A DNA stretch of 64,000 bases. It comes from Cellulophaga sp. HaHaR_3_176 (GTDB lineage Bacteria; Bacteroidota; Bacteroidia; Flavobacteriales; Flavobacteriaceae). The translations under genes and the position numbers were made by a program. The notes under the pieces are model-generated. The model was not told where the DNA came from. It did not search any database and saw nothing but the letters and a program-made list of their open reading frames with translations. Below, piece by piece: positions 1-64,000 of this stretch. The stretch is from the NCBI RefSeq assembly GCF_019021925.1, contig NZ_CP058990.1, positions 1,914,001 through 1,978,000 on the forward strand. Direction: 5' to 3'. Position 1 is the first letter of the stretch. Every line of letters begins with the position of its first letter.

Positions 1-1
1 T

Positions 2-64
2 TCACTAGAAACACACCAAACAAAACTTTGGAAACGTTACATGGGTAAATACGAAGGAAAATAA
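2..64 (+). CDS. C-terminal end of an unidentified protein (partial)
   Basis: Only the last 20 codons and a TAA stop lie in the window, in the one frame that is open from the left edge to the stop just before a strong terminator. The tail is rich in Lys, Tyr and Trp (ends KRYMGKYEGK). The family cannot be told from so little. It converges on the molybdenum cofactor operon, and the hairpin between them supports a real gene end here. Confidence 0.5.
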   Translation, partial: SLETHQTKLWKRYMGKYEGK

Positions 65-85
65 ATTACCCAATTATTTAATACT

Positions 86-119
86 AAAAAGCGTCTATTT
101 AAATAAATAGACGCTTTTT
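86..119. terminator. Bidirectional intrinsic terminator
   Basis: A perfect 15-bp stem (AAAAAGCGTCTATTT with its complement) and a 4-base loop has an A run on one side and a T run on the other. It can therefore end transcripts from both directions. It lies between the stop of the plus-strand partial gene and the stop of minus-strand moeA. Confidence 0.85.
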
Positions 120-130
120 AATTTTAATAC

Positions 131-1330
131 TTAACATGTATGCTTTGTTGCAAAAAAAGGCACTAATGCTCCTTCTTTATAAGCAAGATCTTTTGGTGTT
201 AAACAAATAAACCCATCAGCCTCTGTTAAACAAGTCAAATCACCTGATCCATTGTTCTCAATTTTATTTGCCAATAATTTACCTTCAACCCATTTAATTT
301 TTACAGGAAGAAATAAAGTTAATGACGATTGTATTTTAATTTCATTTTCAAGAATTACATATTTATCACTATAAAATAGGCCCATTGAATTTTTAAACCA
401 TGGCTTGAAATAAATATGGTAATTAACAAAAGTAGATACTGGGTTTCCTGGGAAAGAAAAAACCGCCGTTTTCGATACCTCATGCACTCCGAACCAAAAT
501 GGTTTTCCTGGTCGTTGTAATACTTTATGAAATATTTTTTCTACTCCTAAATCTTCTAAAACCTCTGGAATAAAATCAAACTTACCTTTAGAAACTCCTC
601 CACTTAAAAGTAAAATATCATATTCATCTATAGCCTTTGATACTCTGTCTTCTAAAACTTTTTTATTATCAGTAATATGCAAATGATCTGCTATAATATT
701 TTCCTTTAATAATGCTGCTTGTAATGATATTACATTTGAAGTTCTTATTTGGTGCGGTAAAGGTTTTATAGAAACAGGCACTAACTCATCTCCTGTTGAA
801 ATCACACAGATTTTTGGAAGTTTTTTAACCAAAACTGTAATTTTACCAACTGAAGCTAAAATTCCTATTTCTGCTGCCGTAATTAAAGTACCCTTATCTA
901 ATAAAGTTACTCCTTCTTTTTTGTCAGAACCTTTAAAGTGTATATTTTGTCCTTCATTTGAGACAGATTTTATTGTTGCGATATCATCTTTAATCTCTAT
1001 ATCTTCATACATTACAACAGTATCTGTATTCGCTGGTAATACAGCCCCTGTCATAATTTCAAAACAATTATTTATGTCTGATAATTTTTGCTGAGGAATG
1101 CCTGCAGGTAATACACCTTCTATTTTGAAAGCATTAATACCTTTTTCGAAAGTAGCGTAATTAATAGCGATACCATCTTTAGTTGACCTATCAAAAGGCG
1201 GAAAATCTCTATCAGCATGTATACTTTCTGCTAAAACTCTATTTGTACTATCTAATAAGGAAACTGTTTCTTCTCCAAAATCATTAGTATATAACATTAC
1301 CCTTCTAAATGCCTCATCATATGTTATCAT
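131..1330 (-). CDS. moeA: Molybdopterin molybdenumtransferase MoeA
   Basis: MoeA inserts molybdate into adenylylated molybdopterin in the last step of molybdenum cofactor (Moco) synthesis in the cytoplasm. The 399 aa length fits the family. The N-terminal signature FPPFDRSTKDG is at about 43-53, TGAVLPANTD at 94-103, and the MogA-like domain has STGDELVP near 178 and LSGGVSKGKFDF at 242-253, followed by RPGKP and FPGNPVSTF near 273-301. It is the last gene of the Moco operon and its start overlaps the tauE stop by 4 bp, suggesting translational coupling. No separate mogA is seen in the window, so the adenylylation step is either encoded elsewhere or done by another protein. Confidence 0.95.
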   Translation of the reverse strand: MITYDEAFRRVMLYTNDFGEETVSLLDSTNRVLAESIHADRDFPPFDRSTKDGIAINYATFEKGINAFKIEGVLPAGIPQQKLSDINNCFEIMTGAVLPANTDTVVMYEDIEIKDDIATIKSVSNEGQNIHFKGSDKKEGVTLLDKGTLITAAEIGILASVGKITVLVKKLPKICVISTGDELVPVSIKPLPHQIRTSNVISLQAALLKENIIADHLHITDNKKVLEDRVSKAIDEYDILLLSGGVSKGKFDFIPEVLEDLGVEKIFHKVLQRPGKPFWFGVHEVSKTAVFSFPGNPVSTFVNYHIYFKPWFKNSMGLFYSDKYVILENEIKIQSSLTLFLPVKIKWVEGKLLANKIENNGSGDLTCLTEADGFICLTPKDLAYKEGALVPFFATKHTC

Positions 1331-2109
1331 AATACTTCTAATCCGTTTTTTATTAATACCCTTACCCCTACTATAAACACTAAAAAAGCTGTGATTCTTT
1401 TAATGCCATTAGGAGTCAATTTTTTTAAACTAATTCGTATTCCAACTTGTCCTCCTATAAAAACTGCAACAATTAAAGCTAAAGCCTCTTTTACAGGAAG
1501 CTTTAATGTGCCAGAAATAATTAAGCCACCTAAGCCTGAAATAGAATTAACTAAAATAAAAAAACTAGCCAAAGCCGCTATCTTTATTGCTGAATTCCAT
1601 TTAAAATGATTAAGAACTGGTGCTAAAAATATGCCTCCACCAATACCCACCAAACCTGAAATAAAACCTATTACACCACCAAATGCATAACTAAAATATG
1701 ATGGGTATTTTTTGGTTTTATCTGTATATACTTTCTTTTTTAAAGTTTGTGCAACCAAAGCTAATGAAGATATTATTAGAGATACTCCTAGAATGATAAA
1801 AAAAAGTTGCTCACTTAATTTAAATGTTGCTCCTAAAAATGCTAACGGTATACTGCCTAATATAAAAGGGAAAAAATCTTTTAGTTTTGCATGACCATGC
1901 TTAAAATATAAAAAAGTACTCGTACTAACTACAACTAAATTACAGATTAGCGCTATAGCTCTTATTTCATAAAAACTAGATAAAAAAAGGGTTAACAGTG
2001 CTAAATAACTAGAACCGCCCCCAAACCCTACTGAAGAATATAGTGTGGCAATTACAAAAAAACCAAAACACAATACTATAAGGTTTTCACTACTTAGCAG
2101 CATAAACAT
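1327..2109 (-). CDS. TauE/SafE family membrane transporter
   Basis: A 260 aa polytopic membrane protein with about eight hydrophobic segments. It has the two internally repeated Gly-rich loops of the TauE/SafE (DUF81) family, SSVGFGGGSSYLALL near 25-39 and GLVGIGGGIFLAPVL near 151-165. Family members are linked to export of sulfite, sulfoacetate or other organosulfur anions. Here it is embedded between moeB and moeA with overlaps at both ends (20 bp and 4 bp), so it is part of the Moco operon. The substrate is not visible; an oxyanion or sulfur compound linked to a molybdoenzyme is an inference. ATG codons exist at residues 1 and 3. Confidence 0.85.
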   Translation of the reverse strand: MFMLLSSENLIVLCFGFFVIATLYSSVGFGGGSSYLALLTLFLSSFYEIRAIALICNLVVVSTSTFLYFKHGHAKLKDFFPFILGSIPLAFLGATFKLSEQLFFIILGVSLIISSLALVAQTLKKKVYTDKTKKYPSYFSYAFGGVIGFISGLVGIGGGIFLAPVLNHFKWNSAIKIAALASFFILVNSISGLGGLIISGTLKLPVKEALALIVAVFIGGQVGIRISLKKLTPNGIKRITAFLVFIVGVRVLIKNGLEVL

Positions 2110-3160
2110 TCATTTTGTTTATCCCTCCGGTAACGTTTATAAAATTTGTATTAGGCTGTTTTTCTTTTAAAAAAGTAATTGCTTTTTGACTTCTAATACC
2201 TGACTGACAAACCACATACAAATCTTCTAAAAAATTAAGCTCTGAAGTTCTATTCTCTAATTCAGAAATTGGAATATGAATAGTATTTTTTAAATGAAAT
2301 TTTGTGTATTCTTCGTTCGTTCGAACATCTAAAAGCTGAATTTTTTCATGACTAATTAGTACTTCTAGATCTATTGCTTCAATAGATGAAATAGAAATAT
2401 CACAACTAAAATCATATGATTTTCGAAGATTTTTTATCTCTCCATTTTCAACAACTTTAGAAAAGTTTATTTTCTGATAATTCTGATTTAAACCATCAAA
2501 CAAAAGTAACTTACCAGAAAGCGTTGAGCCTATACCTGTAATTACTTTTACAGCTTCTAAAGCTTGTAAATTTCCTATTATACCTGGTATTACTCCTAAC
2601 ACTCCATTTTCATCGCAATTAGGCACCTCGTTTGCATTTGGCATTGTCGGAAACAAGCAGCGATACGTTGGGCCGTTTTCAAAATTAAAAACACTAACCT
2701 GCCCATCAAAACTATGTAACGCCCCGTAAACAAAAGGTTTATTTAGTATTACACAGGCATCATTAACTAAATAACGAGTAGCAAAATTATCAGAAGCATC
2801 AACAACAACATCGTATGTATTGATAATTTCTAAAGCATTTTCTACAGTTAAAAAACTATGATAAGGTATTAATATAGTCTCTGAATTTTGAAGTTGCAGT
2901 TTTTTTATAAATGAAGAAACTTTAGGTTTACCTATTTCACTTTCGTCGTACGCTACTTGCCTATGTAAGTTGGTAATACTAACTACATCATCATCAATAA
3001 CACCTAAAGTACCAATACCCATTGCATTTAAATAGGTTAAAACTGGCACACCTAAGCCTCCTGCACCAACAACCAAAACCTTTGCCTTTAAAAGTTTTTT
3101 TTGGGCATCTAAACCAAATTCTTTTAATTGGGTTTGTCGAGAGTAACGTTCAAAATTCAT
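2090..3160 (-). CDS. moeB: MoeB/ThiF-family adenylyltransferase with C-terminal rhodanese domain
   Basis: E1-like enzyme that would adenylylate the C-terminal Gly-Gly of MoaD; the fused rhodanese domain would supply sulfur for the thiocarboxylate. Residues 1-240 form the ThiF domain: nucleotide loop VGAGGLG at 31-37, DDDVVSITNLHRQ near 56-68, the VDASDN motif at 120-125, and a likely catalytic Cys182 in PNCDENGVLG. Residues about 262-356 form a rhodanese domain with active-site loop CQSGIRS (Cys318). The layout resembles MoeZ/MOCS3. It starts 1 bp inside the mobA stop (TAATG) in the operon. A ThiS-directed role is less likely because moaD is in the same operon. Confidence 0.9.
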   Translation of the reverse strand: MNFERYSRQTQLKEFGLDAQKKLLKAKVLVVGAGGLGVPVLTYLNAMGIGTLGVIDDDVVSITNLHRQVAYDESEIGKPKVSSFIKKLQLQNSETILIPYHSFLTVENALEIINTYDVVVDASDNFATRYLVNDACVILNKPFVYGALHSFDGQVSVFNFENGPTYRCLFPTMPNANEVPNCDENGVLGVIPGIIGNLQALEAVKVITGIGSTLSGKLLLFDGLNQNYQKINFSKVVENGEIKNLRKSYDFSCDISISSIEAIDLEVLISHEKIQLLDVRTNEEYTKFHLKNTIHIPISELENRTSELNFLEDLYVVCQSGIRSQKAITFLKEKQPNTNFINVTGGINKMNVYAAK

Positions 3161-3753
3161 TATTGGGTAACTATTTTTAAGGCTTCTTTATATTCTATTT
3201 CTGAATTTGCATTAAGTAACACATTTTCATCTGTTGGAAAAACTAAATGAACATCGTTATTAATTAAAAATTTACGAGGGCAGCTTCCTTTTTGTTCTTC
3301 CATGTAAGCTACAGATGCTTTTAAGCCTTCAGCTTCCCAAATAGCACATAAAGGCTCTGGTAAAGGGCTTTCTTTTAAAGCAAATGCTGTTGCTATTTTT
3401 GTTGTATCTCTTGCTGAAATTAATTCCTTTAAAGCATCAACATCTATTAGAGGTAAATCGCAAGCTAAAACCAACCATGCAACGTTTGAATACTTTTGGT
3501 GTGCGGAAAGTATTCCGTTATAAGGACCTCTGAATATATTTTGATCTATTATTGTTTGAAATTCTTCAGGAATTTCAGCTTCTTGATCTTTTCGAATGCT
3601 AATAAAAGTTTCATCGCAAACCTTATCTAACAACTGATAAATATAATCACGCTGAGGAATTCCGTGGTAAGCTATTAAGCCTTTGTCTTGACCCATTCGC
3701 GTACTTTTACCACCTGAAAGTACTAATCCGTATATTTTATCTATTGAAGTCAC
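3160..3753 (-). CDS. mobA: Molybdenum cofactor guanylyltransferase MobA
   Basis: MobA transfers GMP from GTP onto Moco to form the guanine dinucleotide cofactor used by DMSO-reductase-family enzymes such as nitrate reductase. The 197 aa protein has the nucleotidyltransferase signature LVLSGGKSTRMGQDKGLI near residues 11-28 and the metal-binding LACDLPL near 96-102. Its start overlaps the moaC coding region by 17 bp. The presence of mobA implies that the organism uses a bis-MGD enzyme, but no such enzyme lies in the window. Confidence 0.93.
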   Translation of the reverse strand: MTSIDKIYGLVLSGGKSTRMGQDKGLIAYHGIPQRDYIYQLLDKVCDETFISIRKDQEAEIPEEFQTIIDQNIFRGPYNGILSAHQKYSNVAWLVLACDLPLIDVDALKELISARDTTKIATAFALKESPLPEPLCAIWEAEGLKASVAYMEEQKGSCPRKFLINNDVHLVFPTDENVLLNANSEIEYKEALKIVTQ

Positions 3754-4210
3754 TTTTACCTCCTGTTTTTTTATCTAATTGAATTTCAGAAATCACTATG
3801 TCTTGTGAAAGTGCTTTGCACATATCATAAATTGTAAGTGCACTTACCGAAACGCCTGTTAAAGCTTCCATTTCTACACCTGTTCGTTCGTTACATTTTA
3901 CCATACAAATAATTTCTAAACTTGTGCCTACTGGTTGAATATCAATGTTAATTTTTGATAATAGTAGTTGGTGACAAAGAGGAATTAAATCTGATGTTTT
4001 TTTAACAGCTTGTATCCCTGCTATTATAGCAGTTTGTAAAATACTCCCCTTTTTACCTAAAAATTCTTGATCGGCAAGGGTTTTAAAAACAGCCTCCGGA
4101 AAATTAACTTTACCTGAAGCTACTGCTACTCTTGCTGTAGTTTGTTTTTCAGAAACATCAACCATAGTTGCATTTCCTGAATCATCTATATGTGATAGTT
4201 TGTGTTCCAT
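3737..4210 (-). CDS. moaC: Cyclic pyranopterin monophosphate synthase MoaC
   Basis: MoaC converts the MoaA product 3',8-cyclo-7,8-dihydro-GTP to cyclic pyranopterin monophosphate. The 157 aa sequence has the MVDVSEKQTTAR-like N terminus, the LIPLCHQLLLSK motif near 75-86 and the active-site segment CNERTGVEMEALTGVS near 106-121, then a C-terminal DKKTGGKSDF. The gene is the usual length and is coupled to moaA by a TAATG stop/start overlap. The pairing with moaA directly upstream is the normal pathway order. Confidence 0.96.
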   Translation of the reverse strand: MEHKLSHIDDSGNATMVDVSEKQTTARVAVASGKVNFPEAVFKTLADQEFLGKKGSILQTAIIAGIQAVKKTSDLIPLCHQLLLSKINIDIQPVGTSLEIICMVKCNERTGVEMEALTGVSVSALTIYDMCKALSQDIVISEIQLDKKTGGKSDFNR

Positions 4211-5193
4211 TACCCTCCTATTGATGTCATCGAATTAGAAAAAACGTCTTTATATTTTTCTTGTGCTTCGAATCCTGTTTTGGCTCTACTGCCAATTGCA
4301 TTTAATATATGTTCTCTTACTTTTTCATCTGCATCTGTTTCTCGTAAAACCTTTAAAAGATTGTTACTAGCTTTTGCATATAAACATGTAATTATATCGC
4401 CTGTAGCTGATATTCTTAACCGATTACAAGAGCCACAGAATGTTCGCGAAAAAGAAGGAATTAACCCAAAAGAACCTTTGAAATTTGGTATTTTATAATT
4501 AATTGATGTTGATGTTTTTGGAGACTCTATCTGATAAAAATCAGGATATGCTTCTGCTATATGAGCTAAAATTCGCCTATAATCCCATTTTATGGTATTG
4601 AAGCTTTTACTCCCTCCATTAAATGGCATTTCTTCTAAAAAACGAATACCCACATTGTAATGCTTTGCTAAATCTAGCATCGGTATAATATCATCTGTAT
4701 TTTGACCTTCTAACGCAATAAAGTTGATGCGAACATTAAAGCCTTCTGTAATTAAACGAATGATATTTTCATAAACAATATCGTATTGATTGCGACGGGT
4801 TATTTTTTCAAAAGTAGCTTTTGAAATAGCATCCATACTCACATTAATGTTTTTGATACCTAATGTCTTAAGCTCCTCAATATAAGACCCTATCACGGTA
4901 GCGTTTGTAGTGATTGAAATATCATCTAAACCTTCCATTTTAGAAAGCTCTCGAAGTAATACCATTAAATCTTTACGCACAAAAGGTTCGCCGCCTGTTA
5001 TTCTAATTTTATTTACTCCTTGGGCGACTACTATTTTACTCAACCGAACAAGTTCTTCAATTGTAAAAAGCTTATCATTATTTGCAAAATTTATTCCTTC
5101 AGATGGCATACAGTAATTACAGCGTAAATTACAACGGTCTGTAACCGCTAAACGCAAATAATCGATTGTTCTATTATGATTGTCTACCAACAT
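4210..5193 (-). CDS. moaA: GTP 3',8-cyclase MoaA (radical SAM)
   Basis: First enzyme of Moco synthesis. It is a radical S-adenosylmethionine enzyme with two 4Fe-4S clusters. The N-terminal cluster motif CNLRCNYC (Cys21, Cys25, Cys28) and the GGEPFVRKD segment bind SAM. The C-terminal cluster ligands are in FCGSCNRLRIS followed by ITCLYA, which also contact GTP. The length of 327 aa is typical. It sits 3 bp after moaE and overlaps moaC by 1 bp in the operon. The protein does not end in a clear Gly-Gly; its tail is SMTSIGG, which does fit the conserved C-terminal GG of MoaA. Confidence 0.96.
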   Translation of the reverse strand: MLVDNHNRTIDYLRLAVTDRCNLRCNYCMPSEGINFANNDKLFTIEELVRLSKIVVAQGVNKIRITGGEPFVRKDLMVLLRELSKMEGLDDISITTNATVIGSYIEELKTLGIKNINVSMDAISKATFEKITRRNQYDIVYENIIRLITEGFNVRINFIALEGQNTDDIIPMLDLAKHYNVGIRFLEEMPFNGGSKSFNTIKWDYRRILAHIAEAYPDFYQIESPKTSTSINYKIPNFKGSFGLIPSFSRTFCGSCNRLRISATGDIITCLYAKASNNLLKVLRETDADEKVREHILNAIGSRAKTGFEAQEKYKDVFSNSMTSIGG

Positions 5194-5196
5194 ATT

Positions 5197-5613
5197 TTAA
5201 GGATGTGCTGAAACCCAAACGGATTTATTACTAAATACTTCTTTTTTCCAAATTGGAACACGTTCTTTTAAAGTATCAATTAAAAAACGACACGCTTCAA
5301 AACAAGCATCTCGATGTGCAGATGATGCGCCTACTATAACAACTGGTTCTTCTACTTTCTTTAAACCTACAGCATGGCGTATGACAACTTTATTTAATTG
5401 CCACTTTTCAACAGCTTCTATTGCAATTTTCTCCATCTCTTTAATGGCCATTGCTTTATACGTTTCAAACTCTAATGAAACCACAGCTTCGTTATTTGTA
5501 AACTCTCTAACGGTTCCTATAAAAACACAGATTCCCCCACTGCCAGCATCTGACAAGTCTTTATAAACTTGTGCTGTATCTATTTCATCTACTATTTCGA
5601 TGTACATTTTCAT
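5197..5613 (-). CDS. moaE: Molybdopterin synthase large subunit MoaE
   Basis: With MoaD it forms molybdopterin synthase, which adds two dithiolene sulfurs to cPMP. The 138 aa sequence has the MoaE pattern GGICVFIGTVREFTNNE near 27-43, the EFETYKAMA segment, RHAVGLKKVEEP near 80-91, then SAHRDACFEACRFLID and the catalytic-lysine region VPIWKKEVF near 119-127. It begins two bases after the moaD stop, so the two subunits are co-translated. Confidence 0.95.
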   Translation of the reverse strand: MKMYIEIVDEIDTAQVYKDLSDAGSGGICVFIGTVREFTNNEAVVSLEFETYKAMAIKEMEKIAIEAVEKWQLNKVVIRHAVGLKKVEEPVVIVGASSAHRDACFEACRFLIDTLKERVPIWKKEVFSNKSVWVSAHP

Positions 5614-5615
5614 AC

Positions 5616-5858
5616 CTAACCTCCGCTTACTGGTGGAATAATTGCTATTTCATCATTTGTTTTCAAAAAAACATCTTCATTAGCATATTCACTATTAACA
5701 GCAATAGCAAAAGAAGATAGTTTAGCGAATTCTGGAAACAAACGAACCAAAACATCCTTCAATTCTAATACTGTAGAAGGGTGTTTTGGTTCGGAAGGAA
5801 CTTCAAATTCTGAAGCTCCAATAATGTCTTTCGCAATACCAAACAATAATACTTTCAT
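5616..5858 (-). CDS. moaD: Molybdopterin synthase sulfur carrier subunit MoaD
   Basis: An 80 aa ubiquitin-fold protein that ends in PPVSGG. The terminal Gly-Gly becomes the thiocarboxylate that donates sulfur in molybdopterin synthase. NSEYANED and the ELKDVLVRLFPEFAKL helix fit MoaD. It is the first gene of the eight-gene operon, so the operon promoter should lie in the roughly 65 bp between it and the lipoprotein gene upstream. No convincing -7 box was found there, so read-through from upstream is possible. Confidence 0.93.
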   Translation of the reverse strand: MKVLLFGIAKDIIGASEFEVPSEPKHPSTVLELKDVLVRLFPEFAKLSSFAIAVNSEYANEDVFLKTNDEIAIIPPVSGG

Positions 5859-5925
5859 TCAAAACCTATTGAAGCAGAAAGTTAAGGATAATCGTTGGCA
5901 ATAAAAATCCAATCTTGTTATATTT

Positions 5926-6729
5926 TTAATTACTTTTTTTCTTTGCTATCGTAGCTGATTCTGGCTTAGCATAATAGCTATCACCCATTTCTTTTTTAGA
6001 AAGTGTTACATTTTCAAAAAGTACAGTTTTTGCTATACCCATAATATTATTTCCTTCTGATTTATGCCAAGAAATTGATTTTGGTAGTTTTACACCTGAA
6101 ACATCTTCCCAGTTATCATACTGAATCCAACTAATTTTATCAGATTTTTCACCAGTTCTATAAGTTACAGTGTACCCCAACCAAACCATTTGATATGTTG
6201 TTGCATCATAATACAAGAAGTATTCATCTTTAGGTGATGTACCCACTCCTTCTCCAAAAGTAATTTTTACTCCTGGATACGATGCTCCATCTACTTCTAA
6301 ATTTTCTACTTCACTATAGTTTATACCACTATCTGCCAAAACAAAAGGCATTGCATAAAAATAGAAATACAAATTTTTATAAAAAATAGCATCTCCTTTA
6401 AATTGGTTTTCAGGATCTAAAACCCAAACATTTTCGCCATCAAAACCACGTTCAACAGTACCTACTACAACTTTTTCTTTTCTAGATTGTAAATCAACAG
6501 TATAAGCTTCGGTAACTTCTGGTGTAGGCTTATTAAATGTTAATGTTTTTTGTTCTTTCCAATTTTCTATACCACCGTGTGCCTCCAAAACCTTTTCTAA
6601 TTCAGCTGGGTAACTTAATTTAACAGCTACATTCTCTATTTCCGTTTTTACATCTTTATTTAAAGGTTTATTGCCTTCTTTACAAGACAATACTGTTAGA
6701 AAAATTAAAAATAGGCTGATTGTTTTCAT
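5926..6729 (-). CDS. Predicted lipoprotein, DUF6503-like
   Basis: A 267 aa protein with a short hydrophobic signal and lipobox (LTVLSC, Cys16), so it is probably a lipoprotein. The mature part holds LEAHGGIENWKEQKTL near 48-63, a start common to Bacteroidota DUF6503 proteins, then a beta-rich region that may resemble outer-membrane lipoprotein carriers. Function is unknown. It ends 67 bp before moaD on the same strand and is divergent from the methyltransferase gene. The DUF assignment is from memory of the family pattern. Confidence 0.7.
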   Translation of the reverse strand: MKTISLFLIFLTVLSCKEGNKPLNKDVKTEIENVAVKLSYPAELEKVLEAHGGIENWKEQKTLTFNKPTPEVTEAYTVDLQSRKEKVVVGTVERGFDGENVWVLDPENQFKGDAIFYKNLYFYFYAMPFVLADSGINYSEVENLEVDGASYPGVKITFGEGVGTSPKDEYFLYYDATTYQMVWLGYTVTYRTGEKSDKISWIQYDNWEDVSGVKLPKSISWHKSEGNNIMGIAKTVLFENVTLSKKEMGDSYYAKPESATIAKKKSN

Positions 6730-6804
6730 AATGTAGTTTTTAAATTATCTGTGTTTTGTCGACTATATAATTATAAGTTTACAAGATTAATTACTTTTGT
6801 TTTA

Positions 6805-7614
6805 ATGAATGCAATAAAACAAATTAGTAGCTTACAGAACTCTTTGATTAAAAGCGTTTTAGTTTTAAAAGATAAATCTCGAGAACGCAAAAAAACTGGG
6901 GAATTTGTTTTAGAAGGTTCTAGAGAATTTCAATTAGCACTAAAAGGCAAATATACCATAAAAACCTTATTTTTTAATGAGGCAATAGTTACTGAAAAAG
7001 AAATACTTGAACTATTAAAAAACTTAAAACACTCACCTGAATTAATTAAGGTATCAAAAGAAGTATATCAAAAAATTGCATACAGAGAAACAACTGAAGG
7101 TATAATAGCTATCGCAAAAGCTAAATCGCACTTATTATCTGACTTAAAGTTTAACACTAAAAACCCTTTAATACTTATAGCAGAAGCTACAGAAAAACCT
7201 GGTAACATAGGAGCCCTATTAAGAACTGCCGATGCCGCTAAATTAGATGCTGTACTTATCGCTAATCCTAAAGGAGATTTATACAACCCTAACATTATAC
7301 GTTCAAGCATTGGTTGCGTTTTTACTAATAATGTTGCTATGGGTAGTACTGAAGAAATCATATCTTTTTTAAAAGATAATGATATTGCTATATATTGTGC
7401 AGCTTTGACTGCCTCTGAAAATTATACGAAAATTGATTATTCTAAACCTTCTGCAATTGTTGTTGGCACAGAAGCTACAGGCCTATCAAACGAATGGCTC
7501 GATAATTCTACTCAAAACATTATTATTCCTATGGAAGGCGAAATAGATTCTATGAATGTATCAGTATCTGCCGCAATTGTAATTTTTGAAGCAAAAAGAC
7601 AACGAGCTTTATAA
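6805..7614 (+). CDS. TrmH/SpoU-family RNA 2'-O-methyltransferase
   Basis: A 269 aa SPOUT enzyme. The N-terminal substrate-binding domain starts SLQNSLIKSVLVLKDKSRER and contains GEFVLEGSREF. The C-terminal SpoU domain shows the three knot motifs: EKPGNIGALLRTADAA, VVGTEATGLSNEWL and IPMEGEIDSMNVSVSAAI. Such proteins methylate rRNA or tRNA ribose 2'-OH; the exact target is not visible. An in-frame start exists at 6751, but the ATG at 6805 begins right before the conserved domain and is preferred. It is followed 25 bp later by the M48 protease gene. Confidence 0.9.
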   Translation: MNAIKQISSLQNSLIKSVLVLKDKSRERKKTGEFVLEGSREFQLALKGKYTIKTLFFNEAIVTEKEILELLKNLKHSPELIKVSKEVYQKIAYRETTEGIIAIAKAKSHLLSDLKFNTKNPLILIAEATEKPGNIGALLRTADAAKLDAVLIANPKGDLYNPNIIRSSIGCVFTNNVAMGSTEEIISFLKDNDIAIYCAALTASENYTKIDYSKPSAIVVGTEATGLSNEWLDNSTQNIIIPMEGEIDSMNVSVSAAIVIFEAKRQRAL

Positions 7615-7639
7615 GCCTACCTACCAAAAAACAAACCAA

Positions 7640-8872
7640 ATGACAATTGAAGTTTTATTTTACATTATTATTGGTATACTTACTCTACAGTTTATACTAG
7701 AAACTAGCTTAGAGGTTTTGAATGCGAAAAAATATAAAGACCCTGTACCAAATGAGCTCAATGACGTTTTTGACTCTACAGCATACCAAAAGTCGCAAGA
7801 TTATAAAGAAACTAATTATAAATTCGGTCTGATAACAACAACATTCTCATTTTTATTAACCATCTGTATTTTGATTTTTGGTGGTTTTGAATGGATTGAT
7901 TCAACTGCTAGAAGTTTTACAGATAATACTATAGTTATCGCTTTAATTTTCTTTGGAATTATTATGATTGGTAGTGATATAATAACCACTCCATTTGCCT
8001 ACTACTCTACTTTTAGTATTGAAGAAAAATTTGGCTTTAATAAATCTACCAGAAAATTATTTTTTTTAGATAAACTAAAAGGGTGGTTAATGACTATAGT
8101 TATTGGTGGATTATTGTTAGCTGCAATTATTTGGTTTTTTGAATGGGCTGGGTCTAATTTTTGGATATACACTTGGCTTTTAGTCGCTGTATTTTCTTTA
8201 ATTATGAATCTATTTTATAGTCGATTAATTGTGCCTCTTTTTAACAAACAAACACCTTTAGAAAATGGCTCACTAAAAAGTAAAATTGAAAACTATGCAC
8301 AACAAGTAGGTTTCGAACTTCAGAATATATTTGTAATAGATGGCTCTAAAAGATCAACAAAAGCAAATGCTTATTTTTCAGGCTTTGGTAAAGAAAAAAG
8401 AGTTACACTTTATGACACACTGATTAATGATTTAAATGAAGATGAAATTGTTGCTGTTTTAGCTCATGAAGTTGGACATTATAAGAAAAAGCATATTATA
8501 TTTAATTTATTTGCATCAATATTACTAACTGGGCTTACTCTTTTTATATTATCACTTTTTATAAATACTCCAGAAGTATCATTAGCAATTGGCGTAAATA
8601 CACCTAGTTTTCATGCTGCACTTGTCGGTTTTGGTATTTTATACAGTCCCATTTCAGAAATTACTGGGCTAGTTATGAACTATATGTCTAGAAAATTTGA
8701 ATACCAAGCAGATGATTATGCTAAAAACACCTTTGCTTCTACCCCATTAATTACATCTCTTAAAAAACTATCTAAAAATAGTTTAAGCAATCTAACTCCG
8801 CACCCAGCTTATGTTTTCATGCATTATTCTCATCCAACCTTAATTGATAGAATAAAAAACTTAAAGGCATAA
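7640..8872 (+). CDS. M48 family metallopeptidase (CAAX prenyl protease 1-like)
   Basis: A 410 aa integral membrane zinc protease of the Ste24/M48A type. The M48 N-terminal domain contributes several membrane segments (about 1-20, 70-90, 110-130, 160-185, 190-210). The catalytic motif HEVGHYKKKH carries HExxH, and the third ligand is in the later EYQADDYA motif; the C terminus HPAYVFMHYSHPTLIDRI matches the family. In bacteria the enzyme is thought to act in membrane protein quality control. An open frame extends upstream to 7586 inside the previous gene, but ATG 7640 is the natural start. Confidence 0.92.
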   Translation: MTIEVLFYIIIGILTLQFILETSLEVLNAKKYKDPVPNELNDVFDSTAYQKSQDYKETNYKFGLITTTFSFLLTICILIFGGFEWIDSTARSFTDNTIVIALIFFGIIMIGSDIITTPFAYYSTFSIEEKFGFNKSTRKLFFLDKLKGWLMTIVIGGLLLAAIIWFFEWAGSNFWIYTWLLVAVFSLIMNLFYSRLIVPLFNKQTPLENGSLKSKIENYAQQVGFELQNIFVIDGSKRSTKANAYFSGFGKEKRVTLYDTLINDLNEDEIVAVLAHEVGHYKKKHIIFNLFASILLTGLTLFILSLFINTPEVSLAIGVNTPSFHAALVGFGILYSPISEITGLVMNYMSRKFEYQADDYAKNTFASTPLITSLKKLSKNSLSNLTPHPAYVFMHYSHPTLIDRIKNLKA

Positions 8873-8914
8873 TTTTTGTAGGTTAGTTGGTAGTATTATC
8901 TTATTTTTAATATT

Positions 8915-11122
8915 ATGATGACCGAAGAAGCAATAGAAAAAGAAAATAAGCAAATTGCAAAGCAATATAAAGAATTGCTTCGCATCAGCTATCAAACACT
9001 TTCCGATGAGGATAAGAAATTGATACGCTCTGCATTTGACATTGCTGTTGATGCTCATAAAAACCAAAGAAGAAAATCTGGAGAAGCTTATATTTTTCAT
9101 CCTATAGCGGTTGCTAAAATTGTAGCTTCTGAAATTGGATTAGATGCTGTTTCTATAGCATCTGCTCTTTTACATGATGTTGTTGAGGATACCGAATATA
9201 CACTAGATGATATTGAACGCCTTTTTGGTGAATCTGTAGCCAGAATTGTTGATGGACTTACAAAAATTGCTCACCTGAAAAAAGATATGAACATATCGCA
9301 GCAGGCTGAGAATTTTAGAAAAATGCTTTTAACACTTAATGATGACATTAGAGTTATCATTATTAAAATTGCTGATCGATACCATAACATGCTTACGATG
9401 GATTCAATGCCAGAGTATAAGCAGGTAAAAATAGCTTCTGAAACACTTTATATTTATGCTCCGCTTGCACATAGAATTGGACTATATAATATAAAAAATG
9501 AATTAGAAGATTTAAGCTTAAAGTATACAGAACCAGAGGTTTACAGTGATATCCTAAGTAAAATAGAAGAAACTAAAGAAGAACAAAAAGAATATATCGA
9601 CAATTTCTCTTCTGTTATTAGCGACTCATTAACAAAAGAAGGTCTTAATTACCTTATAAAAGGTCGTATGAAGTCTATTTTTTCTATTAGAAGAAAAATG
9701 GTGACTCAAAATGTAACCTTCGATGAAATTTATGACAAATTTGCCATTCGAGTAATTTATAAGTCTGACAAGCAAAATGAGAAATTTTTAGCTTGGAAAA
9801 TATATTCGATTGTTACAGATCATTTTACACCTAACCCTGTTCGTTTACGTGATTGGATTTCCTCTCCAAAATCTACTGGATATGAAGCCTTACACATTAC
9901 TGTTATGGGGCCTATGGGTAAATGGGTTGAAGTGCAAATTAGAAGTGAACGTATGCATGAAATTGCAGAAAAAGGATATGCTGCTCATTATAAATACAAA
10001 CACGGTAATCAAAAAGAAATTGGTATTGAAGAATGGTTAAACAAACTTCAAGAAGCCTTAGAAAATGCGAATACAAATGCTGTTGATTTTGTTGAGGAAT
10101 TTAAACTAAACCTATATTCTAAAGAGATATTTGTTTTCACCCCCAAAGGAGAACTAAAATCACTACCTAAACATTCAACACCGTTAGATTTTGCTTTTAA
10201 CATACATACCGAAGTAGGTATGCACACACGTGGTGCTAAAGTTAATGGGAAACTAGTACCTTTAAACACTACACTTAATAGTGGTGATCAGGTAGAAATT
10301 ATAACCTCCGAGAGTGCACAACCAAACCAAAACTGGTTAGATTATGCAACAACTGCTAGAGCAAGAGCCAAAATAAAAAGTACACTAAGAGAAGAGAAAA
10401 AGAGTGTTGCTTTAGAAGGTAAAGAAGTACTTAGAAGAAAACTGAGGTCACAAAAAATAAGCTTTAGTGAAGATACTATTAACAAAATGGTTCTTTATTT
10501 TAAACTAAAAACTAGTTTAGATTTATTTTACAGAGTCGGTATTGGAGCTATTGACAATCAAAAAATAAAAGAATTTTCTGCTACTTACAGCAACGCATTT
10601 ATAAACTTTTTTAAAAACAAAATACGTAGAGTACAAACTGTCGAAGATATTGACAAAGATGAGATTACCTCTAAGTACGACATGTTAGTTTTTGGCAAAG
10701 AAGAAGAAAAGCTACCTTACAAATTATCACCATGTTGCAACCCTATACCTGGTGATGATGTGTTTGGCTTTGTTAGTATTAACGAAGGAATAAAAGTACA
10801 TTCTAAAAATTGCCCTAACGCAATTTCACTGCAATCTAATTATGCGTATCGTATAATGAGTGCGAAGTGGATAGACTCTAGTCAGCAAGAATTTACTTCT
10901 GAAATCAGACTTACAGGAATTGACAATTTAGGGTTGGTAAGTAGTATTACCGATATTATTTCTGGCAACATGCATGTAAATATGCGAAATCTAAATTTTA
11001 GCACCGATGGCGGAACTTTCAAAGGCACCATAACCGTTGTTGTTAAAAATAATGACATATTAAAAAAACTTATCAACAATTTAAAAGGCATTAACGGTAT
11101 AGACAAAGTAAGCAGAATTTAA
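8915..11122 (+). CDS. Bifunctional (p)ppGpp synthetase/hydrolase, RelA/SpoT family
   Basis: A long Rsh alarmone enzyme (735 aa). The HD hydrolase domain has FHPIAVAKI (His62) and LLHDVVEDT (His87-Asp88), both intact, so hydrolysis is expected. The synthetase domain includes GRMKSIFSIRRKM and EVQIRSERMHEIAEKGYAAH. A TGS domain (EIFVFTPKGELKSLP) follows at about 405, then a Cys-rich segment (SPCCNPIPGDDV) and a C-terminal ACT domain. It controls the stringent response. Two adjacent Met codons open the frame; the first was kept. Fur follows 43 bp later. Confidence 0.95.
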   Translation: MMTEEAIEKENKQIAKQYKELLRISYQTLSDEDKKLIRSAFDIAVDAHKNQRRKSGEAYIFHPIAVAKIVASEIGLDAVSIASALLHDVVEDTEYTLDDIERLFGESVARIVDGLTKIAHLKKDMNISQQAENFRKMLLTLNDDIRVIIIKIADRYHNMLTMDSMPEYKQVKIASETLYIYAPLAHRIGLYNIKNELEDLSLKYTEPEVYSDILSKIEETKEEQKEYIDNFSSVISDSLTKEGLNYLIKGRMKSIFSIRRKMVTQNVTFDEIYDKFAIRVIYKSDKQNEKFLAWKIYSIVTDHFTPNPVRLRDWISSPKSTGYEALHITVMGPMGKWVEVQIRSERMHEIAEKGYAAHYKYKHGNQKEIGIEEWLNKLQEALENANTNAVDFVEEFKLNLYSKEIFVFTPKGELKSLPKHSTPLDFAFNIHTEVGMHTRGAKVNGKLVPLNTTLNSGDQVEIITSESAQPNQNWLDYATTARARAKIKSTLREEKKSVALEGKEVLRRKLRSQKISFSEDTINKMVLYFKLKTSLDLFYRVGIGAIDNQKIKEFSATYSNAFINFFKNKIRRVQTVEDIDKDEITSKYDMLVFGKEEEKLPYKLSPCCNPIPGDDVFGFVSINEGIKVHSKNCPNAISLQSNYAYRIMSAKWIDSSQQEFTSEIRLTGIDNLGLVSSITDIISGNMHVNMRNLNFSTDGGTFKGTITVVVKNNDILKKLINNLKGINGIDKVSRI

Positions 11123-11132
11123 ATTTTAGCTG

Positions 11133-11140
11133 TACATTTG
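11133..11140 (+). promoter_or_regulatory. Candidate -7 box of the fur promoter
   Basis: TACATTTG matches the Bacteroidota -7 consensus TAnnTTTG exactly and lies 25 bp before the fur start codon, just after the rel stop. No clear TTG -33 element was seen at the right distance, so the promoter is only partly supported. Confidence 0.5.
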
Positions 11141-11165
11141 TAACCTGAAAGATGCATAAGTTCTT

Positions 11166-11624
11166 ATGAGCAATAACAAGAACCAAGACATCGTAAAAAA
11201 TGTCTTTACTAACTTTTTAGAAGAAAACGGGCACAGAAAAACACCTGAACGCTACGCTATACTCCAAGAAATCTACGATAGCGAGGAGCATTTTGATATA
11301 GAGAGTCTTTATATCAACATGAAAAATAAAAATTATAGAGTAAGCCGTGCTACCTTATACAATACAATTGAACTTTTATTAGATTGTAAATTGGTAAGAA
11401 AGCATCAGTTCGGGAAAAATCAAGCACAATACGAAAAATCTTATTTTGACAGACAGCACGATCACGTGATTTTGACTGACACTGGTGAGGTTATTGAGTT
11501 TTGTGACCCTCGTATTCAATCTATAAAAAAAACCATAGAAGAAGTTTTTGATATCACAATCAATACACACTCGTTGTACTTTTATGGGACTAGAAACAAA
11601 AAAGAAGATAATACAAATAATTAA
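11166..11624 (+). CDS. fur: Fur family transcriptional regulator
   Basis: A 152 aa metal-responsive repressor. The N-terminal winged helix spans about 15-85, with [13 protein letters not shown] and the recognition-helix segment [13 protein letters not shown]. The metal-binding segment [23 protein letters not shown] follows. The C-terminal CxxC structural zinc motifs of many Fur proteins are absent; the tail is short and ends KKEDNTNN. Fur (iron) is the likely subgroup, but Zur or PerR-like specificity cannot be excluded. It has its own candidate promoter and lies 12 bp before purA, so the two are probably co-transcribed. Confidence 0.88.
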
Positions 11625-11636
11625 CCAATTACAATA

Positions 11637-12908
11637 ATGGCAGTAGATTTACTACTAGGACTTCAGTGGGGAGACGAAGGAAAAGGAAAAATAGTTGACG
11701 TACTAACTCAAGATTATGATATAATCGCTCGTTTTCAAGGAGGACCAAATGCTGGTCATACTTTAGAATTTGATGGGATTAAGCATGTTTTGCATACTAT
11801 TCCTTCAGGGATTTTTCACAAAGGAGCAATTAACATAGTAGGTAACGGAGTTGTTATAGACCCTGTTATTTTCCAGAAAGAATTAGATAACTTGAAGCAG
11901 TTTAAATTAGATATCAAATCTATTTTATTCATTTCAAGAAAAGCTCATTTAATTTTACCAACACATCGTTTATTAGATGCTGCTTCTGAAGCTGCAAAAG
12001 GTAAAGCCAAAATAGGTTCTACTTTAAAAGGTATCGGCCCGACGTATATGGATAAAACTGGCCGTAACGGAATGCGTATCGGTGATTTAGAACTATCTGA
12101 TTGGAAAGAAAAATACCGTAACCTTGCTGACAAACATGAAGCAATGATTGGTTTTTACGATGTAGATATTCAATATGATCTACAAGAATTAGAAACTGAT
12201 TTCTTTAAAGCGGTTGAAGAATTAAAACAACTTACTTTTATTGATAGCGAAGAATTTTTATTCAAAGCGCAAAGAGAAGGTAAAAAAATATTAGCTGAAG
12301 GTGCACAAGGATCTTTATTAGATATTGATTTTGGAACATATCCATTTGTTACTTCATCAAACACGACTGCTGCTGGTGCATGTACTGGTTTAGGTGTTGC
12401 CCCAAATCAAATAGGCGATGTAAAAGGTATTTTCAAAGCCTATACTACTCGTGTTGGTAGTGGTCCATTCCCTACTGAACTTTTTGATGAAGATGGTGAA
12501 ACCATGGGAAGAGTTGGTAATGAATTTGGTGCAACAACTGGTAGAGCAAGAAGGTGTGGTTGGTTAGATTTAGTTGCTTTAAAGTATGCTGTTCAAATTA
12601 ACGGTGTTACTGAGTTAATGATGATGAAAGGTGATGTTTTAAGCGGCTTCAAAAAATTAAAAATTTGTACTGCTTACGACTATAAAGGAGAAAAAATAAC
12701 TCATTTTCCATACAATATAGAAGCTGATAGTGTAACACCTATTTATACTGAAATGGATGGCTGGGATGAAGACTTAACCAAAATGAGCAAAGCGGAACAA
12801 TTACCAGATGCTTTAAATAAATATATTGATTTCTTAGAAAAAGAACTCGAAGTGCCAATTAAGATTGTTTCTGTTGGTCCAGATAGAACACAAACAATAC
12901 ACAGATAA
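11637..12908 (+). CDS. purA: Adenylosuccinate synthetase PurA
   Basis: Condenses IMP and aspartate with GTP hydrolysis in the first committed step of AMP synthesis. The 423 aa protein starts with the P-loop LQWGDEGKGKIVD near 9-21, followed by FQGGPNAGHTL near 34-44, KGIGPTYMDKTGRNGMRIGD near 130, GAQGSLLDIDFGTYPFVTSS near 222 and TTGRARRCGWLDLVAL near 300. All main motifs are intact. An intrinsic terminator follows directly. Confidence 0.97.
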   Translation: MAVDLLLGLQWGDEGKGKIVDVLTQDYDIIARFQGGPNAGHTLEFDGIKHVLHTIPSGIFHKGAINIVGNGVVIDPVIFQKELDNLKQFKLDIKSILFISRKAHLILPTHRLLDAASEAAKGKAKIGSTLKGIGPTYMDKTGRNGMRIGDLELSDWKEKYRNLADKHEAMIGFYDVDIQYDLQELETDFFKAVEELKQLTFIDSEEFLFKAQREGKKILAEGAQGSLLDIDFGTYPFVTSSNTTAAGACTGLGVAPNQIGDVKGIFKAYTTRVGSGPFPTELFDEDGETMGRVGNEFGATTGRARRCGWLDLVALKYAVQINGVTELMMMKGDVLSGFKKLKICTAYDYKGEKITHFPYNIEADSVTPIYTEMDGWDEDLTKMSKAEQLPDALNKYIDFLEKELEVPIKIVSVGPDRTQTIHR

Positions 12909-12909
12909 A

Positions 12910-12941
12910 TTAAAAAGCCACTTTAAAAAGTGGCTTTTTAA
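12910..12941 (+). terminator. Intrinsic terminator after purA
   Basis: A 15-bp perfect stem (TTAAAAAGCCACTTT and its complement) with a 2-base apparent loop and a T-rich right arm starts one base after the purA stop codon. It should end the fur-purA transcript. Confidence 0.85.
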
Positions 12942-13001
12942 TTTCTTTCAAATACTAAATTTATCCTAATCGAGTATTGTCTGCTTCAAAAAACATTATT
13001 T

Positions 13002-14828
13002 TTGTCAAAATTTAATTTAGTGCAAAAGCTACTCTATTTTTTAATCATCCTTTTTATTTCTAATTCAGGTTTCTCTCAAGAACAACCTATAGAAAAAAAG
13101 CAAATCAATATTATTTACGGTGGTACCTTCACTAAAGATGAAGCTATGGCACCTGGTGCTTCTATTTTCAGTAAAGATGAAAGACAAGTACAATTTGAAC
13201 ACCAAGGGGCTGACCTGTGGTGTGATTACGCTATTTTTTATCAAAAAGAAAATAGATTGAAAGCTGTCGGTAATATTAGACTCCAACAAGGAGATTCTAT
13301 TCAAATGACTAGCGAGAAAGTTGATTATGATGGTAATATAAAACTAGCTAAAGCTTGGGGTAATGTTATTTTAGAACAAACACCAGGTATGAGACTCGAA
13401 ACAGACACTTTACGTTTTAATCGTGAAAAACAAGAAGCTTATTACCAAGATTATGGAAAAGTTATTGACTCTGTAAATATACTAACGAGCCAAGTTGGTC
13501 GATACTTTATGGAAACTAAAAAATATCAGTTTTTAGATAGTGTACATATCGACAACCCCGATTATATATTAGACTCTGAGCAATTAGATTATTACACAAG
13601 TTCTAAAAATGCATACATGTACGGACCATCAACAGTTACTGGTGAAACTTACAAAATATATTGCGAGCGTGGCTTTTATGATACTAAAGTAGAAAGCGGT
13701 TATGGTATTAAAAACACACGAATAGATTATAACGACCGTATTATTGTTGGCGATTCTGTTTACTTTAATAAGGCACGCGAATTTGCATCTGCAACAAATA
13801 ATATTGTCATTACCGACACTGTTAATAACGGTATACTAAGAGCACACTACGCTGAAGTTTTTAAAGCTAAAGACTCTGTTTTTGCTACCAAAAGAGCAGT
13901 TGCCATAAATATGGTCGAGAACGATTCTCTTTACATGCATGGTGATACTCTGATGATTACAGGAGTACCTGATAAAAGAATCTTAAGAGCTTTTAGAAAT
14001 GCTAAATTTTATAAAACAGATTTAAGTGGTAAAGCAGATTCTATTCATGTAGATCAAGAAAGTGGACTTACCCAACTTATTGGAAAAAGAATTCCAGAGG
14101 CTGCCAAAGAAAAAGATTGGCCTAAATTCTATCCTATTATTTGGAATGCCGATAATCAAATGACAGGAGATAGCATCCATTTAATATCAAATACCAAAAC
14201 TGAAAAACTAGATTCTTTAAAGGTGTTAGATAATGCTTTTATTGTATCAATAGATACCATTGGAAAAACAGGCTATAACCAGGCAAAAGGAAAAGATTTA
14301 TTTGGTAAATTTTTAGATAATGAACTCGACGAAATAGATCTTATTAAAAACACCGAAGTTATCTATTGGATGTATAATGACGACCAAGAATTAATTGGTA
14401 TTAATAAAACTATTTGTAGTAAAATTAATATCACTTTAGAAAATAACGATGTTGAAGATTTAACTTTTTACATAGAACCTGATGGTGATATTTTTCCTGA
14501 GGCTGACTTACCCGAAAATAGCAGAATATTAAAAGGTATGGTTTGGCGAGGCGATGAACGGATTTTAACCAAAGACGATATTTTTGATGAAGATGATAAC
14601 AACATCGAACTTGTTGTTATACAAGGAATTGAAAACCCTATTGATATTGATGCTGAAGAAGCCGAGAGAAGTAAAAATATTTCAGACCCTGTAAACACTC
14701 CTCAAAAAAAGAAAAAAGAAAGCTCTAAAAAAGTTTCGCCTGCTGTAACTACAGAGCCTAAAAAAGAAAAAAATACTACAACAAAAAAAGTTGACTCAAC
14801 AAAAGTAATTACTAAAAAATCTATCTGA
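13002..14828 (+). CDS. OstA/LptA-like periplasmic protein
   Basis: A 608 aa exported protein. An N-terminal signal peptide (LLYFLIILFISNSGFSQ) is followed by OstA/LptA-type beta-jellyroll repeats, for example DYAIFYQKENRLKAVGNIRL and the later DSIHLISNTKTEKLDSLKV. In Proteobacteria LptA bridges lipopolysaccharide across the periplasm; this larger Bacteroidota version probably has a related LPS transport role. The last 50 residues are a Lys/Thr-rich, low-complexity tail. The frame opens with a TTG at 13002; a GTG at 13020 would also keep the signal peptide. It ends 5 bp before the aminotransferase gene. Confidence 0.8.
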   Translation: MSKFNLVQKLLYFLIILFISNSGFSQEQPIEKKQINIIYGGTFTKDEAMAPGASIFSKDERQVQFEHQGADLWCDYAIFYQKENRLKAVGNIRLQQGDSIQMTSEKVDYDGNIKLAKAWGNVILEQTPGMRLETDTLRFNREKQEAYYQDYGKVIDSVNILTSQVGRYFMETKKYQFLDSVHIDNPDYILDSEQLDYYTSSKNAYMYGPSTVTGETYKIYCERGFYDTKVESGYGIKNTRIDYNDRIIVGDSVYFNKAREFASATNNIVITDTVNNGILRAHYAEVFKAKDSVFATKRAVAINMVENDSLYMHGDTLMITGVPDKRILRAFRNAKFYKTDLSGKADSIHVDQESGLTQLIGKRIPEAAKEKDWPKFYPIIWNADNQMTGDSIHLISNTKTEKLDSLKVLDNAFIVSIDTIGKTGYNQAKGKDLFGKFLDNELDEIDLIKNTEVIYWMYNDDQELIGINKTICSKINITLENNDVEDLTFYIEPDGDIFPEADLPENSRILKGMVWRGDERILTKDDIFDEDDNNIELVVIQGIENPIDIDAEEAERSKNISDPVNTPQKKKKESSKKVSPAVTTEPKKEKNTTTKKVDSTKVITKKSI

Positions 14829-14833
14829 TTTTT

Positions 14834-16009
14834 ATGAAAGAAGACTTTTTTAAATATCAAACTCAAACGAGTACTCACCCACTTGCATTAGAAATATCGC
14901 ACGCCAAAGGCAGTTATATTTTTGATAAGGAAGGTAATGCTCATTTAGATTTTGTTGCAGGTGTTTCTGCTTGTAGTTTAGGCCATTGTCATCCAAAAAT
15001 TAGTGATGCTATTAAAAAGCAGGTAGATAAATATGCGCATGTAATGGTTTATGGCGAGTACATACAAGAGCCCGCTGTTGTTTACACAAAATTACTAGCC
15101 TCATTATTGCCCGAATCATTAACCACCACTTATTTAGTAAATTCTGGCACTGAAGCTATTGAAGGAGCTTTAAAGCTAGCTCGGCGAGCAACAGGGCGAA
15201 CAGAACTTATTGCTGCAAAAAAAGCATACCATGGTAATACTATGGGCAGCTTGAGCTTGATGGGTTACGAAGAAAGAAAAAGTGCTTTTAGACCTCTTGT
15301 TCCTGATATTAGAAGTATTGAGTTTAATAATGAAAGTGATTTAGATCGAATTACAGATAAAACAGCTGCTGTTATTTTAGAAACCATACAAGGTGGTGCT
15401 GGTTTTATAGAACCAAAAAATGACTATTTAAAAAAGGTAAGAGAGCGCTGCGATAAAGTTGGAGCTTTAGTTATTTTAGATGAAATACAACCTGGCTTTG
15501 GGCGTACAGGTAAGCTTTTTGCTTTTGAACATTATAACTGTACTCCTGATATTTTAGTAATAGGTAAAGGCATGGGAGGCGGTTTACCTGTTGGAGCTTT
15601 TGTAGCTTCAGAAAAGTTAATGGAAACATTGCAAGACTCTCCCAAACTGGGTCACATAACTACATTTGGTGGTAACCCGATAATTGCGGCGGCAAGTTTA
15701 GCTACTTTAAAAGAAATTACCGAAACAAATCTTATTGCCGAAACTCTTGATAAAGAAATTCTTTTTAAAAAATATTTAAAGCATACACTTATAAAAGAAA
15801 TTAGAGGTAAAGGGTTAATGTTAGCACTCATTTTAGAAAATGAAGAAATAGCAAATCATGTTATTTTAACTGCGGCTAAAGAAAAACTAATTCTTTTCTG
15901 GTTATTATTTGAACCAAGAGCTGTAAGAATTTCACCTCCCCTAACTATCTCAAACGAAGAGATTAAACAGGGTTGCGAACAAATAATATCAATTTTAAAT
16001 AACTACTAA
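14834..16009 (+). CDS. Class III (ornithine/acetylornithine-type) aminotransferase
   Basis: A 391 aa PLP-dependent enzyme. SGTEAIEGALKLARRAT near 105 binds the PLP phosphate, AYHGNTMGSLSLMG follows, VILDEIQPGFGRTGKLFAFE near 213 carries the cofactor Asp, and the Schiff-base Lys is in LVIGKGMGGGLPVGAF near 240. The family includes acetylornithine and GABA aminotransferases; the substrate cannot be told from the sequence, and no arginine genes are nearby. It is next to the OstA-like gene with a 5 bp gap. Confidence 0.85.
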   Translation: MKEDFFKYQTQTSTHPLALEISHAKGSYIFDKEGNAHLDFVAGVSACSLGHCHPKISDAIKKQVDKYAHVMVYGEYIQEPAVVYTKLLASLLPESLTTTYLVNSGTEAIEGALKLARRATGRTELIAAKKAYHGNTMGSLSLMGYEERKSAFRPLVPDIRSIEFNNESDLDRITDKTAAVILETIQGGAGFIEPKNDYLKKVRERCDKVGALVILDEIQPGFGRTGKLFAFEHYNCTPDILVIGKGMGGGLPVGAFVASEKLMETLQDSPKLGHITTFGGNPIIAAASLATLKEITETNLIAETLDKEILFKKYLKHTLIKEIRGKGLMLALILENEEIANHVILTAAKEKLILFWLLFEPRAVRISPPLTISNEEIKQGCEQIISILNNY

Positions 16010-16111
16010 TACTATTTTGTTAACTAATTTGTTAATAAAGTAGACACTAAAACAGCTTATCACTAGATAGTTAATACTAATTTTAAGTCAATTAGATAAA
16101 CAGAGAGGCCT

Positions 16112-17512
16112 ATGGCGTTTAATGCAGAGGAAAGACCTAGCCAACCAATAACCAAGTTTGAGTCAATGTTAAAGACAGATGATGTCTATTTCTTTGATGC
16201 AGAAGACTTTGAAGATATTATCCATCATTATTTAAATAATGGAAAAATATCATTGGCAAAAAAGGCGATAAAAATTGGTCTACAGCAACATCCTGATACC
16301 CTTGAGATTAAGTTACTTAATATTGAGGTTCTTGTTTTTGAAAACAAATTGGAGTTAGCTGAAAAATTATTAGATGAACTTCAATTATTAGACAACTATA
16401 ATGAAGAAATCTATATTCAGAGAGCCAATATTTATTCTAAAAAAGATAATCATATTGAAGCTGTAAATTTATTAGAAAAAGCTTTAGAATTTTCTGATGA
16501 CGGATTCGATATCCATTCTTTATTGGGAATGGAGTACCTTTTTATGGATGATTTTGAAATGGCTAAGAAAAATTTCATGAAATGTGTAGAGTTCGATGAA
16601 GAAGATTACTCTTCATTATACAATGTCATTTATTGTTTTGAGTTTCTTGAAGATTTTAATGGTGCTATTGTTTATTTGAATGATTATTTAGAGAAAAAAC
16701 CATATTGCGAAGTTGCTTGGCATCAATTAGGAAAGCAATACATTGCTAAAAAAATGTACAAAGAAGCCCTTAGTGCTTTTGATTTTGCAATAATATCAGA
16801 TGATAGTTTTATAGGTGCTTATTTTGAAAAAGGTAAAGTTTTAGAAAAACTTGGCAAATACAACGAGGCTATAGAAAATTACGAGACTACTATTAGTATT
16901 GAAGACCCTACCTCGCATGCATACCTTAGAATTGGCAAATGTCATGAAAAGCTAGGTAATACAGATATGGCTAAATATTACTTTTACCATACTGTGCACG
17001 AAGATCCGCTTTTAGATAAAGGGTGGTTAGCAATTACTAATTTTTATTACCGACAAAAAAACTACGAAAAGGCTGCATATTATATTAATAAAGCAACAAA
17101 TATAGATGGAGAAAATCCATCATATTGGAAAAAATGTGGAAAAATAAATGCTGCATTAAAAAATTACGATGAAGCTGATTTTGCTTTTAAACAAGCTGTA
17201 GATTTTGGTAATTACGAATTAGAAACTTGGTTACTATGGGCTAGTGTTGTCGAAAAAAATGAAGATTTCGATTCTGCCATTCAAATATTAAAACAAGGTT
17301 TAGAGTTTCATCCAGAAGAGGCTTCTATTTTATTTAAATTATCAGGTGTTAACAGTAAATTATCAAATTCAGAAGATGCTAAAAAATACCTTTCTGAAGC
17401 TATAATCTTAAACACAGATGGGTTAAATAGTTTTAAAGAGGAGTATCCTATTTTCTCTAATACAGAATGGATGTTAAACATCTTTGAACAATATAAAAAG
17501 GCTTCCAAATAA
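16112..17512 (+). CDS. Tetratricopeptide repeat protein
   Basis: A 466 aa protein without a signal peptide, built almost wholly of TPR helical pairs, such as AWHQLGKQYIAKKMYKEALSA, AYFEKGKVLEKLGKYNEAIE and AYLRIGKCHEKLGNTDMAK. It is acidic and probably a cytoplasmic scaffold; partners are unknown. The ATG is preceded by a purine-rich GAGAGG stretch. The 100 bp upstream has two TTTGTTAA repeats near 16016-16035 but no clear promoter. The DUF368 genes follow after 27 bp. Confidence 0.85.
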   Translation: MAFNAEERPSQPITKFESMLKTDDVYFFDAEDFEDIIHHYLNNGKISLAKKAIKIGLQQHPDTLEIKLLNIEVLVFENKLELAEKLLDELQLLDNYNEEIYIQRANIYSKKDNHIEAVNLLEKALEFSDDGFDIHSLLGMEYLFMDDFEMAKKNFMKCVEFDEEDYSSLYNVIYCFEFLEDFNGAIVYLNDYLEKKPYCEVAWHQLGKQYIAKKMYKEALSAFDFAIISDDSFIGAYFEKGKVLEKLGKYNEAIENYETTISIEDPTSHAYLRIGKCHEKLGNTDMAKYYFYHTVHEDPLLDKGWLAITNFYYRQKNYEKAAYYINKATNIDGENPSYWKKCGKINAALKNYDEADFAFKQAVDFGNYELETWLLWASVVEKNEDFDSAIQILKQGLEFHPEEASILFKLSGVNSKLSNSEDAKKYLSEAIILNTDGLNSFKEEYPIFSNTEWMLNIFEQYKKASK

Positions 17513-17539
17513 AAAAACTATTTTTGTTTTTTTATACAT

Positions 17540-18457
17540 ATGGAAAATAGAAATTTTTTAAGTTACTTTTTTATAACACTGAAAGGAATTGCAATGGGAG
17601 CTGCTGATGTAGTACCCGGAGTTTCGGGTGGTACTATTGCTTTTATATCTGGTATTTATGAAGAGCTAATTGACTCTATAAACAATATCAACTTCGGTTT
17701 ATTTAAAACGTTCAAAGAAGAAGGTTTTAAAGCTTTTTGGAGTAAAGCAAATGGTAATTTTTTAATTTCTTTATTTCTTGGTATTTTTATTAGCGTAGTA
17801 TCTTTAGCAAAAGGTATAAGCTGGTTGCTACTAAACCAACCAGTTCTGCTATGGTCTTTCTTTTTTGGTTTGGTTGTCGCAAGTATCTTTTTTGTAGGTA
17901 AATCTATCGAAAAATGGAATGCTACAGCAGTAATTATGCTAATTATAGGTGCTATAGCCGCTTATTACATAACAACATTACCAACTTCTGAAAATACTGA
18001 CAGTTTACCATTTTTATTCTTATCCGGTGCATTGGCAATTTGTGCTATGATATTGCCTGGTATTTCAGGTGCATTTATTCTTGTTCTTTTAGGCTCATAT
18101 AAAGTTATTTTAGATGCTGTACATGAACGAGATTTAAAAATAGTTGCTACCGTTGGCTTAGGAGCTATTTTTGGTTTACTAAGTTTTGCTAAACTTTTAA
18201 AATGGATGTTTACACATTATAAAGATTTAACATTAGCTGTACTTACTGGTTTTATTTTAGGCTCCTTAAATAAAATATGGCCATGGAAAAATGTATTAGA
18301 AACTAAAGTTTTTGGTAATAAAATAATTCCTGTTGTTGAAGAAAATATTTCTCCTTTTTCATACGTAGGGGATAATCAATTATTGTTAGCTGTTGTTCTC
18401 GCTTTAATAGGTTTTTCTCTTATTTTTATCTTAGAAAAATTAGCTTCTAAAAAGTAA
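17540..18457 (+). CDS. DUF368 membrane protein (PopT-like undecaprenyl-phosphate translocase)
   Basis: A 305 aa protein with about eight membrane segments and the two inverted DUF368 signatures, MGAADVVPGVSGGTIAF near 19-35 and ILPGISGAFILVLLGSY near 174-190. DUF368 proteins (PopT) have been shown in other bacteria to recycle the lipid carrier undecaprenyl phosphate across the inner membrane. A second, related copy begins 8 bp after it. Function here is inferred from the family. Confidence 0.85.
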   Translation: MENRNFLSYFFITLKGIAMGAADVVPGVSGGTIAFISGIYEELIDSINNINFGLFKTFKEEGFKAFWSKANGNFLISLFLGIFISVVSLAKGISWLLLNQPVLLWSFFFGLVVASIFFVGKSIEKWNATAVIMLIIGAIAAYYITTLPTSENTDSLPFLFLSGALAICAMILPGISGAFILVLLGSYKVILDAVHERDLKIVATVGLGAIFGLLSFAKLLKWMFTHYKDLTLAVLTGFILGSLNKIWPWKNVLETKVFGNKIIPVVEENISPFSYVGDNQLLLAVVLALIGFSLIFILEKLASKK

Positions 18458-18465
18458 AATACTTT

Positions 18466-19476
18466 ATGCATGAACCGCGTACATCTTCAGATAAATTTTG
18501 GCTTATCGTCAAAGGCTTATGTATGGGTGCTGCAAATAAAGTTCCTGGTGTTTCTGGCGGAATCGTAGCCTTTGTTGGTGGGTTTTATGAAGAGTTTATT
18601 TATTCACTACAAAAGATAAACACAAAAGCTTTTAAGCTTCTATTAAATGGAAGAATAAAAAGTTTTTATCGTTATACTAACGGTCAGTTTTTAACATTAC
18701 TAATTTTCGGAATGTTAGTAAGCTACTTTAGTGTTTCTAAAATATTAGATTACTTTTTAGAAGAAAAAGAACTTTATGTTTGGTCCGCTTTCTTCGGAAT
18801 GATTTTAGGATCAATTTATTATATCGCAAAAGACTTTAACCACTGGAGTAAAAAAACAGTCACTGCAGGTTTTATTGGCCTAGTAATTGGTATTGCCATC
18901 AGCTTTTTAAACCCTGCGAAAGAAAACGATAATCTTATTTTTATTTTCTTATGTGGTATGATTAGTGTTTCGGGAATGACATTACCAGGCCTATCAGGTT
19001 CTTTTATTTTAATTTTACTCGGTAATTACGTATTGCTTCTAGTAGACTCTGTAAATTCATTATACGATACTTTTGCTGAAATAATTGTTGGTGACTTTAG
19101 TGTTTTTAAAAATACCAAAAGGTTACATACGTTAAAAATACTTGCTGTATTTACTACTGGCTCTGCTGTTGGTTTAGTAACACTATCTCACCTACTAACC
19201 TATTTACTAAAACATTTTAAGCACATTACAACCGCTATCATTATAGGTTTTATAACAGGATCGCTAGGTGTAGTTTGGCCTTGGAAAAAAACAATTCTCA
19301 AAACAAATTTAGATACTAGTTTAGCACTAGATTCTAACGGAAATGAAATTATAATTAATTACGAAAGATATTTTCCTGATATGACAAGTTTAGAAACTTG
19401 GTGGGCATTTTTCTTTATATGTACAGGGATAATAACTCTTTTAGGATTAGATTGGTATGGCAAAAACAGAAAATAA
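18466..19476 (+). CDS. Second DUF368 membrane protein (PopT-like)
   Basis: A 336 aa paralogue of the gene just upstream. It has MGAANKVPGVSGGIVAFVGG near 20-39, where Asp-Val of the first copy is replaced by Asn-Lys, and the partner motif TLPGLSGSFILILLGNY near 173-189. Its C-terminal part has a longer loop before the last membrane segment (SLALDSNGNEIIINYERYF). It overlaps aroE by 20 bp. Two copies suggest either a heteromer or different substrates; neither can be decided from the sequence. Confidence 0.83.
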   Translation: MHEPRTSSDKFWLIVKGLCMGAANKVPGVSGGIVAFVGGFYEEFIYSLQKINTKAFKLLLNGRIKSFYRYTNGQFLTLLIFGMLVSYFSVSKILDYFLEEKELYVWSAFFGMILGSIYYIAKDFNHWSKKTVTAGFIGLVIGIAISFLNPAKENDNLIFIFLCGMISVSGMTLPGLSGSFILILLGNYVLLLVDSVNSLYDTFAEIIVGDFSVFKNTKRLHTLKILAVFTTGSAVGLVTLSHLLTYLLKHFKHITTAIIIGFITGSLGVVWPWKKTILKTNLDTSLALDSNGNEIIINYERYFPDMTSLETWWAFFFICTGIITLLGLDWYGKNRK

Positions 19477-20206
19477 AATACGTTTCGGATTGATCGGAAA
19501 AGATATAGACTACTCTTTTTCTAGGTCTTATTTTACTGAAAAATTTAAAAATCTAAAGTTAGACGATTACAGTTATGAAAACTTTGATTTTCAAGATATT
19601 AATGAGCTTAAATCGATATTAGAAAAAGAAAAAAACATTAAAGGTTTTAATGTTACAATTCCTTATAAACAAGATGTTTTTCCATTTTTATTTGATGTAG
19701 ATGATACTGCTAAAGAAATTGGCGCAGTAAATACCATAAAATTTACAGACAAAGGCCTTAAAGGATTCAATACTGATTATTATGGTTTTCAAAAATCTAT
19801 AGAGCCTGCAATAAAAAAACACCATACATATGCACTTATTTTAGGTACAGGCGGGGCATCAAAAGCAATAGCCTTTGTTTTAAAAAAATTAGACCTGAGC
19901 TATACATTTGTATCTAGAACCGCTAAAGAGAATCAATTTACTTATGCCGATTTAAATAAAACTATAATAGAAAAACATACTGTTATTGTAAACTGCACTC
20001 CCCTTGGCACCTACCCCGATATAACAGATAAACCAGATATACCTTATGAATATTTAAGTGATAAGCATTTGCTATTTGATTTGATATATAACCCAATAAA
20101 AACTGCATTTTTATTAGAAGGCGAAAAAAGAGGCGCTCAAATAAAAAATGGTGATAAAATGTTAGAATTACAGGCAGAAAAATCTTGGGAGATATGGAAT
20201 AGCTAA
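19457..20206 (+). CDS. aroE: Shikimate dehydrogenase AroE
   Basis: Reduces 3-dehydroshikimate to shikimate with NADPH in aromatic amino acid synthesis. The 249 aa sequence has the substrate-binding FGLIGKDIDYSFSRSYF start, KGFNVTIPYKQDVF near 63 with the catalytic Lys, a nucleotide loop LGTGGASKAIAF near 129, and VNCTPLGTYPD near 179. The length is slightly below the usual 270 aa, mainly at the N terminus. Its start is inside the end of the DUF368 gene, so translation is coupled. Confidence 0.93.
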   Translation: MAKTENKIRFGLIGKDIDYSFSRSYFTEKFKNLKLDDYSYENFDFQDINELKSILEKEKNIKGFNVTIPYKQDVFPFLFDVDDTAKEIGAVNTIKFTDKGLKGFNTDYYGFQKSIEPAIKKHHTYALILGTGGASKAIAFVLKKLDLSYTFVSRTAKENQFTYADLNKTIIEKHTVIVNCTPLGTYPDITDKPDIPYEYLSDKHLLFDLIYNPIKTAFLLEGEKRGAQIKNGDKMLELQAEKSWEIWNS

Positions 20207-20318
20207 TACTTAAATATTTTTACACATTATTCTAAATAAGTTTAACATATTTTTTTGGTATTCACGAGGTTGTTACTATATTACCAATGAATTAGGCAAA
20301 TAGCCAAATACGTACATA

Positions 20319-22373
20319 ATGTTGGACGAGAAAGACGAAAAACTACCGTTGGGTAGTAGTGATGAAAACAATAGCGATACTACTGAAAAAACAGAAGAAA
20401 CGACTATTGAAGAACAGACAGAATCTTCAAACGAAGAGGTTGCAAAAGACGATACTTCAGAAACTATTGAAGCCGAATCTAATACAGAGCAAAAAGCAGC
20501 TGTTGATGAGGAAGATGTTGTTTTGAATGAAATAGACGATTCTAACGCAGAAGATGCTGAAGATGAAGACAATCGTGTACGGCACACTATTCCTGTTTTA
20601 GACTATCATTCGATGTCTATCGAAAATTTAGTAGGTGAATTACAGCGCTTAGTAAAAAATGAAAAAGTACAGGCTATTAAAAAGCATGTTGATGATATCA
20701 AATCTGAATTCGATTTAAAATTTCAAGAATTTTTAGATGAGAAAAAAGAAGAATTTATCAGCAACGGTGGAAACGAAATAGACTTTCATTATAATTCGGT
20801 AACGAAAAGACAATTTAATGAAGTTTATACTGAGTATAGAGAAAAGAAAAATCAATATCATAAAAGCTTAGAAAAAAGCTTAAAAGATAATTTAGCAACG
20901 CGTTTGCAAATTATTGAAGATTTGAAAGGTCTTGTATCTATTGAAGAAGATATTAATGCTACTTATAAAAACTTCAAAGATCTTCAAGAAAAATGGCGTC
21001 AAACTGGCCCTATCCCAAGAAATAATTATAATGATGTATGGCGCACATACCATCATCATATTGAAATATTTTACGATTTTCTTCATTTAAATAGAGAGTT
21101 ACGTGATTTAGATTTTAAACGTAACCTTGAAGAAAAAGAAAAATTAGTTGAACGTGCTGAAGCTTTAGAAAAAGTAGAAGATTTAAATGTAGCTTTCCAA
21201 GAATTACAAACATTACATAAAATTTGGAAAGAAGATATCGGCCCTGTAGATAAAGATCATAGAGAAGCAATATGGGATCGTTTTAGTAATGCAACAAAAG
21301 CATTGCACAACCGAAGACAAGGATATTACCAAGAATTAGAGAAAAAATTTGAGGCGAACCTTGTTAAAAAACATGAAATTATTGAAGGTATAAAAGCCAT
21401 TACTATTAAAGTTGCGGCAAACCATAAACGCTTACAACAACAAATTAAAGAAATTGAAGCTTTAAGAGATAGTTTCTTTAAAGCTGGTAAAGTTCCTCAA
21501 AAAGTAAATGAGAAAACATGGGCTTCTTTTAAAGAGAACGTTCGTGAATTTAATAGAAAAAAGAACTCATTTTATAAAGATCAGAAAAAAGAGCAACAAG
21601 ATAATTTAGATAAAAAAAGAGCTCTTTTAGAACTTGCTACATCATTAAAAGACAGTGAAGATATTGCACATGCAACTCCTGAGATGAAGCGTATACAGAA
21701 TGAATGGAAAACTATTGGACATGTACCAAGAAAATTTTCTGATAAAATCTGGAAAGAATTTAAAGACGCATGTAACCATTATTTTAAAAGATTACACGCT
21801 CATAAAAATGAAGCCCAGAAAGATGAGTTAGAAAATTTTGAAAAGAAAAGTGCGTGTTTAGAACGTATACAAGCTTTTGAACTATCTGGCGAAAGAAGTA
21901 AAGATTTAAGTGCTATTAAGCAATTTGTTGCCGAATGGAAATCGCATGGTAGAGTACCTTTTAATAAAAAGAGTATTAACGTTAAGTTTAATAAAATTTT
22001 AGATGCTTTATTTAAAAAATTAGACGTTGACAGGCAAGAAGGCGAAATGTTGAAATATGGCAACAAAATTCAACAATTAAAACAAAGTGAAGACACTGAT
22101 TATGCTTTACAAAAAGAACGTACTTTTATTAGACGTAAAATTGATGAAAGCAATACCGAAATCAGACAGTTAGAAAACAACCTTCAGTTTTTCTCTAATG
22201 CATCAGAAGATAGCCCAGTGGTTAGAGATGTTATTAAGAAAATAGATGGTCATAAAAAAGACTTAGAAACTTGGAAAGAGAAACTTAAAAGTCTTAATAT
22301 TTTAAAGAATAATTTAAATAAAGAATCAGAAGAGACTGAAGAAACAGTTGAAGAAGATTCTGAAGAAGCATAA
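20319..22373 (+). CDS. DUF349 coiled-coil protein
   Basis: A 684 aa cytoplasmic protein. The first about 90 residues are highly acidic and low in complexity (runs of Glu, Ser, Thr and Asp). The rest contains several DUF349 repeats, each with a Trp-containing core such as LQEKWRQTGPIPRNNYNDVW, HKIWKEDIGPVDKDHREAIW and EWKTIGHVPRKFSDKIWKEF, then a coiled coil and a Glu-rich tail. DUF349 proteins are widespread in Bacteroidota; no molecular function is established. It stands alone, 112 bp after aroE. Confidence 0.85.
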   Translation: MLDEKDEKLPLGSSDENNSDTTEKTEETTIEEQTESSNEEVAKDDTSETIEAESNTEQKAAVDEEDVVLNEIDDSNAEDAEDEDNRVRHTIPVLDYHSMSIENLVGELQRLVKNEKVQAIKKHVDDIKSEFDLKFQEFLDEKKEEFISNGGNEIDFHYNSVTKRQFNEVYTEYREKKNQYHKSLEKSLKDNLATRLQIIEDLKGLVSIEEDINATYKNFKDLQEKWRQTGPIPRNNYNDVWRTYHHHIEIFYDFLHLNRELRDLDFKRNLEEKEKLVERAEALEKVEDLNVAFQELQTLHKIWKEDIGPVDKDHREAIWDRFSNATKALHNRRQGYYQELEKKFEANLVKKHEIIEGIKAITIKVAANHKRLQQQIKEIEALRDSFFKAGKVPQKVNEKTWASFKENVREFNRKKNSFYKDQKKEQQDNLDKKRALLELATSLKDSEDIAHATPEMKRIQNEWKTIGHVPRKFSDKIWKEFKDACNHYFKRLHAHKNEAQKDELENFEKKSACLERIQAFELSGERSKDLSAIKQFVAEWKSHGRVPFNKKSINVKFNKILDALFKKLDVDRQEGEMLKYGNKIQQLKQSEDTDYALQKERTFIRRKIDESNTEIRQLENNLQFFSNASEDSPVVRDVIKKIDGHKKDLETWKEKLKSLNILKNNLNKESEETEETVEEDSEEA

Positions 22374-22400
22374 AACCTTTTAAACTTTAAGTTTTGTTAT

Positions 22401-22889
22401 ATGATACATTTAATCGTTGGCAACACAGGATCAGGTAAAACAACATACTCGAACCAACTTAAAGAAAAAACCAAAGGTGTAATTTTTTCAATAGATACTT
22501 GGAATGCCGTTTTATTTTTGCCTGACAAAAGCAAAAATGACGGCATTACTTGGTTTTTAGAACGAATTGAACGTTCTGAAACTTTGATTCAGAAACTTAT
22601 TCTTCAGCTCAAACATTCTAACGTAGATGCTATTTTAGATTTAGGCCTTTCTAAAATTACTCACAGAGCCAAATTTATTGCATTTGCTAATCAACATAAA
22701 GTAGAATACCAAATACACTACTTAAATATTTCAAAAGAAATTAGACGCGAAAGAATTTTAAAAAGAAACACTGAACAAGGAGACACTTTCGAATTTGAAG
22801 TAACAGATGAAAATTTTGAATTTATGGAAACTTGGTTCGAAAAACTTACCAAAAAAGAGCTAAAAAATGCTCTGGTTATAGAAGAATAG
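22401..22889 (+). CDS. Small P-loop kinase (AAA_33-type)
   Basis: A 162 aa P-loop protein with Walker A GNTGSGKTT near 7-15, an SIDTWN segment near 31 and the lid-like RRERILKRNTEQ near 113. It resembles predicted nucleotide or aminoglycoside-type kinases and the zeta-toxin fold, but no antitoxin partner is next to it. Substrate unknown. It lies 27 bp after the DUF349 gene on the same strand. Confidence 0.7.
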   Translation: MIHLIVGNTGSGKTTYSNQLKEKTKGVIFSIDTWNAVLFLPDKSKNDGITWFLERIERSETLIQKLILQLKHSNVDAILDLGLSKITHRAKFIAFANQHKVEYQIHYLNISKEIRRERILKRNTEQGDTFEFEVTDENFEFMETWFEKLTKKELKNALVIEE

Positions 22890-23045
22890 CTTTATAACTC
22901 CCACAACCCTACTCCTTTATTTCTTAAACAATACCTAACCTACTTTTTAAAATCGATTACCTAATTAGCTGTATTTTAGTTTTTTAACAGTCTATTATTC
23001 TTTAAATCACTAACTTAAGAAACAACTCAGCTAAATTTATTAATC

Positions 23046-24377
23046 ATGATACAAAAAAACATAAAAAACGTAAACAAATTCTTAATTTTTGTATTTTCAA
23101 CACTGTTACTTATTGGAGTAACAACAAAAGTTAATGCTACTGTATTTTTACAAGAACAAGAAGAAAACTTCAATCAGTTTAAAGGCAAAATTGTTGCCGA
23201 TAAATCGAATAAAAAATTAGTATTTGCAACACTTTCATTAGAAGGTACAAATATTACTACAGTAACAAACTCAGAAGGTGAGTTTTCATTAAAAATACCT
23301 GCCTCAATTAAAAAAGGTAGTATACAGGTTAGTTTTTTAGGGTATAAGTCTAAAAACATTCTATTATCAGAATTAAAAGCAAACGATAATAAAATTACAC
23401 TAGAAACCTCTATCGTAGCTTTAACGGAAGTTAATGTAACAGTACCTAAAAGCGCCGAAGCACTTGTTAGAGCTACATTAAAAAATAAAGGCGACAATTA
23501 TTTTGAAGACCCTACATTAATGACTGCTTTTTATAGAGAAACGATTAAGAAAAGAAAAAAGAATGTATCTCTTTCTGAAGCGGTGGTTAATATTCACAAA
23601 ACACCCTACTCATCAAAAATGCGAGATAATGTAGAGTTATATAAGGCGCGAAAAAGTACAGATTATAGTAAGTTAGATACATTAGCACTAAAACTACAAG
23701 GTGGTCCGTTTAATACGTTATTTGTTGATCTTATGAAATACCCTGAATATGTATTTACACAACAAACAATTCCGCTTTACAATTTCTCTTTTGATCATTC
23801 TACTAGAATAAATGATAAACTTATTTATGTAATTAACTTTAACCAAAAAGAAGAATTTAAAAACGATCAGCTATATAAAGGAAAACTATTTATAGATGCT
23901 GAAAACAAAACATTAACCAGTGCTATTTATGCTTTAAATATTACAGATAAAGATGCTGCTTCAAAAATGTTTGTAAAGAAAAAACCTGCTAAAGCAAACG
24001 TGTACCCTACAGAGGTTGCTTATAGAGTTGATTACAGAGAAAAAAATAACAAGTGGTACTATGGTTATAGCAATGTAATGCTTGAGTTTAAAATTAATTG
24101 GGATGATAAACTTTTTAATTCTGTATATAGTATGACATGTGAAATGGCTGTTACTGATTGGGAAAAGAACCTTACAAGCTCCTTAAAAGGAAAAAATAGA
24201 TTACGTCGAAATATTATTCTGAGCGATGAAGCCATCGGTTTTTCAGATCCAGATTTTTGGGGTCAATATAATATCATAGAGCCAGAAAAGTCGATAGAGT
24301 CTGCAATTAAAAAAATACAACGTCAATTACGAAAAAATAAAATAGGTGGCGGTGCTGTTGCTAGCTTAAGACCTTAA
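23046..24377 (+). CDS. Exported protein with CarboxypepD_reg-like (carboxypeptidase regulatory) domain
   Basis: A 443 aa protein with an N-terminal signal (about residues 10-32, ending ATVFLQ). Residues about 44-125 form a CarboxypepD_reg-like beta domain (FKGKIVADKSNKKLVFATLS, VSFLGYKSK), the type found at the N terminus of TonB-dependent receptors. The remaining 300 residues have no recognised motif but are common in Flavobacteria after this domain. It lacks a TonB plug or barrel, so a surface or periplasmic role is likely. A terminator follows. Confidence 0.75.
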   Translation: MIQKNIKNVNKFLIFVFSTLLLIGVTTKVNATVFLQEQEENFNQFKGKIVADKSNKKLVFATLSLEGTNITTVTNSEGEFSLKIPASIKKGSIQVSFLGYKSKNILLSELKANDNKITLETSIVALTEVNVTVPKSAEALVRATLKNKGDNYFEDPTLMTAFYRETIKKRKKNVSLSEAVVNIHKTPYSSKMRDNVELYKARKSTDYSKLDTLALKLQGGPFNTLFVDLMKYPEYVFTQQTIPLYNFSFDHSTRINDKLIYVINFNQKEEFKNDQLYKGKLFIDAENKTLTSAIYALNITDKDAASKMFVKKKPAKANVYPTEVAYRVDYREKNNKWYYGYSNVMLEFKINWDDKLFNSVYSMTCEMAVTDWEKNLTSSLKGKNRLRRNIILSDEAIGFSDPDFWGQYNIIEPEKSIESAIKKIQRQLRKNKIGGGAVASLRP

Positions 24378-24404
24378 AAAACAGCATCAATAAAACAGAA
24401 TGTA

Positions 24405-24427
24405 AAAGACCACAATTTGTGGTCTTT
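24405..24427 (+). terminator. Intrinsic terminator
   Basis: A stem AAAGACCAC / GTGGTCTTT with a short AT loop is followed by a T-rich run (CTTTTTT). It lies 28 bp after the stop of the preceding gene and marks the edge between the housekeeping region and the cassette array. Confidence 0.8.
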
Positions 24428-24713
24428 CTTTTTTACATGTAGCTACATAAGAGTGATTACACCGTTATTTATACGCTATATCTAATTGTATTTATAAATG
24501 AAAAAGTATAAATTATTGTTTAGATGTACTTAAATAAGTATCTCAATTTATTCTTTAATTTGAGATACTATTAAAATTTAAAATATACTATTTTACAATT
24601 AAAATGCATTAATTAAATAGTTTTTATATTCATTATTATCTAGAGGTTATTTAATTATATACTGCTATCGTATTTTTTCTTAAGTTTATAATCTATATAC
24701 CAATAAAACAGAA
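24428..24713. other. AT-rich intergenic stretch with no gene seen
   Basis: About 290 bp of very AT-rich sequence between the terminator and the first cassette leader. No ORF, tRNA or integrase remnant could be recognised on either strand. In a complete integron the integrase gene would be expected here, facing away from the array. Confidence 0.6.
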
Positions 24714-24744
24714 ATAACCGTAATTGTACGGTTATCCGTACGTT
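24714..24744 (+). repeat. Leader with overlapping hairpins next to first GTT core (attI-like candidate)
   Basis: AACCGTA attg TACGGTT (24716-24733) forms one hairpin, and TACGG ttat CCGTA (24727-24740) forms an overlapping alternative one, ending at the GTT core at 24742. It lacks the 190 bp length and outer arms of the spacers further down the array. It is the site that an attI or a decayed first attC would occupy. The assignment is an inference from position only. Confidence 0.35.
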
Positions 24745-24770
24745 GTAAGCAATTTAAAAAATCATTCGAG

Positions 24771-25193
24771 GTGAAATTAAAAAATCTGACAATAGCTCCA
24801 AGAACTGGAAATAAAAGTATCGAATATTTAGAGAATATCTTAGAGGATAAATTAACTGATAATTTCAAAATATTTATGAAAAAGTATGCTGGACTTTCAG
24901 TAATTGAGGATTTTTATGAAGACAAGAACGGAAATCAATGGGAATTACAAACCTTTGATGGAATAATGTCGATGGCTCAATTAACTAAAGAGTTTAAGGA
25001 AAATGGTTGGGGTTCAAAAATGCCTTTTGCATATGACCCCGGAGGTTGGCATTATTGTATAAGTTATGAAGTAGAAAGTTATCATAAAATAATAGTTAAT
25101 CGTTGGAATGACCATCTACCAGAAGAACAATTCCTGATTATAGCAGATTCATTCGAGGAATTTATAAACGGACTTCACGCAAAACACAAGTAA
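24771..25193 (+). CDS. SMI1/KNR4 (SUKH) family protein, cassette 1
   Basis: A 140 aa protein with a SMI1/KNR4-type fold pattern: IEYLENILEDKLTDNFKIFM at the start, FDGIMSM near 63, a central PFAYDPGGWHYCISYE segment, and a C-terminal IADSFEEFINGLH. SUKH proteins are often immunity proteins against contact-dependent toxins. No toxin gene is next to it. The frame opens with GTG at 24771. The gene is enclosed by GTTGTAAGCA at 24742 and its complement TGCTTACAAC at 25198, the cassette boundaries. Confidence 0.8.
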   Translation: MKLKNLTIAPRTGNKSIEYLENILEDKLTDNFKIFMKKYAGLSVIEDFYEDKNGNQWELQTFDGIMSMAQLTKEFKENGWGSKMPFAYDPGGWHYCISYEVESYHKIIVNRWNDHLPEEQFLIIADSFEEFINGLHAKHK

Positions 25194-25200
25194 AAACTGC

Positions 25201-25395
25201 TTACAACAAAACCTATAAACAATACGGGTTTTCGGCTTAATCGAAAGATTTGCGTATTTTTATGAAGTCCGCAAAATCTTTTGGATTTTGCTTTAAACAA
25301 GAAAAGAAAAAATAAAACAAAAAGATTTTGCTATGTGCTTGGTGGAAAGTAAACGCTAGTTTGCTCCCGTACTGTTCATAGCCAAATCGTTAGCC
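25201..25395 (+). repeat. attC-like site 1
   Basis: It starts with TTACAACAAAACC and ends with AAATCGTTAGCC. The arms CCTATAAACAATACGGG and CCCGTACTGTTCATAGCC are imperfect complements with unpaired bases. The length of about 195 bp is in the range of long attC sites. The first bases complement the left end of cassette 1, and the last bases belong to cassette 2. Confidence 0.72.
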
Positions 25396-25419
25396 ACAAT
25401 ATTGAAAAAACCCTAATAA

Positions 25420-26364
25420 ATGATTAAGTATTTTAATATTGATGGAATCTCAACTAATGAAGAAACTGACAAAACTGTTGTTACAGAATGGAATAATCAA
25501 TTTTCCATTAAGAATGATGATATCTCATCTGATATGGATTTTAAGTTAATAAATTTAACTTTCAAATCAGCTGATATTCTGTTTGGAAGTGTTCAAAATA
25601 TGTACAACATTTTGATGACTAAATCGACAATGACTTCATATGCTGGAATCAATGCTGAAATAAAAATATCAAAAGACGAATTTGAAAAGTGGCTGAATGT
25701 GAATAAGTCAACTGAAACACATAAATTTCTATATTATTATGATTTTCAAAGTTTAGTCGGCTCTTTGCAAAACTTAATATCTGAGTCCAGATTTCTACTA
25801 TGTGATTTTTACAAGACCTTAAATGAGAATTCATTTATGATAATCGAAAACCCAAAAAATGTTGAAGGACTTATGTTCGCATCAGGAAGACTTGTAACAA
25901 GTATATTCGCAAAAATAAATCACCTATTCATAAATTTAAATAGCCAATTAGATTTTATTACTAAGATTGCATATGAACTTGAGAATATTCCAAAAGATTT
26001 TGATGTTTATCCAAAAATGAAATCGAATAAAATTTTGTTTGGAGATGCGAAAAAAATTAAGAATAGTAAGTTAAAAAACACCATTTTTGACAAAACAGAT
26101 AACACTAAATTGATAATCAGTTTAAGGAATGAAATAATTCATAACGCATCGTTTGAAAATATCCAAAAAGTTTATCAACTGTTTTCGAATAACATTATGA
26201 CCGAAAAATTTATATTAATACCTGATAATACAAATGGTAATTTTGATTCATATAAAAATAGAAATCGGTTTTTCAATAATGACATTAAATTAAACGAACT
26301 TTTACCAAACATAGTCACAGAATTTTGGAAAGAAATGGAAACAACAATAATCAAACTGGCATAA
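25420..26364 (+). CDS. Unknown protein with possible HEPN-like motif, cassette 2
   Basis: A 314 aa, mostly alpha-helical, soluble protein with no signal peptide. No family was recognised with confidence. Residues 235-243 read LRNEIIHNA, an R-x4-H pattern (Arg236, His241) at the start of a predicted helix, as in HEPN RNases and HEPN-like abortive-infection proteins. The sequence before it (about 150-190) is also helical. The gene is flanked by GTTAGCCACAATATT (25389) and AATACTGTGGCTAAC (26364), a 15-bp complement with one mismatch. A defence role is only a hypothesis. Confidence 0.6.
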   Translation: MIKYFNIDGISTNEETDKTVVTEWNNQFSIKNDDISSDMDFKLINLTFKSADILFGSVQNMYNILMTKSTMTSYAGINAEIKISKDEFEKWLNVNKSTETHKFLYYYDFQSLVGSLQNLISESRFLLCDFYKTLNENSFMIIENPKNVEGLMFASGRLVTSIFAKINHLFINLNSQLDFITKIAYELENIPKDFDVYPKMKSNKILFGDAKKIKNSKLKNTIFDKTDNTKLIISLRNEIIHNASFENIQKVYQLFSNNIMTEKFILIPDNTNGNFDSYKNRNRFFNNDIKLNELLPNIVTEFWKEMETTIIKLA

Positions 26365-26371
26365 ATACTGT

Positions 26372-26580
26372 GGCTAACAATGTATATAAAAAATAGCGCG
26401 AGCATTTGCAAACACAGAGGTTCGGGCAATTTTTCGAGGTCGCCAAATTTTTAAATTTGGCTATTTGAGAAAAGAAAGATAAATAGAAAAATTTAAAAAT
26501 TCGGCTTGAGTTCAACCGAATGGTTAGCGCACTTTTTCAGCGCTACTTTTCATATACTCGACCGTTATATACCATTACCA
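26372..26580 (+). repeat. attC-like site 2
   Basis: A spacer of about 209 bp. The arm GTATATAAAAAATAGCGC near 26381 pairs with GCGCTACTTTTCATATAC near 26550 with two mismatches. It begins GGCTAACAAT and ends CGACCGTTATAT, so bases are unpaired near the core on one side, as in attC sites. Inside is a further AT-rich palindrome around AAATTTTTAAATTT. Confidence 0.75.
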
Positions 26581-26587
26581 CTCAACA

Positions 26588-27157
26588 ATGAAAAATCTAA
26601 TTAATTACATACAATCAAGAATTGCCTTAACTCAAAATGATATTGATTTAATCAAAAAGTATTTCGTTTCTGAACAAATCCCAGCTCAAATTAATCTTTT
26701 AGAACCAGGAAAAGTTGAGAGGTATATTTATTTCTTAGATACTGGAATTGTAAAGGGATATCAAAATACTGACGGAAAAATTGTCGTACAGCACCTTGTA
26801 GCGGAACAAGATTTTTTTACATCATTAGATAGTTTTATGACAGAAACACCTTCATTAGATTATTATGAAACTATCACAGAGTCTAGAGTTCTAAAAATAT
26901 CTAAACCTGATTTTGATATTTTACAAAAGGAAACGACATTTTGGGCAATATTTATTAAAGAAGTAACCAACGAACATTTAAGTTGTAAATTAGAACGTGT
27001 TAAAGATTTTCAAATTTTAACAGCAAAAGAACGTTATCTAAAATTTGTAAATCAGAATCCAAAATTAGCTTTAAATGTATCTATTGACAATATCGCTTCT
27101 TTTTTAGGAATGGAACCTCAATCTTTAAGTCGTATCAGAAAACAAATCGTTTTCTAA
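26588..27157 (+). CDS. Crp/Fnr family regulator, first gene of cassette 3
   Basis: A 189 aa protein with a cyclic-nucleotide-binding beta-barrel at about 25-115 (LLEPGKVERYIYFLDTGIVK, VAEQDFFTSLDSF) and a C-terminal helix-turn-helix (VSIDNIASFLGMEPQSLSRI). This form is common in Bacteroidota. No cAMP-type phosphate cassette (RTA) is obvious, so the ligand may differ or be absent. It lies 61 bp before the reductase gene in the same cassette and could control it. Confidence 0.85.
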   Translation: MKNLINYIQSRIALTQNDIDLIKKYFVSEQIPAQINLLEPGKVERYIYFLDTGIVKGYQNTDGKIVVQHLVAEQDFFTSLDSFMTETPSLDYYETITESRVLKISKPDFDILQKETTFWAIFIKEVTNEHLSCKLERVKDFQILTAKERYLKFVNQNPKLALNVSIDNIASFLGMEPQSLSRIRKQIVF

Positions 27158-27218
27158 CAAATGTTATTTCTAACCGCTTAAAAGGTGTCGAAATTTGCTC
27201 AAACAAAATTTAAGAATT

Positions 27219-28232
27219 ATGAGCAACGAAATTTCATTAGTAACTGGCGGAAATGGACATTTAGGAAACAACCTAATTAGGCTTTTACTTTCCGATAACC
27301 AAAAAGTAAGAACAACTGTAAGAAATATTAATAATACTGAACCGTTTAAAGGGTTAGACTGTGAAGTTGTTCAAGCTGATATTACCGACAAAGAATCCCT
27401 AAAAAAAGCTTTTCAAGGAGTTACAAACTTATATGCAGTGGCTGCAAATTTCAGTATGTGGGCCAAAAACCCCAAAACTGAAATTTATGATAATAATATG
27501 CAAGGAACTCAAAATGTGTTTGACATTGCTAAAGAATGTGGCGTCAAAAATATCGTTTATGTAAGTTCAGTAGCTAGTTTGGATTTTACAAAATTGCCTG
27601 CTAATGTGGACAATGGATATAACAAAGACAGACGAAACTGGTATTATAATTCTAAAAATGATTCTGATAAACTCGCATTAGAATTAGGAAAAAAGTATGG
27701 TATTAGAACTGTTCTTGTTTTACCCTCTGCTATGATTGGGTCTAAAGCTTATAAGTTAAGTTATTCTAACAAGCTTGTATTACAAGTTTTAAATGGTGAA
27801 ATACCCGTAGACACTAATGTAACTTTAAATTGGGTAGACGTAAAAGATGTAGCGTTAGGAACCTATAACGCAATGACAAAAGGTAAAGACAACGAAAGGT
27901 ATATTTTATCTAACGAAAAACATACTACGTTACAAGAAACGGTAAAAATAGCAGCTGATTTATACCCTGAACTAAAGCTGAAAACACCTAAAAAAGTATC
28001 AAAATGTTTATTGTACTCTGTTGCAGGTTTAATGGAATTTAGTAGTAAACTGACAGGTAACGAACCTCTGTTACAGAGACATTACTTGGATATGTTTTAT
28101 GGCTTAAAACAAGATTATGATATAAGTAAATCAAGACGAGAATTAGGTTATAATCCTAAACCATCAAAACACGCTTTAGAAAATGCTTTAAAATATTTGA
28201 AAACCGATTGGAAAAAAGAAAACGGTATATAA
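27219..28232 (+). CDS. NAD-dependent epimerase/dehydratase (dihydroflavonol reductase-like), second gene of cassette 3
   Basis: A 337 aa extended short-chain dehydrogenase. The nucleotide loop TGGNGHLGNNLIRLL is near residues 9-23, with VYVSSVASLDF near 113 and a YxxxK-type active site in YYNSKNDSDKLALELG near 143. The substrate cannot be told. An upstream TTG at 27195 is in frame, but ATG 27219 begins right at the domain and is chosen. The TAA stop (28230-28232) is inside the cassette end GGTATATAAC. Confidence 0.85.
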   Translation: MSNEISLVTGGNGHLGNNLIRLLLSDNQKVRTTVRNINNTEPFKGLDCEVVQADITDKESLKKAFQGVTNLYAVAANFSMWAKNPKTEIYDNNMQGTQNVFDIAKECGVKNIVYVSSVASLDFTKLPANVDNGYNKDRRNWYYNSKNDSDKLALELGKKYGIRTVLVLPSAMIGSKAYKLSYSNKLVLQVLNGEIPVDTNVTLNWVDVKDVALGTYNAMTKGKDNERYILSNEKHTTLQETVKIAADLYPELKLKTPKKVSKCLLYSVAGLMEFSSKLTGNEPLLQRHYLDMFYGLKQDYDISKSRRELGYNPKPSKHALENALKYLKTDWKKENGI

Positions 28233-28422
28233 CAATGTATAAAAAACATAGGGCATTTGCGCTAAACCGAAAGGTCTGTCCATATTAATAAAGTCCGCTG
28301 AATATAAAATTTGGCATTTATAGTAGAAAAGATAAAAGCAAAATATTTATATTTAGCTAAGTAACAAACCGAAACAATAGTGCTTATCACCTGCCCTACG
28401 TTTCTTATACTTAACGTTAGCC
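28227..28422 (+). repeat. attC-like site 3
   Basis: It begins with ATATAACAATG and ends with TTAACGTTAGCC, about 196 bp. The arms GTATAAAAAACATAGGGC and GCCCTACGTTTCTTATAC are near-complements (two mismatches). Its right half, from about 28345, is nearly the same as in attC-like sites 4, 6 and 8. The internal frame reading MLITCPTFLILNV is made by this site and is not part of a gene. Confidence 0.78.
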
Positions 28423-28439
28423 CACATTTAAAAAAAACT

Positions 28440-29282
28440 ATGAGCTTAAATACAGATTTAGTAAAAGCAACGAAAGAAGGAGATTTAAAAAAAGTGTCTG
28501 AATTGATTGAATCTGGTGCGAACTTAAATACAACTGTAGGAGATAGTGATAAACGAAATTTACTTCATCACGCTTCCCAAAAAGGACATCCAAAACTGAT
28601 TGAATTTCTTATTGAAAAAGGAATTGATATTAATAGTTTAGATTATAGAAAAAGAACGCCATTATATTTAGCTTGCTATGATTACAAAGTTAATTCAGCC
28701 AAAACACTTGTTTCAAAAGGAGCTATAATAAATCTAAGTGGCGAATATAATCCACTCGATATGGCAAGTTCTAATTCATTTTACGGAACTGAAATAGTTG
28801 AATTATTACTTGAAAACAATGCTGATGTAAATCTTATTTGCAGAGGAACAAGTGTAACACCTTTAATGGGTGCTTTACACCAAAAGAAAACTGATGCCCT
28901 TAAATTACTATTAAATGCAGGAGCGAATACAAATCATATTGACGCTAATGGAGAATCACCATTAGGAAGAATTTCAGTTTTTGAATTTCCTGAACAAATA
29001 AATTTATTGTTAGATTACAAAGCCAAAATAAACTTTCAAGATAGAAAAGGAAATTCTGCTTTACATTTAGCAACAGAAAGAAAAAACAAAAAAGTAATCG
29101 AAATTCTAATTAAAAGAGGAATTAAAGTCAATCTGAAAAATAAGAATGGAGAAACAGCAAAAGATATTGCCCAAAAAAACAGTCCTGAAATATTCTCACT
29201 AATTTGCGAATTAATAAATGTTAATCCAAAAGAGAATAATCAAAGTGGAATATTCTCTAAAATCGGAAAATTGTGGAGATAA
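28440..29282 (+). CDS. Ankyrin repeat protein, cassette 4
   Basis: A 280 aa protein made of about eight ankyrin repeats, for example LLHHASQKGHPKLIEFLIEK, TPLYLACYDYKVNSAKTLV and SALHLATERKNKKVIEILIK, with a 20-residue tail. No signal peptide. The start is ATG 28440; the frame also opens at 28380, but those 20 codons are attC sequence that recurs before another cassette. Boundaries are GTTAGCCCAC at 28416 and GTGGGCTAAC at 29286, which are exact complements. Ankyrin proteins bind other proteins; the partner is unknown. Confidence 0.88.
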   Translation: MSLNTDLVKATKEGDLKKVSELIESGANLNTTVGDSDKRNLLHHASQKGHPKLIEFLIEKGIDINSLDYRKRTPLYLACYDYKVNSAKTLVSKGAIINLSGEYNPLDMASSNSFYGTEIVELLLENNADVNLICRGTSVTPLMGALHQKKTDALKLLLNAGANTNHIDANGESPLGRISVFEFPEQINLLLDYKAKINFQDRKGNSALHLATERKNKKVIEILIKRGIKVNLKNKNGETAKDIAQKNSPEIFSLICELINVNPKENNQSGIFSKIGKLWR

Positions 29283-29288
29283 AACGTG

Positions 29289-29485
29289 GGCTAACAATGG
29301 CTATAATTAATACGGGGTTTGGTACTTAATCCAAAGTTTTGGACTTTTAACCAAGTCCGCCAAATCTTTTTGATTTGGCTTTATAAATGAGAAGATAAAA
29401 CAAAATATTTATATTTAGCTAAGTAATAAACCGAAACGATAGTGCTTATCACCTGCCCTACGATTTCTTATACTTAACGTTGTAG
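29289..29485 (+). repeat. attC-like site 4 (mosaic)
   Basis: It begins with GGCTAACAATGG and ends with TTAACGTTGTAG, about 197 bp. The left half (TATAATTAATACGGGG, then TTTTGGACTTTTAACC) differs from sites 3 and 8, while the right half from AAATATTTATATTTAGC onward is nearly the same. The outer arms pair less well than in other sites, which suggests a mosaic of two attC types. Confidence 0.68.
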
Positions 29486-29525
29486 GTAATGCAAACAAAA
29501 TCATACTATAAAAAAAAATTCGATA

Positions 29526-30527
29526 ATGAAAAGAAATTTATTAGTCTTCGTTTTAACTCTTTCCTCAAACATAATATTTTCTCAAACCGACAAGTGTAAG
29601 CCAATTTTGCAAAAGGATTTTATAGACAAAATAAAAGACTACAAGGCAGCTGATTTAGTTCCATACAATGTTGTAAATGATAGTTGGCAAGAAAAATGGG
29701 GGTTGATGGACAAAACAACGAAAAAAAAATTGACTGAACCTTTAATGAATTATGCTTCAACATTCAATCCGAATATTTCTTTTTTCTATGAGGAATGCGA
29801 TGTTAAAATTAATAATAATTATGAATTAAATGCAAAAGATTTGATGGTTACTGTAATAGAAGGTGATGACTCAGTTGACCAAAAAATACAAGTCTTAGAT
29901 TCTATAAATGGATATAAAGGTTTCAAAGTCGATGATAATGGTAATTTGATTGCCTATTCAAAAGCCTACTTTAGGGACAATTGGCATAGTTGGAATATCT
30001 CAAAACCTTTCCTATATAAAAATAATTATTATGCAATAGTGCAAAACAAAGAGGGCAACAAAACAATTATCAATACTGAAGGTGAAATCAAAAAGGGTTT
30101 TGTTTATAAGTCACTCAGATATACTGATTATCAGCATAAGGGAGAAAATTTACTTTATGCAGAGGACTTTAAGGGAAAAAAAGGATTCATCACTTTATCC
30201 GGTCATAAACTTCATTACGGTAAATTATTAAAAAGTCCATTTTACAGTAATGAACTTTTTGGTTACAGCATACAGCACGATGGAATTAGAGGAGCTGGAA
30301 CATATCAAGATTCGATTTCAAAATCTGGAATTTTAGACTTATCTACAATGAAGTGGCTGATAAAACCTAAAAAAGGACTAAAACTAATCGATATGGTATA
30401 TACTTCTGAAAGTGTTGCTAAAACTGATTATACGAATCGCAAAAATGTCAATATCTATTTTGTAGTTTTAGAAGATAAGTTTAGATATTTAATTGATGAA
30501 GAAGGCAACAAGTATATTGCGAAATAA
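29526..30527 (+). CDS. Exported protein of unknown function, cassette 5
   Basis: A 333 aa protein with a clear signal peptide (KRNLLVFVLTLSSNIIFSQ). The mature part includes several short segments such as NKEGNKTIINTEGEIKKGFV and a final YLIDEEGNKYIA that resemble WG-type beta repeats, but the family was not recognised. Its cassette ends are GTTGTAGGTAATGC at 29479 and GCACTACCTACAAC at 30532, complementary at 13 of 14 positions. It is probably periplasmic or outer-surface. Confidence 0.75.
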   Translation: MKRNLLVFVLTLSSNIIFSQTDKCKPILQKDFIDKIKDYKAADLVPYNVVNDSWQEKWGLMDKTTKKKLTEPLMNYASTFNPNISFFYEECDVKINNNYELNAKDLMVTVIEGDDSVDQKIQVLDSINGYKGFKVDDNGNLIAYSKAYFRDNWHSWNISKPFLYKNNYYAIVQNKEGNKTIINTEGEIKKGFVYKSLRYTDYQHKGENLLYAEDFKGKKGFITLSGHKLHYGKLLKSPFYSNELFGYSIQHDGIRGAGTYQDSISKSGILDLSTMKWLIKPKKGLKLIDMVYTSESVAKTDYTNRKNVNIYFVVLEDKFRYLIDEEGNKYIAK

Positions 30528-30538
30528 AAAAGCACTAC

Positions 30539-30734
30539 CTACAACAAAGCCTAAACGTAATGCGGACTTTTGGGTAAAACCGAAAGGTCTGCGTATATTT
30601 ATAAAGTCGTTAAATCTTATGGATTTAGCTTTGGACAAAAAAAGAAAAAGCGAAACCAAAAGCTTTAGCTTCGTGCGCAGACGGAAACGTAAGGTTTCCT
30701 TACTACCGCACTACGCTTAGCCGAACCGTTGGTG
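30539..30734 (+). repeat. attC-like site 5 (type 2)
   Basis: About 196 bp. GCCTAAACGTAATGCGG near 30548 pairs with CCGCACTACGCTTAGCC near 30707 with few mismatches. The inner parts GGTCTGCG and CGCAGAC also pair. The same sequence type recurs in site 7. An open frame of 75 codons inside it (30493-30720) is an artefact of this repeat. Confidence 0.78.
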
Positions 30735-30766
30735 GCAATTTACACGAAAATCGAACAAAGAAAAAA

Positions 30767-31831
30767 ATGGCAAAAAAAAGAAAAACTCTTCCAAAAACTT
30801 TTGAGGCATTAATTGAAGCAAAAGATATAAAAAGCCTCAAAAAAATGTTTGATACGTGCGAAGTTGATGCAAGAGGTGGTTACGGAAAATCAACAGCTCT
30901 GAGTACTTATTTTATTCCCAATGAACTTGTACGCTGGTTAGTGGAAAAAGGAGCAGATATTGATGCTGTTGATATTTATGGATGTACTGCACTTCATAGA
31001 CACGCAAGTTTTCATAGTGGAGATATAAGCATCCTTTTAGAACTTGGAGCAAATGTAAATGCGAAGAACAACAATGGCGAGACACCACTTCATTATGCCG
31101 CTGGAGGTGGTTTTAAAGTAGATGATGTAAAAAGGTTAATTGAAAATGGAGCAAAAACAGAAATTGTAAATAAAAATGGACAAACGCCATTTGATTATGC
31201 TCTGAAACGTGCGAATAACATCAACCTTATTGAATTGGTCGAAGTTTCAAAGGTCTTTCTTAAAATAAACAGTGAAGTAACACAAGTTATGAAAGATTCG
31301 ATTCATCGATTAGGAGAAAATTTTGAATTTCATAGAGAGAATTTTAATAAAGAATCTCTAGCTGAAACAGACGAAGCTCTGAGTGCACTTTATGAAATGT
31401 TTAATGTTATCCCCATTAAAAAACGAATTATGCACGATGGTGTTTCTACTATTTGTGTACAAGATAGCACATGGGAAAAACAATATGAGGAATTATGGGA
31501 TTTTTTAATTCCTTCTAGCGGTAGTGCAAAAACCATACAAGGAGAAGTGGTTCGTATTTCAGGAAAAGTTAGGGATGAAATTTATAGAAATGGTGGCGGA
31601 AATTGGAATACAGACTTTAAAAAAATGTTAGATGCCTTTTTTAGCTATCTATCCTTAAATAATTCGCTAAATAATGAAGACCTTGAGAAAATAGGTTTTC
31701 TTATAAAAGATATTCGAAAAAACGGAGACGCAGAAACTGAGGAACTTAATTACTTATGTGAATTGGCAACAAAATGGGTGTTACTTAATCCAAACCCAAT
31801 TATTTTAGATAAGCCAAATTATAAAAGATAG
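30767..31831 (+). CDS. Ankyrin repeat protein with C-terminal helical domain, cassette 6
   Basis: A 354 aa protein. Residues about 40-150 form three to four ankyrin repeats (TALHRHASFHSGDISILLEL, TPLHYAAGGGFKVDDVKRLI). The remaining 200 residues are a separate domain with ETDEALSALYEMFNVIP and a later DEIYRNGGGNWNTDFKKML, not recognised. No signal peptide. The left end GTTGGTGG (30728) and right end CCACCAAC (31848) are exact complements. It differs from the cassette 4 ankyrin protein apart from the repeats. Confidence 0.85.
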   Translation: MAKKRKTLPKTFEALIEAKDIKSLKKMFDTCEVDARGGYGKSTALSTYFIPNELVRWLVEKGADIDAVDIYGCTALHRHASFHSGDISILLELGANVNAKNNNGETPLHYAAGGGFKVDDVKRLIENGAKTEIVNKNGQTPFDYALKRANNINLIELVEVSKVFLKINSEVTQVMKDSIHRLGENFEFHRENFNKESLAETDEALSALYEMFNVIPIKKRIMHDGVSTICVQDSTWEKQYEELWDFLIPSSGSAKTIQGEVVRISGKVRDEIYRNGGGNWNTDFKKMLDAFFSYLSLNNSLNNEDLEKIGFLIKDIRKNGDAETEELNYLCELATKWVLLNPNPIILDKPNYKR

Positions 31832-31848
31832 AATTGAAGAAAAACTAC

Positions 31849-31857
31849 CACCAACAA
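31849..31857 (+). repeat. attC-like site 6, left fragment
   Basis: CACCAACAA is the expected left end of the attC after cassette 6. The sequence after it stops looking like an attC because the IS110-family element begins here. The rest of the site resumes near 33075. Confidence 0.6.
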
Positions 31858-31888
31858 AGAACTGTGGTAAAAAACAAGTGATTTTTAC

Positions 31889-32860
31889 TTAATTTCTAAC
31901 AAGTACACTTCTATATCCATCATTGTATATCAACCCTGATTTAGCTATGGCAAAAGCTTGTTTTAGCAGCTTATTACATACTGCAATTAGGGCTAGTTTT
32001 TTACTGTTTCCTTTGGCTACTATTCGGTCATAAATGGCCTTACATGCTTTGTTGTATTTACAAGCATTAAAACTGCACATAAATAGTAAATTCCTAAGCT
32101 TTTGATTGCCTATTTTACTTATTCGTGCTCGACCATTTACACTGCTTCCACTCTGTCTTATTATCGGCGTTAAGCCAGCATAACTACATAGCTCACTTCC
32201 TCTTGTAAAACGATCAAATCCATCCGTTAAAACAACTAACATAATCGCTGTCTTATCTCCTATTCCGGGTATACTTTTTAAACGTGTTAAAATATCCTGA
32301 TGCACTTGCTTTACTAAATCTAATAATTTGTCTTCTATTGTCTTTATTTCTTGCTGTACTTGTTTTAAAATACGTCTTATAGAACTAACAACAGCTTTAC
32401 TTGGATTACCCAATACAGATTCTCCGTGTAATTTATTTTTAAGCATCGTGCTCTGTTTTGTCAGCCTTGATAGTAGCCTTGTCATTTGCAGGCATTCTAT
32501 TTGATGTTTAGAATTTCCTTGCCATAACTTTAAATCTACCTGTTCTGCATAAGAACAAATCAGTTTTGAATCACTTTTATCGGTCTTTATCTTAGATAAC
32601 TTCATCTGTATAAAACGCTTTACTGATAAAGGATTTTCTACCGATACTTTTACTCCTGATTCAAGTAAATGATAAGCCAATTGATAATGATAGTATCCTG
32701 TAGCTTCCATTACACAATGGCTCTCTTTACTTAAGAGTTTTACAAACTTATTAAAACCAGTTACAGTATTTTTAAACTGATAGTATTTACCATCGGAATC
32801 TGTAACATCAAATACTAAATGACTAATGTCTATCCCAAAATATTTAATATCTTTATTCAT
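31889..32860 (-). CDS. IS110-family transposase (DEDD recombinase)
   Basis: A 323 aa protein. The N-terminal DEDD RuvC-like domain begins with YFGIDISHLVFDV (first acidic residue), followed by VMEATGYYHYQLA and KTDKSDSKLICSYAEQ. The C-terminal Transposase_20 domain has LKSIPGIGDKTAIMLVVLTD, then LCSYAGLTPIIRQSGSS and ISKIGNQKLRNLLFMCS with the conserved serine region. The frame also opens at a TTG at 32887; ATG 32860 precedes the domain directly. The gene looks intact, so the element may be active. Confidence 0.92.
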   Translation of the reverse strand: MNKDIKYFGIDISHLVFDVTDSDGKYYQFKNTVTGFNKFVKLLSKESHCVMEATGYYHYQLAYHLLESGVKVSVENPLSVKRFIQMKLSKIKTDKSDSKLICSYAEQVDLKLWQGNSKHQIECLQMTRLLSRLTKQSTMLKNKLHGESVLGNPSKAVVSSIRRILKQVQQEIKTIEDKLLDLVKQVHQDILTRLKSIPGIGDKTAIMLVVLTDGFDRFTRGSELCSYAGLTPIIRQSGSSVNGRARISKIGNQKLRNLLFMCSFNACKYNKACKAIYDRIVAKGNSKKLALIAVCNKLLKQAFAIAKSGLIYNDGYRSVLVRN

Positions 32861-33074
32861 AAGAAAATGTTTTTTTTGAAAGGACAAACTACGCGAGTTT
32901 CAACAACTTAAAATCGAGGTCAAAGCCTCATAGAACTGTACGAAATCTGTGTAGAAAAGAGAGGGGATTTTCAATGTTGACGAGATCTGTAGTCTCTACG
33001 TATAAAATAATCTTATTCCTCTCTTTTGTTCTTTCTGTTTATCTTTCTAATTTAATGAATTACAAACTTAAGAG
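32861..33074 (-). ncRNA. Candidate bridge-RNA region of the IS110 element
   Basis: The non-coding 5' flank of the transposase. IS110-group elements are known to encode a bridge RNA upstream of the recombinase gene. Here AAAAGAGAGG (32955-32964) pairs exactly with CCTCTCTTTT (33018-33027) around an inner loop with GTAG tct CTAC, and a second small hairpin GAGG/CCTC lies at 32916-32929. The RNA itself and its guide loops are inferred. Confidence 0.5.
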
Positions 33075-33260
33075 GTATATAGTTCATAGCTAATAAGTTG
33101 CTTAATCGGAAGGTCTGTGAATATTAACAAAGTCCGCCAAATATAAAATTTGGCATTTTCAATAAAAAAGATAAAAGCAAAATATTATATTTGGCTTAGC
33201 ACCAATCCGAAACGTAATTGCTTATCACCTGCCCTACGCTTCTTATACTAAACGTTATCT
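33075..33260 (+). repeat. attC-like site 6, right fragment (type 1)
   Basis: From GTATATAGTTCATAGC to TATACTAAACGTTATC. It aligns with sites 3 and 8 through the conserved AAGTCCGCCAAATATAAAATTTGG and TGCTTATCACCTGCCCTACG stretches. The IS is inserted between the AACAA start (31849-31857) and this arm. Confidence 0.7.
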
Positions 33261-33265
33261 ACAAT

Positions 33266-33784
33266 ATGAAAAAACTAATACCCAGAGAAGAAAGAAATGA
33301 AAAATTGATTAGCTGTGGTATCCCAGAACAATTTTTATCTAGTATTGGAAACATTGATGAATTAGATTTCATGGTTGAAGACCCTAAAGGAGCGTATTTC
33401 TATTTCCCTACAATGGATTATAAAATATTTTCTGGGTTTGAGGTAACTCCCATTTTCAATTGCGGAGAAGAATTCTATGCCTTATTTGAGAAAAATGACA
33501 TTAGAAAAATTGTTAGATTCGAACTTGAAAATGATGAAATATACTCGGATTATGGATTAAATTGGAATCTACTCCTTATGGATATTTTATGGCGTTATTT
33601 TGACTTAGCTTTAGAAGAAGACGATAGTATGTCTTTGTTTTGTTCGGTTGGAAAAAGGTTAGGTTTTTTATATTCTGAAAAACTATATCAATGTCTTAAT
33701 ATTCCTAGTGATGAAATTTCAATTAAACTCGAGAATAAAAAAAAATGGAAAATTGAAGTTGCTGAAAAAATAAAAATACTGTAG
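33266..33784 (+). CDS. Small cytoplasmic protein, possibly SUKH-like, cassette 7
   Basis: A 172 aa soluble protein rich in aromatic and acidic residues. IPEQFLSSIGNIDELDFM, YFYFPTMDYKIFSGFEVTPI and FEKNDIRKIVRFELENDEI give a beta-rich pattern somewhat like SMI1/KNR4 immunity proteins, but this is a weak match. The start is ATG 33266; an in-frame extension to 33218 is attC sequence. The TAG stop overlaps the cassette end TGTAGATAAC (33780-33789), the complement of GTTATCTACA (33254). The ATG is only 9 bp after the core GTT. Confidence 0.65.
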   Translation: MKKLIPREERNEKLISCGIPEQFLSSIGNIDELDFMVEDPKGAYFYFPTMDYKIFSGFEVTPIFNCGEEFYALFEKNDIRKIVRFELENDEIYSDYGLNWNLLLMDILWRYFDLALEEDDSMSLFCSVGKRLGFLYSEKLYQCLNIPSDEISIKLENKKKWKIEVAEKIKIL

Positions 33785-33978
33785 ATAACAAAACCTAAAT
33801 GTAATGCGGACTTTAGGGCTAAATCGAAAGGTCTGTGTATATTTATAATGTCGCTAAATCTTATGGAATTAGCTTTGTACAAGAAAAAATAAAACTAAAC
33901 AATAAGCTTTAGCTTCGTGCGCAGACGGAAACGAAAAATTTCCTTGCCTCCGCACTACGCTTAGCTCAAGCGTTAGCG
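33783..33978 (+). repeat. attC-like site 7 (type 2)
   Basis: About 196 bp, with the same type of sequence as site 5: left arm CCTAAATGTAATGCGGAC, right arm CCGCACTACGCTTAGC and the inner GCTTCGTGCGCAGACGGAAACG. It begins AGATAACAAAA and ends CAAGCGTTAGCG. Confidence 0.78.
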
Positions 33979-33983
33979 AACAT

Positions 33984-34838
33984 ATGAATAAATTTTTTGC
34001 ATACATATTAATTTTAGGAACAATTGTTCAGGTATGTGGCCAAAGCTCAGACATTCTGATTTGGAAAAAAGATACTCTAAACCTTTATTCAAATCCCTTA
34101 GAAAAAAGAACTGATTGGCAAAAAATAAATCAATCCATTTCAAAACAGATTGAAGAACATTTACTTGCTACAAGTAACGATTCAATAATTGAAATTTCAT
34201 CTTTCCTTCAAAACTATAAGACAGAATGGAGAATTGAGAAAGGGAATTTGTATCTGAACAAAATTACAAGCTTTGAAAATTTAGAATTAAGTATCGATTT
34301 AATAACAAAATCTAAGAACACAGAACTTCCGATATTTGCCGAATGGCTTACTGACTCATTGATTATTTTTAAGGGTAATTGTATAGTCTGTGAATCTAAC
34401 CATTTAAAAAACACTTCAATTTATCCGAACGAATTGATACTCGAATTTAGAAAAGGAACATTTGTAAATAAGTCGAAATATAAAAATCGAGTTTTAAAAA
34501 AATCTAAACTATCAGATTTAGACCCAAATCAATATCTCGAATATATTTATAGTAAAATCAACTGGAGTCAATTAGATAAAATGGATAAGAATATCCAAGC
34601 CTTTGTAAGCATTGAACCTGATAAAAATGGTAAACTAAAAAAAATTGATTGGGAATACACTTATCTGATTTCTGATAACAACATAATAACAAATAAACAG
34701 AACAGATTTTTAAAAGAAGCTGTCCGAATTGCTAAATACATTCCCGACTGGACAGTGATTTTAAGGCACGAAAAGATTATGAACCAAGACTTATCGATTA
34801 TATTTAGCCCAGAAATAAAAGAAAAATACGCTCGCTAA
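33984..34838 (+). CDS. Exported protein of unknown function, cassette 8
   Basis: A 284 aa protein with a signal peptide ending near Gly-Gln (FAYILILGTIVQVCGQ). The mature part has no recognised domain. The C-terminal segment about 200-280 (IQAFVSIEPDKNGKLKKIDW, then FLKEAVRIAKYIPDW) recalls the end of TonB-like proteins, but the match is loose. Cassette ends are GTTAGCGA at 33972 and TCGCTAAC at 34832, and the TAA stop lies inside the right end. Confidence 0.7.
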   Translation: MNKFFAYILILGTIVQVCGQSSDILIWKKDTLNLYSNPLEKRTDWQKINQSISKQIEEHLLATSNDSIIEISSFLQNYKTEWRIEKGNLYLNKITSFENLELSIDLITKSKNTELPIFAEWLTDSLIIFKGNCIVCESNHLKNTSIYPNELILEFRKGTFVNKSKYKNRVLKKSKLSDLDPNQYLEYIYSKINWSQLDKMDKNIQAFVSIEPDKNGKLKKIDWEYTYLISDNNIITNKQNRFLKEAVRIAKYIPDWTVILRHEKIMNQDLSIIFSPEIKEKYAR

Positions 34839-35030
34839 CACTGTGTATATAACATAGCTAATTAAGTGCTAAACCGAAAGTTCTGTGCATATTAACAAAG
34901 TCCGCTAAATATAAAATTTGGCGTTTATAATAAAAAAGATAAAAGCAAAATATTTATATTTAGCTAAGTAATAAACCGAAACGATAGTGCTTATCACCTG
35001 CCCTACGATTTTTTATACTTAACGTTACCT
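34833..35030 (+). repeat. attC-like site 8 (type 1)
   Basis: About 198 bp. It begins CGCTAACACTGTG (AACAC rather than AACAA) and ends TTAACGTTACCT. The right half TATTTAGCTAAGTAATAAACCG to GCCCTACG is almost the same as in sites 3 and 4. Confidence 0.76.
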
Positions 35031-35063
35031 GCAAGCTCAAAAAAAGAAAATTCCACAAAATGA

Positions 35064-35526
35064 ATGATTGAAAAGAAAAAAATATTAACAATATCTGGTA
35101 GTATTAGCCGAAATTCAGCAAACCTTTACACCCTAAAAATAATAGCCGAATTAGGACAATCTAGTTCTGATTTAAATATACTAGATGATTTAAACGAACT
35201 GCCACATTTTAAAACTAAACTGACCGAAAAAAAATGTACCTGAAAAAATTGTGAAATTTCGTAATGGAATTGCCAATGCGGACGGAATTATAATATGTAC
35301 ACTTCTATATTCACCATCATATAACAACCCTGATTTAGCTTTTAAGACAGAAGAAATGCCTGGGAGGTTAGAATTTCTATACTCTTAACTATGATTCTTG
35401 CTAGCTTAAAAAGCATACAAGAACGCTTAGAAAATCCTTTTTATTCAAATTGATGAAGATGATATTAAGTTTAACGTTGACAAGTTTATAGAACGTTTAA
35501 ACTACAAACTCGCCTACAACAACTAA
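35064..35526 (+). pseudogene. NADPH-dependent FMN reductase pseudogene, cassette 9
   Basis: The frame from ATG 35064 encodes ILTISGSISRNSANL, a typical flavodoxin-fold FMN-reductase start, and stops at TGA 35231. One extra A in the A8 run at 35227-35234 is enough to explain this; in the next frame the sequence continues as VPEKIVKFRNGIANADGIII. At 35297-35340 the reading is broken by a segment that matches the end of the IS110 element. After it, QERLENPF and, after another frameshift, DKFIERLNYKLAYNN remain. Its left end is GTTACCTGCAAG at 35024; no matching right end was found. Confidence 0.7.
35297..35340. mobile_element. IS110 end remnant
   Basis: A 44-bp segment reads GTACACTTCTATAT and then CAACCCTGATTTAGCT with a short gap, matching 31903-31946 at the 3' end of the IS110 transposase in the same orientation. 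It is probably a scar of a former IS insertion within the FMN reductase gene. Confidence 0.6.
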
Positions 35527-35529
35527 AAA

Positions 35530-36573
35530 CTAGTCATTATCTTGCATAACACTTGCCAAGTAACTAGCATCTTTAGACACACCACCTAAAGTAGCAGAAC
35601 CACGTGTAAACATCCAAGGTAAGCCAATAAAAAACAAGCCTGTAATATTACTAACGCCTCTGTAATTTTTAGGGTAGCTATCTGCATCTAGTTCTAAACC
35701 TTCAATCCACTTAAAATTGGGTCTGTAGCCTGTTGCCCATACAATGTTTTTAATACTAGAAACTTTTTTGGTTTCAAAAATAACCTCGTTTTGCAAGGCA
35801 TCTTTTGTTCTACCAACCGATATTACATTTTTTCTAGAAAGAATTTCTTTAACATCTGTACCAATAACTGGTTGGGTAGATGAGTTTATTTTTTTCCCGA
35901 TCCAACTATACTTGCTGTAGCTTAAAAACCCCACCAATGTAAACCACCACCAAATTGTTTTACCCAAAAAATGTTGTGGTATAGATTTTACTGTAGTATC
36001 ACCAGAAAAATAAACTGTTCTAGAAGCATCTTTAGAGATCTCGTTTAGTATTTGGTATCCAGAATCTCCACCACCGACAACTAAAGCGTCACCGTTTTGC
36101 AATTGATGTACACCTTTGTAGTAGTTGCTATGCATTTGTAATACGTTGTCTGCTATTTTTGTATTGCAAGGCGGCGTATATGGTGTATGAAAAGGCCCTG
36201 TGGCAATAACTACATTCTTAGCCTCTAACTCGCCATCTTTATGGGTAATAAAAAAACCTTTTTCTGTTTTGCGTACCGCAGTAACCAATGTGTTTAACTG
36301 TATCGGTATAGCAAACTCTTTTACATATAATTTAAAGTAATTGGCAACCTCTACTTTGGTTGGGTAATGGCCTTTGGCCGCATTAAATTTTAAACCTGGT
36401 AAGTGATTATATTGGGTTGGTGTAAATAATTTTAAAGAATCCCATCTATTTAACCAAGAAGCGCCAATTTCTTGCTCGCCGTCTAGCACAATAAACTTTT
36501 TTTTCATCATTTTTAAATGGTACGCCATAGCTAACCCAGCTTGTGCACCACCAATTACTACATAATCTAACAT
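35530..36573 (-). CDS. Flavin-dependent monooxygenase-like NAD(P)/FAD oxidoreductase
   Basis: A 347 aa flavoprotein. The FAD loop VIGGAQAGLAMAYHL is near residues 6-20, FTPTQYNHLPG follows, the NAD(P) loop VVGGGDSGYQIL is near 166-177, and IVWATGYRPNFKWI is near 280. It resembles CzcO/YhhX-like single-component monooxygenases; substrate unknown. It points toward the cassette array and ends 4 bp after the FMN-reductase pseudogene, so it marks the right end of the array. Confidence 0.85.
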   Translation of the reverse strand: MLDYVVIGGAQAGLAMAYHLKMMKKKFIVLDGEQEIGASWLNRWDSLKLFTPTQYNHLPGLKFNAAKGHYPTKVEVANYFKLYVKEFAIPIQLNTLVTAVRKTEKGFFITHKDGELEAKNVVIATGPFHTPYTPPCNTKIADNVLQMHSNYYKGVHQLQNGDALVVGGGDSGYQILNEISKDASRTVYFSGDTTVKSIPQHFLGKTIWWWFTLVGFLSYSKYSWIGKKINSSTQPVIGTDVKEILSRKNVISVGRTKDALQNEVIFETKKVSSIKNIVWATGYRPNFKWIEGLELDADSYPKNYRGVSNITGLFFIGLPWMFTRGSATLGGVSKDASYLASVMQDND

Positions 36574-37147
36574 TTAAGCTCTTTATAATTTCATGTAAAA
36601 GTAGAAACAAATACAGGACTAGTTTATAGATCTGTGTATAATTTTAATTAGTGTAAAAATACATTTACTATTCTAAGCTGATAAATTCAAAAAAAGTAGG
36701 GTTCTACAAGTATATAAGACCTTTAAAATTTAAATATAAGCTGAATATAGATTGATTTTTTAAATTGTTTTTAGCGTTTTTAAGAAATATTACAAATTTT
36801 GATAAATTAGATTTAATTAGTATATTGTATTTATGATTTTAGAAAAAATAAAGAAACTTATATTAAAGGCTAGAACTAATTCTGGAGCATTTCAATTTGC
36901 TTTTATTTTAGTAGGTTTCATAATCTATTTTATAGTTTCTTTATTGATATTATAACTCTATTCTTCATAATTATCATCTTTTCACATATCAATTGAGTCT
37001 TTGAATATTGAGCTAATATATTAAAAATCACTTCAATAAAAATTTAAACAATAAGAGCCTTCTTTCTGCCTAGATAAAAAAGAAGTAGCTAAAGAGCTAG
37101 ATATAGCAAGCAACTACTAAAGTTAAGGTTGTTTATATTTATAAAGA
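36574..37147. other. Mostly non-coding stretch with one possible small ORF
   Basis: About 570 bp of AT-rich DNA between the flavoprotein gene and the next small gene. Apart from a 40-codon frame at 36833 no feature was recognised; no attC-like arms or terminator stem were seen. Confidence 0.5.
36833..36955 (+). CDS. Possible 40 aa membrane peptide
   Basis: ATG to TAA, 40 codons: an N-terminal basic part (LEKIKKLILKARTN) followed by a hydrophobic segment of about 20 residues (QFAFILVGFIIYFIVSLLIL). This is the usual layout of small single-pass membrane proteins. There is no other support, so it may be chance. Confidence 0.35.
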   Translation: MILEKIKKLILKARTNSGAFQFAFILVGFIIYFIVSLLIL

Positions 37148-37549
37148 ATGAAAATCATAGCATTTATAATAGCAACGTTTATTGTATTTTCAAGTCTTAT
37201 CTTTTTAAGATATCGGATCGTTTATACTAAAAAAATTAGTGGTGAATCTGAATTGAAGTATAAAATGATTGATATAGGAAAGAATGACTTTTTAAGATAT
37301 TCGTTTGAATCTATGTTTAGAAAAAAAAGAGTATACTTAAAAAACAAACTAGAAAATATTGAATGGATTTATATTGGAGAAAAAGATTTCAATACTCTTT
37401 ATCCTGAAAGTCCTTTAAAAATGAAAGAGAAAAATTATACTATAAAATTCAAATTTGAAACAAAATATTTAGTTTTCGGTGGTACTGCTTTTACTAAAAT
37501 CACTTCTTTTGAAAAAATAGATCATAGTCCTGAAGTGGTTAAATCTTAA
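37148..37549 (+). CDS. Unknown small protein with N-terminal membrane segment
   Basis: A 133 aa protein with a hydrophobic N terminus (IIAFIIATFIVFSSLIFL) followed by a basic, beta-rich part (RKKRVYLKNKLENIEWIYIG). Family not recognised. It may be anchored with its C-terminal domain outside the membrane. No neighbours suggest a role. Confidence 0.55.
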   Translation: MKIIAFIIATFIVFSSLIFLRYRIVYTKKISGESELKYKMIDIGKNDFLRYSFESMFRKKRVYLKNKLENIEWIYIGEKDFNTLYPESPLKMKEKNYTIKFKFETKYLVFGGTAFTKITSFEKIDHSPEVVKS

Positions 37550-37696
37550 AAAATTCACTATAAAAAATATTTAAACTCAAGTTTTACGTAATTTTAAAGA
37601 GTTTGCTAAATTTTTGATATAGCTTTAAAATAAAAAAGTTAGCGCTATTAAAACACATTATACTTCACATATTAAACATAGGCCTCAATTACAAAA

Positions 37697-38134
37697 ATGA
37701 AGTTAATATTATCTGTAATTTTAATTAGTATATTTTCTGGGCTTGCCATAGTTCACTTTTATTGGGCTAGTGGTGGTCAATTTGGGTTTACCACTACGTT
37801 ACCTGCAAATGAACAAGGAGTTGTAATACTTAACCCAACACCGATTGACAGTATATTAGTCGGCATAGGCTTGTCTTTATTTGGCCTATTCTACTTTTTC
37901 GTATTAAAATCATATAAAAATAAATTTCTAATATTTGTTAAAAATGTTGGCCTTTGGGTTATCCCTACAATTTTCACTTTGAGAGCTTTGGGTGATTTTA
38001 AATATGTTGGCTTTTTTAAACAGATTAAATCGACTGAATTTGCCAATTTAGATACAATATTTTACTCACCACTATGCATGTTAGTGGCTCTAATTGGATT
38101 TAGTATAATAAAAATAAAAAATACTCATAATTAA
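37697..38134 (+). CDS. DUF3995 membrane protein
   Basis: A 145 aa protein with four predicted membrane segments and the DUF3995 N terminus, IVHFYWASGGQFGF followed by a loop with LPANEQG. The next segment has SILVGIGLSLFGLFYFF, and WVIPTIFTLRALGDFKYVG follows. Function unknown. Codon use and AT content match its neighbours. Confidence 0.72.
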   Translation: MKLILSVILISIFSGLAIVHFYWASGGQFGFTTTLPANEQGVVILNPTPIDSILVGIGLSLFGLFYFFVLKSYKNKFLIFVKNVGLWVIPTIFTLRALGDFKYVGFFKQIKSTEFANLDTIFYSPLCMLVALIGFSIIKIKNTHN

Positions 38135-38289
38135 TGTCATAAATAAAAGAATGAAAAAAATAAGCATAAATAATTGCTTAGCTTTAGCCTAATGGTAAGT
38201 TCGTTCAGAATTTTCTCTGAATTATTTCATTTTTACTAAATTATATACATGAGTACTTTTCCTGAAATTTTCAAACCATATCAGCTTAA

Positions 38290-38697
38290 ATGACAAAAAA
38301 ATATTTATTGAATATTTGGTTGAAAACATTCATAACGAGTACAATTTCAACTTTTATATTAGTCCACTTAATTGAAGTAAATCGAGATATTGATTTTAGG
38401 TGTTATATGCCCTATTTTACAGAACTAATATGTACTATTATTTCTATTATTTTATCATTCAGTTTTTTAACATTATTATTTAATTTGAATGAAAGAATAG
38501 TTCAAAACAAAAATCTGAATTTGCTTTCTTTTTTCCTTGTTCCAGCAGTTTTTGTTCTAACAATCACATTTATATTTTTATATCAAAATAGTAGTGACAT
38601 AAAATATTTATTTGCTATAATATTTCCTTTTTTAACAGCTATCTGTTTTTCCTATTATAATTTCAGAAAGCTTATGAACGAAAAAAATAAGAACTAA
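38290..38697 (+). CDS. Unknown multi-spanning membrane protein
   Basis: A 135 aa protein with about four hydrophobic segments (for example ICTIISIILSFSFLTLLFNL and LVPAVFVLTITFIFLYQ). No motif was recognised. It belongs to a cluster of small membrane proteins between the array and pcm. The 155 bp before it contains an AT-rich short hairpin TTCAGA/TCTGAA near 38205-38220. Confidence 0.5.
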   Translation: MTKKYLLNIWLKTFITSTISTFILVHLIEVNRDIDFRCYMPYFTELICTIISIILSFSFLTLLFNLNERIVQNKNLNLLSFFLVPAVFVLTITFIFLYQNSSDIKYLFAIIFPFLTAICFSYYNFRKLMNEKNKN

Positions 38698-38755
38698 AAC
38701 TGTTATTATACATCAAAAAAGAATAGATATAAACATTAATATATAGTTTCTATCT

Positions 38756-39397
38756 CTAATTTTTATCTTCTAGCATTGGCACAAATCTAAAAGAACCAAA
38801 CTCTTTTTTCTCGAATTCTTTTTCAGATGTACGCGTAAATAAAGTCATTATTTGCTCATCAAGACCTACAGGTATTACAAGCTTACCTCCTATTTTTAAC
38901 TGAGCCAATAAAGGATTAGGAACAAAAGGTGCCCCAGCAGTAACAATTATACTATCAAAAGGCGCTTCAGTTGGTAAGCCTTTATATCCATCACCAAAAA
39001 TAGTTTTTTTAGGCCTATATCCCATTTTAGTAAAAAACCTGCTTGTTTTTTTAAACAATTCTTGCTGTCTCTCTATAGTATATACCTTTGCTCTTAAATG
39101 TAATAAAACAGCGGTTTGGTACCCACTCCCCGTGCCTATTTCTAGTACTTTATGATCTGGTTCCACTTCTAAAAGTTCCGATTGAAAAGCTACCGTAAAT
39201 GGCTGTGAAATAGTTTGTTCCGCTCCAATAGGGAAAGCCTTGTCTTGATAGGCGTGATCCTCAAAACTACTATCTAAAAATAAATGCCGAGGTATTGTTT
39301 TAATTGCTTCTAAAACTTTAGTACTCACAATGCCTTTATCAGCTAATATATTAGCTAATTTGTTACGCATTCCTTTATGCTTGAGGGTATCTTTCAA
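38756..39397 (-). CDS. pcm: Protein-L-isoaspartate O-methyltransferase
   Basis: Repairs isoaspartyl residues in damaged proteins using S-adenosylmethionine. The 213 aa sequence has the family markers FPIGAEQTISQPFTVAFQ near 55-72, the SAM loop VLEIGTGSGYQTAVL near 84-98, and IVTAGAPFVPNPLLAQL near 150-166. The length is typical. It is divergent from the oxidoreductase gene. Confidence 0.93.
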   Translation of the reverse strand: MKDTLKHKGMRNKLANILADKGIVSTKVLEAIKTIPRHLFLDSSFEDHAYQDKAFPIGAEQTISQPFTVAFQSELLEVEPDHKVLEIGTGSGYQTAVLLHLRAKVYTIERQQELFKKTSRFFTKMGYRPKKTIFGDGYKGLPTEAPFDSIIVTAGAPFVPNPLLAQLKIGGKLVIPVGLDEQIMTLFTRTSEKEFEKKEFGSFRFVPMLEDKN

Positions 39398-39492
39398 TTT
39401 GGTTTTGGTTTGAATGGCTAAGTTAAAGAACAGAATTGCAATTCGAAAAAAAACTTTTGAACCACTACCTTAATTTACTTGTAAAGTATCCT

Positions 39493-39500
39493 TATTTTTG
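39493..39500 (+). promoter_or_regulatory. Candidate -7 box before the Gfo/Idh gene
   Basis: TATTTTTG fits TAnnTTTG and lies 14 bp before the start codon. No TTG at the usual -33 spacing was seen, so support is weak. Confidence 0.3.
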
Positions 39501-39514
39501 AAAAAATATTTTTT

Positions 39515-40474
39515 ATGCTGAAGGTTGGAGTTCTTGGTGCTGGGCACCTTGGAAAAATACACTTAAGATTATTAAATCAATCTGAAAAATACACTTTAAT
39601 TGGGTTTTACGACCCAGATGCTATCAATGGCAAAAAAGTAGCTGATGAGTTTGGTTACACTTATTTTGATAACATCAATACATTGATTGATGCTGTAGAT
39701 GTAGTAGATATTGTTACTCCTACGCTTTCTCATTTTGATTGTGCTAAGAAAGCTATTGAAAAAAGGAAACATATTTTTATTGAAAAACCTATCACAAATA
39801 CAATTGAAGAAGCTGAAGAATTGCTTTTTCTAGAAAAAAAATACAATATAAAAGGGCAGGTTGGTCACGTAGAGCGCTTTAACCCTGCTTTTGCAGCTGT
39901 AAAAGACAATATAAAAAACCCAATGTTTATTGAAACACATAGGTTGGCTGAGTTTAACCCAAGAGGTACTGATGTGCCTGTGGTGTTAGATTTAATGATA
40001 CATGATATTGATGCTATTTTAAGTGTTGTTGATTCTAAAGTAAAAAATATAAATGCTAGCGGTGTATCAGTAATTAGTAATTCTCCTGATATTGCAAATG
40101 CTAGAATCGAATTTGAAAATGGTTGCGTGGCTAATTTAACAGCTAGTCGAATTTCATTAAAAAACATGCGTAAATCTCGATTTTTTCAGAAAGATGCCTA
40201 TATATCGGTAGACTTTTTAGAGAAAAAAGTTGAGGTTGTAAAAATGAAAGATGCTCCTGAAAATCCTGGAGATTTTGATATGATTTTGCAAAATGCTGAA
40301 GGCGTTAAAAAACAAATCTATTTCGAAAACCCTGAAATTGATAACAACAATGCTATTTTAGATGAGCTAGAAACGTTTGCTGATGCTATTGAAAATAACA
40401 CGACACCAATTGTTAGCTTAGAACAAGGTACCAATGCGCTACGTGTAGCTTTACAAATTATCGCATCTTTTTAA
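39515..40474 (+). CDS. Gfo/Idh/MocA family oxidoreductase
   Basis: A 319 aa NAD(P)-binding oxidoreductase. The nucleotide loop VGVLGAGHLGKIHLRLL is at the N terminus, the IEKPITNTIEEAEEL segment with the conserved EKP is near 89-103, and GQVGHVERFNPAFAAV precedes the C-terminal domain (MIHDIDAILSV). The substrate is probably a sugar or a biliverdin-like compound, not visible here. It is 9 bp before the 3-hydroxybutyryl-CoA dehydrogenase gene and may be in one operon with it. Confidence 0.85.
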   Translation: MLKVGVLGAGHLGKIHLRLLNQSEKYTLIGFYDPDAINGKKVADEFGYTYFDNINTLIDAVDVVDIVTPTLSHFDCAKKAIEKRKHIFIEKPITNTIEEAEELLFLEKKYNIKGQVGHVERFNPAFAAVKDNIKNPMFIETHRLAEFNPRGTDVPVVLDLMIHDIDAILSVVDSKVKNINASGVSVISNSPDIANARIEFENGCVANLTASRISLKNMRKSRFFQKDAYISVDFLEKKVEVVKMKDAPENPGDFDMILQNAEGVKKQIYFENPEIDNNNAILDELETFADAIENNTTPIVSLEQGTNALRVALQIIASF

Positions 40475-40483
40475 ATAGAAACT

Positions 40484-41374
40484 ATGAAAAACATTGCAGT
40501 TATAGGTGCAGGCACAATGGGTAATGGTATTGCTCATGTTTTTGCTCAGAATGGGTTTAAAGTAAATTTAATCGATATTTCACCTGAATCGTTAGAAAAA
40601 GGTATAGCTAACATTACTACTAATTTAGATAGAATGATTGCTAAAGAAAAAATATCTGAAGCTGATAAAACTGCTACTTTAAATAATATCAGCACATTTA
40701 CAAGCCTACCTGAAGGTGCTAAAAATAGAGACCTAGTAGTTGAAGCTGCTACAGAAAATATAGATTTAAAGTTAAAAATTTTCAAAAACCTAGATGAAAT
40801 TTGTGACGTTAAAACAGTTTTAGCAACCAATACATCTTCTATTTCTATAACGCATATTGCATCGGTAACTAACAGACCAGAAAAAGTAATAGGAATGCAT
40901 TTTATGAACCCTGTTCCGATTATGAAACTGGTAGAAATCATTAGAGGCTATATCACTTCAGACGAAGTTACTGAGCAAATTATGAATCTTTCACAACAGT
41001 TAGGTAAAACACCTACTGAAGTTAATGATTACCCTGGTTTTGTGGCTAACCGCATATTAATGCCAATGATTAACGAAGCTATCGAAACACTTTATAATGG
41101 CGTTGCTGGTGTAAGTGAAATTGATACTGTAATGAAATTAGGTATGGCACACCCAATGGGTCCTTTACAATTGGCCGATTTTATTGGTTTAGATGTTTGC
41201 CTATCTATTTTAAATGTAATGCACGACGGGTTTAAAAACCCTAAATATGCACCTTGTCCCCTTTTAGTAAATATGGTTATGGCTAAAAAGCTAGGCGTAA
41301 AGTCTGGCGAAGGTTTTTATGATTATTCTGAATCAAGAAAAGCTGAAAAGGTTGCGAAAAGTTTTTCTAAATAA
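40484..41374 (+). CDS. 3-Hydroxybutyryl-CoA dehydrogenase
   Basis: A 296 aa enzyme that oxidises or reduces 3-hydroxyacyl-CoA with NAD(P). The nucleotide loop VIGAGTMGNGIAHVFAQNG is near 5-23, the catalytic His lies in IGMHFMNPVPIMKLVEI near 140-156, and the C-terminal domain has FVANRILMPMINEA and LGMAHPMGPLQLADFIGLD. All expected motifs are present. It is followed after 14 bp by the YggS-like gene. Confidence 0.93.
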   Translation: MKNIAVIGAGTMGNGIAHVFAQNGFKVNLIDISPESLEKGIANITTNLDRMIAKEKISEADKTATLNNISTFTSLPEGAKNRDLVVEAATENIDLKLKIFKNLDEICDVKTVLATNTSSISITHIASVTNRPEKVIGMHFMNPVPIMKLVEIIRGYITSDEVTEQIMNLSQQLGKTPTEVNDYPGFVANRILMPMINEAIETLYNGVAGVSEIDTVMKLGMAHPMGPLQLADFIGLDVCLSILNVMHDGFKNPKYAPCPLLVNMVMAKKLGVKSGEGFYDYSESRKAEKVAKSFSK

Positions 41375-41388
41375 TTAAAAAATATCAA

Positions 41389-42039
41389 ATGTCTATTGCC
41401 GACAATCTAAATAAAATAAAAGCTACTATACCTGATACTGTTACTTTAGTTGCTGTTTCTAAAACGAAACCAAATAACTATTTAACAGAAGCTTATAATG
41501 CTGGTCAGCGTATTTTTGGTGAAAACAAAATACAGGAAATGACCCAGAAATGGGAAGATTTACCAAAAGATATCGAATGGCATATGATTGGTCATGTGCA
41601 AACGAATAAGGTCAAATATATGGCCGAATATGTATATTTAGTTCATGGCGTAGATAGTTTTAAACTGTTAAAAGAGATAAATAAACAAGCTAAAAAACAC
41701 GACAGAACTATAAAATGTTTACTACAAATACACATTGCTGAAGAAGACACCAAATTTGGACTTGACGAAAGAGAGCTTTTTGAAATTTTAAATTCTGATA
41801 CATTCAATAGTTTAAAAAATATTGAAATAACAGGACTAATGGGTATGGCTACTTTTACAGACCAAACAGACCAAGTTCGAAGAGAGTTTAAAGTTTTAAA
41901 ATCGTTATTTGATAAAACAAAAGAAAAATTACCAAATAGCAATACACTATCAATGGGTATGAGCGGCGATTATAAGCTTGCAATCGAAGAAGGTAGTACT
42001 ATGGTAAGAATTGGGAGTAGTATTTTTGGTAGTAGATAA
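41389..42039 (+). CDS. YggS-family PLP homeostasis protein
   Basis: A 216 aa PLP-binding TIM-barrel protein that controls free pyridoxal phosphate. The PLP-Lys is in LVAVSKTKPNNYLTEAY near 22-38, followed by RIFGENKIQEMTQKW and WHMIGHVQTNKVKY. The C-terminal segment LSMGMSGDYKLAIEEGSTMV fits the phosphate-binding site. Length slightly below the usual 225-230 aa. Confidence 0.92.
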   Translation: MSIADNLNKIKATIPDTVTLVAVSKTKPNNYLTEAYNAGQRIFGENKIQEMTQKWEDLPKDIEWHMIGHVQTNKVKYMAEYVYLVHGVDSFKLLKEINKQAKKHDRTIKCLLQIHIAEEDTKFGLDERELFEILNSDTFNSLKNIEITGLMGMATFTDQTDQVRREFKVLKSLFDKTKEKLPNSNTLSMGMSGDYKLAIEEGSTMVRIGSSIFGSR

Positions 42040-42065
42040 AAATAGTACTTAGGTTTTTTATTTGT

Positions 42066-42073
42066 TACATTTG
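42066..42073 (+). promoter_or_regulatory. Candidate -7 box before the exonuclease gene
   Basis: TACATTTG fits TAnnTTTG exactly. It lies 80 bp before the start codon, which would give a leader of roughly 70 bases. No terminator-like hairpin was seen between. Confidence 0.45.
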
Positions 42074-42152
42074 AAATACTACCTTAAAAAAAATTAATAA
42101 AACATTATCCGATAGGTTAAAAACGGGTAAATTAGAACCCTGAACTATATAC

Positions 42153-43523
42153 ATGTACGCAGTATTAGATATTGAAACTACTGGAGGAAAATTCAACGAA
42201 GAAGGTATTACCGAAATTGCTATTCACAAATTTGATGGCCATAAAGTAGTAGACCAGTTTATAAGTCTTGTTAACCCTGAAAAAGATATACAGCCTTTTG
42301 TAGTTAACCTAACAGGTATAAGCAACAAAATGCTTACGACAGCGCCTAAATTTCACGAAGTAGCAAAACGAATTATAGAAATCACTGAAGACACTGTACT
42401 TATAGCGCATAATGCACAATTTGATTATCGCATTTTAAGAACTGAGTTTAGACGTTTAGGCTATAATTTTGAACGTAAAACAATTTGCACGGTAGAACTG
42501 TCTCAGAAATTACTTCCAGAAGCAGAGTCGTATAGTTTAGGTAAACTTGTACGTTCTTTAGGCATACCTGTAAGTGATAGACATAGAGCAAATGGCGATG
42601 CCCTTGCAACCTTAAAGCTTTTTAAATTATTACTTTCTAAAGACGTTAATAAGGAAATTATTAAAACTGTTATAAAAGCAGAAACACTAGGTGAATTATC
42701 TCCCAGACAACTTGATATTGTAGAAGAATTACCTTCAGAAGTTGGTGTTTTTTATATGCATAATAAAGATGCCGAGATTATACTTTTAGCCAAAAGCAGT
42801 AATATTAAAAAAAGAGTAAACCAATATTTTACAAACAATGGTAATAGGGCTCGAAAAATTCAGAAAGAAACAAGAAGTGTAACTTTTGAAAAAACTGGAA
42901 ATGAACTTATTGGTTTATTAAAAGAAAACGAAGAGCATATTAGAAATAAACCCAAATACAATTCTAACTACAAAAGAAAACTTTTTTCTTTTGGTATTTA
43001 TTCTATTCCTGATTCAAATGGATATTTACAATTAAAGGCTGAAAAGCTGAATAATAGTATTCATGAGCGCATTGCTACGTTTAATAGCATAGTTAGTGCT
43101 GAGAACTTTTTACATGCTATTCGTGAAGAATTTACCCTTTGCAATAAAATAAACGGTTTATCGCATGCAAAATCTAATTGCTCTAAGTATGATGATGGTA
43201 AATGTTTAGGTGCCTGCATTCAAAAAGAAAATGTTGAAGATTACAACAAAAGAGTTTCTGATGTTATTACCAAATACAGCCTTAATGACAAGAATATTGT
43301 AATTGTTGATAAGGGTCGAGATCTAGGCGAAAAAAGTGTTATTTTAATTAAAAACGGTATCTTTAAAGGGTTAGGCTTCTGTGATTTAAACTATCAAATA
43401 AACAATTTGAATATTCTTGAAACTATAATTACACCGATGGACGGAAATGCAAATACCAACCATATTATAGAAACGTATTTGAGAAAAAGAAAAGTCCAGA
43501 AAATAATAGATCTAAATATTTAA
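42153..43523 (+). CDS. DEDDh exonuclease with GIY-YIG-like domain
   Basis: A 456 aa protein. Residues 1-165 form a DnaQ/epsilon-type exonuclease: AVLDIETTGG with Asp and Glu, LIAHNAQFDYRIL, and HRANGDALATLKLF with the His/Asp pair. Residues about 190-260 resemble the GIY-YIG nuclease domain of UvrC/Cho (GVFYMHNKDAEIILLAKSSN, then VNQYFTN). The rest has a Cys cluster near 350-370 (SNCSKYDDGKCLGAC). It may act in DNA repair; no lexA box was seen. Confidence 0.82.
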   Translation: MYAVLDIETTGGKFNEEGITEIAIHKFDGHKVVDQFISLVNPEKDIQPFVVNLTGISNKMLTTAPKFHEVAKRIIEITEDTVLIAHNAQFDYRILRTEFRRLGYNFERKTICTVELSQKLLPEAESYSLGKLVRSLGIPVSDRHRANGDALATLKLFKLLLSKDVNKEIIKTVIKAETLGELSPRQLDIVEELPSEVGVFYMHNKDAEIILLAKSSNIKKRVNQYFTNNGNRARKIQKETRSVTFEKTGNELIGLLKENEEHIRNKPKYNSNYKRKLFSFGIYSIPDSNGYLQLKAEKLNNSIHERIATFNSIVSAENFLHAIREEFTLCNKINGLSHAKSNCSKYDDGKCLGACIQKENVEDYNKRVSDVITKYSLNDKNIVIVDKGRDLGEKSVILIKNGIFKGLGFCDLNYQINNLNILETIITPMDGNANTNHIIETYLRKRKVQKIIDLNI

Positions 43524-43526
43524 AGC

Positions 43527-44381
43527 TTGAAAGACGAAAAACCTGAATTAGGGTGGAAAAATAGAGTTCACGAAATTATATACGAAGCAGACACCCCTAT
43601 GGGTAAACTGTTTGATATTGTTTTGTTTATCTTAATTATAATTAGTGTTATTCTTGTAATGCTAGAAAGCGTTAAAGAAATAGATGCACAATACCATGAG
43701 TTGCTATTTACTTTAGAATGGGTAATTACAATTTTCTTTACCATTGAGTATATTGCAAGATTAGTAAGTATCAAAAAACCACTTAAGTATGTCTTAAGTT
43801 TTTATGGTATAATAGATATTTTATCTACCATCCCGTTATACATCTCATATATTTTTGCCGGCTCACAAGTATTGTTAGCTATTAGAGCTCTACGTTTACT
43901 TAGAGTTTTTAGAATTTTAAAACTTGTTCGTTTTTTAGGTGAAGCATCTCAGCTTAAAAACGCATTAAAAGCTAGTAGGGCAAAAATTACTGTATTCCTT
44001 TTTGCTGTATTGATTGTATCTGTAATACTTGGAACTCTAATGTATATTGTAGAAAGTGAAGAAGCTGGCTTTACAAGCATTCCTATAAGTATCTATTGGA
44101 CTATTGTTACCTTAACAACAGTTGGCTATGGTGACATTGCCCCTATTACACCACAAGGGCAATTAATAGCTACAATTATTATGCTAGTTGGTTACGGAAT
44201 AATTGCCGTACCAACAGGAATTGTAACTGTAGAATTTGGAAAACAATCAAAAGAAAAAACAAACACTAGTGCTCAAGCAGGCACTTATGTTCATGTAAAT
44301 ACTCAGGCCTGCCCTTCATGCGCATCAGAAGGCCATAGAGATGATGCTACGCATTGTTATAATTGTGGAAGTACTTTGTAA
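43527..44381 (+). CDS. Voltage-gated-type potassium channel with C-terminal zinc-ribbon tail
   Basis: A 284 aa ion channel. Segments S1-S4 span about 30-135, with an S4-like Arg-rich helix (IRALRLLRVFRILKLVRFL), and S5-pore-S6 follow with the selectivity filter TTVGYGD at 197-203. The last 25 residues form a zinc-ribbon-like tail (CPSCASEGH and CYNCGS). The start is a TTG at 43527, 4 bp after the preceding stop; its stop overlaps miaA by 1 bp. The tail is unusual for this family. Confidence 0.85.
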   Translation: MKDEKPELGWKNRVHEIIYEADTPMGKLFDIVLFILIIISVILVMLESVKEIDAQYHELLFTLEWVITIFFTIEYIARLVSIKKPLKYVLSFYGIIDILSTIPLYISYIFAGSQVLLAIRALRLLRVFRILKLVRFLGEASQLKNALKASRAKITVFLFAVLIVSVILGTLMYIVESEEAGFTSIPISIYWTIVTLTTVGYGDIAPITPQGQLIATIIMLVGYGIIAVPTGIVTVEFGKQSKEKTNTSAQAGTYVHVNTQACPSCASEGHRDDATHCYNCGSTL

Positions 44382-45289
44382 TGAAAAAAACTTTAATTAC
44401 AGTTATTGGACCTACAGCCATTGGAAAAACAAGGCTCGCAATAGAGTTAGCAAAGCATTACAAAGCCGAAATAATTTCTGCAGATTCTAGACAGTTTTTT
44501 AAAGAAATGAAAATAGGTACTGCTGTTCCTTCTAATGAGGAATTGGCTGCCGCAACACATCACTTTATTCAACACAAAAGCATACAAGAACATTATACTG
44601 TAGGTGATTTTGAACGAGAAGCGATGACCTTAACAGAAACATTATTTCATAATAATAATATTGCTATATTAGTAGGTGGCAGTGGCTTATATATCGATGC
44701 CGTAACTAAAGGTTTAGATTACTTCCCTGATGTAGATCCTGAAATTCGAGTACAGTTAAATCAAAAAATAGAGGAAGAAGGCTTAGAAAACCTGCAAACA
44801 CAATTAAAAGAATTAGACCCTATTTATTTTGATAAGGTAGATATTCATAATCCACATCGAGTTATAAGAGCCTTAGAAATATGTATCGGTAGCGGCAAGC
44901 CCTACTCTTCATTTTTGAATAAAGATAAAAACAAAAGACCTTTTCAAGTTATATCTGTTGGTATTGAAGCTGATCGTGAGGTTATATATGACCGAATAAA
45001 CCGCAGAGTAGATATTATGATTGAAGATGGTTTACTAGAAGAAGCTAAATCATTAGAAAAATATAAGGAGCTAAACGCTCTGCAAACCGTTGGATATCGT
45101 GAATTATTTAACTATTTTAACGGAGAGTGCACTTTAGAGTTTGCTATATCTGAAATTAAGAAGAATACGCGTCGTTTTGCTAAACGCCAACTAACTTGGT
45201 TTAAAAAAACAGAAAATGTAATATGGGTGCCTTTTAATGCCGATATAGATGCAGTTGTTCAACAAATAGAACTTATTAAAGATGAGTAA
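44381..45289 (+). CDS. miaA: tRNA dimethylallyltransferase MiaA
   Basis: Adds dimethylallyl to A37 of tRNAs that read UNN codons. The 302 aa protein has the P-loop VIGPTAIGKTRLAIELA near 7-23, ISADSRQFFKEMKIGTA near 34-50, the LVGGSGLYIDAVTKGL segment and the RRFAKRQLTWF motif near the C terminus. The ATG at 44381 overlaps the stop of the channel gene; an in-frame TTG at 44363 is inside that gene. It overlaps the gluconate kinase gene by 8 bp. Confidence 0.95.
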   Translation: MKKTLITVIGPTAIGKTRLAIELAKHYKAEIISADSRQFFKEMKIGTAVPSNEELAAATHHFIQHKSIQEHYTVGDFEREAMTLTETLFHNNNIAILVGGSGLYIDAVTKGLDYFPDVDPEIRVQLNQKIEEEGLENLQTQLKELDPIYFDKVDIHNPHRVIRALEICIGSGKPYSSFLNKDKNKRPFQVISVGIEADREVIYDRINRRVDIMIEDGLLEEAKSLEKYKELNALQTVGYRELFNYFNGECTLEFAISEIKKNTRRFAKRQLTWFKKTENVIWVPFNADIDAVVQQIELIKDE

Positions 45290-45785
45290 AGAAAAAGAAA
45301 GTGTGTTTTTTATAATGGGTGTTTCTGGTACAGGAAAAAGTACTATCGGAAAACTACTTTCTAAATCCTTGGGTATTCCTTTTTTTGACGGTGATGACTA
45401 TCATCCAGCAGCTAATATCGAAAAAATGGCTTCTGGAAAATCGCTAAATGATGAGGATAGACATGATTGGCTTTTAAAGCTAAATGAAATAGGAATTGCA
45501 CATAAAGATAAAGGAGTTATTATTGTTTGTTCTTCTTTAAAAAGAAAGTATAGAGACTTATTAACCAAAGAAATCAGCAATCATTCTTTTATTTACCTAG
45601 AAGGTTCTTTCGAACTGATTTACAAAAGATTAAACTCCAGAGACAACCACTTCATGCCTGTTGAACTATTACAATCTCAATTTGATACTCTCGAGGCGCC
45701 CGAACCACCTGAATCGGTAATTAAAATACCAATTAGCTTAACTCCTGAAGAAATAATTAAAGTAATCCTAAAGGACATCAACTAG
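45282..45785 (+). CDS. gntK: Gluconokinase
   Basis: Phosphorylates D-gluconate to 6-phosphogluconate. The 167 aa P-loop kinase has MGVSGTGKSTIGKLLS near 13-28, FFDGDDYHPAANIEKMASG near 35-53, DRHDWLLKLNE near 59-69 and FMPVELLQSQFDTLE near 127-141, all typical GntK features. It overlaps the permease gene by one base, so the two form a gluconate-use unit. Confidence 0.92.
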   Translation: MSKEKESVFFIMGVSGTGKSTIGKLLSKSLGIPFFDGDDYHPAANIEKMASGKSLNDEDRHDWLLKLNEIGIAHKDKGVIIVCSSLKRKYRDLLTKEISNHSFIYLEGSFELIYKRLNSRDNHFMPVELLQSQFDTLEAPEPPESVIKIPISLTPEEIIKVILKDIN

Positions 45786-47119
45786 TGGAAACTCAACTTA
45801 TTTTAGCCGTTATATTAGGCATAGCTATATTACTATTCTTGATTTTAAAATTGAAGATTAATGCTTTTATCGCGTTATTGATTGGTAGTATAACTGTTGG
45901 CTTAGTTGCTGGTTTAAATGCTGAAGAAATAATGAATACGGTTAAAACTGGAATGGGCGGAACACTAGGCTTTGTAGCCACGGTTGTTGGCTTAGGCGCT
46001 ATGTTTGGTGCCATATTAGAATTTTCTGGTGGAGCAAAAACTATTGCAAATTTTATGGTTTCTAAATTTGGTCTCAAAAATGCTCCTGCTGCAATGGTTA
46101 TTTCTGGCTTTTTAATTGCTATCCCTGTTTTTTTTGATGTTGCATTCATTATTTTAGTTCCGATGATTTACGCGCTACAGCGTAAAACAAAAAAATCACT
46201 TTTACTATACGCTATTCCTCTATTAGCTGGCTTAGCAATTACTCATGCTTTTATTCCGCCTACACCTGGCCCTATTGCTGTTGCTGACATTATTGGCGCA
46301 GAATTAGGTTGGGTAATTTTAATTGGCTTTATTGTTGGTATTCCAACTGCTTTAGTAAGTGGTTTACTTTTCGGAAAATACATCTCTAAAAAAATACATA
46401 TTAACGCTCCCGAAGAAGCTACTGATAAAGAAGAAATAGCTTTACCACCAATTACAACCACCCTTTTAATTATTAGTGTTCCCATTTTTTTAATATTATT
46501 AAACACTTTTTTAACTAGTGGGCTTATACCTGAAATTAACCCTGCCATAACTAATATCATTAAGCTTATAGGGCATCCGTTTTCCGCTCTTATTATTGCT
46601 AATATTTTAGCTTGGTATTTTTTTGGAATTAAAAGAGGACTTTCTAAAGAAAAATTATTTAAAATTACCAGTAAGTCTTTAGAACCAGCGGGTACAATTA
46701 TACTACTTACAGGTGCTGGTGGCGTTTTTAAGCAAGTATTAACTGATACAGGTGCTGGCGAATTACTAGCTAACTCTCTAACCAACGTAGGCTTTCCTGT
46801 GCTAGCTTTTGCCTTTGTTAGTGCAGCAATTGTTCGTATCATTCAAGGATCATCTACAGTTGCTATGATAACTGCTGCTGGACTTGTTGCCCCACTTTTA
46901 GTAAACTTAGATTTAGGTAGTGCTCAATTGGCTTGCTTAGTAATCGCCATTGCCTCTGGAGCCAGTATTTTTTCACATGTTAATGACAGTGGCTTTTGGC
47001 TGGTGGGTCAGTACTTAAGAATATCAGAAAAGGATACTTTCAAATCATGGACGATGATGACGACCATTTTAGCTATTACAGGCTTTATAAGTGTCTGCAT
47101 TATTAATGCATTTTTATAA
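45785..47119 (+). CDS. Gluconate:H+ symporter, GntP family
   Basis: A 444 aa permease with about 12 membrane segments. Family motifs are seen in GMGGTLGFVATVVGLGAMFG near 57-76, a central AFIPPTPGPIAVADIIGA near 155-172 and IIQGSSTVAMITAAGLVAP near 353-371. It would import gluconate or a related sugar acid for GntK upstream. It begins with GTG that shares the final G of the gntK TAG. A bidirectional terminator follows. Confidence 0.92.
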   Translation: METQLILAVILGIAILLFLILKLKINAFIALLIGSITVGLVAGLNAEEIMNTVKTGMGGTLGFVATVVGLGAMFGAILEFSGGAKTIANFMVSKFGLKNAPAAMVISGFLIAIPVFFDVAFIILVPMIYALQRKTKKSLLLYAIPLLAGLAITHAFIPPTPGPIAVADIIGAELGWVILIGFIVGIPTALVSGLLFGKYISKKIHINAPEEATDKEEIALPPITTTLLIISVPIFLILLNTFLTSGLIPEINPAITNIIKLIGHPFSALIIANILAWYFFGIKRGLSKEKLFKITSKSLEPAGTIILLTGAGGVFKQVLTDTGAGELLANSLTNVGFPVLAFAFVSAAIVRIIQGSSTVAMITAAGLVAPLLVNLDLGSAQLACLVIAIASGASIFSHVNDSGFWLVGQYLRISEKDTFKSWTMMTTILAITGFISVCIINAFL

Positions 47120-47124
47120 AACAG

Positions 47125-47154
47125 AAAAACCATCCGATTTCTCGAATGGTTTTT
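47125..47154. terminator. Bidirectional terminator between gntP-type gene and the response regulator
   Basis: A 13-bp stem (AAAAACCATCCGA with TCGAATGGTTTTT, one G-U pair) and a 4-base loop with A and T runs at the flanks lies between two converging genes. Confidence 0.8.
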
Positions 47155-47175
47155 AATATATTAAAATAATATAAT

Positions 47176-47892
47176 TTACTTCTCCTCTTCTGTTTTAACA
47201 ACTAATCTAAATCCTTCACCATGTATGTTTAAGATTTCAACAGAATCATCAACTTTAAGATACTTTCTTAATTTTGCGATATATACATCCATACTTCTAG
47301 ATGTAAAGTAATTGTCATCTCTCCAAATTTTTGTTAAAGCTAATTCTCTTGGCATTAAATCATTTTCATGCAATGCCAATAAACGCAATAACTCATTCTC
47401 TTTTGGAGATAATTTTATTGCATCTTGATCTTTATATTTCAAGAAACGCAATTTAGAATTTAACTGAAACTGACCTATAGTAAATTCAAATTTACGACTG
47501 TCAGCCAGTGTGCTAGATGCCTTCCTCTGAAGAATAGCTTTAAGCTTCATTAATAACACTTCTGAATCAAAAGGTTTATTCAGATAATCATCTGCACCTG
47601 CTTTATACCCTTTTAAAACATCTTCTTTCATCGTTTTCGCTGTTAAAAATACGATAGGAACATTTTCGTTCTTCTCACGTATTTCTTTAGCTAGTGTAAA
47701 ACCATCTTTATAAGGCATCATAACGTCCAAAATACAAATGTCATAATTGTCTTTCTTGAACTTTTCGAACCCTTCCATTCCGTTTTTCGCCAAAACAACA
47801 TCAAAATCGTTCATAGACAAATAATCCTTAAGAACTATTCCAAAATTCGGATCGTCCTCTACCAAAAGTATTTTCTTGTTAACTGTCTCCAT
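47176..47892 (-). CDS. OmpR/PhoB-type response regulator (RprY-like)
   Basis: A 238 aa regulator. The receiver domain has LLVEDDPNFG near 9-18, the phospho-acceptor Asp in CILDVMMPYKDGF near 52-64 and the LTAKTMKEDVLKGYKAGADD segment. The winged-helix DNA-binding domain covers about 135-235 (LSPKENELLRLLALHENDLM, RSMDVYIAKLRKYL). It pairs with the kinase gene directly upstream (9 bp gap). In Bacteroidota this pair is known as RprX/RprY; targets are not visible. Confidence 0.9.
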   Translation of the reverse strand: METVNKKILLVEDDPNFGIVLKDYLSMNDFDVVLAKNGMEGFEKFKKDNYDICILDVMMPYKDGFTLAKEIREKNENVPIVFLTAKTMKEDVLKGYKAGADDYLNKPFDSEVLLMKLKAILQRKASSTLADSRKFEFTIGQFQLNSKLRFLKYKDQDAIKLSPKENELLRLLALHENDLMPRELALTKIWRDDNYFTSRSMDVYIAKLRKYLKVDDSVEILNIHGEGFRLVVKTEEEK

Positions 47893-47901
47893 AATTACTA
47901 T

Positions 47902-49497
47902 TTATATTAAAGGTAATTTTATGTAAAAAGTACTTCCTTTTCCTTTCTCACTTTCCACATAAACTTCACCTTGGTGATCTTCTATTATTTTTTTTACATA
48001 AGCCAAACCTAAACCATGGCCTTTAACATTATGTATATTACCTGTATGCTCTCTGTAAAACTTTTCAAAAACCTTTTTCAAAACTGCTTTACTCATTCCT
48101 AAACCTTGATCTTTAACCTTTATAATAATATTATTATTTGCTTTTTCAGTATATACATCAATTTTAGGCTCTTCTGGCGAATATTTAACTGCGTTATCTA
48201 ACATATTCACAATTACATTGGTAAAATGCATGTCGCTAGCTAAAACTTCGCTTCTCTCTGCTTTTAAATGTAAATTAATATAACCACCTCTATCTGCTAC
48301 AATTAATTCCACATGTGCCATTGCATCATGTATTATGTCGTGAACATCTACTCTATCCTTACTAATATCTAATTGATTTTTTTCTAATTTAGATATTCGC
48401 AATACATTTTCAACTTGAGCATGCATTCTTTTATTCTCATCTTTAATCATTGTAAGGTATCTATTTACCTTTTCTTGATCTCCAATAATCTTAGGGTTCC
48501 TTATCGCTTCTACTGCTAGATTTATAGTTGCAATAGGCGTTTTAAACTCATGAGTCATATTATTTATAAAATCTGACTTAATCTCTGATATTTGTTTTTG
48601 CCTGATTAATTGATAAATAGCACTTGCATATGCTATTATAATTACTAGCGTAAACAGTAAAGATAATATTGCCATTGGCAGAATTGTCTTTATCAAATAT
48701 TTTTTCTTTGCGGGGAAAGTCACTAACAATTTATAGTTCGTTTCTCCATCCGTATCTTTAAAAATAGGATATGGATAAAGCTTCGTTTTCGAGAACTTAA
48801 ATTTACGAGACTTTACTTTTGTCGGTAAACTGTTACTATAAATTCCGTATTCAAAACCTGTTTCAATATTCCTGTTTTTAAGCTCCTGACTTAACAAAAG
48901 CTCAATTTCTTGCCTTGTAACTCTTTTATGTATAGGTTGTGTTCTTGCCTTTTCTCTAAAAACATCTTCGTAAGCAACTTTATCTAAAGCAGTTAAACCA
49001 CCTATTTTCTCAATTTTCTGTACAGGTGTTAGCGATAATGATTTACCATCTAACCCATACTCCTCTTTAAAAATTGTTTTATTACGTATACTTGTAAAGT
49101 TTTTTACTAATGTCGAGTCTGCGCTTGAACCAAAGTTATTATTATCAAAGAACGTTGAGGGTATATTATAATTCTCTTCTAAAATACCATGTGAATAATA
49201 GGTAATTTCATTAGAATTAACATCTCTTTCTATAAAGAATAAATTCTTTAACAGCTCAGGTGTTTTTGCATGACCACCAATGCTATCTTTAATTTTCAAA
49301 AGTTCACTTGTATAATCTGCAAGCTCTCTTTTTTCAATCTTATCAGCAACCTTACTCAAAACCTCCATCACCATTCCGGAAAATTGCTCTTCCTTATCCT
49401 CTACCGATTGTTTTATCCAGTATCCTTGAACAAAAATTATCCCTATTAAAGAGATACTCATTAAAACAACGAGAAGAATAAATAATCTTTTATTCAT
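47902..49497 (-). CDS. Sensor histidine kinase (RprX-like)
   Basis: A 531 aa membrane kinase with two membrane segments (about 5-27 and 273-295) that enclose a 245-residue sensor domain without a recognised fold. The dimerisation box is MTHEFKTPIATINLAVEAI, the N box NMLDNAVKYSPEEP, and the G boxes VKDQGLGMS and GHGLGLAYVKKI. No HAMP domain was seen. It forms a two-component pair with the response regulator just downstream. Confidence 0.9.
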   Translation of the reverse strand: MNKRLFILLVVLMSISLIGIIFVQGYWIKQSVEDKEEQFSGMVMEVLSKVADKIEKRELADYTSELLKIKDSIGGHAKTPELLKNLFFIERDVNSNEITYYSHGILEENYNIPSTFFDNNNFGSSADSTLVKNFTSIRNKTIFKEEYGLDGKSLSLTPVQKIEKIGGLTALDKVAYEDVFREKARTQPIHKRVTRQEIELLLSQELKNRNIETGFEYGIYSNSLPTKVKSRKFKFSKTKLYPYPIFKDTDGETNYKLLVTFPAKKKYLIKTILPMAILSLLFTLVIIIAYASAIYQLIRQKQISEIKSDFINNMTHEFKTPIATINLAVEAIRNPKIIGDQEKVNRYLTMIKDENKRMHAQVENVLRISKLEKNQLDISKDRVDVHDIIHDAMAHVELIVADRGGYINLHLKAERSEVLASDMHFTNVIVNMLDNAVKYSPEEPKIDVYTEKANNNIIIKVKDQGLGMSKAVLKKVFEKFYREHTGNIHNVKGHGLGLAYVKKIIEDHQGEVYVESEKGKGSTFYIKLPLI

Positions 49498-49549
49498 CGG
49501 GGTAAAATTAAAAATTTAACAGTTAGTAGTTAATGCGTTTAACCTAACC

Positions 49550-49565
49550 TTAACAAAATTGTTAA
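49550..49565. promoter_or_regulatory. Inverted repeat upstream of the kinase gene
   Basis: TTAACAA aa TTGTTAA is a 7-bp inverted repeat located between coaE and the kinase start, with further TTAA-containing half sites nearby. It could be an operator for autoregulation, but this is a guess from position. Confidence 0.25.
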
Positions 49566-49576
49566 AATCAAGCAGC

Positions 49577-50164
49577 TTAAATCGAAATTTTAAGAAGTTC
49601 TTTATGAATTTCTTTGACTCTTTTTTGTGTTTTCTTTAAATCTATATTTAGAATAACATAATCTGACAGCTCTACTTTACGATCATCAGGCCATTGATTT
49701 GCAATCCGTTCTTTAATTTTTTCTACACTTGTAGTATCTCTAGAGCTCACTCGCTCTATACGAATTGCTTCTGGTGCTGTTACCAAAATGATATAATCGT
49801 ATTTTGATTGAGAGTCATTCTCAAAAATGATAGCTGTTTCTTGTATAATATATGAAGTATCCTGTTTTTCTGACCATTCTAAAAAGTGATCTCTTACTGC
49901 CGGATGTACAATTTTATTCAACTCAGAAAGTAATTCAGGGTTTGCAAAAACCTTATCCGCAATGTATTTTCTATTTAAAACCTTTTTTTTATAAGATCGT
50001 TCTCCTAAAAGTGCTTTAATTTCTTTTCTTATTTTTTTTGAATTAACCATTAAAAGTTTAGCTTCTCGATCTGAGTTATAAACAGGCACTCCTGAATCTG
50101 CAAACATTTTTGCCACTGTAGTCTTACCACTTCCTATACCTCCTGTCAAGCCAATTACTTTCAT
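49577..50164 (-). CDS. coaE: Dephospho-CoA kinase CoaE
   Basis: Last step of coenzyme A synthesis, adding the 3'-phosphate. The 195 aa P-loop kinase has GLTGGIGSGKTTVAKMFA near 5-22, VYNSDREAKLLM near 28-39 and HPAVRDHFLEW near 87-97. The gene overlaps the YbbR-like gene by 4 bp. A second CoA gene, coaBC, lies further along the same strand. Confidence 0.95.
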   Translation of the reverse strand: MKVIGLTGGIGSGKTTVAKMFADSGVPVYNSDREAKLLMVNSKKIRKEIKALLGERSYKKKVLNRKYIADKVFANPELLSELNKIVHPAVRDHFLEWSEKQDTSYIIQETAIIFENDSQSKYDYIILVTAPEAIRIERVSSRDTTSVEKIKERIANQWPDDRKVELSDYVILNIDLKKTQKRVKEIHKELLKISI

Positions 50165-51120
50165 TTACCTTTACGCTTTAGAATATAAGTTACGCTTTTT
50201 TCTGTTAGTTTAACTGAATTTATCTCTTTTGGCTTCGCCTTTACGAATAAAGGAATCACTTTTTGATCTTTGTTAGAAATCTTATTATAATCAGCAATTA
50301 CAGTAATATCAGAATTTGAGAGACTTTTTAAATCATCTATTCTTCCCTTACACAAAACTGATATTGTTGTTGGTACTATTTTTATTTCATACCCTTCTTC
50401 TAAATTGATAACAGTTACTGGCACTTTTAATACTTTTTCAGAAAAACGCACTACCTGAACTGACACATCTACTTTACTATTAGAAAATTTAGTGTTCAAA
50501 AGATTTTTAGGCTTTAATAATGGTAAACTTTCTGAAAAATTATTTGAAATATTTTTCACTTTCTTTAATTCTGTTTTAATAAATGAAATCTGTTCTACTT
50601 CTTTCTTAGGGCCTGTAAGAACTATGCTATCTGGTGTAATTTTCAAATCATCATCTAACATATAATTTTGAGCAAGTTGAATTCTCAATCCAGAGATAAC
50701 AGGTATTTTTTTCTTAAATAACGGGTAGATTTCCAAATTTATATCATCGCCATCTATCATTAATAAATCCATAGATTTCGACAATTGTTTTTCTACTTGA
50801 AGTTGATATATACTTTTAGGAACTATATAGTCTTCCTTATCTTTTAAAGCTTCAGCAACATCTATTTTAACAATTTCTCTCTCAAAATTAAACCCTAAAA
50901 AAGCAAAACCACTTGCCTTAAGCTTTACATCTATTTTTTGTTTAGATGCACTTACAAAAAGTAAACTATCAGGCACATTAATGTATTCTAAATCAAAAAC
51001 TGCCCTATTTGTATAATCGTCAGATAGTTTACTTATAAACCAAGCTAAAGATGAAAACAAAAGAAAAATCAAAAAAATATTTAATTTTCGCTTTTGATAC
51101 TTAGTTTTAACTTTCTTCAT
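50161..51120 (-). CDS. YbbR-like domain protein
   Basis: A 319 aa protein with one N-terminal membrane segment (FLIFLLFSSLAWFISKL near 15-31) and two or three YbbR-like beta domains outside (for example DSIVLTGPKKEVEQISFI near 164-181). In Firmicutes the YbbR protein CdaR regulates a diadenylate cyclase, but no cdaA gene is nearby here. Its place before coaE is common in Flavobacteria. Confidence 0.82.
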   Translation of the reverse strand: MKKVKTKYQKRKLNIFLIFLLFSSLAWFISKLSDDYTNRAVFDLEYINVPDSLLFVSASKQKIDVKLKASGFAFLGFNFEREIVKIDVAEALKDKEDYIVPKSIYQLQVEKQLSKSMDLLMIDGDDINLEIYPLFKKKIPVISGLRIQLAQNYMLDDDLKITPDSIVLTGPKKEVEQISFIKTELKKVKNISNNFSESLPLLKPKNLLNTKFSNSKVDVSVQVVRFSEKVLKVPVTVINLEEGYEIKIVPTTISVLCKGRIDDLKSLSNSDITVIADYNKISNKDQKVIPLFVKAKPKEINSVKLTEKSVTYILKRKGK

Positions 51121-51129
51121 TATATATAC

Positions 51130-52134
51130 TTACTTTTTAAAAAATAATTTAGGAAAAACCTCTTGAGGTTTCTTTGAACTAAAGTTAAGCAACAAAGTTG
51201 ATTTTAAGAAACCAAACCCGTAACCAACAAATTGAATACAAACAGCTGCTATAGATAATAATGCAATCGCTAAATTTTTATTTTTAAGGAGTGAATCTAT
51301 AAACAGTAATAAAAAATACAAGCTATACAAATACATAGGATAACCAACTCCTAATATTACAATTAAAACAGAAAATATAAAACCTAAACAAAAAATTGTA
51401 GGAAACCAGTATGTTATTTTTTTTGTTTCAGGATGCCACTTATTTAAAATAGGCCTAACCATACCAAATTTATTTACTTGCACGTAAAATTTATTCCAAT
51501 CTATTCTTCGCTTATGATAAACAAAAGCTTCTGGTATTAATTTAGTTTTAAAACCTGCATTCCAAATTCGTATCGTCAAATCAGGGTCTTCCCCTGGGTG
51601 AATGTTACCATAACCGCCTGTAGTTTTAAAAGCTTTTTTAGATAAGCCCATATTAAAACTTCGAGGCTGAAATTTATCTACTGCTTTTTTACCTCCTCTA
51701 ATACCTCCTGTCGTTAAAAAAGAAGTCATCGCGTAATTTATTGCTTTTTGAACCAAAGTAAAGCTTTCATGAGCAGTATCAGGCCCTCCGTAACAATCAA
51801 CATACTCTTTTTCTAAAGATGCATTAGCTTTTACTAAATACTGCGGTGGAATAATACAATCTGAATCTAAAACAATAAAATAATTCCCTCTAGCTCTTTC
51901 CATTCCATAATTACGAGAATCTCCAGGGCCACTATTCGGTTTTTTTAAATATGTAATATTTAATTTAGATTGATACTCTAAAATTAATTCTTCAGAGCTA
52001 ATTGTAGAACCATCTTCTACAATTACAATTTCGAAAGGCTCAGTATAGGTTTGTTCTAACAAACTATCAAGCAACTCTTTAATTTCATTAGGCCTGTTGT
52101 AAACAGGAACTATAAAAGAAAAATCTAATTTCAT
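51130..52134 (-). CDS. Family 2 glycosyltransferase
   Basis: A 334 aa GT-A enzyme. FIVPVYNRPNEIKELLDSLL near 7-26 and IVEDGST near 38 bind the sugar nucleotide, the DxD-type motif is LDSDCIIP near 93-100, and GGYGNIHPGEDPDLTIRIWN near 173-192 gives the acceptor site. Two or three membrane segments at 240-320 anchor it. Donor and acceptor are not visible. It lies between fabI and the YbbR-like gene. Confidence 0.88.
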   Translation of the reverse strand: MKLDFSFIVPVYNRPNEIKELLDSLLEQTYTEPFEIVIVEDGSTISSEELILEYQSKLNITYLKKPNSGPGDSRNYGMERARGNYFIVLDSDCIIPPQYLVKANASLEKEYVDCYGGPDTAHESFTLVQKAINYAMTSFLTTGGIRGGKKAVDKFQPRSFNMGLSKKAFKTTGGYGNIHPGEDPDLTIRIWNAGFKTKLIPEAFVYHKRRIDWNKFYVQVNKFGMVRPILNKWHPETKKITYWFPTIFCLGFIFSVLIVILGVGYPMYLYSLYFLLLFIDSLLKNKNLAIALLSIAAVCIQFVGYGFGFLKSTLLLNFSSKKPQEVFPKLFFKK

Positions 52135-52156
52135 CTGAAATGAGTATAAACATAAA

Positions 52157-52180
52157 AGCCATTCGAAATAACGAATGGCT
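52157..52180 (-). terminator. Terminator downstream of fabI
   Basis: A 9-bp stem AGCCATTCG/CGAATGGCT with a 6-base loop. Read on the minus strand it is followed by the T-rich TTATGTTTATA. It lies between the fabI stop (52203) and the glycosyltransferase start. Confidence 0.65.
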
Positions 52181-52202
52181 CTCGATTATAATAAGGTAAT
52201 TT

Positions 52203-53015
52203 TTACTTCGTAAAGTACTCTATAACTTCTTGACTTACACCTGTATTAGAGAAACCTCCATCATGGAATAAATTCTGCATTGTTACTTTCTTAGTTAAAT
52301 CAGAAAATAAAGAAATTGTATAATCTGCACAGTCTTGAGCAGTTGCATTACCTAACGGAGACATTTTCTCTGCATAGCTAATAAAACCATCAAAACCTTT
52401 AACACCTTGACCTGCCGTAGTTGGTGTTGGAGATTGAGAAATTGTATTTACACGTACATTTTTTTCTTTACCATAAAAATATCCAAAACTACGTGCTACA
52501 GACTCTAAATATGCTTTATTATCTGCCATATCGTTATAATCAGGAAAAGTACGCTGAGCTGCCATATATGTTAAAGCAACAATACTACCCCACTCATTCA
52601 TAGCATCTGCTTTGTAAAGTGACTGCATTACTTTATGAAAAGAAAGTGCTGAAACATCCCATCCTTTAGCTGTAAAATCATATTTCTCATCCGTATATTT
52701 TCTTCCTTTACGAACGTTAACAGACATACCTATTGAATGTAAAACAAAATCTAATTTACCTCCTAAAATTTCAGTTGCTTTAGCTACTAAATTTGCTAAA
52801 TCTTCTTCACTAGTAGCATCTGCAGGAATTATTTCAGAACCAGTTTTCTTTGCAAGTTCATTTATCTGCCCCATACGCATTGCTATAGGTGCATTTGTTA
52901 AAACAAAAGTACCGCCTTCTGCATGAACTGTTTCTGCTGTTTTCCAAGCTATTGAATTTTCATCTAAAGCTCCGAAGATTATTCCTCTTTTTCCTTTTAA
53001 TAGGTTGTATGCCAT
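52203..53015 (-). CDS. fabI: Enoyl-[acyl-carrier-protein] reductase (NADH) FabI
   Basis: Final reduction of each round of fatty acid elongation. The 270 aa SDR-fold protein has GIIFGALDENSIAWKTAETV near 11-30, LHSIGMSVNVRKGRKY near 91-106, the catalytic Tyr and Lys in DYNDMADNKAYLESVARS near 154-171, and VRVNTISQSPTPTTAGQGV near 182-200. It is the type inhibited by triclosan in other species. It has its own candidate promoter and a terminator. Confidence 0.95.
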   Translation of the reverse strand: MAYNLLKGKRGIIFGALDENSIAWKTAETVHAEGGTFVLTNAPIAMRMGQINELAKKTGSEIIPADATSEEDLANLVAKATEILGGKLDFVLHSIGMSVNVRKGRKYTDEKYDFTAKGWDVSALSFHKVMQSLYKADAMNEWGSIVALTYMAAQRTFPDYNDMADNKAYLESVARSFGYFYGKEKNVRVNTISQSPTPTTAGQGVKGFDGFISYAEKMSPLGNATAQDCADYTISLFSDLTKKVTMQNLFHDGGFSNTGVSQEVIEYFTK

Positions 53016-53046
53016 TGTGTTTGTTTTTGTGTTCTTTTTATTGGTT

Positions 53047-53054
53047 CAAAGATA
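53047..53054 (-). promoter_or_regulatory. Candidate -7 box of the fabI promoter
   Basis: On the minus strand TATCTTTG fits TAnnTTTG exactly and lies 32 bp before the fabI start. No clear TTG -33 element was found. Confidence 0.5.
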
Positions 53055-53109
53055 TTAAAATTTGAATGGTTAAAATATCCGATAATTATATTTTTAAAAA
53101 ATTGCTTAT

Positions 53110-54765
53110 TTAGCCATTTAACAACTGTCTTGCATGTGCCAATGCTGAATCAGAAACATCTTTACCACCCAACATTTCTGCTAATTCTGATACACGTTCT
53201 TCTTTAGTTAATTTTTTCATTTTAGTATGCGTAACAGCCCCTTCATCTTCCTTATAAACTTTAAAATGATGTACACCTTTTGATGCTACTTGAGGTAAAT
53301 GCGTAATAGAAAACACCTGCATTGTCTTACTCATAGACTGCATAATATCACCCATTTTATTAGATATTTCTCCAGAAACACCTGTATCAATCTCATCAAA
53401 CATCATCGTTGGCAATTGCTCATACCTAGCTAAAATAGATTTAATAGTCAGCATAATACGAGACAACTCACCACCAGAAGCTACTTTTTTTAAATCGCCA
53501 TAATTAGAGCCCTTATTAGCCGCAAATAAAAATATCAATTCATCTTTACCTTGCGTATTAAAGGTTTTAGCAGGGTTTATTTCTATTTTAAAAGTTGCAT
53601 TACCCATACCTAATTGCGATAAGCTTTCTGAAAGTTGCTTTTGCAATGTTGGTATTATTTTTTCTCTTCTTTTTCTTATTTCAATAGCAACCTTATTTAG
53701 TTCTTGTTCTTCTGTTGCTAACTCTTTTTCCTTTTTCTTTATATCAGATTCTACATTTTCAGTTGCACTAACTTTTTCAGATAACACTTCTCTTATTTCG
53801 ATAAGCTCGCTAATAGTAGAGCTGCCATGCTTTTTTTGTAAATCGTATAAAGTTTGAAGTTTTGTATTTACTTCTTCTAATAAATTTGGGTTTGCTTCTG
53901 CTTTTTCCTGAAAAACTTCTAGTTCTGAAGATATATCGTCTATTTCTATAAAAACAGATTGAATACGTTCGTTTAAGCTTTCAAATTGACTTCCAAATGT
54001 TCCTAATTTGCTAGATACTAACTTCAACTCTGCCATTAAAGTAATAACACCAACTTGCTCATCATTTAAAAGCTGATATCCTTTAGATAGATGCTCTACA
54101 ATACTTTCTACATTATTCAACTGCTCGTATTGCTCTTCTAACTCTTCAATAATACCTTCTTTTAAAGTTGCTTTTTCAAGCTCTTCAAGTAAATGGGTAT
54201 TATAATCGTGTTCTTTTATTGCATTTTGTTGAAAATCTAAGAGTTTCTTAAGCTCTCTCTGTATTTTTTGATACCCAGTAAGCTTGCTTTCAAAACTCAA
54301 CAATAGCTTTCTATTGTCTGCTAATGCATCAATAACCTTTAGTTGAAAATCATTTTCGGCTAATTGCAATGTTTGATGTTGGGAGTGAATATCGATTAAA
54401 TTATCACCTAACCTCGATAAAACATCTAATGTTACAGGAGAATCATTGATAAAAGCTCTTGATTTACCACTTGGCAAAATCTCTCTACGAATAATTGTTC
54501 TTGCTTCATAGTCTAAATCGTTTTCTTCAAAAAAATCTTTTAGATGGTACTTTTCAATTTCGAAAATAGCTTCTATAATGCATTTTTTAGTTTCATCTCT
54601 AAGCGAGCTTAAATCAGCCCTTTTACCTAAAATTAAACCTAAGCCGCCTAGTAAAATAGACTTACCTGCTCCTGTTTCACCCGTAATGATTGTAAAACCA
54701 TTATCGAAGTTTACATTCAATTGATCTATTAATGCGTAATTCTGTATGGAAAGTGAGTTCAGCAA
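53110..54765 (-). CDS. recN: DNA repair protein RecN
   Basis: An SMC-like ATPase for double-strand break repair (551 aa). Walker A is TGETGAGKSILLGGL near 29-43, a long coiled-coil middle section spans about 160-390, and the C-terminal ATPase half has VASGGELSRIMLTIK near 424-438 and Walker B MMFDEIDTGVSGEIS near 452-466. All key residues are present. No LexA box was seen. Confidence 0.95.
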   Translation of the reverse strand: MLNSLSIQNYALIDQLNVNFDNGFTIITGETGAGKSILLGGLGLILGKRADLSSLRDETKKCIIEAIFEIEKYHLKDFFEENDLDYEARTIIRREILPSGKSRAFINDSPVTLDVLSRLGDNLIDIHSQHQTLQLAENDFQLKVIDALADNRKLLLSFESKLTGYQKIQRELKKLLDFQQNAIKEHDYNTHLLEELEKATLKEGIIEELEEQYEQLNNVESIVEHLSKGYQLLNDEQVGVITLMAELKLVSSKLGTFGSQFESLNERIQSVFIEIDDISSELEVFQEKAEANPNLLEEVNTKLQTLYDLQKKHGSSTISELIEIREVLSEKVSATENVESDIKKKEKELATEEQELNKVAIEIRKRREKIIPTLQKQLSESLSQLGMGNATFKIEINPAKTFNTQGKDELIFLFAANKGSNYGDLKKVASGGELSRIMLTIKSILARYEQLPTMMFDEIDTGVSGEISNKMGDIMQSMSKTMQVFSITHLPQVASKGVHHFKVYKEDEGAVTHTKMKKLTKEERVSELAEMLGGKDVSDSALAHARQLLNG

Positions 54766-54884
54766 TTCTAAAATAGTATTAGTGCTGTAAAGATAAATTA
54801 TATTCTTTGAGTTAGAAACATTTAAGCAACAACCCTTTAATATTATTATCTAAATTTTTAGTTGAAAATAAAAAAGTATTGATT

Positions 54885-55778
54885 TTAGTATTGAATTTCA
54901 CTCCAAGTACTCGAATAAAAAGGAGCTATTCTATTCAATGTTTCTTTTAATTGTACAATATCAACCTTAGGGCCATCAGAAAAAACATTCTGAATCTCTT
55001 CTGATTTTGCATCGAAAAAGGTTTGCACTAGAAAAGCATTAGGGCGTCGTTTAACCAAAGTTTCTATTAAACGCATACTACCTGATATTACTTGTTTTCC
55101 TGTACTATTATTATCAGCAAGTATATCTAAGCCTTTTCTATGGTAATTGTACATTGTTACTCTGTATTCCTTGAAAGTGTTCGATAATAAATTATCAACT
55201 AACTCAAAACGAGTTCTATCACTGGAGTTCTGGCTCCAACCTGCAGCACTAGTACCTTGTGCCTGTGTTACAATATTTTGTGCTTTTCTGTAAAAATCTG
55301 TTCCGCCATTCAACTCAAATGTATCTGCATCAATACCCAACATTATATATGCGTAATATGCTATAACGCTTACCAAGTTTGATTCAAAAACGTTCTCACT
55401 ATAAACAAGTGGCTGAAATTCAGTGTAATTAAAGTCAAATTGATTGTCTTTATAATTAAAAACGGGACTTTCGTATGATGTATTAAATACAGGTCTTGAA
55501 GATTGCAATTGAATACTAGCTTTAAAACTATCGTTTTGATATTCAGAAACCGTAATAAACATTCTCACATTTACTTTTTCGTTTTCTTTATAATTTCTAT
55601 TTGTCCACTTTGTTTTATTTACAAAATCATTAAGTGAACGCTCTAAGGTTTTAAAAACCTGTTGGTTTGTCTGCCCTACCTGATCTGAATTAATAGTAAT
55701 AATCGCATTTAATTCTTGTGCGCTTACACAAAAAGGAAATATCACCACCAAAAGAAGGATTAAAAGAGACTTACGCAT
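54885..55778 (-). CDS. DUF4835 family exported protein
   Basis: A 297 aa protein with a signal peptide (KSLLILLLVVIFPFCVSAQ). The mature part begins ELNAIITINSDQVGQTNQQV and has VYSENVFESNLVSVIAYYAY near 125-145, patterns common to the Bacteroidota-specific DUF4835 family. Function unknown. It overlaps coaBC by 8 bp and is in the conserved recN-coaBC-bamD block. Confidence 0.85.
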   Translation of the reverse strand: MRKSLLILLLVVIFPFCVSAQELNAIITINSDQVGQTNQQVFKTLERSLNDFVNKTKWTNRNYKENEKVNVRMFITVSEYQNDSFKASIQLQSSRPVFNTSYESPVFNYKDNQFDFNYTEFQPLVYSENVFESNLVSVIAYYAYIMLGIDADTFELNGGTDFYRKAQNIVTQAQGTSAAGWSQNSSDRTRFELVDNLLSNTFKEYRVTMYNYHRKGLDILADNNSTGKQVISGSMRLIETLVKRRPNAFLVQTFFDAKSEEIQNVFSDGPKVDIVQLKETLNRIAPFYSSTWSEIQY

Positions 55779-56976
55779 TTATTCTTTTTATAATTTCATT
55801 TAAAATATCCAACGCCACCTCTGCCTTGGTTTTTAATTCAAACGTTTTTATATCTGAATTCTTATCTATAAATGAAATTTTATTTGTTTTCTTTCCGAAA
55901 CCTGCCCCTGTATCATTTAAAGAATTAAGGACTATTGCATCTAAATTTTTCTTTTTAAGCTTACCAATAGCATTCTCAACTTCATTTTCTGTTTCTAAAG
56001 CAAAACCTACTATAAATTGATTCTTTTTTTGCTCTCCCATTGACAATAAAATATCTTTATTCTTTGTCAACTCAACAGTAAACTCTTCAGCTTTCTTCTT
56101 AATTTTCTGATCTGCTACAATTTTAGGCCTATAATCTGCTACCGCAGCAGCCGCTATAGCTATATTAACGCCATTATAATACTCGTGAACCTTATCATAC
56201 ATTTCTTTTGCAGATATTACACGGTGTAACGTAATTAAATCGTGATCAATACTTAAATGACTGGGACCTGATATTAAAATAACTTCTGCTCCGAAACTCG
56301 CAGCTGCTTTTGCAAGCTCAAAACCCATTAAACCAGATGAATGATTACCTATAAAACGAACAGGATCGATTGCCTCATAAGTTGGCCCTGCAGTAACTAA
56401 AACCTTTTTACCTTTTAGTGGCAATCCTTTCAAAATGTAATTTTTTAAAAATTGCACTATATCTTCTGGCTCTGCCATACGTCCTTCACCATGCAAACCA
56501 CTTGCTAATTCACCAGAGGTTGCAGGTACCATAATGTTACCAAAAGATTGTAATTTTTCAAAAGAAGCTAAAGATGATGGATGCTTATACATATCTAAAT
56601 CCATTGCTGGAGCAAAAAAAACAGGGCATTTTGCAGATAAATAAATAGCCATCAATAAATTATCACAAACACCATTTGCCATTTTAGACAATGTATTTGC
56701 AGTTGCAGGCGCTACAACCATATAATCAGCCCAAAGACCAAGTTCTACATGATGATTCCAAGAAATTTCATTGTTTTCATCTTTTACAAAAGAAGAAAGA
56801 ACTGGATTTTTAGAAAGTGTAGCTAAGGTAAGTGGAGAAACAAAAGAGCTGGCACTATCTGTTAAAATAACTTTAACATTAGCACCAGCTTTAATAAGTA
56901 AGCGAACTAAAAATGTTGTTTTATAAGCGGCAATACCTCCTGTAATACCTAATAGGATGTTTTTTCCGCTCAACAT
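55771..56976 (-). CDS. coaBC: Bifunctional phosphopantothenoylcysteine decarboxylase/synthetase CoaBC
   Basis: Makes 4'-phosphopantetheine from 4'-phosphopantothenate and cysteine. The CoaC part (1-180) has GITGGIAAYKTTFLVRLL, the catalytic His in WNHHVELGLWADYMVVAPAT near 73-92, and GVCDNLLMAIYLS near 107-119. The CoaB part starts with VLVTAGPTYEAIDPVRFIGN near 193-212 and SSGLMGFELAKAA. It is directly followed by the omega-like gene upstream (stop/start adjacent). Confidence 0.95.
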   Translation of the reverse strand: MLSGKNILLGITGGIAAYKTTFLVRLLIKAGANVKVILTDSASSFVSPLTLATLSKNPVLSSFVKDENNEISWNHHVELGLWADYMVVAPATANTLSKMANGVCDNLLMAIYLSAKCPVFFAPAMDLDMYKHPSSLASFEKLQSFGNIMVPATSGELASGLHGEGRMAEPEDIVQFLKNYILKGLPLKGKKVLVTAGPTYEAIDPVRFIGNHSSGLMGFELAKAAASFGAEVILISGPSHLSIDHDLITLHRVISAKEMYDKVHEYYNGVNIAIAAAAVADYRPKIVADQKIKKKAEEFTVELTKNKDILLSMGEQKKNQFIVGFALETENEVENAIGKLKKKNLDAIVLNSLNDTGAGFGKKTNKISFIDKNSDIKTFELKTKAEVALDILNEIIKRINA

Positions 56977-57312
56977 TTATTCTAGATCTTTCGCTGTATT
57001 TCTGTGATAAATTTTATCATCTAACCACTCTGTAACTGCTAAAGCGTGTGGCTTAGGTAATTTTTCGTAGAATTTAGAAACTTCAATTTGCTCTTTATTT
57101 TCGAAAACTTCTTCTAAGCTATCGCTGTAAGTAGCAAACTCTTCTAACTTTTCTAATAACTCTTTTTTAATTTCAGAGTTAATCTGAACAGCTCTTTTAG
57201 AAGCAATTGCTATTGCTTCATAAATGTTTCCTGTAGGAGCATCAAACTCATTCTTGTTGATGGTAACTGTCGAAACAGGAGCTTTTGAGTTTTTTAAATC
57301 GTTCATATTCAT
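56977..57312 (-). CDS. RNA polymerase omega-like subunit (Rpb6/RpoZ family)
   Basis: A 111 aa acidic protein. The PTGNIYEAIAIASKRAVQIN segment near 26-45 corresponds to the omega/Rpb6 core helix. The C-terminal part with YEKLPKPHALAVTEWLDDKI is typical for Bacteroidota omega proteins. It lies between bamD and coaBC, the usual place for it in Flavobacteria. It helps assembly of RNA polymerase. Confidence 0.85.
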   Translation of the reverse strand: MNMNDLKNSKAPVSTVTINKNEFDAPTGNIYEAIAIASKRAVQINSEIKKELLEKLEEFATYSDSLEEVFENKEQIEVSKFYEKLPKPHALAVTEWLDDKIYHRNTAKDLE

Positions 57313-57325
57313 AATGAAAATGGTT

Positions 57326-58150
57326 TTACTTTGAATAATTTTGTAATTCTTTTTCTACTTTATCCATCAAATCACCCGCCTTCTTTTCATATTCGGTTTG
57401 AGGAAAATTCTTTTTAAGAGACGTATAAGCTGTTTTTGCATCTGCCAAACGTTCTTGCTTTTTATTCTCTGTACTATTTAAAGCTAAAATTGTTGTAGCC
57501 TTTACTTTATAATATAAAGCTTCTTCTTTATAAATAGATCCAGGATAATCTAAAACAAAATTATCTAAAGCCGCAATTGCAGAAATAGAATAATTAAGAG
57601 TATAAAACTCCCCTAGTTTTGCAAACTGCTTTGCTATTTCTAAAGCTTTTAATTCTTTTTTCGATGTCAACTCTTTTGCCATTGCATTTGCTTCTGGCAT
57701 AAACTCTGAATCTGAGTATGTGTTAATAAAAGTTTGTAATTTCTGAAGTGCTTTATCCGTATCTGTTTGATCTAAAGAATATTTTGGAGAAAGCATATAA
57801 TAACTTTTAGCTCCTAAAAAACCCGCTTCTTGTGCTTTATCACTTTTTGGATACGATTTTATGAAACGCTCAAACTGATAACCTGCTGTACTATAATCTT
57901 TAATTTGAAATAACGAATTTGATAAAAAGAACATAACACGCTCTCCCTGAGGCTTACCTATATATTTAGGTGCAATTTGCTCTAATAGTCTATTTGCTCT
58001 TTTATAATCTTCGGCGTCATAATACTTTTCTGCCATATCATACTTTGCCTTTACATCATCATTTTTAAGTACCTTTTGATACTCACTACATGAGGTAAAA
58101 ACTAAAGCTAAAACAAACACACTTAAAAAAGGTCGCATTTTTCTAAACAT
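57326..58150 (-). CDS. bamD: Outer membrane assembly lipoprotein BamD
   Basis: A 274 aa lipoprotein with a signal ending FTSCSEYQ (lipobox Cys). The mature part is TPR-like, with KYYDAEDYKRANRLLEQIAP near 45-64, YSTAGYQFERFIKSYPKSDK near 81-100 and a Pro/Gln-rich end. It belongs to the BAM complex that inserts outer-membrane barrels. The start may be at Met1 or Met5. Its position after dapA is common in the family. Confidence 0.88.
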   Translation of the reverse strand: MFRKMRPFLSVFVLALVFTSCSEYQKVLKNDDVKAKYDMAEKYYDAEDYKRANRLLEQIAPKYIGKPQGERVMFFLSNSLFQIKDYSTAGYQFERFIKSYPKSDKAQEAGFLGAKSYYMLSPKYSLDQTDTDKALQKLQTFINTYSDSEFMPEANAMAKELTSKKELKALEIAKQFAKLGEFYTLNYSISAIAALDNFVLDYPGSIYKEEALYYKVKATTILALNSTENKKQERLADAKTAYTSLKKNFPQTEYEKKAGDLMDKVEKELQNYSK

Positions 58151-58279
58151 TCTGCAAAATTAGGGATTCTTAATGAGATTAAAAAACATTTTTCAAATGC
58201 TAAAATAACTTGTGTAATTACTTCCACAAATGCTTTTGGCTAACATTTAACGTAAAAACTTTAAAGTATCGTATTTTAC

Positions 58280-59170
58280 TTAAGCAGAAACCTCATTTAA
58301 AGCAGTAACAAAATGGTTTATTTTTGATTTTAATGATGGCGTAGCCTCCATTAAAGGCAGGCGCACTATGGCTTTTGAGATTGTTAGTATTTCAAAAATA
58401 GCTTTGATACCCGCAGGGTTACCTTCTTCAAAAATAAGATTCATTCCTTCCTCTAAACTATGGTGTATTTCATAAGCTTCGCCAATTTCTTTTTGCATAC
58501 CTAATCGTATCATTCTAGAAAATTCTGCTGGCAAACCTTGTCCAATTACAGAAATAACTCCTGCACCACCAGCTAAAACCGTTGGTAATGCTGTAATGTC
58601 ATCACCAGAAATTAAAAGAAAATCTTCTGGTTTTTCTTTTAAAATCTCTCCAATTTGATTCATATCACCACAAGCTTCTTTGATTGCTACAATATTTTTA
58701 AAATCTTGTGCCAACCTAATTGTTGTAGACGCTTGCATATTACTGCCCGTTCTACCTGGTACATTATAAATGATTATAGGCTTTGGTGAAGCAATTGAAA
58801 TAGCTTTAAAATGTTGGTAAATTCCTTCTTGAGTAGGTTTGTTATAATACGGAGAAACTGATAGAATAGCAGCAAACTCTGACAGATCAATAGTTTTCAA
58901 CTCTTCTACAACTAAAGCTGTATTGTTACCTCCAACCCCTAATACTAAGGATAATCTTCCTGCATTAGTCTGTATTATTGTTTTTACAACCAACTCTTTT
59001 TCAGCCTGTGTAAGTGTAGCTGTTTCTGCAGTTGTTCCTAAAACCACTAAATAATCTACTCCTCCAGTAATACTGTGCTCAACGACACGTTGCAAGCCTG
59101 CTACATCAACCGAAAAATCATCATTAAAAGGGGTAACAAGTGCTACTCCTGTGCCGTATAAATGCTCCAT
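58280..59170 (-). CDS. dapA: 4-Hydroxy-tetrahydrodipicolinate synthase DapA
   Basis: First committed step of lysine and diaminopimelate synthesis. The 296 aa TIM barrel has [17 protein letters not shown] near 6-22, [15 protein letters not shown] near 45-59, [14 protein letters not shown] near 132-145 with the catalytic Tyr, and the Schiff-base Lys in [12 protein letters not shown] near 157-168. It lies 2 bp after the DUF6913 gene. Confidence 0.95.
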
Positions 59171-59172
59171 AT

Positions 59173-59709
59173 CTAATCTATTTCCTTAAAAATTTTAAGG
59201 TATTTTTTTAATTCTTTTTTAAATAATCCAAAATTTGAAATTGGCGTATTTAATATCAAATCATTTAAATTATTGTCAATATCGTTAAATCCTACTCTTA
59301 TTCTTGCTTTTGAATTTAAAGTCATTAATTGTAAAAGTAAATTATCATCTGTATAATAATTCACCAATAAATCATACTCTCTGCTCATAAACTCTAAAGC
59401 GTAACTATTTTCAATTTTCCCATTCCAACCTAAATCTTTATCAGAAAAAACAGGCGTTGAATACGGTGAATTTTTATCATAAAATTCTTTATATCCAATT
59501 ATTTTAACTGAATTTGGCCTTAATGAAAATTCTTCTACAAATTGATAAAACAAATTTGTATCATCAAACTTGTCTAAATCTACGATGCAACCAATAGACA
59601 TAATTCCTTTACCACCGCTCCCCTTATCTAAAGGTTTACTAAACAGTTGTTTTAAGTGCTTACGACCTGATTTTAGTTTTAATTTTTGTTTTAAAGCTTT
59701 TAAAAACAT
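59173..59709 (-). CDS. DUF6913 family protein
   Basis: A 178 aa soluble protein. It starts with the basic stretch [19 protein letters not shown] and contains [19 protein letters not shown] near 38-56, [11 protein letters not shown] near 67-77 and [20 protein letters not shown] near 113-132. The family is Bacteroidota-specific with no known function. It is coupled to dapA (2 bp gap). Confidence 0.82.
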
Positions 59710-59777
59710 GTATTTTTACATTTATTACAAATGTAAATAATATTCACAGCAATTATAGCACGAAGATAAACACTAAA

Positions 59778-60545
59778 ATGATTTTAAAAATTAAACAAAT
59801 TGTTATAATTATAACACTCATAAGTGTTACATCCTGTAAAGAAGAGCCTTTCAAGTTATCGGAAATAGCAGGTAAACAAATAGTTATAACAGATTCTATA
59901 TCTGAAACAACTAAAATAAAAGATTTTATCGCTCCTTTTCAAAAGCATATTGACAAAGTTTTAGATAGCACTCTCGCATATGCACCATATAAAATAACAA
60001 AAGAAGACGGAGAATTTAACACCACAGCGGGTAACTTAATGGCTGATGCTGTTTTAGAATTAGTTCAACCTGTCTTTTTTAATAGAACAAGAAAAAATGT
60101 TGACTTTGTGCTTTTAAATCATGGTGGTATACGTAGTATTATATCTAAAGGTAATGTAACAACTCGCACAGCCTATGAAGTTATGCCTTTTGAAAATACA
60201 ATTATGGTTGCGTCGTTAAAGGGTAAGGCTGTTAGAGAATTAGTAAATTATTTAATAAAATCTAAAAGACCACACCCCATATCTGGCATACAAATTATAA
60301 TTAATAATGATGAAAGTATAAATGCTGTAAACATTCAGAATAAGCCTTTTGATGAGAATAAAGTATACTATATAGCGACATCAAATTATTTGGTTAATGG
60401 CGGTGATCATATGGATTTTTTCAAAGAACATATCTCGTTAACAGAAACAGATTACTTAATCAGAAATATAATGATTGATTATTTTGAAAAAAATGACACT
60501 ATAGCCCCTATTGTAGATGATAGATTTGTAAAATTAGATAAATAA
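59778..60545 (+). CDS. 5'-Nucleotidase C-terminal domain lipoprotein
   Basis: A 255 aa protein with an N-terminal membrane segment and lipobox near SVTSCK. The mature part matches the UshA C-terminal substrate-binding domain: AGNLMADAVLEL near 84-95, VLLNHGGIRS near 111-120, VMPFENTIMVASLKG near 135-149 and ATSNYLVNGGDHMDFF near 200-215. The catalytic metallophosphatase domain is encoded by the next gene, 2 bp downstream, so the two would form a split UshA-like enzyme acting in the periplasm. Confidence 0.88.
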   Translation: MILKIKQIVIIITLISVTSCKEEPFKLSEIAGKQIVITDSISETTKIKDFIAPFQKHIDKVLDSTLAYAPYKITKEDGEFNTTAGNLMADAVLELVQPVFFNRTRKNVDFVLLNHGGIRSIISKGNVTTRTAYEVMPFENTIMVASLKGKAVRELVNYLIKSKRPHPISGIQIIINNDESINAVNIQNKPFDENKVYYIATSNYLVNGGDHMDFFKEHISLTETDYLIRNIMIDYFEKNDTIAPIVDDRFVKLDK

Positions 60546-60547
60546 TA

Positions 60548-61459
60548 ATGATGGATAGAAGAAAATTTATTTCGAACACTACGGCTACATCAGCTTTTGT
60601 TGGCTTAGGAGGATTATCATTAAATTCTTGTTTATCTGATAATAGCAAAAAAATTACAATTTTGCACACCAATGATGTGCATAGTCATATTGATGCTTTT
60701 CCCAGCAGCCACTCCGAGTTTCCTAACATGGGTGGCTTAGCGAGGCGAGCAACTTTAGTAGATTCACTTAGAAAGGAAAACCCGCATACATTATTATTAG
60801 ATGCTGGAGATATTTTTCAAGGCACCCCCTATTTTAATTTTTACGGTGGCGAGCTAGAGTTTAAGCTTATGAGTATGCTTAAATATGATGCTGCGACAAT
60901 TGGTAATCATGATTTTGATAATGGTATTGGTGGTTTATATGCTCAAATACCTAATGCCAATTTTAAATTAATATCTGCTAACTATGATTTTTCAAACACA
61001 GTTATGGATGGACATTGTAAGCCTTATGAAGTATATATTAAAGATGGTATAAAAATTGGCGTTTATGGCATTGGCATTGAACTTAGTGGCCTTGTTAACA
61101 AAAAAATGTATAAAGAAACAGCTTATCTTGATCCTTTTGAAATTGCATTAGACACAGAAAGACTATTAAAAGAAGAGGAGAAATGTGACTTAATCATTTG
61201 TTTATCTCACCTAGGCTATCAATATACAAGTGATAAGCCCGACGACCTTAAGCTTGCCGCTAAAAGTAAATACACAAATTTAATAATCGGAGGACACACC
61301 CATACTTTCTTAAAAAAGCCAACGGTTATAAAAAATAGTGTTCAAGAAAATATTTTAGTAAACCAAGTAGGTTGTTTCGGAATAAACTTAGGTAAAATTG
61401 ATTTTTATTTTGATAGTAAGAAAAACATTTCGGCTAATGGTGTAAGTATTGCTGTATAA
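60548..61459 (+). CDS. UshA-like metallophosphatase, N-terminal domain protein
   Basis: A 303 aa calcineurin-like phosphoesterase with a twin-arginine signal (DRRKFISNTTATSAFVGLGG) that ends in a lipobox (NSC). Metal-binding motifs are TILHTNDVHSHID near 38-50, LLDAGDIFQGTPYFNFYGG, TIGNHDFDNGIGG and LIIGGHTHTFLKKP. Met1 and Met2 are both possible starts. Together with the gene upstream it covers the two domains of a normal UshA, in reversed order. Confidence 0.88.
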   Translation: MMDRRKFISNTTATSAFVGLGGLSLNSCLSDNSKKITILHTNDVHSHIDAFPSSHSEFPNMGGLARRATLVDSLRKENPHTLLLDAGDIFQGTPYFNFYGGELEFKLMSMLKYDAATIGNHDFDNGIGGLYAQIPNANFKLISANYDFSNTVMDGHCKPYEVYIKDGIKIGVYGIGIELSGLVNKKMYKETAYLDPFEIALDTERLLKEEEKCDLIICLSHLGYQYTSDKPDDLKLAAKSKYTNLIIGGHTHTFLKKPTVIKNSVQENILVNQVGCFGINLGKIDFYFDSKKNISANGVSIAV

Positions 61460-61473
61460 ACATTACTGATTAG

Positions 61474-61920
61474 ATGAAAATTATTAAAACAGATTACAAT
61501 AATAAAGATTACAAAGCTTTGGTTGTTGAATTAGATGCAGATTTAGCCATTAAAGATGGTGAGGATCACTCTTTTTATAATCAATTTAATAGCTCAGAAG
61601 GTATTAATAATGTAATTGTCATTTACAAAAACGACATTGCAGTAGGTTGTGGAGCTATAAAACCTTTTAACAGAGGTACTGTTGAAATAAAAAGAATGTT
61701 TGTAAAACCTGAACATCAAGGAAAAGGTTTAGGTTCTTTAATTTTAAAGGCTTTAGAAGATTGGGCAAAGTTACTCAACTATAGCGCATGTGTACTAGAA
61801 ACAGGTATTAGACAACCAGATGCAATTGCACTTTATAAGAAAAATGGGTATCTTATTATTGAGAACTACGGGCAGTATATAGGAGTCGAAAATAGTATTT
61901 GCTTTAAAAAAAATATATAA
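61474..61920 (+). CDS. GNAT family N-acetyltransferase
   Basis: A 148 aa acetyltransferase. The acetyl-CoA loop is RMFVKPEHQGKGLGSLIL (motif A) near 73-90, and ETGIRQPDAIALYKKNGYL near 109-127 is the usual GNAT end segment. Substrate unknown. It lies 15 bp after the phosphatase gene. Confidence 0.85.
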   Translation: MKIIKTDYNNKDYKALVVELDADLAIKDGEDHSFYNQFNSSEGINNVIVIYKNDIAVGCGAIKPFNRGTVEIKRMFVKPEHQGKGLGSLILKALEDWAKLLNYSACVLETGIRQPDAIALYKKNGYLIIENYGQYIGVENSICFKKNI

Positions 61921-61955
61921 TATTTATCTTTTTTGAAAATAAAAACACTTAGAAA

Positions 61956-61986
61956 TTGGAATATCTAATAAATGGCATCATCTTTG
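61956..61986 (+). promoter_or_regulatory. Promoter of the cold-shock gene
   Basis: A TTG at 61956-61958 and CATCTTTG at 61979-61986 (7 of 8 fit to TAnnTTTG) are separated by 20 bp, the usual spacing of Bacteroidota promoters. The predicted leader to the start at 62021 is about 28 bases. Confidence 0.55.
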
Positions 61987-62020
61987 CTTTTTATATAGTA
62001 TTAATAATTAATTTTTTAAC

Positions 62021-62212
62021 ATGAGTAAAGGCACAGTAAAATTCTTCAATGACACTAAAGGTTTTGGTTTTATCACTGAAGAAGGTGTGGACAAAGATCA
62101 TTTCGTTCACATTTCTGGATTAATCGATGAAATTCGCGAAGGTGATGAAGTTGAATTCGATCTAGAAGAAGGTAAAAAAGGTTTAAATGCAGTAAATGTA
62201 AAAGTACTTTAA
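62021..62212 (+). CDS. Cold-shock domain protein
   Basis: A 63 aa single cold-shock domain protein that binds RNA or single-stranded DNA. The RNP1 motif is KGFGFIT near 13-19, and RNP2 is HFVHIS near 27-32. Length and sequence match the CspA type common in Bacteroidota. It has its own promoter and terminator, so it is expressed alone. Confidence 0.95.
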   Translation: MSKGTVKFFNDTKGFGFITEEGVDKDHFVHISGLIDEIREGDEVEFDLEEGKKGLNAVNVKVL

Positions 62213-62233
62213 TATATACTTTCAAGTTTTAGT

Positions 62234-62265
62234 AAAAATCCCGTTCATAACTGAACGGGATTTTT
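62234..62265. terminator. Terminator after the cold-shock gene
   Basis: A 14-bp stem AAAAATCCCGTTCA/TGAACGGGATTTTT with the 4-base loop taac, followed by a T run. It lies 22 bp after the csp stop and just before a converging gene, so it may work for both. Confidence 0.85.
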
Positions 62266-62270
62266 TTTGC

Positions 62271-62564
62271 TTAGATTATTGATACAACCATTTTCTTTAG
62301 CTCTTCTTTTAAACTTATTTTTGGGTACGAAGTTCCCGCCTTTCTATACCAATACTCTGCATTAAATTTATCTCCTTCTTTTCTATGTAAGTACGCATGT
62401 ATCAAACTCCCTAACGGTGTTTGTAAATCTTGTGCAATATCATGTGAAGCATTCCAATCTCCTTTAGCATCAAACCACAAAGCCTTTAAACCTTCTGACC
62501 AATCAGGGTCTGGCATATCATTTTTTAATGAAACATCAAACTCGTTATAATTATTCAACTTCAT
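62271..62564 (-). CDS. Small conserved protein of unknown function
   Basis: A 97 aa soluble protein rich in Trp and Asp. GLKALWFDAKGDWNASHDIA near 25-44 and HAYLHRKEGDKFNAEYWYRK near 55-74 resemble a conserved short family found in many bacteria, perhaps a TPR-like helical pair, but I cannot name it. Its start shares a base with the antiporter stop (overlap at 62564), so the two are co-transcribed. Confidence 0.7.
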   Translation of the reverse strand: MKLNNYNEFDVSLKNDMPDPDWSEGLKALWFDAKGDWNASHDIAQDLQTPLGSLIHAYLHRKEGDKFNAEYWYRKAGTSYPKISLKEELKKMVVSII

Positions 62565-63799
62565 TATGCCAATCTTTTAACTAGTTTACCCACCGTTAAC
62601 CCTTGTACTAATATCGAAAACACTACAACTACATAGGTAATTACTAAAATTAAATCTCTATTCATTTCTTCAGACAAACTTAAGGCTAATGCTATAGAAA
62701 TACCACCACGCAAGCCCCCCCACGTCATTATTAAATTTGTATTTGGCACAAAATCGAGTTTCTTTTTAAAAAAATTAATTGGCATTAATAAAGATAAATA
62801 CCTACATACTAGTATTACAGGAACAGCCACTAAGCCTGCCAATACATATTCTACTTTAAAGGTTAAAACCAACAATTCCATCCCTATTAAAACAAATAGT
62901 AATGTATTCAACAAAATATCTAATAATTCCCAAAATTTATCTACGTAAACCTCTGTGGTTTCAGACATAGCATCACTTCTCAACGTATCATTACCAACAA
63001 CTAAACCAGCTGTGACCATAGCTAATGGCGCTGAAAGATGAAACTTTTGAGCTATTACAGTACCTACCATAACTGTTGCTAAAGTAATTATAACCTCAAT
63101 ATCATAATCATCAATAGATTTTAATAATTTATAAGTTACCCAACCCAAAAGCAATCCTAACAATACACCACCTACAACCTCAACACCGAACAACTCTAAT
63201 ACATCTAAAGGGGTGATAGTTTCTGTACTCGGAGACGCAAATTTAAAAATGGTTAAAAAAACTACAACCCCAACACCGTCATTAAAAAGCGACTCCCCTA
63301 CTATTTTAGTTTCTAATTTTTTAGGCACGCCTGCTTTTTTTAAAATACCTAAAACAGCAATTGGGTCTGTTGGAGAAATAAGAGAGCCAAATAACAGACA
63401 ATTTATATATGCTATATCCAAATGAAAAATTTGTAATATGTAATACATTAATGTTCCTACCAAAAAAGTAGACACCAAAACACCCAATGTAGAAAAAGCA
63501 AAAATAGGCCAACGTTGTACCTTTAATTGCTCAAAATTAGTGTGTAGAGCCCCTGCAAACAACAAAAAACTAAGCATTACATCTAATAAAACAGTTTTAA
63601 AATCTATTTGAGTAATTATGAATTTCTCCGCATTCAATAATGTATCATCAAAATAACTTAATGCAAATACACCTAAGGTAAAAACAATCGAAATTAACAT
63701 CAAACCAATGGTATTTGGCAATTTCAAAAACCTAACATTTATATAACCAAAAGTTGCCGAAAGAAATACAAGTACTGCGATGATAAAAAAATAGTCCAT
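62564..63799 (-). CDS. Sodium:proton antiporter, CPA1 (NhaP) family
   Basis: A 411 aa membrane protein with about 12 segments. The typical CPA1 motif is SLISPTDPIAVLGILKKAG near 139-157, and the conserved GESLFNDGVGVVVFL is near 167-181. The later MTWGGLRGGISIALALSLSE near 357-376 is also typical. It would exchange Na+ or K+ for protons, which fits a marine organism. The short tail lacks a TrkA domain. Confidence 0.93.
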   Translation of the reverse strand: MDYFFIIAVLVFLSATFGYINVRFLKLPNTIGLMLISIVFTLGVFALSYFDDTLLNAEKFIITQIDFKTVLLDVMLSFLLFAGALHTNFEQLKVQRWPIFAFSTLGVLVSTFLVGTLMYYILQIFHLDIAYINCLLFGSLISPTDPIAVLGILKKAGVPKKLETKIVGESLFNDGVGVVVFLTIFKFASPSTETITPLDVLELFGVEVVGGVLLGLLLGWVTYKLLKSIDDYDIEVIITLATVMVGTVIAQKFHLSAPLAMVTAGLVVGNDTLRSDAMSETTEVYVDKFWELLDILLNTLLFVLIGMELLVLTFKVEYVLAGLVAVPVILVCRYLSLLMPINFFKKKLDFVPNTNLIMTWGGLRGGISIALALSLSEEMNRDLILVITYVVVVFSILVQGLTVGKLVKRLA

Positions 63800-63960
63800 T
63801 GGGTTTTTTATTTAAATACAAAAATGCATTATTTACTTTAAATATGATTACAATTTCACAAGCTCTTTCTGGTTCAATTATCTATAATAAATTAATTTTG
63901 CTCAAGTTTAGCATTTATTATTTCCCAAAAAATACGCAACCTCTACTAAAGTAGATTAAA

Positions 63961-64000
63961 ATGAAAAATAAATTTTTAAAGAAATTTCTAAATTCTTATA
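63961..64000 (+). CDS. Possible start of a gene cut by the window edge
   Basis: ATG followed by 12 open codons (KNKFLKKFLNSY) up to the right edge. The sequence is basic like the start of a signal or membrane protein. With so little sequence it may be chance; the 160 bp before it shows no clear promoter. Confidence 0.25.
   Translation, partial: MKNKFLKKFLNSY

Follow-up and report, generated by a model that had tools for sequence, protein, structure and literature searches.

A probable multi-locus, integron-like cassette system in flavobacteria and its likely recombinase, a XerA/IntI-related enzyme without the IntI-specific insert

The closest described systems to the locus analysed here are integrons, with which it shares codirectional cassettes that start at GTT, an attI adjoining the integrase gene, IS110/IS1111-type elements in attC, and attC sites that are complete only in the circle and consist of an R box, an unpaired spacer, an L box and a long terminal part. 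In contrast to integrons, the integrase here lies outside the IntI clade and is without the IntI-specific insert (motif distance 91–92 residues versus 133 in IntI), its type A form faces the cassettes, a palindromic attI is repeated far from the integrase (15 heads found), and G.T wobbles take the place of consistent extrahelical bases in the predicted folds. A CALIN is similarly an attC cluster in an array that is itself without an integrase, whereas the present array is headed by an attI, and an integrase gene adjoined by that same attI lies elsewhere in the chromosome. The enzyme also resembles XerA/NF040815, passing the NF040815 cut-off and having XerA (5hxy) and IntI4 (2a3v) as the best structural matches of its predicted model, but here it carries an extra N-terminal part of ~75–100 residues and is tied to attI and cassette arrays; the model (pTM 0.48) served solely for the N-terminal part and the core resemblance, and although none of the structural matches listed extends over the N-terminal part, this is no sign of its novelty. 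The phage CTXphi borrows the XerCD of its host. In CTXphi integration an Xer-like enzyme without the I2 domain likewise acts on a folded single-stranded site, according to the part of PMC4792948 that treats it, while the present system has gene cassettes and a putative dedicated integrase. IS1111-attC insertion sequences, as described in part of PMC11187229, likewise belong to the IS110/IS1111 type and occupy a constant position within attC; here, flavobacterial sites are targeted and an IS3-family element behaves likewise. For Bacteroidetes proper, the available portion of the IntegronFinder 2.0 paper mentions only earlier In0 elements and a single complete integron, that of Salinibacter ruber (PMC9024848), and IntegronFinder found none in a Tenacibaculum genome in the section of PMC10013915 concerned. 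In the open-licence PMC literature we found no description of the present system.

The window, a stretch of 64,000 nucleotides of the Cellulophaga sp. HaHaR_3_176 chromosome, contains at 24742–35023 eight codirectional plus-strand cassettes with attC-like sites and, at their head, an attI-like palindrome. The head (24714–24744, plus strand) consists of the 22-nt palindrome ATAACCGTAATTGTACGGTTAT, 6 nt and the GTT crossover at 24742. A sequence-only reading had proposed at least eight plus-strand cassettes running from GTT to AAC, which is confirmed with GTT starts at 24742, 25389, 26564, 28416, 29479, 30728, 33254 and 33972 and the following GTT at 35024. Cassette 1 (24742–25388) carries a SUKH/SMI1-KNR4 gene (24771–25193, Pfam SUKH_6) and its own attC, and cassettes 2 (25389–26563), 5 (29479–30727) and 8 (33972–35023) carry ORFs without a Pfam match (25420–26364, 29526–30527 and 33984–34838, respectively). 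Cassettes 4 (28416–29478) and 6 (30728–33253) encode ankyrin-repeat proteins (28440–29282 and 30767–31831), and cassette 7 (33254–33971) an ORF at 33266–33784. Cassette 3 (26564–28415) holds two genes, for a cNMP-binding protein (26588–27157) and an NAD-dependent epimerase (27195–28232). PADLOC, run on eight proteins of which seven come from the window's cassettes, matches two ankyrin proteins to the candidate model PDC-M72A.

The spacers were turned into a covariance model (R1) on the basis of 37 sites in the genome; seven of these lie in the window and therefore match by construction. R1 finds eight places in the window at E ≤ 0.001 and none besides, all on the plus strand: the training members at 25196–25396 (187.7 bits), 26367–26571 (154.2), 28222–28423 (183.2), 29284–29486 (156.9), 30534–30735 (183.4), 33778–33979 (177.5) and 34828–35031 (169.9), and the right part of site 6 at 33066–33261 (144.3 bits), which is not a training member and whose left part lies at ~31844–31876. 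The AAC-to-GTT stretch measures 181–185 nt in the seven uninterrupted sites, so that the 195–210 bp given earlier for the spacers holds only if their ends are counted. An Rfam scan of the window gave 0 matches at gathering scores, and R1 gave 0 at E ≤ 0.01 on 788 kb from 49 loci of other phyla, a set unmatched in base composition. The genome has 66 attC-like matches in all, and such matches are present in 218 of 249 family genomes. While 31/249 are without such matches, 77/249 are without an integrase match at E ≤ 1e-40, and attC-like sites thus also occur where no close integrase is found.

Each site has an R stem of ~10–15 bp and an L stem of ~16 bp, which a short unpaired spacer separates, as well as a long terminal part. 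The R stem sequence is private to each cassette. Among 115 matches across 20 loci, all on a single strand within each locus, stem pairs swap between CG, AT and GC and so covary. Two positions depart from this pairing, retaining a top-strand A.C in 108/115 and 114/115 matches and, in the genome itself, in 34/37 and 37/37 sites; kept in 92–100% of sites, these become G.T wobbles on the bottom strand. Hairpin folding of the spacers, also anticipated earlier, appears in the predicted folds of 25 sites picked for clean ends, one of which was dropped when its GTT was not found: in the circular form, 23 of 24 sites are predicted to fold more stably as the bottom strand and one as the top strand (Wilcoxon p = 1.1e-4). 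The predicted outer stem is unbroken over at least 10 bp in 21/24 bottom strands versus 3/24 top strands, with a few single-base bulges deeper inside the bottom-strand folds. By sequence and prediction, R and L boxes and the GTT crossover are complete only in the circular cassette.

Over 40 cassettes of the genome, a set that keeps a few mis-parsed rows, the complementarity between a cassette's start and its own end averages 5.88 of 7 scored bases, and 32/40 score 6 or 7; shuffled pairings give 2.77 (sd 0.22, with 3.83 the highest value among 10,000 shuffles), and the same end against the next cassette's start reaches only 2.43 of 7 (37 sites). In the window, cassettes 1–5 and 7 score 7/7 and cassette 8 scores 6/7, while cassette 6, its attC split by an IS110 element, stands outside the set. 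Similarly, 106 cassettes from 20 other loci average 5.84 of 7, versus 2.49 on shuffling (maximum of 5,000 shuffles 2.99). Counted against the system are 8/40 cassettes of the genome below 6 of 7 and 20/106 of the others below 5 of 7, which we attribute to parsing errors or to sites that were missed or have eroded. Change exactly at GTT is seen in the comparisons made, those between positions of one genome and those between genomes. Within this scope none of the refuting conditions named earlier holds, the spacers also being predicted to fold as hairpins and being more than dispersed repeats. A 588-nt cassette occurs twice in one array, 100% identical through attC and diverging at GTT, with unrelated upstream flanks (0.49–0.52); a relative of cassette 7 heads an array at 3.24 Mb (81% over 324 nt from GTT onward); and one cassette common to two genera has 92–94% identity over ~806 nt with different neighbours.

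The array had been described as being without an integrase, which was thought lost or elsewhere. It is elsewhere: one integrase of this type was found in the genome, at C1:1863972–1865096, 74 kb upstream of the window's array and oriented as its cassettes, and 3′ of the gene lie the same attI stretch and then its own array. The earlier picture was thus incomplete as to both the attI at the head of the window's array and the integrase 74 kb away that shares it. Altogether 15 copies or variants of the attI were found in the genome, every one heading an array. Among 40 type A loci (at least ~53% identity to this integrase; scored by script, with loci cut by contig ends partly excluded), 33 have a palindrome after the integrase stop with GTT 3–6 nt beyond; its sequence varies among genera, both arms changing together. 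L089, L094, L099, L114 and L160 failed the automatic criterion and have imperfect palindromes by eye, L153 is cut by a contig end, and L107 has no attI by eye; several named type A loci have no R1 site. Integrase–attI linkage is seen in many genera. In two more genera attI copies also lie away from an integrase, and these copies head R1-positive arrays: G202 has three copies, two beside integrases and one at 1587200, and G093 three, one beside its integrase and two on C2. A reversed-pattern control and the two other genomes searched gave 0.

Other arrays, whose attC sites belong to the same family, are headed by recombinases of a second group, type B. Its attI appears as a palindrome only in L137 among ten loci, where complementarity finds it as well; by complementarity, a GTT 54–142 nt from the gene fits the first cassette's end at 9–10 of 10 in 7/8 divergent loci (second-best places, 6–9 of 10), with none for L120, L125, L127 and the Persicobacter plasmid L261 (best 5 of 10).

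By sequence, the integrase is related to XerA and IntI but falls outside the IntI clade and has no IntI-specific insert. It scores 202.3 bits with TIGR02249 (IntI), under the cut-off of 265, which none of ten other array-linked integrases reaches either, and 227.3 bits with NF040815, over the cut-off of 220, which L124 and L128 also pass and the other eight do not. In the tree, 21 IntI rows form one clade (100/100) with types A and B outside, and nine Xer rows a separate clade (100/100), the integrase not clustering with XerC/XerD.

We read the locus, at a probability of about 0.87, as one of the arrays of an integron-like system spread over many loci, whose XerA/IntI-related recombinase would act at the GTT of attI and attC. 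Comparison of the sequences establishes cassette units that end exactly at GTT and are complementary at their own ends, the copies of attI, its linkage to the integrase in many genera, covarying stems and a bottom strand predicted to fold better. As far as these sequences speak, the system is parallel to integrons and integron-like, not IntI-based, and is probably a cassette system of flavobacteria run by a recombinase without a domain thought essential for integrons. A tyrosine recombinase would join the GTT of the attI-like palindrome with attC-like sites, and cassettes would leave as circles and enter in trans at the 15 attI copies, the window's included. The integrase found here would catalyse the exchange, its substrate would be the folded single bottom strand, with G.T wobbles replacing extrahelical bases, and this one enzyme may serve all arrays, a reading against which type B counts.

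Two alternatives would do without such a system. The cassettes could derive from an ordinary IntI integron at another place, which left them behind or through which they were recruited, as in a CALIN; this is a reading that fits the GTT/AAC ends, the hairpins, the codirectional cassettes and the presence of IntI over cut-off in 85/296 genomes of the phylum. However, none of the 249 family genomes has one (search at E ≤ 1e-60, its control silent; its validity rests on the 296-genome search, in which G378 is the only over-cutoff genome listed within the same class), and here attI and attC-like sites are linked to an integrase that is not IntI. With the integrase under the IntI cut-off and outside the IntI clade, we rejected the strict CALIN reading, which is very improbable; since the integrase is not IntI, neither "CALIN" nor a strict "integron" applies, and the earlier inference of an attC array stands for cassettes bounded by attC-like sites but not for an IntI-type element. 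Ordinary dispersed repeats, as transcript-level hairpins or terminators without site-specific recombination, would also sit between codirectional genes and fold well. We rejected them, and give them almost no credence, on the own-start/own-end pairing that spans whole genes in the 40 and 106 cassettes and the identity that ends at GTT; attI heads are present, and a plus-strand transcript would keep the A.C positions as they are, the G.T pairs arising solely on the bottom strand of the DNA.

Two others keep the cassettes and alter the mechanism. Double-stranded attI and attC may recombine by a canonical Xer-type pathway with no folded single strand, as the enzyme is without the insert that recognises folded attC in IntI, and a passage of the PMC4792948 Discussion allows that dsDNA recombination could theoretically serve integrons. 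The strand-asymmetric A.C argues otherwise, as does the R box, which is private to each cassette, so that recognition can hardly depend on its sequence; we consider this route unlikely. It is similarly doubtful that the trans arrays are fossils that once had their own integrases, since lost, leaving only the integrase-adjoining array active. Several sites are indeed eroded or broken by IS elements, but four heads are identical across a 28-nt core, homology between the integrase head and the trans heads begins ~11 nt before the palindrome (by eye), and tblastn of the integrase against 12 stretches around other heads found no remnant.

Beyond the integron-like system itself, we lean towards integrons of a second kind: a platform for cassette capture across Bacteroidia, whose recombinase would never have possessed the I2 domain of IntI, would recognise folded bottom-strand sites by their conserved G.T wobbles and, from one integrase, would supply many attI sites over a chromosome. 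If true, the integron would here have been invented in parallel or have a living intermediate on the way to it, and the one-integrase, many-attI layout would change the reading of flavobacterial gene flow. The Discussion of PMC4792948 raises a chicken-and-egg question, how selection could have favoured the I2 domain before there were attC sites, and vice versa; a system of attC-like sites without an I2 domain makes it testable.

The IS110-family transposase in the window (31889–32887, minus strand; Pfam Transposase_20 and DEDD_Tnp_IS110) belongs to the element inside attC 6. In the genome, each of the three IS110 copies found lies within an attC-like site, and all eight IS3 copies found lie at such sites; as a point against the main reading, sequence by itself may explain why both families choose them.

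The eight spacers of the window array, which the sequence-only reading had taken for integron-like sites on a single strand throughout, are borne out by sequence comparison and by R1, a covariance model of the attC-like spacers. The seven uninterrupted spacers measure 181–185 nt from AAC to GTT, and 5′ of the first cassette lies an attI-like head (window 24714–24744) composed of a 22-nt palindrome, six bases and GTT. Cassette 1 encodes a SUKH-type protein, and cassettes 4 and 6 encode ankyrin-repeat proteins that match the PADLOC candidate model PDC-M72A. The same reading had placed the integrase outside the window, lost or elsewhere; it is not lost, but is encoded elsewhere on the same chromosome. 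The genome is a single contig of 3.80 Mb (the window being bases 1914001–1978000), and a search of it with the integron-integrase family model returns seven matches, all sub-cutoff. The two top-scoring ones belong to a single intact gene of 375 aa, C1:1863972–1865096, and the remainder include two 299-aa Xer-type proteins. Directly past the integrase stop comes an attI-like stretch as in the window, followed by cassettes with window-type spacers, and 73.6 kb separate the window attI from the integrase gene.

This is the one integrase gene of its kind (type A, at least about 53% identical to it) found in the genome at E ≤ 1e-40. A pattern search allowing up to 3 mismatches locates 12 attI-like heads, and a script adds three (L020, L288 and L289, L288 requiring up to 6 mismatches); all 15 have attC-like sites downstream on the same strand. 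R1 gives at least 66 genomic matches at E ≤ 0.01 from the 150 first-look candidates that were scored out of 5163, and tblastn of the fetched stretches detects no integrase remnant around the other heads. In G202 and G093, from other genera, the local attI is likewise present away from the integrase, at the head of arrays. We infer the catalytic role of the integrase, the strand used and its service in trans. Five of the trans heads (L014, L015, L017, L019 and L025) have a common T-rich stretch upstream of attI, possibly a promoter, which was not found by eye at the integrase head.

Compared at their boundaries, the cassettes appear as recombination units. The first bases of a cassette are complementary to the end of that cassette, 0.4–5.7 kb away, and not to the end of its neighbour; this complementarity reaches 6 or 7 of 7 in 32 of 40 own-genome cassettes and in 84 of 106 cassettes of other loci. 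Such a match is what would remain if each cassette had once closed as a circle with one complete attC. A 588-nt cassette present twice in one G202 array is 100% identical through its attC; the identity ends at GTT, and the upstream flanks are unrelated (0.49–0.52). Another cassette, common to G202 (two copies) and G181, a genome of another genus, is 92–94% identical, preceded by 150 nt that represent other members of the attC family (0.63–0.76 alike) and, farther upstream, by sequence of 0.50–0.54 identity. A relative of window cassette 7 heads the own-genome array at 3.24 Mb, the likeness running from GTT on.

The structure of the sites was derived from an alignment of 37 full-length own-genome sites, seven of them in the window, drawn from 58 nhmmer matches in fetched stretches. 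At 13 of 21 consensus pairs both sides have changed in at least one sequence. Two positions of the L stem set a left-hand A against a right-hand C in 34/37 and 37/37 of these sites, and are kept in 108/115 and 114/115 sites taken from other genomes (20 loci), in an alignment fitted to R1 yet with these positions unpaired in that model; neighbouring pairs exchange freely. On the bottom strand both become G·T wobbles. From the 40 cassettes, 25 circular-form sites with clean ends were modelled; folding succeeded for 24, and the predicted bottom strand is the more stable in 23 (mean −34.1 versus −31.1 kcal/mol). For a conserved plus-strand RNA, the reverse strand asymmetry would be expected. Sites of other genera fall into two length classes, about 200 nt (67/115) and about 137 nt (48/115).

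At the attI, a script finds the palindrome with GTT 3–6 nt past it in 33 of 40 type A loci, and the arm score averages 9.7 over all 40 compared with 5.2 for shuffled sequence. The arms vary between genera, both changing together. The spacing of crossover, six-base spacer and L-type arm would be shared by attI and the folded attC. Three loci (L105, L106 and L108) have two tandem palindromes downstream of the integrase, as if attI had been duplicated, and three contigs (L151, L153 and L162) break off at the attI crossover or close to it, which is what a repeated or population-variable site would give.

On the features that sequence can show, the cassette system is integron-like in operation; strict integron membership fails on the integrase. 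This protein scores 227 bits, over the cut-off of the XerA model NF040815, and lies below that of the IntI model TIGR02249 (202 versus 265) and under those of XerC and XerD; ten further array-linked integrases are all under the TIGR02249 cut-off. From the RI motif to HxxR there are 91–92 residues in type A and in type B, a second recombinase group heading other arrays (where measured), 96–100 in Xer and 133 in IntI (16 of 21 rows, where the motif matched cleanly). In a 66-row tree, IntI (21 rows, 100/100), Xer (9, 100/100) and type A (12, 99/96) each form a single group and type B more than one, with A and B joined at 98/93 by other enzymes, almost all of them from Bacteroidota going by record titles. 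Like intI, several type B integrases point away from their arrays, with attI located by complementarity; type B heads with this arrangement and a different attI are L118, L119, L121, L122, L123, L124 and L126. Residues 1–100 of the own integrase constitute an extra N-terminal part conserved in type A, about 75 residues of which are predicted to adopt a small alpha/beta fold and could stand in for I2. PMC8138268 describes an 'integron-like' subgroup in which the IntI-type insertion lacks full conservation, so relatives of the own integrase may already belong there. Among the matches listed by full-text searches of open-licence PMC, none describes this cassette system; the papers covered include PMC9024848, PMC9668308, PMC10013915, PMC8352920, PMC7790495, PMC8618304 and PMC4792948.

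R1 matches occur in 218 of 249 genomes of the Flavobacteriaceae (E ≤ 1e-4, nine candidates scored per genome), in 93 of 396 genomes of the class, own family included (E ≤ 1e-6, six candidates each), and in all 17 chosen complete or near-complete genomes (10–78 apiece), with 0 matches in loci of other phyla, 788 kb in total. Integrase matches at E ≤ 1e-40, counting relatives whose identity is about 40% or less, occur in 172 of the 249 family genomes, and type A carriers include Arenibacter, Psychroflexus, Zunongwangia, Flavivirga, Aquimarina, Winogradskyella and Seonamhaeicola. IntI over its cut-off is found in 0 of the 249 family genomes and in 85 of 296 of the phylum. R1, run on 41 of 80 loci of named carriers, identifies 17 sites in six loci, Bacteroidota throughout, all on the integrase strand and one upstream of the integrase (L160). 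The rest of the 41, such as L150 of Arenibacter, have no R1 site; as some are cut by contig ends, the sites of these loci may lie beyond the sequence available or differ in form. On a Persicobacter plasmid (L261, CP012862.1), a 43%-identical integrase is followed after 5 kb, without a change of strand, by an attC-like match, and the cassette system may ride plasmids. A Polaribacter phage is reported to carry attC sites, one active with IntI1 (PMC9892861).

The attC-like sites are also occupied by insertion sequences. Eight near-identical IS3-family copies were found in the own genome at E ≤ 1e-100 (C1 at 313.9, 645.1, 1481.1, 1653.5, 1836.0, 1867.8, 2487.9 and 3241.1 kb), and all eight follow the orientation of the array, each starting exactly 14 nt away from where the GTT of an attC-like site begins (one site has ATT instead); the element seems to home on cassette starts. 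Three IS110-family copies, one split across two frames, lie in the window (31889–32887), L022 and L008, each inside an attC-like site whose remaining part begins at model position 19. IS1111-type elements targeting attC are already known (PMC11187229). A 53-nt piece at window 35288–35340, 85% like the IS110 end, sits beside an apparent broken cassette after the last attC.
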